Below are positions 1 to 33,839 of a stretch of DNA of 33,839 bases, piece after piece. Origin of the DNA: Spirochaetales bacterium (lineage in GTDB: Bacteria; Spirochaetota; Spirochaetia; SZUA-6; JAFGRV01); NCBI GenBank assembly GCA_016934975.1, contig JAFGRV010000012.1:1-33839 (forward strand), read 5' to 3'. Under the pieces are notes generated by a model. That model was not told the DNA's origin. It saw nothing but the letters and a program-made list of their open reading frames with translations, and ran no database searches. How positions within the stretch are numbered: position 1 is the stretch's first letter; each line of letters starts with the position of its first letter. Both the position numbers and the translations under genes were made by a program.

Positions 1-160
1 TAATCAATGAGGCAATTTAAATTTATTAGGATTATTATGATTTTTAATTATAAAATTATTACTTCTATTAACTGTAAGTATAAAAAACCCGAGAATATCA
101 TAGTGTAATTATGTTAATCGTAGATAGCTTTAAGTATACTTTAAAATCGAGGAGAAAGTT
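1..160. other. AT-rich leader with no gene recognised
   Basis: This stretch is strongly AT-rich and has no convincing open reading frame. A TATACT hexamer at 135-140 lies just upstream of the first gene and could be a -10 box, but no good -35 box is seen at the right distance. Confidence 0.5.
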
Positions 161-868
161 GTGGAAAGATTTTTAGATATTTTAAAATCGATTACAATAA
201 AAATAGGAGATTTCTTTGATATATTTGACTTATCTTTTTTTATATCGGGTTTTGCATCAGTAGGAGCACTTATTGTTTGGATTAATTTATTCGGAAGCAC
301 TCAGATAAAAGAATTAATTAATCCTACAAATATCAATATCTTTGTAATTATTATAGCGTGCTATATTATCGGTCTCATTAATTTTGCATCCGGTCGAAAC
401 ATACGAATCTGGTTTTTAAAATTAGTTGCAAAATTAAGAAAAGAAAAATATTACACACAACTAAAATCTATTATTATTTCCCATAAGCTTGATAAACATG
501 AGTCATATAAAGAATATTTGACTGATAATAAAAAATTGAATCAAAATATGTGGAGATTATATATACGTCTTTGGGCAGAAATTAGGGAAAATTCAAATTT
601 ACTTTTGTCCTATAATCTTATACGGCGATACTGGGTTTTAGCAGCAATTTTTGACGGACTTATGATGTCTTTATTTCTCTGGGTAGTGGTACTTATATAT
701 TGGATTTTTCAACCACCTGTCATAGGATTGCTCAGCCCATCTATCGGATGGCCACTTGTAGGAATTATTTTTATTGTGTCTTTATTTTGTTCAAGGGAAG
801 CATACAGATATGCTAAATTCCAAATGGAAGAACTGGTTGCCACTTTAGCATTAAAAAAGGTAAAATAA
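161..868 (+). CDS. Hypothetical integral membrane protein
   Basis: I do not recognise the family of this 235-residue protein. Hydrophobic segments lie near residues 25-45 and 57-75, and there are two more around 158-180 and 185-207, so four membrane passes are likely. A long basic, polar region (about 85-145) sits between the two pairs and probably faces the cytoplasm. The start is GTG, chosen because a GGAGA ribosome-binding site stands about seven bases upstream. It ends in a short basic tail. Codon use is more AT-rich than in the housekeeping genes further along, which may mean lineage-specific or acquired DNA. No neighbour suggests a role. Confidence 0.7.
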   Translation: MERFLDILKSITIKIGDFFDIFDLSFFISGFASVGALIVWINLFGSTQIKELINPTNINIFVIIIACYIIGLINFASGRNIRIWFLKLVAKLRKEKYYTQLKSIIISHKLDKHESYKEYLTDNKKLNQNMWRLYIRLWAEIRENSNLLLSYNLIRRYWVLAAIFDGLMMSLFLWVVVLIYWIFQPPVIGLLSPSIGWPLVGIIFIVSLFCSREAYRYAKFQMEELVATLALKKVK

Positions 869-1032
869 TAAATCATCATTAACCAATAAAATTACGGAAA
901 GACTAAAAAAGTTGATTAAAAAGGGTCGTTCATGGCTTTTTTACAAGAGTTTACCCCAAACACACTACTACTATTAATTATATAAAAAATTCTTTCTTGC
1001 TTTTTGATTCTTCCTTTCTTACACTTTACTCT

Positions 1033-1938
1033 ATGAACTTCTTAAAGAATTTTTTTACCACAATTTTCATTATTATCCTTTTTCCTTCACTCCTCGCCCT
1101 CTCTTTCGCTGTCATTCTGAACACCACAATTCTTGATGCCGATTTCATGATATCAACCTTGAGCAGTATCGATATCTCTTTTTTATTGGATAATATTCTT
1201 GAAAAAGAGATACCAACGGAGATTCCAAAGGAAGTGCGGACGATGTTCGCAGGGCAAATCAGAACACTCCTCGAAAATCAGCTAAAAACAATTGTCGTAC
1301 CAACTTATAACTATTTATTAGGTGAATCGGAAACCCTTGAAACTGTCATATCTTTAGCAGGTGCTAAAAAGGCGTTAAAACCGGTCATTTTGCAGTACAT
1401 GCTTGCTTCCCAGCCCGAAAAGTATCATCCTCTTATCAAAAAAGAGTATGAAACCTACTGGAAAGAATTTTCTTCCGAAATACCCGACACCATCGACCTG
1501 CATAAACTTATTGAAGATAAGAATGTTTTTGAAACGATTGAACGTATCAGAGAAATATTATCTATTTTTAAACAAGTTGTTCTTCTGTTGATAACTGCAT
1601 CCATCATCCTTATCCTTCTGATTATGCTTATCCAAAGAAATTTACGAAGCCTTTTACATATTGGAGGGATTCTTTTCCTGCTCCTGGGTTTGATTATTTT
1701 TCCGTTAAGTTTGCTCTTTGACTATCTTATGAGTGCTGATTTCTTTGGCAAGGAAATCCCGGTGTTTATCTATAGCACTCTCTTTTCCCTGATTTCCGGT
1801 ATTACAAGTAACATCAGGTTGATTGGGATTGTATACCTCATTGGCGGAGTTTTTTGTTTAATTATTTCGTTTATTCTCAAAAGAAATAAGAATAAGAGAA
1901 CCCCCCGGGAAAACGAACCGGATAGCAATACGGAGTGA
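1033..1938 (+). CDS. Hypothetical membrane protein with large extracytoplasmic domain
   Basis: Family not recognised; about 301 residues from the ATG chosen here. A hydrophobic segment at residues 5-28 is followed by a polar region of about 150 residues with charged helices. Three to four hydrophobic segments follow (about 177-200, 208-230, 245-262, 270-292), and the protein ends in a basic, polar tail. The order suggests one N-terminal anchor, an exported domain, and a C-terminal membrane bundle. A longer reading with a TTG start 36 bases upstream is open, but the ATG puts the hydrophobic anchor at the N-terminus. Neither start has a clear ribosome-binding site. Downstream, small hairpins are possible at about 1960-2000. 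Confidence 0.65.
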   Translation: MNFLKNFFTTIFIIILFPSLLALSFAVILNTTILDADFMISTLSSIDISFLLDNILEKEIPTEIPKEVRTMFAGQIRTLLENQLKTIVVPTYNYLLGESETLETVISLAGAKKALKPVILQYMLASQPEKYHPLIKKEYETYWKEFSSEIPDTIDLHKLIEDKNVFETIERIREILSIFKQVVLLLITASIILILLIMLIQRNLRSLLHIGGILFLLLGLIIFPLSLLFDYLMSADFFGKEIPVFIYSTLFSLISGITSNIRLIGIVYLIGGVFCLIISFILKRNKNKRTPRENEPDSNTE

Positions 1939-2090
1939 TGCTCCACATACCTGGGATACCCCGGTTCTTTACTTTGTTGCCGGGGCTGCACTCCTGGGAG
2001 TACTGAACATTAACTAAATAATCTCTGGCACACTGAAGCTAAACAGAATGAGAACTAATCCATCCTTCATTTCCATCCTGTTTTTTTCGA

Positions 2091-2558
2091 TTACTCCATC
2101 ATTCTTAAAGTAGACTCTGCTATTTTACTGTTAGGAAATTCTTCCAGCACTTGTTTATACGTCTTTATAGATTCATCCTTTTTTCCAATTTGTCCTAAAC
2201 AAAAAGCTTTGTTTAATAATGCCATTTCCGTATATGATATTCGTGAAGAACTGAGAATGGTTATAAATCGGTATTTATCGATCCACCTATATTTTTTAAA
2301 AAACAGATAACTTGCCTCAAAACATGGTAAAGCTTGTTCGAAATTCCCTTTTTTATAGAAAGCAACACCTTTCCGGTGGTAATGAGGGATACTATATCTA
2401 AGAATAATTGTAAGAACTATAAATATTCCAAATGAATATAACATATAATTCTCTTTATCAATCTGATAAAAAACAAAGATCAATATTGCGATTAAAGATA
2501 GTTGTAGTAGGATTGAAACAATATTAATTTGCTTTACAATTGGTAAATTCGATGACAT
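2091..2558 (-). CDS. Membrane-anchored TPR protein
   Basis: A 155-residue protein with two hydrophobic segments at about residues 13-32 and 38-55, followed by a soluble C-terminal half. The soluble part reads as tetratricopeptide-type helices: a unit starting HRKGVAFYKKGNFEQALPCF and a second around GQIGKKDESIKTYKQVLEEF show the usual spacing of small and aromatic residues. TPRs bind other proteins, so a scaffold role in the membrane is likely, but the partner is unknown. The ATG is preceded by GGAGGTGAC, a strong ribosome-binding site. The gene diverges from the helicase gene across a repeat-bearing gap. Confidence 0.75.
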   Translation of the reverse strand: MSSNLPIVKQINIVSILLQLSLIAILIFVFYQIDKENYMLYSFGIFIVLTIILRYSIPHYHRKGVAFYKKGNFEQALPCFEASYLFFKKYRWIDKYRFITILSSSRISYTEMALLNKAFCLGQIGKKDESIKTYKQVLEEFPNSKIAESTLRMME

Positions 2559-2884
2559 GTCACCTCCGGAGATATGGTATCAAACATCCCCCTTATAATC
2601 ATGTAAAATTTTCTATTCCGGATTACGGCACCTTTCAAATTAACACCGCTCCTGGTAATAATTGCTTTTTTTATCCAATTTGTCAATATCACAATGTACT
2701 GGGGTGCGATTGAACGAATTAGTTGTTATTCACTATGTTGATGACTATTTCTCATACAAGAACATATTTATAAAATAATTTTGTCAAGGGTGAATAAAAA
2801 TCCTTAAATTCCCACCCGTGTACCGGATAATCCGGAAGGGGGCATCTTTCGAGCCGGGCTATTCACTCCGCAGATTAAAATATC

Positions 2885-2896
2885 AAGCTCCGTCCC
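2885..2896 (-). repeat. Dispersed AGGGACGGAGCT element, copy 1
   Basis: On the plus strand this reads AAGCTCCGTCCC, so the element runs on the minus strand and 11 of 12 core bases fall in the span. It lies about 40 bases left of the tandem duplication that carries the next two copies. Confidence 0.75.
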
Positions 2897-2937
2897 CAAG
2901 AACCAAGAAATCCTATCCGATTTCAACAAATCCTGAG

Positions 2938-3017
2938 CTCCGTCCCTAAAAACCTGCCTTGACAGAGAAGGATAAACCTCCGTCCCTAAAAACCTGCCTT
3001 GACAGAGAAGGATAAAC
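2938..3017 (-). repeat. Perfect 40-bp tandem duplication carrying the element
   Basis: Two identical 40-base units lie head to tail at 2938-2977 and 2978-3017. Each begins CTCCGTCCCTAAAAACCTGC and includes a TTGACA hexamer (2959-2964 and 2999-3004). Each unit starts inside the dispersed element; the full 12-base core of the first copy is at 2936-2947, and the second copy keeps only the last ten bases (2978-2987). Exact identity implies a recent duplication. Confidence 0.9.
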
Positions 3018-3026
3018 CTTTACAAT
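2999..3026 (+). promoter_or_regulatory. Promoter for the UvrD-family helicase gene
   Basis: TTGACA at 2999-3004 and TACAAT at 3021-3026 are 16 bases apart, a close match to the sigma-70 consensus. The -35 box is inside the second unit of the 40-base duplication. The same box in the first unit has no matching -10. Transcription would begin near 3033, about 25 bases before the start codon. Confidence 0.65.
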
Positions 3027-3058
3027 ACCGGATAAAGAAGGATGTATAGTGAATAATC

Positions 3059-5116
3059 ATGCAATATCTTGATATGCTTAATGAAAAACAAAGACAAGCT
3101 GTTCTCCACCTTGGACATCCTCTGCTTATCCTTGCCGGGGCCGGATCGGGAAAAACCCGTGTCATCACTACCAAAATAGCATGGCTTATCAACGAAATGA
3201 ACTATAATCCCCGCTCAATTCTCGCGGTGACCTTTACCAACAAGGCTGCGGATGAAATGAGAAACAGGGTTCTCTCTCTGGCAGAGGGGGCAGAGAATGT
3301 CATGATACGGACGTTCCATTCTTTCGGTGCCTGGCTTTTGCGGAGAAATACACATATTCTTAATCTCCCATCCCATTTTTCCATTTATGATGTTGATGAT
3401 ATGGTCGCCATGCTTAAATCGATCATTCAGGAAAAAATGTCTTTACAGGAATTACGGTGGCTGAGCTCCAGGATCAGCAGGGCAAAAGACAAATGTCTTA
3501 CCCCGGATGATAATTTATCGGATATTTGCGATGACGAGGAGGAGTTCGCAAAGACATATAAGGCATATCAAGCGAGGCTTGAGATAAACGGGTGTGTAGA
3601 CTTCGGGGACCTTATCATGCGGCCGGTATTATTATTAAAACACAATCCCCAGGTAAAAAAGAGGATACAGGACCGGTTTCAGGTTATTCTCGTTGATGAG
3701 TTTCAAGACTCCAATACTGCACAGTTTGAACTGTTAAAAGAAATGTACAGCGGAAGTAATTACCTTTGTGTTGTGGGGGATGAGGACCAGTCTATTTATT
3801 CCTTTCGAGGTGCGGAGGTAGAGAATATTGTTGAGTTCCCCAAGGTTTTTCCGGGGACAGAGGTGATAATGCTGGAACAAAATTACCGCTCCACAGGGAG
3901 TATTCTGGACCTGGCAGTGAAGGTGGTCAATAATAATGAATATCGATTAGGGAAAAATCTCTGGACAGAAAATCCGCAGGGAGATCTCCCGGTCATTACA
4001 CAGCTTTCAAATCAGGACGAGGAAGCACTCTTTTGCGCACATATTTTAAAAGACAGAAAATATGACGGAACGGCCATTTTATACAGAAACAATTATCAAT
4101 CCAGGGCAATCGAAACATTATTTATCAAACTGGGGATCCCTTACCGGATTGTCGGAACACTTCGGTTCTATGAGCGGGAAGAGATAAAGGATATTCTTGC
4201 GTATTTAAAATTTATCGTAAATACCAAAGATGAGATTTCATTTAAAAGAGCATTAAATAAGCCTTCCCGGAGCATAGGAGCGAAAAGCATCGAAAAAATC
4301 CTCGAATCTCCGGGAGATACATTGTTAGAAAAAAGTATGGAAGCCCGATCCCATCTCTCAAAAAAAGCAAGAGAAGGCCTGCAATATTTTCTTAGTGTTA
4401 TAGAAGAAACTTACACCATGTTGGAATCGCACTCACTCTCCGAGGTCATTCACAGCCTTATTATCCGGTCCGGGTTGTATGATTATTATAAAGAAACGGA
4501 TAAAAAAAACTCTACGACAAAAGTACAAAACCTTGAAGAATTTGTGAATGCCACAAACCAATACCCGGGGGGAACGGATGGACTTTCGTTTTTTCTGGAA
4601 GCCACACTGTTAAGTGGTTCAGCCGAAAATCCATATGCTGCCGATGGAAAAGTAACCCTTATTACTGTTCATAATACGAAGGGGCTTGAATTTGACCGGG
4701 TGATCCTGACAGGGTTGGAAGACGGGTTATTTCCCTATATCTCAAATTCAGAATATAGAGATGATGATGATTTTGAGGAAGAGCGAAGACTCTTTTATGT
4801 AGGGGCAACGAGAGCTAAAAACGAATTGTATCTTACGTATTGCTCACAACGTCTTGTCTTCGGAAAATATAACCGTCAATCACCATCACGTTTTCTTTTG
4901 GAGATACCCGGTCATTGTGTTCGAATGATTGATGATGAAGACGGAAAAAAAAGCAGCGGTTTTTCACGGGGAATGCGTGTTATGCACCCCGAATATGGGG
5001 CTGGTATAATTGACAAAAAATGGTATAATGATGATGATGAGATGGTACTTGTTAAATTTGATACTGGCAGATATTTACAATTTATTTCCGTGTATTCAAA
5101 ACTGGAAAGATGCTAA
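3059..5116 (+). CDS. UvrD/PcrA/Rep-family 3'-5' DNA helicase
   Basis: Superfamily 1A helicase of 685 residues, close to the usual length for UvrD and PcrA; it uses ATP to unwind DNA in repair and replication restart. Motifs appear in order: the Q-type N-terminus LNEKQRQAV, Walker A AGAGSGKT (residues 26-33), VTFTNKAADEM (Ia), VDEFQDSN (II, Walker B), GDEDQSIYSFRGAE (III), QNYRST (IV), TVHNTKGLEFDRV (V) and YVGATRA (VI). The C-terminal MHPEYGAGII segment matches the small Tudor-like domain that ends many UvrD/PcrA proteins. All catalytic residues look intact. Which of uvrD, pcrA or rep it replaces cannot be told from sequence alone. The ATG is used although the nearest AAGGA is unusually far upstream (about 15 bases). 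Confidence 0.93.
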   Translation: MQYLDMLNEKQRQAVLHLGHPLLILAGAGSGKTRVITTKIAWLINEMNYNPRSILAVTFTNKAADEMRNRVLSLAEGAENVMIRTFHSFGAWLLRRNTHILNLPSHFSIYDVDDMVAMLKSIIQEKMSLQELRWLSSRISRAKDKCLTPDDNLSDICDDEEEFAKTYKAYQARLEINGCVDFGDLIMRPVLLLKHNPQVKKRIQDRFQVILVDEFQDSNTAQFELLKEMYSGSNYLCVVGDEDQSIYSFRGAEVENIVEFPKVFPGTEVIMLEQNYRSTGSILDLAVKVVNNNEYRLGKNLWTENPQGDLPVITQLSNQDEEALFCAHILKDRKYDGTAILYRNNYQSRAIETLFIKLGIPYRIVGTLRFYEREEIKDILAYLKFIVNTKDEISFKRALNKPSRSIGAKSIEKILESPGDTLLEKSMEARSHLSKKAREGLQYFLSVIEETYTMLESHSLSEVIHSLIIRSGLYDYYKETDKKNSTTKVQNLEEFVNATNQYPGGTDGLSFFLEATLLSGSAENPYAADGKVTLITVHNTKGLEFDRVILTGLEDGLFPYISNSEYRDDDDFEEERRLFYVGATRAKNELYLTYCSQRLVFGKYNRQSPSRFLLEIPGHCVRMIDDEDGKKSSGFSRGMRVMHPEYGAGIIDKKWYNDDDEMVLVKFDTGRYLQFISVYSKLERC

Positions 5117-5185
5117 TGGAAATTCTTACAATCCTGATAAATCGTTAATTTTATCTTCTATAGAATAGGGTTTTATCGAAAAACT

Positions 5186-6004
5186 ATGAAACAGAGTACG
5201 ACAGATTCATTATCCAAATTCATTCCTGTTATGAAACGTGCCCGGGGTTACAGACTCTACGATAATTACGGGAAAAGATATGTTGATCTTTATCAGCAAA
5301 ACGGGCATGCACTTCTTGGACACCGGGCATTTTCACTCACCACAGTACTTAAGAATATCATCTCCAAGGGACTTATTTTTGATCTCCCCTCGATCTATGG
5401 ATCTCGATTAATAAAAGCTGTGAAAGAGCTTATTCCGGGGATACAATCTGTTTTTATAGCTGGTTCAATAGAACAGGGGTTACAATCAATAACAGATAGC
5501 GGAGAGATGAATCTCTCGCGCCATGATATATACGATCCTTTTCTAAAAAATAAAAAAGGAAAAATCGCGGTGTGGCGCCCATTTTCCGGGATAACATATG
5601 AGGATGAACAAATACTGCTCCCGATTCTTCCTTTTTCCGTCGGGGGTTCACCAATAGTCATCTGTTTCAGAAAAAAGCTGGAGATTCCGGAAAGTGCTCC
5701 TCTTTTATCACCTTTTCTTCTGGCAGGAACAGTAAGAGCTGTTTATGACCTCAATAAATATGTATTGCCGGAATGGTTTAGCCATAATTTGCTTAAAAAT
5801 AGCGTAAAATGGGATCAACGGGGAATTTATATTCTTCCTAAAATGGAAAAGAGAGAGTACGACATTGAATTTAAAAAATTCTTAAACCACGGTATCCTGC
5901 TTTCCCCTCATTATCCGCAGCCAAGTATTTTACCCGGAGAACTTTCTTCCGGAGAACTACAGAATATTTTACAATTATTTAGAAGAGAAGAGAAGAGAAT
6001 ATAA
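5186..6004 (+). CDS. Shortened class-III aminotransferase-like protein
   Basis: The N-terminal 90 residues resemble the start of class-III (glutamate-1-semialdehyde-type) aminotransferases: RARGYRLYDNYGKRYVDLYQ is the family's conserved opening, followed by NGHALLGHR. Full enzymes are about 430 residues; this one is 272. I find neither the internal Asp motif that holds the PLP ring nor the Schiff-base lysine motif, so the catalytic core appears to be missing. The frame is open throughout and the C-terminal region (LLSPFLLAGTVRAVYDLN and later) looks conserved rather than decayed. I recall similar short proteins in spirochaetes, so this may be a repurposed non-catalytic protein and not a fresh pseudogene. 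It lies 69 bases after the helicase gene and has no clear ribosome-binding site. Confidence 0.6.
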   Translation: MKQSTTDSLSKFIPVMKRARGYRLYDNYGKRYVDLYQQNGHALLGHRAFSLTTVLKNIISKGLIFDLPSIYGSRLIKAVKELIPGIQSVFIAGSIEQGLQSITDSGEMNLSRHDIYDPFLKNKKGKIAVWRPFSGITYEDEQILLPILPFSVGGSPIVICFRKKLEIPESAPLLSPFLLAGTVRAVYDLNKYVLPEWFSHNLLKNSVKWDQRGIYILPKMEKREYDIEFKKFLNHGILLSPHYPQPSILPGELSSGELQNILQLFRREEKRI

Positions 6005-6018
6005 AAGTATAGAAATAT

Positions 6019-6071
6019 GCTATTATTCCGAATATTTTAGTTTTTTAAACAAGAATATTCGGAATAATAGC
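6019..6071. repeat. Perfect 18-bp inverted repeat
   Basis: The arms GCTATTATTCCGAATATT (6019-6036) and its exact complement (6054-6071) flank a 17-base loop, 15 bases after the aminotransferase-like gene. It would form a long stable hairpin and may end or protect that transcript. There is no T tract after it, so it is not a textbook intrinsic terminator. The following 200 bases up to the next gene include a shorter GC-rich hairpin (GCGGGC/GCCTGC near 6145-6160). Confidence 0.75.
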
Positions 6072-6271
6072 GAAACGCAGGTTTTGCAAGAAATCAGAAA
6101 TATTCAAAACTGCAACCGCGTAATAAATTAATTATTTGGATTGCGGGCACAGCCTGCGTAATGTATATACTGATAATTTTTAAAATGCCTGATGTAATAA
6201 TCAGGAGGGTATCTTTCAATAATTGCTTGTTTCGAAACAGTTGAGTATACAATTAAGTCCAGGAGAAAAAA

Positions 6272-6571
6272 ATGGAATATAATGAAATAATAATACTTAC
6301 CAGAATTGTAACCGGAGCAATCGGCGCGTTTTTCTCAATCCTCCTCTGGTCAAAAACCAGGGAACCCGCATGGATATTTATTATTATAGGGAGTTTATGC
6401 TATTATACGGAAATTATTTTTTCCACCCTTGAAACATTCGGGATTTTAAAAAAAGATATTCTTGTTATAGCAGGAATTCCATTAGTAAAGATACTCCTCA
6501 TTAACCTTCCGATACTTTTTATAACTATTGGATTTATTACAATACTCATAAATAAAAAAAATTATTCTTAA
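6272..6571 (+). CDS. Small hypothetical membrane protein (three TM segments)
   Basis: A 99-residue, very hydrophobic protein with likely membrane helices at about residues 7-25, 30-48 and 66-92. A short polar stretch with LKKDI lies between the second and third. No family is recognised and no catalytic motif is seen. The ATG follows an AGGAGAAAAAA ribosome-binding site, which supports translation. It stands alone, with 267 bases before it and about 300 after it. Confidence 0.6.
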   Translation: MEYNEIIILTRIVTGAIGAFFSILLWSKTREPAWIFIIIGSLCYYTEIIFSTLETFGILKKDILVIAGIPLVKILLINLPILFITIGFITILINKKNYS

Positions 6572-6887
6572 AGCCAGGAAAATCAATCATAGAGCATACT
6601 TTTTTCGTAATCTGCTTTTAATGTAATCATTACAAAAAGAGTATCTGATTTCTTTCTAAAACAACTCAGTAAATTCAGTGAAGTTCCTGACTTTGCATGG
6701 GGATAAAAACACTCCAAAGCCAATTTCATAAACTCTAAAATTACTCTTGTTTTCCCGCAATTAAATCAATATACGATTGACAATAATCAAATATAAAAAT
6801 AAAATGAAAAAAGATCAAAAAATGATTGACAGATCTAAAAATATATATATCTTTCTCATATAAAGAAAAATGAGATTGGAGGAAGGA
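6572..6887. other. Intergenic stretch with imperfect inverted repeat and promoters
   Basis: No gene is seen. An imperfect inverted repeat (15-base arms with two mismatches, 6597-6611 and 6629-6643) lies just after the preceding gene and may form a hairpin at the transcript end; no T tract follows. The right side carries two -35-like TTGACA boxes, listed as promoters. Confidence 0.5.
6777..6805 (+). promoter_or_regulatory. Promoter for the 79-residue membrane protein gene
   Basis: TTGACA (6777-6782), a 17-base spacer and TAAAAT (6800-6805) give a near-consensus sigma-70 promoter about 80 bases before the start. A second TTGACA at 6826-6831 with TATCTT at 6848-6853 (16-base spacer) could serve as a nearer start. 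The rplM gene 100 bases downstream could share this transcript. Confidence 0.6.
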
Positions 6888-7127
6888 ATGATTGCATTAG
6901 TTATTGGTATAATATGTATGGTTTTTACTGTTTGGGCGATTCTACCATTCCCATTTCCCATGGGTTTGGATTGGGGTGAAGAGATAGTAAAGTTTTTAAT
7001 GGGTGGAGGGCCAATCTTAGCTCTTCTTATTGGTATCATTGCCTTTTTTATCGGGATTGCAGATATTAGAGATAAGATCGAAGAGAAAAAAGAATTAAAA
7101 GAAGAAAAAGAGAAAGCAAAAGAGTAG
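6888..7127 (+). CDS. Small conserved membrane protein with charged C-terminal helix
   Basis: A 79-residue protein with two hydrophobic segments (residues 1-20 and about 42-60) joined by a short loop with LDWGEE. A lysine- and glutamate-rich C-terminal helix of about 20 residues is likely to lie in the cytoplasm. An upstream in-frame ATG at 6870 exists, but the GGAGGA ribosome-binding site (6878-6883) falls between the two and sits five bases before the ATG used here. I believe similar proteins occur in other spirochaetes; no function is known to me. It lies directly before rplM and has its own good promoter. Confidence 0.65.
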   Translation: MIALVIGIICMVFTVWAILPFPFPMGLDWGEEIVKFLMGGGPILALLIGIIAFFIGIADIRDKIEEKKELKEEKEKAKE

Positions 7128-7136
7128 AATTTACTC

Positions 7137-7165
7137 TTGACATTATTCCAGGAAATATGTAATTA
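7137..7165 (+). promoter_or_regulatory. Candidate rplM-rpsI promoter and leader hairpin
   Basis: TTGACA (7137-7142) and TAATTA (7160-7165) are 17 bases apart; the -10 match is modest. The 70-base leader holds a hairpin, GCTGT/ACAGC (7176-7194), with an overlapping alternative pairing CTGTC/GACAG. Such a leader could bind a ribosomal protein, but I see no match to a named leader RNA. Confidence 0.45.
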
Positions 7166-7234
7166 TACTTATCACGCTGTCTCTATTATACAGCAGGACA
7201 GATAGAAGTATATACTAATATAAGGACTTAATAA

Positions 7235-7663
7235 ATGAAGACAATATTTGTGAAGACAAAGGATATAGAAAAAAAATGGTATATTGTCGATGCTGCTTAC
7301 GAACGTGTTGGCAAAATTGCGACAAAGGTAGCAACAATACTAAGGGGAAAACACAAACCTACTTATTCTCCGCACATGGATGTAGGTGATTTTGTCATTA
7401 TCATCAATGCAGAAAAAGTACAACTTTCCGGTAGAAAAAAAGATAATAAGTTGTATTACAGGCATTCCGGATATCCCGGGGGCTTAAGATCTGAGACATT
7501 CGCAAAAATGATTGTACGAAAACCAACATATCCATTGGAACATGCGATAAAAGGAATGCTTCCCAAAGGGCCCCTTGGGCGTGATTTTTTTCGTCATTTA
7601 AAAGTATATGCCGGGGAAAATCATCCCCATGCATCACAAAAGCCTGAACAGCTTAGTATATAA
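7235..7663 (+). CDS. rplM: 50S ribosomal protein L13
   Basis: Full-length L13 (142 residues, the usual bacterial size), a primary binder of 23S rRNA in the large subunit. Typical sequence blocks are WYIVDAAYERVGKIATKVA near the N-terminus, LRGKHKPTYSPHMDVGDFV, NAEKVQLSGRK, YRHSGYPGGL, and MLPKGPLGR toward the C-terminus. It begins with ATG after TAAGGAC and is followed 18 bases later by rpsI, its normal partner. The order rplM-rpsI-recX matches my memory of Treponema pallidum, which supports the spirochaete assignment. Confidence 0.97.
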   Translation: MKTIFVKTKDIEKKWYIVDAAYERVGKIATKVATILRGKHKPTYSPHMDVGDFVIIINAEKVQLSGRKKDNKLYYRHSGYPGGLRSETFAKMIVRKPTYPLEHAIKGMLPKGPLGRDFFRHLKVYAGENHPHASQKPEQLSI

Positions 7664-7681
7664 AATAACAGGAGAAATGTT

Positions 7682-8074
7682 GTGATTGAAAATCTTGAAG
7701 TAAGAACCGGAAAAAGAAAAACAGCCGTAGCACGTGTTTATTTGAGAAACGGAAGCGGTAAAATAATTGTAAATGGAAAAGACCTGGATACCTATTTTCC
7801 CGGTGAATTATTTAAAATTATTGTGATGAAACCTTTGGAAGTCACAAATAATCTTGTTAATTATGATATAAAGATAAATGTAACCGGAGGTGGTTATTCC
7901 GGCCAGGCAGGAGCATGTCAACATGGTATAGCACGTGCTCTCGCTTATTACGATCTGTCCAATCGTGCATCTTTAAAAGCAAACGGATTTCTTACCCGGG
8001 ACTCACGAATGGTAGAAAGAAAAAAATACGGCCGCCGCGGTGCACGAAGAAGATTCCAGTTCTCAAAGAGATAA
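7682..8074 (+). CDS. rpsI: 30S ribosomal protein S9
   Basis: Full-length S9 (130 residues). The family's blocks are all present: [20 protein letters not shown] at the start, the [10 protein letters not shown] loop, [20 protein letters not shown], the [20 protein letters not shown] segment, and the conserved C-terminal FQFSKR tail that reaches toward the ribosomal P site. The start is GTG at 7682, supported by AGGAGA about six bases upstream. The last 35 bases overlap the proposed start of recX. Confidence 0.97.
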
Positions 8075-8696
8075 TCTTTATATATCCCGGCTCGAAAACC
8101 TTAAAGGTAATACTATTAAAATAGTTATCTCGGATGGTACAAGTTTTATAGTTTTAGAAGAAGTAATTATAAACGAAAACATCTACCCGGGAAAAGAAAT
8201 TTCATATAAAGATTGTGAAGAGATAAAAGAAGCATCCGAACTGGTGAAGGCTGAAAAACAGGCCATCACACTTCTCTCCTACAGACAGCATTCAAAGAAA
8301 TCCCTCGAATTAAAGCTTTTAAAACGAGGTTTTACAAAAAACTGCATAGAAACTCTGTTTCAAAAACTGAAAAATCTTAATTATCTTAATGATGAAGAGT
8401 TTGCACGTGCATGGGTTTTTTCCAGAATAAACCTTCATCCTGAAGGGAAAATCGCGCTGATGGCTGGACTTCTCAAGCAAGGTATTGAGCGGGTATTAGG
8501 TGAGGTTATTATAAATGAATGTGTCTCCGAAGATATGGAAATTGAGCTTGCATCAACATTATACAAAAAACTGGTACAACTCCACAAGCCGGATATAAAA
8601 ATTGCCGCAACCCTAAAAGCCAGAGGTTTTTCTTACCGTATTATTCGTCAGGTTATGGATATGACAGAACATACGGATGAGAATTTTGATGAATAA
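8040..8696 (+). CDS. recX: Regulatory protein RecX
   Basis: RecX binds RecA filaments and limits recombination. The 218-residue protein shows the three-helix repeats of the family: [42 protein letters not shown], and a C-terminal repeat ending [17 protein letters not shown]. The N-terminal 70 residues are a less conserved beta-rich part seen in many bacterial RecX proteins. A GTG within the end of rpsI is taken as the start because no better start lies downstream before conserved sequence, so the exact N-terminus is uncertain. Co-transcription with rplM and rpsI is likely. Confidence 0.85.
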
Positions 8697-8719
8697 TATA
8701 AACGTAAAACTTTTATTCC

Positions 8720-10399
8720 CTACTGAATTTTTTCCAGCTGTATATCATCAAACCAGGCAGTTCCTGTTATTTCCGAACCGGCAGAGCCGATATTACATTG
8801 AACTTCTATCTCCGTATACTCTTCCGTATTAAAATCACAGGTTAACTGAGTCCAGTCCACATTTCCGTAAGCTAAATCGGAAAAAACCGGCCAGGCGTCA
8901 CCCGGTTTTACTGCAATGGATACACCTGCAGGAGTTCCGTCCGCATCTATACCCGGAACATTTTCCATTTTGACCCAACCGGTTAAGCGGTAGCTAGTAT
9001 GAGGCTCTACCCGGAGCAGTTGCCCCCAATAACCGACATTATCCGATGTAAATACAATTTTCGCACTTCCGGATCCCGTTCTCGCCACATTTTTATCCCA
9101 CGTAAGCTCGGCGGTTTCAAATATCCAGGCTGAGTATTTCCACGATGCAGGCGTTCTTTCCTGAACACCATCGGAAAGTTCAAATCCCGGGTTCTTTAAT
9201 TTACCAACGATACTTTTTTTATCCGAGAGATTCTCGAGGAGGGATTCTATCATTTCTTCAGGATATCGCATCATCCTGTAAATCCTTTTACGCGTATCAT
9301 TCTGAATATCAAAATTATAATACTCCCACACAATGTTTTTATTTTCCGTTAGCTCAAAAACATGACCGTTTGCACTATTAGTAATAAGCGTATTCCCATT
9401 GGGCAAACGCTGAACACCTCCCCAGAAATTGGAAAAGAATTTTTCAGGAGGATCTGTTTTATATTCCCAGGTAATCGTCTTAGTCACAGGATTTAATTGA
9501 ATAACCCTGGAATAATTTCTTTTGGTTAATCCGTTATCAAAGATCAGGATCTCTCCGCTTTCGAGCATTACCGGCATATGCTGCCAATCAAGATCATCCG
9601 GACCCCACGCCCAGACAATCTCTTTAGAATCTTTATCCAGGATAATTACTAAACTTGCATTTCTAAAACTGATAAGCCAGTTGCCTTCCCGGAACCGGTT
9701 ATCAGTTTTCCCCAAAGTATTGGAGGGAAGAATTTTAATTGAATTAAGATGAAAGTAATCAAAATCCTGATCTTTCTCTAACTCCGGATCTTCCGGCTCC
9801 ACATCCAGAGAAGAGGGATTCTGGTATTTTTGTATTTCCTCCAGATGATCCCACGTAGACCATTCATCTATAAGTGTACCTTTTTTTGAGAGATGCCTGA
9901 TCGTGTTAAACAATACTGTTCGGGATTTGTATTGTTTCGCCAGGGTATATGGTATGAGATAAGTCCCATCCGGAAGCATCTCCACATCATGATGGGCTCT
10001 CATCGGCGTATACCATACAGTGTTCGAATACCAGTCGAGCTCTGTCACACAGAGATCGGTACAATAAGCAATAAGGTTTCCATTTGGCTTTAAATATCCA
10101 TATTCCCATACACCTGTATGATAGGGCATGTACCATACATGAACAATCTTGCCATCCATATCCAGAAGATATGCCCTGTCATTTAAATTAAAAAAAAGAT
10201 TGTATCCGGGATATGCTTTTTCTTTTATATATGTCGTCACTCCGGAGATTGAGACATCAGTATCTTCTGCTGTCCAGGAAACATATGGTAAAGATTTTAA
10301 TTGATCAAGGTCTTCACTGTAATAATCAGTTGTCTTTGAACATCCTGTAATGAATACAACAACGGCACATACAATAAAAAACATCTCTTTATTTCTCAT
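8720..10399 (-). CDS. Arylsulfotransferase-like secreted lipoprotein with C-terminal carbohydrate-binding-type domain
   Basis: About 559 residues. A signal sequence ends in FITGC, so Cys20 should be lipidated and the protein membrane-attached outside the cytoplasm. Residues about 60-390 form a propeller of WxW/WEY-type repeats with PDGTYLIPY, HLNSIKILP, SGEILIFDNG and RLPNGNTLITNSANGHVFEL, which fits the arylsulfate sulfotransferase (ASST) family, enzymes that move sulfate between phenolic compounds without PAPS. HHDVEML and FHLNS histidines are candidates for the catalytic residue. The last 150 residues (from NPGFELSDG) look like a jelly-roll carbohydrate-binding domain. The ATG at 10399 is chosen over a start 11 codons upstream because AGGAGG lies just before it. 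The substrate is unknown. Confidence 0.75.
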   Translation of the reverse strand: MRNKEMFFIVCAVVVFITGCSKTTDYYSEDLDQLKSLPYVSWTAEDTDVSISGVTTYIKEKAYPGYNLFFNLNDRAYLLDMDGKIVHVWYMPYHTGVWEYGYLKPNGNLIAYCTDLCVTELDWYSNTVWYTPMRAHHDVEMLPDGTYLIPYTLAKQYKSRTVLFNTIRHLSKKGTLIDEWSTWDHLEEIQKYQNPSSLDVEPEDPELEKDQDFDYFHLNSIKILPSNTLGKTDNRFREGNWLISFRNASLVIILDKDSKEIVWAWGPDDLDWQHMPVMLESGEILIFDNGLTKRNYSRVIQLNPVTKTITWEYKTDPPEKFFSNFWGGVQRLPNGNTLITNSANGHVFELTENKNIVWEYYNFDIQNDTRKRIYRMMRYPEEMIESLLENLSDKKSIVGKLKNPGFELSDGVQERTPASWKYSAWIFETAELTWDKNVARTGSGSAKIVFTSDNVGYWGQLLRVEPHTSYRLTGWVKMENVPGIDADGTPAGVSIAVKPGDAWPVFSDLAYGNVDWTQLTCDFNTEEYTEIEVQCNIGSAGSEITGTAWFDDIQLEKIQ

Positions 10400-10517
10400 T
10401 TCTCGACTTCCTCCTCGACTATCTCGATGCAACTATCAACGCGTAATTAATTTTATCATATCATGTGGAACCAATGATTTCAGCAATCATTTATTAAAAC
10501 CTTCCAAATATCATTTA

Positions 10518-10536
10518 ATGGTCATGAAATGACCAT
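10518..10536. promoter_or_regulatory. Palindrome ATGGTCAT-GAA-ATGACCAT
   Basis: Perfect eight-base arms around a three-base centre, about 120 bases upstream of the ASST-like start. The shape fits an operator for a dimeric regulator, but no regulator can be named. Confidence 0.45.
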
Positions 10537-10592
10537 AGATAAATTGTATGGTAAGTTAAATATAATAATTATTTATGATTTAGATGAGATGT

Positions 10593-10644
10593 AAATCTCT
10601 TTATAAAGAGATTTATTGACTTTAATGTATCTATTTTGTATACT
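10593..10644 (+). promoter_or_regulatory. Promoter abutted by a 22-bp perfect palindrome
   Basis: TTGACT (10616-10621), a 17-base spacer and TATACT (10639-10644) form a near-consensus promoter. A perfect 22-base palindrome with arms AAATCTCTTTA (10593-10614) ends one base before the -35 box, a usual place for an activator or repressor. The next gene starts about 400 bases downstream, so the leader would be long. Confidence 0.65.
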
Positions 10645-11046
10645 AATAGTATAAAAAAGATTTTTAAATGATTATTCTTGAATTTGAAAAAAAGAGAATC
10701 AGGATAGAAAGGAATATTTAATTTCCTCAAAATCTTCCTGGGATATGTTGTCAGTGAATATCGATGGATGGATAACCAGGAGATATAACAGAGTAAAACT
10801 ATAAAAAAAATTATATTAAATCCCGCAGTATAGATTGATAATTGCAGCAGGAGAGTTCCGGATATTACCTGTTATTCATGTAATTTTCAGGGGTATTTAT
10901 AGTGTTTTGACTGTAGTATTCTTAAACCATAAAAAAAGTATTACAGCTTATTTTGGAATGGAAAAGGCAGCAACCTATTTGAACTTTGACCCCGGTATGA
11001 TTGATAGTTGAAATTGTTACGTACATAAAATGATTAAGGAAGATCT

Positions 11047-13146
11047 ATGAATTTTAATTTATTTCACCAGTTGCTCTATATTGATCCCGGTACTGGCGGA
11101 TTCATTGTCGGGAATATTATTCCAATTATAATTGGGGTGATAACGGCTTTTTTCGGCTTAATTGTAATCTTTTTTAAAAAAATATTCAATTTCTTTAAAA
11201 AGCATACATTAATTTTTATTATTTTACTTGTTGTTTTACTTATTATTATCATCACTGTTATAGGAGTATTCATCTTGAGTAAAGAATCGGATTACAAACA
11301 CAGGATCATTATTCTCGGTTTCGACGGATTAAGTCCGCATATAATCGACTCCTTAATCGACCAGGGAAAACTTCCCAATCTTACGGCACTAAAAGAGACC
11401 GGAACCTACACGCAACTCAGTACGACAAATCCCGCTCAATCTCCTGTCGCCTGGACAGGTTTTTCCACCGGACAAAATCCGGGGAAAACAGGGGTATTTG
11501 ATTTCATAAAACGGGACCCGGCTACCTATAAACTTACTCTTTCTATGTCCCAAATCCGTGGAGAAACGGTGAAACCTGCAACAAAGAGCAAGCGTTTATG
11601 GTTTTATACTTCAAAGAAAAAGCTGCCGACGACGATTATATCCTGCCCTGTTACTTTCCCACCAGATAAAGTATATAACGGGAATTTTCTCTCCGGCATG
11701 GGTGTCCCGGATATTCTCGGCACCCAGGGTACCTTTTCATTTTATACGACCAGAAAAGACAGAACAAAGGATGTCGGAGGAAATGTTTTTCAGATTAATA
11801 AATCCGATGTTATGGTGATGAATATTTTAGGTCCCCGTAAAATCGATATCTCCGGAAAATCCGATTTCACAAAAATACCTTTTAAGGTGGCATTGGATCC
11901 TCGGAATAATGAAACCATAACGATCACTTTACAGGATAAAACATCAACATTAAAGTTACACACGTGGAGTGATTGGCAGGAAGTAATCTTCGACCTTGGT
12001 TTCCTGAAAAAAGTGAAAGCAATCCTGAAATTCTACTTTGTAGAAAATGATGATGAGTTTTCTTTGTACGCGAGTGCTCTCAATTTTGATCCCACCGAAC
12101 CTTTTTTACCGATTTCTTCTCCTAAAAGCTACAGCAAAGAGCTTAAAGAAAACATCGGTTTTTTCTACACCCTGGGAATGCCGATGGATACCTGGGCTGT
12201 CAATGAGGGTCGCCTGAGTGAGGAGCCTTTTATAGAGCAAGTGAATGATGTATTAAAAGAAAAAACTGAAATATTGGAATACGAATTAAAACGATTTGAG
12301 ACAGGTCTTCTTTATTGTTATTTTGAGTCCCCTGATATTATGCAGCATATGTTCTGGAGATACAGAGACCGGCTGCATCCTCTTTATGAAAGTAATGATG
12401 AATACAGTACTATAATCGAATCATGGTATGAAAAAATGGACAATATACTCGGGGGAGTTATGCGCCGCATACACGAGGGTGACACGATTATAGTTCTTTC
12501 CGATCATGGGTTTGATACATTCCGCCGTTCCGTGCATGTCAATACCTGGCTGAGGAAAAACGGGTACCTTCAATTAAAAAATCCGCAAGCCACATCCGGC
12601 GGCGAACTGCTCACATTTATCGATTGGTCGAAAACAAAAGCATATGCCGTGGGATTCGGTTCAATCTATCTTAACGTAAAAGGGAGAGAAAAGGAAGGAA
12701 TTGTTGAACCAGGGGCGGAAGCAGAAGCTCTGAAAAAAGAAATAAGCAGAAAGCTTTCCGAATGGACTGATCCGAAATACGATGAGATGGTAATTCACAA
12801 GGTCTATAAAAATGATGAAATTTTCCGGGGAGAATATCAAAAGGAAACCCCTGATCTTTTTATCGGATTTAACAGCGGATATAGAGCATCCTGGCAAACA
12901 GCCCTTGGCGCTGTACCTAAAGACATAATTGAAGATAATTTAAAAAAATGGTCGGGAACTCATTTGATTGACCCAAGTCTTGTCCCGGGCATTTTCTTTT
13001 CTAACCGGATCATCAGCACCGAAACCCCATCAATCTATGATATTACTCCTTCTGTTCTAAAACTTATCGGGTATACAGATGAAGAATTGCAGAAGATGGA
13101 TATGGATGGTCAACCCTTATTCGAGGAACAACCTGCTTTTCGTTAA
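11047..13146 (+). CDS. Membrane-anchored alkaline-phosphatase-superfamily hydrolase (type I phosphodiesterase-like)
   Basis: A 699-residue protein. The N-terminus holds the short motif YIDPGTGG (residues 11-18), then two membrane helices (about 20-45 and 53-78), placing the catalytic part outside the cytoplasm. The alkaline-phosphatase-superfamily core begins at residue 87 with ILGFDGLSP, whose Asp93 should bind metal. SPVAWTGFSTG follows, where Ser132 is the likely nucleophile. LSDHGFDTF supplies further metal ligands, and HLIDPSLVPGIFFS and YDITPSVLKLIGY close the domain, as in type I phosphodiesterases. The substrate could be a phosphodiester, a nucleotide, a phospholipid head group or a sulfate ester. 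The ATG follows AAGGAAG. The neighbouring sulfate genes make a sulfate ester thinkable, but this is not shown. Confidence 0.8.
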   Translation: MNFNLFHQLLYIDPGTGGFIVGNIIPIIIGVITAFFGLIVIFFKKIFNFFKKHTLIFIILLVVLLIIIITVIGVFILSKESDYKHRIIILGFDGLSPHIIDSLIDQGKLPNLTALKETGTYTQLSTTNPAQSPVAWTGFSTGQNPGKTGVFDFIKRDPATYKLTLSMSQIRGETVKPATKSKRLWFYTSKKKLPTTIISCPVTFPPDKVYNGNFLSGMGVPDILGTQGTFSFYTTRKDRTKDVGGNVFQINKSDVMVMNILGPRKIDISGKSDFTKIPFKVALDPRNNETITITLQDKTSTLKLHTWSDWQEVIFDLGFLKKVKAILKFYFVENDDEFSLYASALNFDPTEPFLPISSPKSYSKELKENIGFFYTLGMPMDTWAVNEGRLSEEPFIEQVNDVLKEKTEILEYELKRFETGLLYCYFESPDIMQHMFWRYRDRLHPLYESNDEYSTIIESWYEKMDNILGGVMRRIHEGDTIIVLSDHGFDTFRRSVHVNTWLRKNGYLQLKNPQATSGGELLTFIDWSKTKAYAVGFGSIYLNVKGREKEGIVEPGAEAEALKKEISRKLSEWTDPKYDEMVIHKVYKNDEIFRGEYQKETPDLFIGFNSGYRASWQTALGAVPKDIIEDNLKKWSGTHLIDPSLVPGIFFSNRIISTETPSIYDITPSVLKLIGYTDEELQKMDMDGQPLFEEQPAFR

Positions 13147-13185
13147 GTGTACAGATCATTTTAGGCTGTGCCGGCATAAGGAGAG

Positions 13186-13923
13186 ATGGTGGATCATTTA
13201 AAAAAACTGGAAAACAGATCAATTTATATAATCCGCGAAGCATATGCTCAATTCAGGGATACGGCTCTCTTGTGGTCCACAGGCAAGGACTCAACAATAA
13301 TGGTATGGCTTGCCAGAAAAGCTTTTTTCGGCAGCATTCCGTTTCCGGTTCTGTTTATTGATACGGGATCTATGTTTAACGAAATGTATGAGTTCAGGGA
13401 GCACTATAAAAAAGAATGGAACCTCAACCTCCTTATCGCGAAAAATCAGACTGCCTTTGAAAAAGATTATGGACCGGAAAACTTTTCAGATAAAGAAGAG
13501 TGCTGCGCAACCTTAAAAACAAAGGCGCTGCTGGATATCCGGGAAAAAAATAACCTTAAAGCCCTTATTTTTGGAATACGCGGAGACGACCCGGGATTCG
13601 GGGACAAGACCGCATCTATCATACAAACAAACGATCATTTTCGAATACATCCCATGCTCCACTGGACAGTAATCGACACCTGGCAGTATATTAAGAAAGA
13701 AAAAATACCAATAGTAAATCTTTACTTTGCGATACGGGGACAGAGGTATAACACGATAGGGTGCGCCCCCTGTTGCAGACCGGTAAGTTCACATGCCGAT
13801 ACACCCGGAAAAATCATACATGAACTGCAACGAGCGAAAAATACTAATCCCGGAGGGACGGAGCTGAGAGAAGGCGAAGACGCTTATACAATACAAAAAT
13901 TAAAAAGTCTGGGATATATGTGA
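13186..13923 (+). CDS. cysD: Sulfate adenylyltransferase subunit 2 (CysD-like) with APS-reductase-type cysteines
   Basis: A 245-residue PP-loop ATP pyrophosphatase, shorter than E. coli CysD (about 300). The ATP-binding PP-loop is STGKDS (residues 31-36). CysD-like blocks follow: LFIDTG, LKTKALLDI, HWTVIDTWQYIKKEKIPIVNLYFA, and a C-terminus resembling the usual CysD ending. CysD joins ATP and sulfate to give APS, with CysN supplying energy from GTP. Unusually it has C106-C107 and C193-A-P-C196 within YNTIGCAPCC, the spacing of the iron-sulfur cysteines in bacterial APS reductases, but it lacks their catalytic C-terminal Cys. One copy of the dispersed element is read in frame as GGTEL (residues 223-227). 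The ATG follows AAGGAG. The stop is six bases before cysN. Confidence 0.8.
   Translation: MVDHLKKLENRSIYIIREAYAQFRDTALLWSTGKDSTIMVWLARKAFFGSIPFPVLFIDTGSMFNEMYEFREHYKKEWNLNLLIAKNQTAFEKDYGPENFSDKEECCATLKTKALLDIREKNNLKALIFGIRGDDPGFGDKTASIIQTNDHFRIHPMLHWTVIDTWQYIKKEKIPIVNLYFAIRGQRYNTIGCAPCCRPVSSHADTPGKIIHELQRAKNTNPGGTELREGEDAYTIQKLKSLGYM
13854..13865 (+). repeat. Dispersed element copy inside cysD
   Basis: An exact AGGGACGGAGCT lies in the coding sequence near the 3' end of cysD and is translated as part of NPGGTELR. It is 99 bases from an identical copy in cysN, read in the same frame. Confidence 0.85.
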
Positions 13924-13929
13924 GGAAAA

Positions 13930-15168
13930 ATGAAGAAGATTATAAAAGCCGGAGGGACGGAGCTTACGTTTTTTATTATTGGAGATAAATTATGTGGGAA
14001 AACCGCCCTGGCAGGAAGACTTCTTTTTGAAACAAAAGCTTTACCACAAGAAAAGATAACTGAAATCAGAAAAATATCAAGGGAACTGGGGAGAGAGACA
14101 GAACTTGCATTTATTCTTGAATTTCTCAAAGATAAACAAGAGAAAACCACGACTACAATTCCATTATCATTCTCCGATAAAAAACGAAAATTTTGTATCT
14201 TCGATTTTCCCGGGAATTCAGACCTTATAAAACACATTTTAATTGGAGAAGACCAACATTTCCACGCAATAGTGATGATTGATGCAGGGAAAGCAGTCGA
14301 TGAACAAGCTCAACGATACGCACCTCTGTTAAAAATGCTTGAAATAAAAAATATTATTATTGTGCTTAACAAAATGGACTTAATAGATTTTGATAGTAAA
14401 AAATTCCGGGAAAGAGAACAAGTCCTCATTAAGGAATTCTCGCATTATTCTATCAGCCCCAAAGCAATTATTCCGGTTTCAACGAAGATAGGGTTAAATA
14501 TTACAAAACAAGCTCCTGAGATGGCATGGCACAAAGGTCCCAGTCTTATAAATGCTCTTGATACAATCCCCATAAAATCTGATAAAAAAATCAAACCACT
14601 CAGATTTCCGGTTCAGGATATATATACAATAAATGGGAAATCCGTTATCGCGGGAAGGATTGTTACCGGTTCTTTACAAAAAAACGAAGTAATCACACTC
14701 TTTCCACAGAAAAAAAAGGTTTGCGTATCAGAGATTCTCATCTTCAATAAAAAAAACATACGGAAAGTAGAGAGTGATGAAAATATCGGACTTGTAATTA
14801 ATCAGGATATCCCGATAAAACGGGGTGATGTTTTTATAAATGATGAAAAAGAAATCAAACCAGTAAACCACATATCTGCATGTATTTTATGGTTCTCTAA
14901 AGTTCCTCTGGATAAAGGAAGCACTATCACCCTCTGTTGTGCAACCCAGGAAATCTCTTCCACAGTTAAAGAGATAATAAATACAATAAACACATCAACC
15001 CTTGAAAAAATTAATAACAACCCGGATAAAATACAATGTAATGAAATTGGTATCATTCAGTTGATATCAGACCAACCAATAATTATTGAAAAAGCATCTT
15101 ATATTCCAGAGTTTGGAAGAATACTTTTTAAAATAAACGGTACACCCTGCGGTATCGGAAGAGTTTAA
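13930..15168 (+). CDS. cysN: Sulfate adenylyltransferase subunit 1 (CysN-like GTPase), divergent
   Basis: A 412-residue translation-factor-type GTPase (E. coli CysN is 475) paired with cysD. Domain I has G1 GDKLCGKT (residues 18-25), the CysN-like GRLLFETKALP, G3 DFPG (92-95), G4 NKMD (147-150) and VSTKIG. Two beta-barrel domains (about 215-300 and 305-412) follow, with the VAGRI-type turn seen here as VIAGRIVTGSL. Two points are odd. The residue after DxxG, normally His and catalytic in this superfamily, is Asn96. The N-terminal residues AGGTEL come from a copy of the dispersed element, just before the first beta strand. The ATG is preceded by GAGGAAAA, six bases after the cysD stop. No cysC, cysH or sulfite reductase gene is nearby. 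Confidence 0.8.
   Translation: MKKIIKAGGTELTFFIIGDKLCGKTALAGRLLFETKALPQEKITEIRKISRELGRETELAFILEFLKDKQEKTTTTIPLSFSDKKRKFCIFDFPGNSDLIKHILIGEDQHFHAIVMIDAGKAVDEQAQRYAPLLKMLEIKNIIIVLNKMDLIDFDSKKFREREQVLIKEFSHYSISPKAIIPVSTKIGLNITKQAPEMAWHKGPSLINALDTIPIKSDKKIKPLRFPVQDIYTINGKSVIAGRIVTGSLQKNEVITLFPQKKKVCVSEILIFNKKNIRKVESDENIGLVINQDIPIKRGDVFINDEKEIKPVNHISACILWFSKVPLDKGSTITLCCATQEISSTVKEIINTINTSTLEKINNNPDKIQCNEIGIIQLISDQPIIIEKASYIPEFGRILFKINGTPCGIGRV
13953..13964 (+). repeat. Dispersed element copy inside cysN
   Basis: An exact AGGGACGGAGCT in the ninth to twelfth codons of cysN, translated within AGGTELT. Its neighbour in cysD is in the same frame and also gives GGTEL. Confidence 0.85.
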
Positions 15169-15225
15169 CAGACCAATCTTTTTTTTATCTTCACTATTAA
15201 TAAAGTTCTCAGAAAATAGAGACGG

Positions 15226-15271
15226 AGGGACGGAGCTATAGTAGCTGTTAATTCCGGAGAGGGACGGAACT
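15226..15271 (+). repeat. Two direct copies of the dispersed element
   Basis: An exact copy at 15226-15237 and a one-mismatch copy at 15260-15271 (AGGGACGGAACT) lie 34 bases apart in the cysN-prkA gap. Both are followed by TAGTAGCT, so the repeated unit extends to about 22 bases here. Confidence 0.8.
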
Positions 15272-15319
15272 TAGTAGCTTGAAGTTTTTGCAAATCCGGG
15301 GATGGAACTCCAAAAAAGC

Positions 15320-15378
15320 TTGAAATATGAAGCCCATGGCCTTATGTTTAAATAGAGGGAATTTTATTTCTCTCTATT
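15320..15378 (+). promoter_or_regulatory. Candidate prkA promoter with leader hairpin
   Basis: TTGAAA (15320-15325), 17 bases, then TATGTT (15343-15348) form a fair promoter. Immediately after it, AATAGAGGGA (15351-15360) and TCTCTCTATT (15369-15378) pair over ten positions with one G-U, giving a hairpin at the very 5' end of the transcript. Such a position fits mRNA stabilisation or a regulator site. Confidence 0.45.
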
Positions 15379-15409
15379 GAATAGGTACTTTTGGTACAGG
15401 GAGCAGCAC

Positions 15410-17629
15410 ATGAATGAAAATCTGATAAAAATAATCGAAAAGGGATCTAAAAATCAGGTAGAGGATGAAGTCCTTTCTTTTACAGAATATCTGGAAGTTA
15501 TTAAAGAACAACCATGGATAACAAGAAATACTTTCCAGTTATTGCACGATATGATTATCGCCCAGGGAGTGGAATATACTATTATTCCGGGAAAACCCAT
15601 CCACCACCGCTACAATTTTTTTGAAGACGAAAAACTTGTCAATATTTACGTTGTATTTGGTCAGCAGAAAGCAAAGGAAAATATAGTTGAGAAGATTGAT
15701 AATGCGAGCCGCGGGTTAGAAGCATCAAAACGATTATGGATACTGTTAGGTCCCCCCGGGGCGGCAAAATCCCGCTCAATGGATGGGATTAAAAGCGCCC
15801 TGAATATCTATTCTAAAAGTGCTGCCGGCCAGACTTACACACTCCTTCTCCCGACTATAGATGACCGGTTAAAAGAAAAGGCTTTATTCAAGGAAAACGG
15901 GATTTATTATCTTCAGTCACCGATTTTTGAAAGACCACTCCAGGTTATTCCCTTATCTCTTCGGAACGAATTTACCGAAGAGCTTAATAAACAAATAAAT
16001 CCTCAAACAATTAAAGCATTTTTAAAACAACATCCACAATATGATAATGAATTTCATATTAAGATTGATGGGATTATTTCCCCTTTTTCAGATTATGTGT
16101 TGAAACAATTCATGAAAGACAAAAACCTCTCCTTTGTGCAGCTTCTTCCCCATCTTAAAGTGAGAAGGATGGTGTATGACGCCCGTACAAAAACAGGAAT
16201 CGGGTCATATACACCACGGGATGAAAAAAGTCAGGAAGCGGGTTCCTTAGTCGGTAATATAGATTATAGTCTGCTCCCATCATTCGGCAGCGAATCTCAC
16301 CCTCTTGTCCATGATTACAAAGGTGAGCTTTGTTGCGGTGCAAACGGGTTTGTGGAGATCCATGAGATCCTGAAACTCTCGGATAAATTCCTTTATGAAA
16401 TGCTTTTTGCCACTCAGGATCGATTTTTCAAACCTGAAGGCCAGCCCCCGGTCCCGTTTAATGGGGTCATCATCGGTCATACAAATTTTCATGAATATAA
16501 CATGTTTATGGCAAATAAAACCTTTGAAGCTCTCCAGTCCCGTACAACCTTTATCGAAATGCCATTATCCGTCAATTTCAAAGACGAAGAAAAGATTTAT
16601 GCCTTCACGTATTCCAATACCACGAGAAAATGGTCTAAAGCAAAAAAACATACTGCCCACGTAGCCCCGCATAGTCTGCAATTCCTGAGTCTCACCGCAG
16701 TAATTACCCGACTCTATGAATCAAAACAGAATCCGAATCTTTCCCTCCTGCAGAAAGCGCTCATCTACGCAGGCAGAGCAGACAGCGGAGTTGATAACAA
16801 TATGGTACGAACAATCTTAGAAGAGTTTGAATACGTAAAACCTTCCGAAGGAACCTTTGGACTGGATCCCCGGTTTATCCAGAATGCCTTTGAAAATACA
16901 GAACATTTCCAGATCGATGAATACTATGCAAATATAAAGCGCCTTAAAGAAGAAAAATCCGATCTTGCCATGCTCACGTCGATCGCGCTCCAGAACCCAT
17001 GTGTTACTCCTCTGGATCTCTATGTGAGAATTGAAAATTCCTTGAAAGAAACCTTTGCTACAGATAAAACTAAACTCAATCATTATGTCGAGAAAATTCT
17101 CCCACAGGCAAAAAAATGGATTTTTGGTCAGATAGCCAGTGATGTCTATTCCGCAATCTTGCGGGATGATACGGTCATTGAGACAACCTGGAAAAAATAC
17201 ACAGACCACGTACGGGCTTATGCTCATAATACCACGGTTAAACATGAAGTCACCCAGGCAGATGTTCAACCTGCTGAAAATTTCATGCAAACAATTGAAC
17301 AATACCTTGGAATTCCGGATAAAGATACATTTCGTAAGGAACTGAGCGATGCGATAGCCAGTGTAAGTTACGCCGTTCTCTTAAGCGATGAACCCTCCTA
17401 TCAAAATGCCATAAAACGATATGTATTTGAAAATGAATTTAAATCCCGGGAAAACATGAAACTTCTGGGCTGGATAAAAAGTGGAAGTAGTGCATCGAAT
17501 GTGAACTCTAAAGAGCAGGAACAACTTAACGAGACGGTAAAGTATCTTATGAATAATAAAGGATACTGCGGGAAATGTGCATTTCAGGCAATAACCATCA
17601 CTGCTAATTCATCAAGCATTATGGTGTAA
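15410..17629 (+). CDS. prkA: PrkA-family serine protein kinase / AAA+ protein
   Basis: About 739 residues from the ATG at 15410; E. coli YeaG, the reference family member, is about 640. The N-terminal PrkA AAA region starts with VLSFTEYLEVIKEQP and has Walker A GPPGAAKS (residues 114-121). GFVEIHEILK and MLFATQD match the family's Walker B-linked block, followed by VPFNGVIIGHTNFHEY and a TTFIEMPL segment. The C-terminal half fits the PrkA kinase domain. Members are tied to stress and stationary phase and usually sit with yeaH and spoVR; neither is present here. A TTG start 33 bases upstream is open, but AGGGAG before the ATG favours the shorter form. The last codons (ANSSSIMV) fall in a 40-base repeat copied after the stop, so the C-terminus may have been altered. 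Confidence 0.88.
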   Translation: MNENLIKIIEKGSKNQVEDEVLSFTEYLEVIKEQPWITRNTFQLLHDMIIAQGVEYTIIPGKPIHHRYNFFEDEKLVNIYVVFGQQKAKENIVEKIDNASRGLEASKRLWILLGPPGAAKSRSMDGIKSALNIYSKSAAGQTYTLLLPTIDDRLKEKALFKENGIYYLQSPIFERPLQVIPLSLRNEFTEELNKQINPQTIKAFLKQHPQYDNEFHIKIDGIISPFSDYVLKQFMKDKNLSFVQLLPHLKVRRMVYDARTKTGIGSYTPRDEKSQEAGSLVGNIDYSLLPSFGSESHPLVHDYKGELCCGANGFVEIHEILKLSDKFLYEMLFATQDRFFKPEGQPPVPFNGVIIGHTNFHEYNMFMANKTFEALQSRTTFIEMPLSVNFKDEEKIYAFTYSNTTRKWSKAKKHTAHVAPHSLQFLSLTAVITRLYESKQNPNLSLLQKALIYAGRADSGVDNNMVRTILEEFEYVKPSEGTFGLDPRFIQNAFENTEHFQIDEYYANIKRLKEEKSDLAMLTSIALQNPCVTPLDLYVRIENSLKETFATDKTKLNHYVEKILPQAKKWIFGQIASDVYSAILRDDTVIETTWKKYTDHVRAYAHNTTVKHEVTQADVQPAENFMQTIEQYLGIPDKDTFRKELSDAIASVSYAVLLSDEPSYQNAIKRYVFENEFKSRENMKLLGWIKSGSSASNVNSKEQEQLNETVKYLMNNKGYCGKCAFQAITITANSSSIMV

Positions 17630-17699
17630 TTTCCATTCATTGGTAACAAGGTACTAAGGTGCTAATTCGTCAAGCATTATGGTATAATTTCCACTCATT
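17602..17699 (+). repeat. Imperfect 40-bp direct repeat across the prkA stop codon
   Basis: Bases 17602-17641 and 17660-17699 are 40-base copies with three differences (both start TGCTAATTC). The first copy encodes the last eight residues of PrkA and its stop codon; the second is noncoding. The second copy ends two bases before the dispersed element at 17702. Confidence 0.85.
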
Positions 17700-17701
17700 T
17701 G

Positions 17702-17786
17702 AGGGACGGAGCTTGCAATCTAACAAGATCAGGGAACTCGTGCGGATAGAAAAAAGCTTACTAAGGTATGACAAAGGGACGGAGCT
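17702..17786 (+). repeat. Two direct copies of the dispersed element upstream of the RAYT gene
   Basis: Exact cores lie at 17702-17713 and 17775-17786, 73 bases apart and in the same direction as the transposase gene that begins 86 bases further on. The first shows the extended form AGGGACGGAGCTTGCAAT, also seen at 31950-31965. Confidence 0.85.
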
Positions 17787-17872
17787 AAAAAAAGAGAGCT
17801 AAAAAAATAAAATATTTTAAAAAATATCCAAAAACATGAATTCACCACGACCTTTTGGGCTTTATATATTAT

Positions 17873-18397
17873 ATGCGAACAAAACGTAAATTAAAAAATA
17901 ATGCACGGTATCATGTCATCGCCAGGGCAAATCGCGGTGAGATGATTTTGGGATCAACGAAACTAAAGTCGATGTTTCTTGATGTGGTTAAAAGGGCGCA
18001 CAAAAGGTATAAATTTGCAGTACAAAACTTTTGTATTATGGGGAATCATGTTCATTTTATTATTGAACCGTTAAATGGTGAGAATCTATCAAAGATAATG
18101 CAATGGATTCTCAGTGTATTTGCGATGAAATATAATAGAACCTTTAGTTTTAAGGGTCATGTATTTTATGACAGGTTTAAAAGTAAAATTATAAATGATT
18201 TTAGACAATACGTTGCCACTTTTATTTATATTATGGAAAATCCTGTAAGAGCAGGAATTGTGAAAAATCCGGCTCTCTTTGAATTTAATGGTGTGAATTT
18301 TCTGAAAAAAGGATTTTATGAGGTTATTAATCCACCTGATCTTCCCATCACATTATTAGTGCCAGGTCTTCTTAATACCCGGATTACCAGGAAGTAA
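17873..18397 (+). CDS. REP-associated tyrosine transposase-like protein (RAYT, Y1/HUH family)
   Basis: A 174-residue single-copy IS200-like transposase. The HUH metal-binding motif is HVH in MGNHVHFIIEP (His59, His61). The catalytic tyrosine is likely Tyr119 in FIYIMENPVRAGIV, the usual RAYT ending block. The N-terminal KNNARYHVIARANRGEMIL is also typical. RAYT proteins nick and join single-stranded DNA at short repeats. Here no IS200-type flanking ends are evident, but two direct copies of the AGGGACGGAGCT element lie just upstream. An earlier TTG start is open; the ATG is used. A weak ribosome-binding site suggests low expression. A strong terminator stands 50 bases downstream. Catalytic residues look intact. 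Confidence 0.88.
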   Translation: MRTKRKLKNNARYHVIARANRGEMILGSTKLKSMFLDVVKRAHKRYKFAVQNFCIMGNHVHFIIEPLNGENLSKIMQWILSVFAMKYNRTFSFKGHVFYDRFKSKIINDFRQYVATFIYIMENPVRAGIVKNPALFEFNGVNFLKKGFYEVINPPDLPITLLVPGLLNTRITRK

Positions 18398-18449
18398 AAT
18401 CAAGATGTTGATTAAAGGTTGAATACAAAATCATTTTATTGTTTATTAA

Positions 18450-18478
18450 AAAAACCACTCCCGGAGGAAGTGGTTTTT
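18450..18478. terminator. Bidirectional intrinsic terminator
   Basis: AAAAACCACT and AGTGGTTTTT form a ten-pair stem around a nine-base loop, with A and T runs on the two sides. It lies between the convergent RAYT and immunophilin genes and can serve both. Confidence 0.88.
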
Positions 18479-18501
18479 ATAACAAACTCATGATAATCGG
18501 G

Positions 18502-19518
18502 TTATTTAGTAAAATTAATAAGTTCCATCTCAAAGATCAGATATGCGTTGGGAGGAATAACACCACCACCTGCACCTCTGGCACCATATCCCAGATTTGG
18601 AGGAATAATGAGGAGACGTTTTTCACCTTTTTTCATCTGGAGCAATGCTTCATTCCATCCTTGAATAAGTTGGCCGATTTTAAATTCAGCAGGAGATCCA
18701 CGGTCGTATGAACTGTCAAAAACGGTCCCATCAAGGAGACTTCCTTTATAATGAACAGTTACCTGGTACCCCATTAAAGGTGATGCTCCGGCACCTTCTT
18801 TCAGAACGATATATTTTAGTCCGCTCGCAGTGGTTTTTGCATCCGGATATTTCTCTTCGATTTCTTTTAACATAGCTTCATACGCCTCCTTATTTTTTTT
18901 ATCCTTTTCAATTTTAAGGTCGGAAATCTTTTGCTTAAATGCTTTATCTGTTACCTTAAATTGATTTGCCGCTTTTCCGACTCTGATAATACGAATCGTT
19001 GTGATTGTATCACCTTGTTCTATATTATTTACCACATCCTGACCTTCTACGACATATCCAAAAACAGAATGTTTTCCATCAAGCCAGGGTGTTGCTTTAT
19101 GTGTAATAAAAAATTGAGATCCGTTTGTATCCGGACCGCTGTTAGCCATCGAAAGTACTCCCGGACCGCTATGCTTCAATGTCGGATCAAATTCATCGGG
19201 AAAACTATATCCGGGTCCACCCTGGCCAGTCCCCAATGGGTCACCACCCTGGATCATAAAATCTTTAATAACCCTGTGAAAAGTGAGGCCATCATAAAAA
19301 TTCTTTACATTTCTGTTCTGGGATTCGATTGTCCCCTCGGCCAATCCTACAAAATTAGATACAGTAAGAGGTGCCTTTTCAAACTCGAGAGATATAATAA
19401 TTACACCTTTATTAGTTGTTATTTTTGCATAAAGACCATCAGGCAGGTTTGACTGTGCACATGCAGACAAAATCAGAAACATAAGTATGTATACGAGAAT
19501 AAAGTGTTTAAATTTCAT
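18502..19518 (-). CDS. Cyclophilin-FKBP fusion peptidyl-prolyl isomerase lipoprotein (CFBP)
   Basis: A 338-residue dual immunophilin. A signal peptide ends in LILSAC, so Cys20 is the likely lipid-bearing residue. The cyclophilin domain (about 27-185) has [40 protein letters not shown] and the [10 protein letters not shown] block with its active-site His. A lysine- and glutamate-rich linker (about 195-225) joins it to an FKBP domain (about 228-338) with [48 protein letters not shown] and a final FEMELINF. Both active sites seem complete. It should help fold proteins outside the inner membrane. The same domain order was reported for Treponema denticola. The ATG follows AAGGAGAAG. A consensus promoter overlapping a palindrome lies upstream. 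Confidence 0.93.
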
Positions 19519-19562
19519 TATTTCTTCTCCTTTGCTTATAATATCCCTAAAAAAATAGTAAA

Positions 19563-19610
19563 TTTATAGTAACAATCAATTATACTGACAATTTTATGAA
19601 TTGTCAGTAT
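19563..19610 (-). promoter_or_regulatory. CFBP promoter with overlapping operator-like palindrome
   Basis: On the minus strand TTGTCA (complement of 19586-19591), 17 bases and TATAAA (complement of 19563-19568) form a near-consensus promoter. The -35 box lies within a perfect palindrome with 12-base arms ATACTGACAATT (19582-19593 and 19599-19610), so a bound regulator would block the polymerase. Confidence 0.65.
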
Positions 19611-19636
19611 TTCCAATTATAGTTTTATAACGGTGA

Positions 19637-19672
19637 TTGTCATTTTCTTTCATTAACAAAAGTAAATGACAA
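19637..19672. promoter_or_regulatory. Second palindrome with TTGTCA half-sites
   Basis: TTGTCATTT (19637-19645) and AAATGACAA (19664-19672) are perfect complements 18 bases apart. They share the TTGTCA/TGACAA core with the operator-like palindrome 27 bases to the left, which suggests one regulator for both. Confidence 0.45.
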
Positions 19673-19943
19673 ACTCTAAACAAGTGAGTATAAACATATA
19701 TATTATTTTCAACCATGTAAAGCTACTTATAAGAAAAAGTTAAAGGAAAGAGTTCCCCTGAAAATTCATCGTTTTTGCAGGCATCAACCTGAATAACTCT
19801 TGACTTTCCTATTAAAATTATACATTATTCATCCATATTATGATAATCCAGAAAGAAATACGGGCATATAGAATCATATATTCTATAACCAACAAAAATC
19901 ATATCATAACTCGAATTTTAGAAATCAGGAGGAAATTTGGGTT

Positions 19944-21131
19944 ATGAAAACATATGAAGAAATAAATAAAAAAATTGAAGCTAAAAAAGCAGTTGTTCTT
20001 ACAGCAGATGAAATTATTGATTATGTAGATAAGAAGGGACTTGATGCTGTTGCGGAAGAAGTAGATGTGGTGACTACTGCAACATTCGGAGCGATGTGTT
20101 CATCCGGCTGTTTTCTCAATTTTGGTCATAGCAAGCCTAAAATTAAAATGACCGAGGCTTGGATCGAAGATGTTCTTGCTTACACCGGTATCGCAGCTGT
20201 AGATGTATATTTAGGAGCAACCCAACTTCGTCATAATGATCCCGCGAACATGTATTATCCCGGAGATTTTCAATATGGCGGAGGTCATGTTATTGAGCAA
20301 CTCATCGCAGGAAAACAATTACAACTCTTTACTCTCTCCTATGGAACAGATGATTATCCTTTAAGAGAACTCCGGACATATTTCACAATTAATGATTTAA
20401 ATCAGGCCATAATGGTGAATCCGCGTAATTGTTATCAAAATTATAATGTAGCAATAAACTGTTCCGAGAAACCAATTTATACATATCTTGGTCTCTTAAA
20501 ACCAAATATGAAAAATCTTACCTATTCTTCTGCCGGACAACTTTCACCTCTGTTAAATGATCCATTTTATGAAACAATCGGGGTGGGAACGAGAGTGTGG
20601 CTCGCAGGTGCTCAGGGTCATGTATATGCAGAAGGAACCCAGCACTGTTCTTCAGCTCAGCGTGGGGATAATGGTGTTCCGGTTGAAGGTGCGGGAACTC
20701 TTGCATTGACAGGAAACATGAAGGAAATGAATCCTAAATACGTGCGTGGCGTAAGCTTAAAAGGATATGGTGTCTCTCTGGCATTAGGTGTTGGTATCCC
20801 GATCCCGATTTTAAACAAAGACATACTTAAAAGAACAACCATAAAAGATAGTGATATTTATGCTCCAATTATTGATTATAGCAGGGATTATCCGCAACGA
20901 AGTCCGAATATCATCTGTCGCATGAGTTATGAAGAATTGAGACGCGGTGAAGTAACCATTAACAATAAACTCGTAGAGGTGAGTTCCATGTCTTCTTATG
21001 CAATAGCGTTAGAGATAGCTGAAATTCTTAAAGACGATATAAAACAAGGAAAATTTCTTGTATCAAAACCATTAACCACTTTACCTCCAAATCAGGGTTT
21101 TCATCCGTTACAAACCAGGAATAAAACATGA
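19944..21131 (+). CDS. Homocysteine biosynthesis protein, DUF39 family (L-aspartate semialdehyde sulfurtransferase)
   Basis: A 395-residue HcyBio/DUF39 protein. In methanogens such as Methanosarcina (MA1821) this family, with its ferredoxin partner, converts aspartate semialdehyde and a reduced sulfur source to homocysteine, bypassing O-acyl-homoserine. Family blocks are GAMCSSGCFLNFGHS (C52, C56), GATQL, GGGHVIEQLIAGK, NPRNCYQNYNVAIN and GAQGHVYAEGTQH. From memory a second conserved Cys usually stands in a GTDCYPR motif; here the matching segment reads GTDDYPL. No C-terminal CBS domains are present. It starts with ATG 11 bases after AGGAGG. The stop overlaps the next start (ATGA), so translation is likely coupled. 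The family is an indicator of an anaerobic, sulfide-using lifestyle. Confidence 0.88.
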   Translation: MKTYEEINKKIEAKKAVVLTADEIIDYVDKKGLDAVAEEVDVVTTATFGAMCSSGCFLNFGHSKPKIKMTEAWIEDVLAYTGIAAVDVYLGATQLRHNDPANMYYPGDFQYGGGHVIEQLIAGKQLQLFTLSYGTDDYPLRELRTYFTINDLNQAIMVNPRNCYQNYNVAINCSEKPIYTYLGLLKPNMKNLTYSSAGQLSPLLNDPFYETIGVGTRVWLAGAQGHVYAEGTQHCSSAQRGDNGVPVEGAGTLALTGNMKEMNPKYVRGVSLKGYGVSLALGVGIPIPILNKDILKRTTIKDSDIYAPIIDYSRDYPQRSPNIICRMSYEELRRGEVTINNKLVEVSSMSSYAIALEIAEILKDDIKQGKFLVSKPLTTLPPNQGFHPLQTRNKT

Positions 21132-21541
21132 TGGAATCAAAAAAAATATGTTTATTTTTTCCAAAAAGTGAAAAAGAAAAACCTATTATTTATCACCTCG
21201 TGAAAGATTATGACCTGGTCATCAACATTTTTCGGGCTAAAATTACGGCAGAAGAAGAAGGATATCTGGTAATTGATGTCAAAGGTACAAAAGAAAATAT
21301 CGCGAAAGCTATGGAATATATGCGTAAATCCAACGTCGTTCTTAATGAAACGAATCGAGGTCTCCAACGCGACAAGGATAAATGCGTGCATTGCGGGAAT
21401 TGTCTTTCTCACTGTCCGACAAAAGCCCTTCATATAGCCAATCAAAAAACGAGAAAGATAGAGTTTGATGAATCACTCTGTATAGAGTGTCTTGCTTGTG
21501 TGAGAAATTGCCCATTTGGTGCCTGTTCCTCAATTTTCTAA
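21128..21541 (+). CDS. NIL-domain ferredoxin, partner of the DUF39 protein
   Basis: A 137-residue protein with an N-terminal NIL domain (about residues 5-75) and a C-terminal double [4Fe-4S] ferredoxin: CVHCGNCLSHCP and CIECLACVRNCP carry two complete CxxCxxCxxxCP sets. This is the MA1822-type partner, thought to deliver electrons or sulfur for homocysteine formation. The gene overlaps the DUF39 gene by four bases, and the UPF0280 gene follows two bases after its stop, so the three form one operon. Confidence 0.9.
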   Translation: MMESKKICLFFPKSEKEKPIIYHLVKDYDLVINIFRAKITAEEEGYLVIDVKGTKENIAKAMEYMRKSNVVLNETNRGLQRDKDKCVHCGNCLSHCPTKALHIANQKTRKIEFDESLCIECLACVRNCPFGACSSIF

Positions 21542-21543
21542 AA

Positions 21544-22329
21544 ATGAACACCTTTCCGGCGGAATATAAGAGAAAGACAATGCCTGTAAAGAGAACAAAA
21601 AGAATATTCACATTATTCGCCTGGAAGGATGCGCTTTATAGAATCTCTTCACCATCTTATGACATCATTGTGAATGAAATAAAACATCAACGTTACGTTC
21701 TCGAAAACTATATTCGAAAACACCCGGCTTTTAAAACATCCCTTACACCCCTTCCTCTCCTTTCAAAAGCCCCACCTATAGCAGAGGTGATGAGTGATGC
21801 GGCTTTAGTCACAAATGTCGGGCCAATGGCAGGAGTGGCCGGGGCTATAGCCCATGCAGGTGTTACAGCTGCATGCAGGGACGGAGCTGATGAAGCTATC
21901 ATTGAAAACGGTGGGGACATTTACTTAACATCTACAAGAGAGATTCTTGTGGGTTTATATTCAGGGGGAGGAAAACTTACAAACGCCCTCGCCTTTTTAG
22001 TAAAACCGGATGCCATGCCTTTGGCTCTCTGTTCTTCTTCAAGCCATATGGGTCATTCCGGAAGCTTTGGTAACTGTGATCTCGCTACGGTTACTGCTAA
22101 AAATGGCGCGTTGGCAGATGCAGCAGCGACACTCGTCTGTAATTCCGTGAAAAGTAAAGGAGATATTGAAATTGTGCTTGAAAGAACCATCACCATACCC
22201 GGAATTTTAGGTGTACTCATTATTAAAGATGATCATATTGGTATGATCGGTGAATTACCAGAACTTGTGAAAAATGCAGATCCTGAAATAAAATCCAAAA
22301 TCACTCACGATCCGGTATGGATATTGTAA
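21544..22329 (+). CDS. UPF0280 family protein (ApbE-like fold), homocysteine operon
   Basis: About 261 residues. The UPF0280 family is related to ApbE and is often found beside DUF39 and NIL-ferredoxin genes in methanogens and anaerobes, where it is linked to the same reductive sulfur step; its reaction is unproven. The family's key blocks are seen: GPMAGVAGAIAHAGV, IENGGDIYL, and CSSSSHMGHSGSFGNCDLATV. The start is uncertain: ATG at 21544, just after the ferredoxin stop, is used; ATG at 21580 is the alternative. The dispersed element occurs at 21877-21888, read as CRDGAD just before the conserved glycine-rich block, and another copy begins at the stop codon. Confidence 0.82.
   Translation: MNTFPAEYKRKTMPVKRTKRIFTLFAWKDALYRISSPSYDIIVNEIKHQRYVLENYIRKHPAFKTSLTPLPLLSKAPPIAEVMSDAALVTNVGPMAGVAGAIAHAGVTAACRDGADEAIIENGGDIYLTSTREILVGLYSGGGKLTNALAFLVKPDAMPLALCSSSSHMGHSGSFGNCDLATVTAKNGALADAAATLVCNSVKSKGDIEIVLERTITIPGILGVLIIKDDHIGMIGELPELVKNADPEIKSKITHDPVWIL
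21877..21888 (+). repeat. Dispersed element core within the UPF0280 gene
   Basis: An exact AGGGACGGAGCT read as Arg-Asp-Gly-Ala, a different frame from the copies in cysD and cysN. The coded residues fit the family consensus here, so this match could be fortuitous. Confidence 0.55.
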
Positions 22330-22340
22330 GCTCCGTCCCT
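22329..22340 (-). repeat. Dispersed element at the UPF0280 stop codon
   Basis: AGCTCCGTCCCT on the plus strand begins at the last base of the TAA stop. The surrounding ATTGTAAGCTCCGTCCCTG fits the extended 19-base form seen at 17702 and 31954. Confidence 0.8.
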
Positions 22341-22347
22341 GCTTTTA

Positions 22348-23205
22348 TTAATCAATAATATCGTAAAAATGCCACTGCTTACAGAGACCTGCTATACCAT
22401 ATTCTTTTACTTTACCTTCAAATTGCGGCCAGTTATCTCCGTAATGCATGAGATATATTTTTTTCTTAATTTCCGGAGATAAACCATTTACTTCTTCTAA
22501 GGAAGAATGAACTCCTCCGCCAAAAAACTGAACATCATGAAAAATTGCATCAAACTCAAAAATCGCGTCATATTCTTCGATTAATTTTCGATCAAATTTT
22601 GTATCACTTGTAAATAAAACTCGATTATCGAGGATAACTCCGCTGCTCCAGAATGCTGTTTCCCAGGTAAGTGAGGTATCGGGAATATGCATAGTCCTGA
22701 AGATTTTGAGGTTTAAATCACCCAAATCCGCGTTAAGAGTTTCCCGCGGATAATCGGGAAGCCAGGTAGGCCGTATAATTTCCCATAAATTGGCAAAACT
22801 AAGGAGTTTCCCTGCTTCTTCTTCATTAAACCCGGACCCCCCTTTTAAGGATTTATCCCACAAGACATGCTGATATGTATCATTAATAATAATGGTAGGT
22901 TTTTGACGCTTCACATATCTGTTCATAAGCATGACTTCTTCGAGTCCGCCAATGTGGTCTGCATGTGAATGCGTAATAAGAAAATTTCTAATATCCGTAA
23001 TGTTCATTCCCAATTCATAAAAGGCCTGCGGGGTTTTTGTTCCGCAATCTATAAGTAGATGCTCTTTACCTTTTATAACAAGTACATTATTCTGATAATG
23101 GGTTTTTGAAAAAGCAGATCCCACGCCGACAAAAAAAAGCGAAAGATTTCCATCATTTGTCAATTTTACCGGTTTTTCTTTAAGTTCTCTTATCTTGATT
23201 GCCAT
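22348..23205 (-). CDS. MBL-fold metallohydrolase
   Basis: A 285-residue metallo-beta-lactamase-fold protein. The main metal motif is THSHADHIGG (H79, H81, D83, H84). Later ligands are likely the His in TMHIPDTS, the Asp in FTSDTKFD, and the His in LMHYGDNW, so a two-metal site is plausible. It lacks a signal peptide and should be cytoplasmic. Family members cut phosphodiesters, thioesters or lactams; the layout recalls the tRNase Z/cyclic-nucleotide phosphodiesterase branch, but the substrate cannot be named. ATG is used with AAAGGAT about nine bases upstream. It faces the homocysteine operon and follows the oxidoreductase gene after a 184-base gap, so it may have its own promoter. Confidence 0.85.
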   Translation of the reverse strand: MAIKIRELKEKPVKLTNDGNLSLFFVGVGSAFSKTHYQNNVLVIKGKEHLLIDCGTKTPQAFYELGMNITDIRNFLITHSHADHIGGLEEVMLMNRYVKRQKPTIIINDTYQHVLWDKSLKGGSGFNEEEAGKLLSFANLWEIIRPTWLPDYPRETLNADLGDLNLKIFRTMHIPDTSLTWETAFWSSGVILDNRVLFTSDTKFDRKLIEEYDAIFEFDAIFHDVQFFGGGVHSSLEEVNGLSPEIKKKIYLMHYGDNWPQFEGKVKEYGIAGLCKQWHFYDIID

Positions 23206-23389
23206 GAATACCTATCCTTTTACTAATATAATAATATATATAAGAACCTTAATTGTATACATAAAAACCTAAATTACTATACGAGCATTAGTCTCATGTT
23301 CTTAATAATCGGGTAAAAATCCGATATTCTACAATAATATTAATATAATTTTATTGTAAGCTATTTTTATTAAAAAAACACTGATATTA

Positions 23390-24382
23390 CTATTGATTTT
23401 TACTATTGCTTATTATATCAGAAATTACTTTTACAACGCAATAGCCGTCCACACCTGTTGATACCGGCTCTTTGTTTATTTTATCCGATCGCAGACTACG
23501 GACAGCATCCTCGAACATTCCGCCAAAATAATTCGTTTTGGGAAAAAACTGATTTTGTTTTTTATCAAGAGATTTAAAATTTTCATAAAAGGGACTTGTT
23601 TTGCTTTTATATTCTTCATATACACCGTTCCCGATTTTTATCATTCCCCTGGAAAAACTTAAGTCAAGTTCAAAAACGAGGTGATCCCTGTTACACGCAG
23701 CATCAATGACAGCGTAGATTGAACCAAGCTTCATGACAATAATACTTTCACCCGCCTTTTTAAAGAGATCCCCTGTGACGCTTACCAGGGTTATTTCTTC
23801 ATTTGTAAGAAACCTCATAATATCAATCATATGGGTTCCATCTTCCCAGAGCATTTCTTCTACCGTATGGTTTTGTCCGATAAACAATTTACAATTAAGA
23901 GATAGGAGGTCTCCATAAAGTCCTTTTTCAATAATTTCTTTACAATGCAGATAGTCCAGGGAATACCGGCGCTCATGATTCACTATCAGAGTTGTCCGGG
24001 ATTGAGCTATGGTATCAATAATTTCCCGTGCCTGAGAGAGATCTTCGGTAAGGGGTTTTTCGCAAATAACCATGGGGATATTTTTATCAATTGCTTTCAA
24101 AACATAATCACGGTGTGAATCCGGTGGTGTGGCAATACAGAGGATATCAGGTACTTCATACGACATCATGGACTCGAAATCCTGAAAAACATGATGACAT
24201 TTCCACCGCTTTTCAAAAAGTTCACACTTTTCTTTATCACGATCACATCCGGAAAGGAGCCGGCAATCCGGGTGTGCTGAAATCGCACCTGCATGACTCG
24301 CCGGTTTTTCCCTTAATGAGTCATCTTCTAACGTTGAGCCGATTCTGCCTAAACCGACGATAGAACAATTAATTATTTTCAT
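23390..24382 (-). CDS. Gfo/Idh/MocA-family NAD(P)-dependent oxidoreductase
   Basis: A 330-residue protein. The Rossmann nucleotide-binding motif is GLGRIG near the N-terminus, and the family's signature EKP (in MVICEKPLTED) gives the catalytic Lys. The C-terminal alpha/beta domain includes GTHMIDIMRFL, where His is the probable catalytic acid or base. Such enzymes oxidise or reduce sugar hydroxyls and related compounds with NAD(P). The substrate is unknown; the nearby polysaccharide deacetylase hints at cell-envelope sugar metabolism, but this is only context. It follows rlmE by 41 bases and probably shares its transcript. Confidence 0.88.
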   Translation of the reverse strand: MKIINCSIVGLGRIGSTLEDDSLREKPASHAGAISAHPDCRLLSGCDRDKEKCELFEKRWKCHHVFQDFESMMSYEVPDILCIATPPDSHRDYVLKAIDKNIPMVICEKPLTEDLSQAREIIDTIAQSRTTLIVNHERRYSLDYLHCKEIIEKGLYGDLLSLNCKLFIGQNHTVEEMLWEDGTHMIDIMRFLTNEEITLVSVTGDLFKKAGESIIVMKLGSIYAVIDAACNRDHLVFELDLSFSRGMIKIGNGVYEEYKSKTSPFYENFKSLDKKQNQFFPKTNYFGGMFEDAVRSLRSDKINKEPVSTGVDGYCVVKVISDIISNSKNQ

Positions 24383-24423
24383 ACACTTCTCTCTGTTTCA
24401 AAATCTCATCACCATTTTAATTT

Positions 24424-25038
24424 TCAGGGATTCCCGTAATTAAATCCGATATAATAGGTTTCGATTGATTTTTTTCTTGTTGCGGAAGGTTTATATGCCT
24501 TTACCGAAGCGAATAACTTTTTCATTCTGGATAAAATATCAGCCGAATCACCTCCCTGAAATATTTTAATAACAAGATTTCCATTTTTTTGAAGAGATTC
24601 ACCGGCGATAGCGAGTATTCTGATGGCAAGATCGTAGGAACGGGCCGTATCGACAAGGCTGTCGCCTGTCGTCGAAGGGGCAGCATCACTTAATATGAGA
24701 GAGTAAGGCCCTGATTTTATCATTTTATCGAAACTATCATCATCGAAAATATTTCCCCGGATAAACTGATAGGGAGACCCGATACTGATAGCTTTATCCG
24801 GAGGGTTGATATCAATACCAACAATCTTTCCGCTCTTTTTAATAATTTGCGATGCGTATAAAGTCCAGCTTCCCGGAGCAGAGCCAATATCAAGGATAGA
24901 ATCATTTGTTTTGATGATTGAAAATTTTTTTTGTATTTCTTCCAGTTTAAACACGCTCCGGGCCGGGTATCCCTTTTGCTTCGCAAGACGTGTGTACAAA
25001 TCATCATTCCAGGTTTTATGCCCGCCTTTTTTCTTCAT
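24424..25038 (-). CDS. rlmE: 23S rRNA 2'-O-ribose methyltransferase RlmE (FtsJ)
   Basis: A 204-residue methyltransferase, the normal length for RlmE, which methylates U2552 of 23S rRNA late in large-subunit assembly. The SAM-binding motif is DIGSAPGSW. The K-D-K-E catalytic set is visible: Lys31 (SVFKLEEI), Asp118 (LSDAAP), Lys158 (LVIKIFQGG) and Glu193 (SIETYYIGF). The N-terminal SRSVFKL-type block reads ARSVFKLEEI. It begins two bases after the deacetylase stop, so the two are co-transcribed and perhaps translationally coupled. Confidence 0.93.
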   Translation of the reverse strand: MKKKGGHKTWNDDLYTRLAKQKGYPARSVFKLEEIQKKFSIIKTNDSILDIGSAPGSWTLYASQIIKKSGKIVGIDINPPDKAISIGSPYQFIRGNIFDDDSFDKMIKSGPYSLILSDAAPSTTGDSLVDTARSYDLAIRILAIAGESLQKNGNLVIKIFQGGDSADILSRMKKLFASVKAYKPSATRKKSIETYYIGFNYGNP

Positions 25039-25040
25039 TC

Positions 25041-26162
25041 CTATTCCAAACCCTCTAGAACCTCGGAGACCGTTACAATTTCATATCCCTTTTCCAATAT
25101 CCGGGGGATAAGTTCTTTTATAACCGCAAGGGTGTTATGTGCACCAAAATGAGCGAGAATGATGGCTCCATTTTGCAGCCGATCCATCACATGTGCTACC
25201 TGCTTTTCCGGAATCACTCCGCTGTTCGTATCTTTGATAGAAACAGTCCACTGTATTATTTTAAATCCTTGAGCTGCAACAACTTCTAATGTCCGTTTAT
25301 CATATGTTCCGAAAGGGGGACGAAAATAGGGATAAATCTTATGGGTCACCTTTGTGATATTCATTTGTGCTTTTCTTAAATTCTCCATGAGTTTTTCATT
25401 CGTGAGTGTGGTGATAATGCTGTGATCCAGGGTATGCATGCAGACCTCAAATCCCATAGTATCCATTTTCTTTATCCACTCCGGACGTGCATTCCCGATA
25501 CCTTTTCCTCCGATAATAAAGACCGTACACCGGATGCCATAGGATTTAAAAAGATCTAAAAGGGTATGATGCTCAAACCAGCCATCATCGATGGTGATAG
25601 CGACACGCTTAAGCCTGGGATTGCCTCGTGTGTACACCGCGGGAGTAACCGGTTTAAATAGTTCTTCATCTGTCATATCCTCCGTGATATGACGAGCCAT
25701 ACATCCCGGTACAATGGTTTTAAATGCTAAATTTACCGTATTTTCTCCTTTTTCAAGGGTGACAGGCTGCTCATAGAGTATCCGGTTATTACGCATTACT
25801 GTCATCGTATAAGTGCCGGGCTTTATCATGGGGAGATCATACATTCCATCTTTCCCAATAATCGCGTGTCTATAAGAAACCGTGACAATACCGCCTTTTA
25901 AGGGGTTTTCAAGCTCCGCAATAATAATTTTTCCTGTCAGCCGGGCCGTATTGATCGCATGAAGCGGTTTAAAATGTGTATACTTGTTTCTAAAAATTCC
26001 CGGGTTCAAAGTAAGCCAGGAAAAGAGTAAAACTGATAAAAGCACTCCAAAAGAAGCGAGCATAACGATAATTATTTTACTTGTGTCGTGCGGGAAAAAA
26101 GGTTGATGTTTCTTTTTCGATTTTAAAGCCGGTTTAGATGTTTTATGATAATATGAAATCAT
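25041..26162 (-). CDS. Membrane-anchored polysaccharide deacetylase (NodB domain)
   Basis: A 373-residue protein. A basic cytoplasmic start is followed by one membrane helix (about 30-53), then a small beta-sandwich like a carboxypeptidase regulatory or PEGA-type domain (about 75-150), and a NodB domain (about 185-373). Deacetylase motifs are TIDDG (Asp192, Asp193), HTLDH (His243, His247) for metal, RPPFGTYD (from Arg281), and ILAHFG (His338). It should remove acetyl groups from envelope glycans such as peptidoglycan outside the inner membrane. The family's fourth motif (normally with Asp-Trp) is altered, with WTVSIKDT. The start has no clear ribosome-binding site but lies 15 bases after aspS. 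Confidence 0.88.
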   Translation of the reverse strand: MISYYHKTSKPALKSKKKHQPFFPHDTSKIIIVMLASFGVLLSVLLFSWLTLNPGIFRNKYTHFKPLHAINTARLTGKIIIAELENPLKGGIVTVSYRHAIIGKDGMYDLPMIKPGTYTMTVMRNNRILYEQPVTLEKGENTVNLAFKTIVPGCMARHITEDMTDEELFKPVTPAVYTRGNPRLKRVAITIDDGWFEHHTLLDLFKSYGIRCTVFIIGGKGIGNARPEWIKKMDTMGFEVCMHTLDHSIITTLTNEKLMENLRKAQMNITKVTHKIYPYFRPPFGTYDKRTLEVVAAQGFKIIQWTVSIKDTNSGVIPEKQVAHVMDRLQNGAIILAHFGAHNTLAVIKELIPRILEKGYEIVTVSEVLEGLE

Positions 26163-26177
26163 ATTAATTTTGAATCA

Positions 26178-27515
26178 TTACGGCTCCAGCCTGTTGATGT
26201 CTCTTGGGAACAGACTTGCCTCTTTCACGTTTGAAAGACCGCAGATTTGAGCTGTCAATCGCTCCAGCCCAAGTCCCAATCCGCCATGCGGGGGCATCCC
26301 GTATTTAAAGGCCTGGAGATATGATTCAAAGGTATCGGTATTCATATTGAGTTTGGTCATTTTATCAATGTAATCCTGGTATTTATGAAGCCGCTGTCCT
26401 CCGGTTGTTATTTCCAGGTTCCTGAAAATCAGGTCAAAGGAACAGGTTTTTTCGGGGTTTTCAGGATCATCCATTGTGTAAAATGGCCGTTTGGAAGAAG
26501 GATAATGGGTAACAAATAAGAATTCAGTGTCCCATTCTTTTTTCGCATGTTCTGAAATTATTTTTTCTTCTTCCGGTGCCAGGTCTTTCTCTCCTCTGTA
26601 GTCTTTCTTATATAAAGTATAAACAATTTCATGAACTTCTTCAAATTCTACGCACACAATTTTATTTAATTCCGGAACAGTAATCCCGAGGAGATCAACC
26701 TCATTGGCACACTCAAGTTTAATTTTACTGAAAATCGCGTTTAATGCATTTGCTTCTACCTTTATAAGGTCCATAAAACTATCAATAAAACCCATTTCAA
26801 AATCGAGGGAGATATATTCATTTAAATGCCGGGAAGTGGCATGTTTTTCCGCCCGGAATACCGGACCGGTCTCAAAAACTCTCCCGAAAACACCGACCAT
26901 CATCTGCTTATAAAATTGAGGTGACTGGGCTAAAAAAGCTTCACGGCCAAAGTAATCAATTTTAAATATATTGGCGCCCCCTTCTGCCCCTGTATAATTT
27001 ATTTTCGGTGATGATATCCGTGTAAATCCGATGGAAGTCAGATAATTACCGAATTCATTTAAAATTGTTGCGGCAATCTTGAATACTGCCCGATCCGAAG
27101 GATGACGCAGGGTCAGAGGTCGCAGATCAAATTTTTTATCCAGGTGAACGATCATTTCCTTTTTCGTCGTATCCACAGGCAGGGCATCACAGCCGGGAGT
27201 TGAGATAAGTGCGATTTCGGTAATCTGTATTTCATAATCCCTCGGGAAAAGGGCTTTGTCTTTGATTTTTGCCTGTTTCACAATACCTGTTATGGAAACC
27301 GCAGATTCAATCATAAGTTGTTCCAGGGGGAGGTTTATTTTTTCTTTATCAATAATTGCCTGTAATGTGTATTCCGGAGTTCTCAAGATAAGAAATGCAC
27401 CCCATGAGAGAACACGGAGATTCTGAATCATCCCTGAAATCGTTACTTCTTTGTCCAACAGTGAGGCAAAGTCAATTGTTAATCTTTTACTGGTTTCCAG
27501 TGCTATTTCTTTCAT
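26178..27515 (-). CDS. aspS: Aspartyl-tRNA synthetase, archaeal/eukaryotic type
   Basis: A 445-residue class IIb synthetase. It is much shorter than the standard bacterial AspRS (about 590) because it lacks the bacterial GAD insertion. The N-terminal OB fold binds the anticodon (about 20-110). Motif 2 is FETGPVFRAEKHATSRHLNEY and motif 3 is GLGLGLERLTAQI; FLAQSPQFYKQMM and GGQRLHKYQDY are typical of the archaeal branch. Bacterial members of this type often charge both tRNA-Asp and tRNA-Asn; whether this one discriminates is not decided here. It heads a run of minus-strand genes. A consensus promoter and a candidate attenuator precede it. Confidence 0.9.
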   Translation of the reverse strand: MKEIALETSKRLTIDFASLLDKEVTISGMIQNLRVLSWGAFLILRTPEYTLQAIIDKEKINLPLEQLMIESAVSITGIVKQAKIKDKALFPRDYEIQITEIALISTPGCDALPVDTTKKEMIVHLDKKFDLRPLTLRHPSDRAVFKIAATILNEFGNYLTSIGFTRISSPKINYTGAEGGANIFKIDYFGREAFLAQSPQFYKQMMVGVFGRVFETGPVFRAEKHATSRHLNEYISLDFEMGFIDSFMDLIKVEANALNAIFSKIKLECANEVDLLGITVPELNKIVCVEFEEVHEIVYTLYKKDYRGEKDLAPEEEKIISEHAKKEWDTEFLFVTHYPSSKRPFYTMDDPENPEKTCSFDLIFRNLEITTGGQRLHKYQDYIDKMTKLNMNTDTFESYLQAFKYGMPPHGGLGLGLERLTAQICGLSNVKEASLFPRDINRLEP

Positions 27516-27553
27516 CAGTTTTTCTCCATATTATTTTATGTTGAGGTTCATGC

Positions 27554-27593
27554 AAAAAAACAACTCCTTTTATTGGAGGTTTACAAGAACTCC
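27554..27593 (-). promoter_or_regulatory. Candidate transcription attenuator in the aspS leader
   Basis: Reading the minus strand, GGAGTT (complement of 27588-27593), AACCTCC (27575-27581) and GGAGTTG (27561-27567) are followed by seven T (27554-27560). The middle segment can pair with either identical flank: the second pairing gives a terminator with a T tract, the first prevents it. Stems are short (six pairs with a bulged C). It lies 39 bases before the aspS start. Confidence 0.4.
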
Positions 27594-27705
27594 GGTAATC
27601 CAAAACAAAACAGGTGACTTTTATCACCATGTTGTTCCCATAATTACTCTTGACAACCGTACCGGTTGCATAAAAAAAGTATTACCACTACAGATTTTAT
27701 AACCA

Positions 27706-27735
27706 ATAATAATCGGGGGCGCCGATCTTTGTCAA
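27706..27735 (-). promoter_or_regulatory. aspS promoter
   Basis: On the minus strand TTGACA (complement of 27730-27735), an 18-base spacer and TATTAT (complement of 27706-27711) form a near-consensus promoter, giving a leader of about 185 bases before aspS. Confidence 0.6.
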
Positions 27736-27814
27736 GGGGAGAGATCAAATCTCCATTGATAACCGGAGAAATCATAAGAGAGCAGGACCGTTATAATTAA
27801 GTGAGTCTTATTTT

Positions 27815-27849
27815 ATTGTCCGGGAATCTCGGAGAAATTCCCGGACAAT
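27815..27849. repeat. Perfect 13-bp inverted repeat (hairpin)
   Basis: ATTGTCCGGGAAT (27815-27827) and its exact complement (27837-27849) flank a nine-base loop. It lies between two divergent promoters and has no T tract, so it is more likely a protein site or a boundary element than a terminator. Confidence 0.6.
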
Positions 27850-27919
27850 TGTCGTACAGGATGTATGACTCCCTTCAACAAAAATTTAGACCATGGATGG
27901 CCTAATTTATAATATTAAT

Positions 27920-27948
27920 TTGATAAAATAAGTATATCATGGTATAAA
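27920..27948 (+). promoter_or_regulatory. Promoter for the transglutaminase-like/TPR gene
   Basis: TTGATA (27920-27925), a 17-base spacer and TATAAA (27943-27948) form a near-consensus promoter about 48 bases before the ATG. Confidence 0.65.
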
Positions 27949-27995
27949 TAAGAAAGGGCACAGATCATTCGGTGTCCCTTTACAGAGGTAACATC

Positions 27996-30203
27996 ATGAA
28001 AAATAAAAAATGTGAACAAATTACAAGAATTCTCCGTTTTGTCTTCATACTATACCTTCTCATTCAAGGGAATGTCCTTTTTCCGGAAGACTCAACAACT
28101 TCCTATTCCGGATATTACGACTATCCTTTTTCATTCGGAGTCGAGTATCAAAGCCTTTTTCCTCTTACCACCCTGATCGAGGATTATAATTTTAATTTTT
28201 TTGATGTTTCAGGGACCATGGAACTTCCCCGTATTCTTTTTCCCGGTCTTAAGCCCGTTTTATCCGGGGGTGTCATGTTTACCCTTGGGAAAAATCTGGA
28301 TACCACAAGCTTCTATGCTGATGATAAATACGATCACACTTCCTTGTATGGTGGGCTTGGTATCGAATATTCATATTGGTTTTCAAAACTGATGGAAATG
28401 GGGATTCAACTCACAGGAGGAGCGGACTTTTCTTCATTTCCAAACCTCCATCCCGATGAGCAAGCCCGGGGCTCACTTTTTATTTATGCCGATTGCAAAG
28501 TACCTCTCACGATAAATCCCATCTACAACCTCAGTATTGATCTCCAGCCGGGGATACGATACCGCCGAAGTTTGAGCCCTCTTCATTATTTTGACGGATT
28601 TCTATTTTCCATAGGCGGTTCTATCAACTTCCGCCTTGGCCAGGACCCGGATATCACCGGTCTTATCAGAAGTATCCGCTTTAATAACGTCACCCTCCCT
28701 GCCATTTTTGCAGGAATGCAGAGTTATTATAATCAGAATCCCGCGGGAAGTGTTTCCATGACAAATATCGAAAAACAAGCTCTCAAGGATGTGAAAGTTT
28801 CTTTTTATCAGGCGGGATTTATGGATTCACCTACTCCCGGCCAGTTAATTACCGAACTGAAACCCGGAGAAACAGCGGAGATCCCGTTTTTTGCCGCGTT
28901 TAACGGGGAAATCTTTAACACCGAAGGAATCACACCTCTTACCGGCACCATAGTCGTGACCTATTCAATAAAAGGCAAATCCGGAGAACAGACGGAATCC
29001 GTATTATACGATCTTTATGATAAAACAAGCCTCAGGTGGGATGATGATAAAAAAGCAGGTGCCTATATTACCCCGGCGGATAGTGTGATAAAAGATTATG
29101 TTTCTTTTATAAAGCAATCCGGGAAAGAAAAGATTCTTGGAACCTACAATAATCCGATACAAACTGCCATGCTTTTCTATTCCGGGCTGCATTCCACCGG
29201 TTGTCTCTATCAGGCTGATCCGATACTTCCTTTTGTGTCTGTTCAACAGGATACGGCGATAATTGATACCATCAGCCTGCCCCGGGATACTCTTAAACGG
29301 ATTACCGGGGACTGTGATGATCTGACAGTGCTCTATTTAAGCATGCTCGAAACAACCGGCATCGAATCCGGGTTTATTACCGTACCCGGTCATATTTATC
29401 CGGTTTTTAATACCGGAATTCCCGCACGGAACTTCCGGAAAGTTCACCCCGAAAGGACCATGACGATCAATCTGAAAGGAACCGTCTGGGTCCCTGTGGA
29501 AGTAACAATGATCGGCAAAGGAACATTTTTGCAGGCATGGGAGGCGGGCGCGCGGGAATGGCTCGCATGGGAAGACAGGCCGGCAAACAGGAAGCTCCAC
29601 ATCACCAGGGAAGTCCAGACCACCTACCGTCCCGTAGGGTTAAAAAAAATCGATATCGACTTTCCTTTCGGAAACAGCAGAAATATTGCGGAAGGATTTG
29701 AGAAAAATATCAACGCTTTATCGGGTATCATTATCACGGATTTTGAAAACATCGCCGCATCAACAGCCGGTAAATCGGATTATAACAAATTGGGAATAAT
29801 ATACGCTTATTTTAATAAAACCCTCCAGGCGGAGACGGCCTTTAAAAAGGCAATAACGGCAGACCCGGATTATGTCCTCGCGAAAATCAACCTTGGTAAT
29901 TTATTTTATCAGACCGGACGGTTTGATGATGCTCTTTCCCACTATACCCTGGCATTACAGGATTTTAACAACAGGGATAACCCGTCATCCGCAACGTACC
30001 TGAAATTACTCCTGAAACTATCTGTTGTCTGTTATGAGCTCAAACAATACGATGAGGCCCGGAAGTATTTTGTATTTGCCCGGAATATTTCCCCCGGGGA
30101 AACCGAGCTTTACTCGTACCTGAATAGCGGGGAAGAATCGAAAACCAGATCTTCAGAGCTCCCGGGATACGGGCTTGTTTTGGAATATCTTGAGGATGAG
30201 TGA
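27996..30203 (+). CDS. Secreted transglutaminase-like protein with C-terminal TPRs
   Basis: About 735 residues. A signal peptide (residues 1-30) precedes an aromatic-rich region with alternating beta strands (about 40-230) that resembles an outer-membrane barrel of spirochaete type. A middle domain follows, then a transglutaminase-like domain: Cys440 in GDCDDLTVLYLSMLE, His466 in VPGHIYPVF, and an acidic residue in WVPVEVTM form the expected triad. Two to three TPR units (about 600-720) end the protein. The cysteine domain could cut or cross-link proteins or only bind them. The ATG at 27996 is used because AGAGGTAAC precedes it; an upstream GTG is open. It converges with the HExxH gene, 18 bases away. 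Confidence 0.8.
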   Translation: MKNKKCEQITRILRFVFILYLLIQGNVLFPEDSTTSYSGYYDYPFSFGVEYQSLFPLTTLIEDYNFNFFDVSGTMELPRILFPGLKPVLSGGVMFTLGKNLDTTSFYADDKYDHTSLYGGLGIEYSYWFSKLMEMGIQLTGGADFSSFPNLHPDEQARGSLFIYADCKVPLTINPIYNLSIDLQPGIRYRRSLSPLHYFDGFLFSIGGSINFRLGQDPDITGLIRSIRFNNVTLPAIFAGMQSYYNQNPAGSVSMTNIEKQALKDVKVSFYQAGFMDSPTPGQLITELKPGETAEIPFFAAFNGEIFNTEGITPLTGTIVVTYSIKGKSGEQTESVLYDLYDKTSLRWDDDKKAGAYITPADSVIKDYVSFIKQSGKEKILGTYNNPIQTAMLFYSGLHSTGCLYQADPILPFVSVQQDTAIIDTISLPRDTLKRITGDCDDLTVLYLSMLETTGIESGFITVPGHIYPVFNTGIPARNFRKVHPERTMTINLKGTVWVPVEVTMIGKGTFLQAWEAGAREWLAWEDRPANRKLHITREVQTTYRPVGLKKIDIDFPFGNSRNIAEGFEKNINALSGIIITDFENIAASTAGKSDYNKLGIIYAYFNKTLQAETAFKKAITADPDYVLAKINLGNLFYQTGRFDDALSHYTLALQDFNNRDNPSSATYLKLLLKLSVVCYELKQYDEARKYFVFARNISPGETELYSYLNSGEESKTRSSELPGYGLVLEYLEDE

Positions 30204-30221
30204 GGGTGAAACGATTTCCCG

Positions 30222-31886
30222 TTAATTGATTGTATCGGCCTCATAATTCTTCCCATCATAATAATATGAGGAAAAACTCATGAAACATCCGTTATTCATG
30301 GCGGAAATAAGGGGATGAGAACCCCGTTTTAAGGTAAAAATAATACTTTTAGCGGCAAAGGAAACAGTAAAAGGGATATCCAGATATTCCAAAGTGTTCT
30401 TCTTTACCAGATAGATTGATGAATCCATGACATCTTCCGTGAGCTGAACAGATGATTTTTTCCCCTTTTCTTTTACATGGGAGACTGAACATTCCAGTTC
30501 GATGTTCCTGTCGCCATCAACATCAATTTTAAAACTCCAGTTATATTCCATGGTATTGGGATTTACCCCGTCGTGGTTTACTTTAAGTCGCTTGGGGAGT
30601 TCAACCAGATTCATGGTAAGGAGAATTTCTTTTTTTGTATATTCAACCGAACAGGAGGTGATATCAGCATATTTTATTGAAGAGGGACCCTTTTTATCAT
30701 TAATCCGGGTGATTTTGCCGGGATCAACCGGATGCAACGGATAAGCACTTCCGGAAACTTCATCTCCATTATCGAATTCAGTTTCCTCCATGTCATCCCG
30801 GCTGCAAAACTCTTCACTCACCTCGTCCATGGCAATCTCTTCATCCGGGGAAACATCGGGAGTTCCGGATGCGTTTATTTCCGGTACATGCAAGGTTTTA
30901 CCCGTAACTCCCAGGGTTTTCATAAGAGATTGATAGACCGGTTTTTCCATCTCCTCTGCCAGAGTAGTGTATACATTAAAAAAATTGGAAAATCCGTTTG
31001 TTGTCAATGAATCCGAACTGATATAGAGGAAGTCATTACTATCGTAGATCGTTACGTTATTTTTCCTTATTATTTCAAAGAGTTCTTTCTTCTTTTTAAG
31101 ATATTCAATAATAAAATTATGTGCTTCCGTACTTATTTTTACAAATGCCTTTTTAAAGGATCTATTATTGATTATATCTTTATACACATTTTTTGATTCT
31201 TTCTCCGCATACAGCAGGTATTTAAGGATAAAAAATTTAAACTCCAGGATGCCATAAAGAGTGCCGTTTATTCCGGTGAAATAATTCCCCCAAAATGGTG
31301 TATTCTCATCTTTCATGAAAAGGGGATACAAATCATACCCTGCCCGGGTTCCCTGGAGATACGCATTATATTCATCCAAAAGTCCGTAAATACCATGGGC
31401 CTGGGTAGAAAGGTTTCTTTGTGTTGTATCGATATAGGTAAACCGGTATGTTCTTAAATCCTCGGAAAACTCGTTTTTCATGTCTTTTGAGGGAAAGGTT
31501 TGTGTGAGCTTCACTAACACCGAATCCTGTGTGTTTATATAAACATAATAATTTGACCCCGATACCCCCCGGCTTTTCGCGACAATACTCCCTAATTCGC
31601 CGGTATAGCCGTGACAGAGCTCATGCACAATTGTATTAATGGTTGATGTTATTGATTCCGTGGTTATATCATCAACATAATCCATAAAATCCGTCCGGCT
31701 ATGAGCAGGGACTTTGGTATTATAGGTATCCACAATGGAAAACCCGTCTTTTGTATAGGTTTTTAGCAAATATAATATGTAGTCTCTTTCTGCGAGAGAA
31801 TCCGGACCGGGATCATTACCAAAACCTAACGATGAGACAAAACTGATGAGGATGATGAAAACCCAAAGAATATAATTTTTAAACAT
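30222..31886 (-). CDS. Secreted protein with HExxH zinc-metallopeptidase motif
   Basis: A 554-residue protein I cannot place in a named family. A signal peptide (about 1-23, MFKNYILWVFIILISFVSS) is followed by a conserved-looking domain with VHELCHGYTGE: His88, Glu89 and His92 form an HExxH zinc site. About 80 residues later LLDEYNAYLQG supplies Glu172, a suitable third ligand of gluzincin type. A helical middle part with a lysine-rich stretch, an acidic linker (about 345-385), and a beta-rich C-terminal domain (about 400-554) follow. It is probably a periplasmic or surface protease. The ATG at 31886 is used, with GAAGGAA upstream; the longer reading begins within a repeat element and would spoil the signal peptide. 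Confidence 0.7.
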   Translation of the reverse strand: MFKNYILWVFIILISFVSSLGFGNDPGPDSLAERDYILYLLKTYTKDGFSIVDTYNTKVPAHSRTDFMDYVDDITTESITSTINTIVHELCHGYTGELGSIVAKSRGVSGSNYYVYINTQDSVLVKLTQTFPSKDMKNEFSEDLRTYRFTYIDTTQRNLSTQAHGIYGLLDEYNAYLQGTRAGYDLYPLFMKDENTPFWGNYFTGINGTLYGILEFKFFILKYLLYAEKESKNVYKDIINNRSFKKAFVKISTEAHNFIIEYLKKKKELFEIIRKNNVTIYDSNDFLYISSDSLTTNGFSNFFNVYTTLAEEMEKPVYQSLMKTLGVTGKTLHVPEINASGTPDVSPDEEIAMDEVSEEFCSRDDMEETEFDNGDEVSGSAYPLHPVDPGKITRINDKKGPSSIKYADITSCSVEYTKKEILLTMNLVELPKRLKVNHDGVNPNTMEYNWSFKIDVDGDRNIELECSVSHVKEKGKKSSVQLTEDVMDSSIYLVKKNTLEYLDIPFTVSFAAKSIIFTLKRGSHPLISAMNNGCFMSFSSYYYDGKNYEADTIN

Positions 31887-31916
31887 ATCAATTCCTTCTT
31901 TATTCAAGATGTCGTG

Positions 31917-31965
31917 AGCTCCGTCCCCACTCATTGCAAACTATAAAATTGCAAGCTCCGTCCCT
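31917..31965 (-). repeat. Two direct copies of the dispersed element in the HExxH gene leader
   Basis: Copies at 31917-31928 (one mismatch) and 31954-31965 (exact) lie 37 bases apart, both in the sense direction of the downstream gene. The repeated unit extends over the flanking TTGCAA, so the longer form is about 19 bases. Confidence 0.85.
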
Positions 31966-31973
31966 GATTAATA

Positions 31974-32001
31974 AGTATAAAGAGATAAATTTTATTTTCA
32001 A
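31974..32001 (-). promoter_or_regulatory. Promoter for the HExxH protein gene
   Basis: On the minus strand TTGAAA (complement of 31996-32001), a 16-base spacer and TATACT (complement of 31974-31979) form a good promoter. Transcription would start at about 31966, so the two repeat copies would be at the head of the mRNA. Confidence 0.6.
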
Positions 32002-32116
32002 GGAGGTTTACCAGAGTTGGGATTCAGTATGGTTTCATCAGAATACCGAAGGGTCTGATGTAATTTACGAAATCCTTTGGATATTTTATTAGAGAAACTT
32101 AATTAAAGTGAGTCTG

Positions 32117-33376
32117 TTAATAAGAAGCTACTGTGCCGAGATTACGAATTTTCCTTTTCATAAAACCAAATAAAGCGATGCCTATTGCGGTTAATCCGCC
32201 ACCTATGTACCATACCTCGGGACTAAAAATATCAAAAATTTTGCCGGCAAGAAGCAGGCTGACAGGGGCTACACTGGTGGAAACACATTCCATGATTGAA
32301 AAAATTCGACCCTGCATATTTTTCTTTACAGTTTTCTGGACAAGAGCCTGAATAGGCCCCATGCATAAAGGCATCATGGCCCCGGCGAGGAAAAAACAGG
32401 CGAGTTCCGGAATTATTCCTGCAAATGCAAGAGAACCTGATACCATCACAGCCACCCCCGCCCCCATCATCCCTGTTAATGAGGTCACCATTTTCCTGGG
32501 GTGCCCCTGCCAAATACCGAGGATTATTCCTCCGGATAAAAAGCCAAGTCCTACCATTGCGCCTAAGAGTCCGAATTCAATCTCACCACCTTGTAATGTT
32601 GCTCTGACAAAGATTGCGATGAGTGAAAAATAGGGCTGCATAATAAAATTCATCATTGCAGAGAGAACAAGCATTCCTACAGCCCCCGGCCAATGTTGCA
32701 GATAACGGAAACCCTCTGCAATATCTGTAAGAAGTAACCGGAAATTCAGTCTTTTGTTGCTTTGATTATATGATGAGGGTTGAGGAATCCGGATAAAGAA
32801 TAATGGAAGAACAGCCAGGGTAGCTCCTGCGAAATCGATGATCATAATAGTGGTAAAAGAACTCATTTTAAGCAAAAGGGCGCCCAAAGCCGGAGTAACA
32901 AACATTATAACACCATAGAAAGCCTGATTTATTCCTGCGATCCGTGTTAAGTGATGAGGTTGTACCATGAGAGAGGTCGAAGTCATCATCGCTTTATTGT
33001 GGAAAGTGTCGGCGATGGCTCGGATAAGAAGAGTAATCAAAACATGCCATGTCTGTACTATTCCTCCAAGAAAAAGAAAGGCTAAAATTATTGAACATCC
33101 TGCAAGACAAAGACACGATATTATCATAATAAATGCACGGTTCCCTTTATCCACGAGGGCCCCGATAAAGGGATTAAGAATTGCCTTGGGAATCAATGCG
33201 ATAGCTGCTGCCATACTTACTATAATTGCTGAATTTGTGGCCGAGGTAAGCCACCAAATAAGGGCGAATTGAACCAGCCCTGCACCGAATAATGATATAT
33301 TTTGTGGTATCCAAACACACAAAAACGAGGTTAACCACCGTTCCGGTGTGAACATATTATTTTTATTGCCATTCAT
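32117..33376 (-). CDS. MFS transporter, drug-efflux type
   Basis: About 419 residues with some twelve hydrophobic segments in two halves, the normal major facilitator layout. The N-terminal FGAGLVQFALIWWLTSATNSA and the loop ALVDKGNRAFIM fit the MefA-like macrolide/drug exporter branch; the second half ends in a basic cytoplasmic tail. It should use the proton gradient to expel small hydrophobic compounds. The gene overlaps the upstream MarR gene by 14 bases, so both are likely translated from one mRNA and controlled by MarR. In-frame ATGs also lie at 33388 and 33382; the one at 33376 has a GGAA at a normal distance. Confidence 0.85.
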   Translation of the reverse strand: MNGNKNNMFTPERWLTSFLCVWIPQNISLFGAGLVQFALIWWLTSATNSAIIVSMAAAIALIPKAILNPFIGALVDKGNRAFIMIISCLCLAGCSIILAFLFLGGIVQTWHVLITLLIRAIADTFHNKAMMTSTSLMVQPHHLTRIAGINQAFYGVIMFVTPALGALLLKMSSFTTIMIIDFAGATLAVLPLFFIRIPQPSSYNQSNKRLNFRLLLTDIAEGFRYLQHWPGAVGMLVLSAMMNFIMQPYFSLIAIFVRATLQGGEIEFGLLGAMVGLGFLSGGIILGIWQGHPRKMVTSLTGMMGAGVAVMVSGSLAFAGIIPELACFFLAGAMMPLCMGPIQALVQKTVKKNMQGRIFSIMECVSTSVAPVSLLLAGKIFDIFSPEVWYIGGGLTAIGIALFGFMKRKIRNLGTVASY

Positions 33377-33824
33377 AGCCATTTCCATGAGAAGTTTTTA
33401 CCAATAGATCGTGTAAAAGCCGCTGTTCCCTTGCGTCAAGCATAGAAATCATATCTCTGGTATACTGAACCGCACCTCTATATGAGGATCGGTAGACATC
33501 GTGCCCTTCTTTTGTAAGGGTAAGCCACCATATCCGTCTATCATTCTCATCACGGAGTTGATCGATTAAACCCCGCTTTCTTAATCTGTTTACATATTGA
33601 GAAATTGTTCCCGGTGTAAGGTCCATCATCACCGATAAGGTCCGGGAGGTAATTTTATCAGCCTGACCCAGGACCATTAACACTCCAAGTTCGGCGATTG
33701 AAAGTTCATTTTTCGCATCTCCTTTTTCTTTGCGAAGTCCGGATTCATAAACATTTCTTAAGCTAAAAATCGCCTGGTTAATTTGGATATATTCATGATC
33801 TGTTAAGGTAGAATTTTTTGCCAT
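33363..33824 (-). CDS. MarR-family transcriptional regulator
   Basis: A 153-residue winged-helix protein. The DNA-binding part reads LSIAELGVLMVLGQADKITSRTL, then MDLTPGTISQYVNRLRKRGLI as the recognition helix, and a wing with RDENDRRIWWLTLTKEG, the family's typical D-x-R-D block here as DENDRR. MarR proteins usually repress neighbouring efflux genes and release DNA when they bind small phenolic or drug-like ligands. The overlap with the MFS gene fits this. The ATG at 33824 has AGAGGAA upstream; the frame is open to the window edge, so the promoter and operator lie outside. Confidence 0.9.
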   Translation of the reverse strand: MAKNSTLTDHEYIQINQAIFSLRNVYESGLRKEKGDAKNELSIAELGVLMVLGQADKITSRTLSVMMDLTPGTISQYVNRLRKRGLIDQLRDENDRRIWWLTLTKEGHDVYRSSYRGAVQYTRDMISMLDAREQRLLHDLLVKTSHGNGYEWQ

Positions 33825-33839
33825 TATGTTCCTCTTCAA

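Follow-up and report, generated by a model that had tools for sequence, protein, structure and literature searches.

Our analysis suggests that a RAYT-type enzyme is matched by a cognate DNA word, which accumulates around the gene encoding it. The window, i.e. the whole stretch of DNA analysed, is one entire contig (C256, 33,839 bp) of the 6.8 Mb draft genome G000, which is 87% complete with 5.5% contamination. The gene concerned (17873..18397, + strand) is intact and encodes a REP-associated tyrosine transposase (RAYT)-like HUH endonuclease, its ORF starting at ATG 17873 with TTG 17855 as an alternative. The protein matches Y1_Tnp of Pfam with 46.5 bits (cut-off 23), and its best NCBIfam model is REP_Tyr_transpos (NF047646; 70.3 bits, 1.5e-19, slightly below the cut-off of 80). 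Counting residues from ATG 17873, the catalytic residues are all in place, with H59-V-H61 as the HUH motif and Y119-IME-N123-P124 as Y-x3-NP, and both motifs are invariant across the 12 RAYT sequences compared. Among PDB structures, the AlphaFold2 model (pLDDT 86.9) best matches 4ER8 (TM 0.70), which shows the E. coli RAYT together with a REP hairpin; the IS200/IS605 transposases of IS608 and ISDra2 are the second-best structural matches. W94 and Q95 of the E. coli protein contact GTAG (PMC6006769); the residues aligned to them here are F and Y. The Pfam scan gave Y1_Tnp alone, with no C-terminal HTH. Scans for promoters and terminators 5' of the gene revealed no clear signal over shuffles. 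Named relatives of the protein are Spirochaetota. In the sister species G017, the orthologues of the genes neighbouring the RAYT are split over different contigs.

The element is present in the window as nine exact copies of the 12-mer AGGGACGGAGCT and, as GGGACGGAGC, in 11 exact copies where 0.03 are expected; none of 100 shuffles reached 11. Two AGGGACGGAGCT copies are found on the strand of the RAYT gene at 17702..17713 and 17775..17786, 171 and 98 nt before its ATG. This agrees with the original prediction, which had placed two exact copies within 171 bases upstream of what it took to be the only transposase of the window; indeed, a scan of the 20 larger ORFs revealed no second one. The prediction had let the feature begin at 17602, which is the start not of the element but of an unrelated 40-nt near-duplicate (17602-17641 / 17660-17699, 93%) that lies 5' of the RAYT leader and contains a TATAAT-like box. 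Four further copies are on the + strand: 13854..13865, close to the 3' end of a PAPS-reductase-like ORF and with a one-residue gap in the homologue alignment; 13953..13964, at the junction of the PAPS-reductase and EF-Tu-like genes; 15226..15237, intergenic and followed by a one-mismatch copy GGGACGGAACTT at 15261; and 21877..21888, within the conserved ORF 21487-22329. On the - strand, an intergenic copy (22329..22340) is located where two convergent genes end, and the remaining four form two head-to-tail pairs. One pair comprises 31916..31927 (GGGACGGAGCTC), near the start of ORF 30222-31934, and 31954..31965, 37 nt away. The other comprises 2885..2896 (GGGACGGAGCTT) and 2936..2947, 50 nt away, beside a one-mismatch copy GGGACGGAGGTT at 2975. 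The absence of hairpin structure, also predicted, holds at all 11 copies (z -1.5 to +0.45), and a hairpin or REPIN organization of the element was dropped for this reason. On its sequence, the element is plausibly an unusual, hairpin-free candidate substrate of the RAYT.

The association of RAYT and element is general and extends beyond the window. The whole genome contains 41 copies of GGGACGGAGCT, against one for the reversed-pattern control. The window contig, which represents 0.5% of the genome, carries 11 of these copies (binomial p about 1e-16). The original prediction had proposed looking for high copy numbers in other RAYT-bearing genomes, and for element-rich genomes devoid of a RAYT gene. 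We compared 26 genomes of the order. Each of the three element-rich ones (41, 44 and 21 copies) has a RAYT homologue; no element-rich genome lacked one, the RAYT-less genomes having 0-7 copies, near the reversed-pattern controls. When about 12 kb around each of 58 distinct homologous spirochaete RAYT loci was searched de novo, with no motif assumed, the top over-represented 9-mer was a dialect of RGGGACRGNNC(W) at 41 loci, as counted from the per-locus output. The clade-wide form of the motif is RGGGACRGNNCW. Its conserved span is about 12 nt and the flanks are random in most groups; a longer conserved unit was thus ruled out.

Position and strand of the copies are related to the gene at short range. 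Most RAYT loci have a same-strand copy inside the 200 nt upstream, where same-strand and opposite copies number 63 and 6 (37 loci versus 3, p = 2e-8). From 200 to 600 nt 3' of the genes inverted copies prevail (20:7), and farther than 600 nt there is no orientation bias. Close pairs of elements are head-to-tail in 38 cases and inverted in 8. In the sister species G017, at least 14 exact copies are arranged in tandem and in one orientation, with a period of about 22–24 nt, at a contig end (L071, G017:C6:47000-52612, positions 5130-5613).

At larger scale the copies form a halo of about 10–60 kb around the RAYT, with 0.65–1.98 copies per kb inside and 0–0.05 outside, a ratio that is flattered by the fact that the halo limits were drawn from the copies themselves. 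In views of 60–80 kb, the halo of the G388 RAYT extends from -14.5 to +4.9 kb and comprises 43 copies, the 54 kb left on this contig being devoid of any; in this genome the copies are almost confined to its two RAYT contigs. G237 has 17 copies, which span -7.8 to +1.4 kb relative to its RAYT, and G021, G392 and G368 have 31–43 copies across 30–60 kb. Two controls are independent of the copy-drawn limits: no copy was found in 81 kb taken from seven regions elsewhere in four RAYT-bearing genomes, nor in 45 kb of RAYT-less regions of G017 carrying orthologues of window genes. Genome-wide dispersal of the element was rejected, the copies being local to the RAYT. One-mismatch words are weakly enriched in halos and scarce, and two-mismatch words are slightly depleted (0.78 versus 0.91 per kb, one-sided p = 0.04). 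A clear halo is absent at some RAYT loci, e.g. L146, L165, L167 and L169. G237 also presents an exception, with clusters of 10 copies (L242, G237:C1:680001-700000) and 8 copies (L243, G237:C1:3244000-3262000) near which tblastn detected no RAYT in the fetched regions. It is possible that these are ghost halos left after loss of the RAYT.

The word itself varies with the enzyme. The dialects found are GGGACGGAGC, GGGACGGAGG, GGGACAGAGC, GGGACAGACC, GGGACAGACA and GGGACGGTGG, of which GGGACGGAGG, like GGGGACAGAGCT, differs from the AGGGACGGAGCT of the window. Dialect tracks the RAYT tree, with 20 changes versus a shuffled mean of 31.7 (none of 200 shuffles was as low), and switches between GGAGC and GGAGG are frequent on this tree. 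Paralogous RAYTs within one genome also differ: in G000 the ratio of GGAGC to GGAGG is 11:1 for the window gene and 2:10 for the gene on C351 (p = 6e-4), and the halos of the RAYT paralogues in G388 likewise differ in dialect (p = 1.4e-5). Distant RAYTs show a like arrangement with other words, namely GGGGTCAGAGTAA (L171), GGTGACAGTCACC (L251), GTGACACGAGCTC (L131, Coriobacteriaceae) and GGGACAGCGCC (L129, Firestonebacteria). Around another distant RAYT (37% identity; L170, G369:C82:72300-84800), about 41 copies of the unrelated word ACCTGGCACC spread over 12.5 kb in a halo-like manner. In the Coriobacteriaceae MAG (L131, 3430-5840), nine GTGACACGAGC are organized in three head-to-tail arrays with a 22-nt period, which surround a RAYT-like gene whose tail is apparently HTH-like.

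The copies inside genes, judged from alignments, are of in-place origin at the approximately ten genic sites sampled: since they align gap-free with homologues that are devoid of the motif, the resolved genic copies arose by substitution. At the copy 21877..21888, the orthologue of the sister species is gap-free and reads AAGCCGGTGC at the same position, and at a copy of G346 (L142:3387) three family relatives have TGCCGACGGC, TGCCGACCGC and TCTCCATCGC there. Over ten genic sites the homologous 10-mers are on average 5.2 mismatches from the motif, versus 7.2 at control positions. Several alignments with lower-identity homologues have small gaps near copies, and none of the homologue alignments showed a genic copy as a clean insertion of 12 nt. 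These observations divide the original prediction that the RAYT had spread the element. The link between the two stands, through the clustering of copies and through dialects that follow the phylogeny, and insertion of the 12-mer at genic copies was rejected. Once present, the copies appear to be kept over evolution, as far as one species pair can indicate: comparison of the halos that are orthologous between G346 and G368 gave 17 alignable copies, of which 14 are exactly shared, whereas random 10-mers are exact in 7.5%; in poor stretches the alignment may have been pulled towards the motif. Flanks of the retained copies are 57% identical, and most shared sites are in gap-free coding alignment.

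To account for these features we propose, tentatively and with somewhat less than even confidence, that an HUH endonuclease of the RAYT clade has its own motif of about 12 nt, which accretes in place near the gene of the enzyme and is held there by a drive dependent on linkage. The motif, AGGGACGGAGCT in the window, would be cognate, unstructured and asymmetric. One copy or a short head-to-tail array would be placed directly 5' of the RAYT, in many cases together with an inverted copy located a few hundred nt 3', and more copies would build up by substitution, not insertion, over roughly 10–60 kb. We infer that the RAYT binds and cuts the motif in single-stranded form and that the maintaining force is linkage drive. 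Motif-bearing DNA near the RAYT would be favoured by its nick-and-join activity, and copies would thereby be maintained. In the form that we prefer, RAYT-mediated single-strand excision, transfer or recombination of the RAYT segment with its flanks could use each extra site as an alternative end. Sites would then be selected in proportion to their linkage to the RAYT, a selfish drive like that proposed for DNA uptake sequences. Such a drive would account for the halo, the conservation and the dialects, and the depletion of two-mismatch words was counted in its favour. The lack of distal orientation bias speaks against its simple directional-transfer form, and simple directional mobilization was rejected on the same ground. 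The RAYT-less clusters of G237 and the RAYT loci without a clear halo also count against the proposal.

A second possibility, to which we give roughly a one-in-four weight or slightly better, is that the enzyme itself writes the motif. The HUH protein, acting mainly in cis close to its gene, would expose or carry a single-strand copy of the motif from the upstream array and write it into nearby single-stranded DNA, a partly matching stretch being replaced in one event and repeated rewriting keeping the copies identical. Templated conversion of this kind would account for the several changes per 10-mer without indel and for the rarity of intermediates in the halo; the scarcity of one-mismatch words favours block conversion and argues against linkage drive. 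The sharp local range, the setting of the dialect by the local RAYT and the proximity of homologous 10-mers to the motif, as microhomology predicts, are also in agreement with it. However, the partial match could be explained by amino-acid constraint alone, the sites shared by G346 and G368 are long-lived and not fresh, and replacement of a stretch by another of equal length is not among the known HUH reactions. We rank linkage drive first, somewhat ahead of templated conversion.

Conventional RAYT transposition, in which, as in the original prediction, the 12-mer would be mobile as a minimal element and would have been inserted in the vicinity of the gene, is improbable. Tandem arrays with a period of about 24 nt in G017:C6 and the predominance of head-to-tail close pairs are what such a process could leave, and intergenic copies could be insertions. 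However, the gap-free alignment of genic copies and the absence of a common flank or longer unit are difficult to reconcile with it. We find it quite improbable that the motif is a host-selected site which, with a domesticated RAYT, serves a local chromosomal function of benefit to the host, such as repair or the processing of replication forks. The strong conservation of sites in coding DNA would fit, and RAYTs have been called domesticated transposases (PMC8266576). Nevertheless, the halos extend over unrelated housekeeping genes and follow the RAYT rather than a gene set, orthologues away from a RAYT being devoid of copies, and paralogous RAYTs keep separate dialects. An origin by chance, base composition or a contaminant contig, to which the contamination of the draft could point, is rejected as next to impossible given the excess of copies over expectation, the near-empty reversed-pattern controls and the repetition of the pattern in dozens of independent genomes.

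The nearest known kind to this system is TIRYT/TIRtron. These comprise RAYT-like genes with flanking repeats that share GGGGWSAS, copies of which are moderately abundant (Di Nocera et al. 2013, PMC3733652), and long terminal inverted repeats and families have been described for them (PMC3733652, PMC6006769). TIRYTs have been linked to subclass 2.1 of TnpA_Y1, which contains nearly all of Bertels RAYT group 1 and in which automatic and manual searches alike yielded no REP-like sequences (Quentin et al. 2018, PMC6006769); TIRYT/TIRtron and subclass 2.1 are probably the same. The RAYT-like Y1 gene, the short flanking repeats and the moderately abundant copies elsewhere are common to both systems, as is, in many spirochaete loci (e.g. 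L123, L124 and L135), an upstream copy paired with an inverted downstream copy. The GGGGACAG dialects of relatives fit GGGGWSAS, whereas the (A/G)GGGACGG of the window is off at one position. The window gene has no inverted downstream copy within 3.4 kb, the first being that at 22329, about 3.9 kb away. Because of this and of the missing C-terminal HTH, we have not filed the window RAYT as a TIRYT. The system works like one nonetheless, and several relatives have the full arrangement. The TIRYT/TIRtron papers do not describe a gene-centred halo, an in-place coding origin or within-genome dialects.

With the RAYT/TnpA_REP systems of E. coli and Pseudomonas the window RAYT shares the protein fold, the catalytic residues, cognate repeats beside the gene and a dialect matching the protein lineage. 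In contrast to these systems, the element has no GTAG/GTGG foot, hairpin or inverted REPIN pairs; its copies are local and largely genic instead of dispersed between genes, and close pairs are head-to-tail. The Y1 HUH fold is shared with IS200/IS605 (IS608, ISDra2), but no element with hairpin ends was found here and the window protein is nearer in sequence to the RAYT model. DNA uptake sequences (USS) and Chi-like words are genome-wide. They resemble the present motif as short asymmetric words that are built by substitution, including inside genes, and held at exact match, whereas here the word is confined near one gene, which sets its dialect.

The halos, the in-place origin and the within-genome dialects appear to be new to the literature searched, which left most subscription papers outside its scope; the papers listed by searches with the motif words themselves were all unrelated. 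We are evenly divided on the general statement that RAYT/TIRYT-type HUH endonucleases build and maintain in place, in host genes, a bounded halo of their recognition word, each lineage with its own. This would be a gene-centred, sequence-specific and length-preserving form of rewriting or linkage drive, which is not known to have been described for a transposase. The 2018 survey gave no REP-like substrate for two large subclasses of TnpA_Y1 (PMC6006769), and the role of the TIRYT motif was left open in the 2013 work (PMC3733652). The 12-nt word with its lineage-specific dialects can at once be considered as a candidate substrate for such RAYTs. Should the in-place halo hold true, it would reveal either a new route by which a nuclease rewrites DNA in its vicinity or a selfish drive that acts via recognition sites in host coding sequence, and motif clusters without a RAYT may label former sites of such genes.

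Two other features of the window deserve mention. A perfect 40-nt tandem duplication (2938-3017) that includes the element core CTCCGTCCC adjoins a UvrD-like helicase gene. The stretch 22348-23205 encodes a protein of the metallo-beta-lactamase fold that matches Anti-Pycsar_Apyc1 of Pfam above cut-off and is perhaps RNase Z-like.
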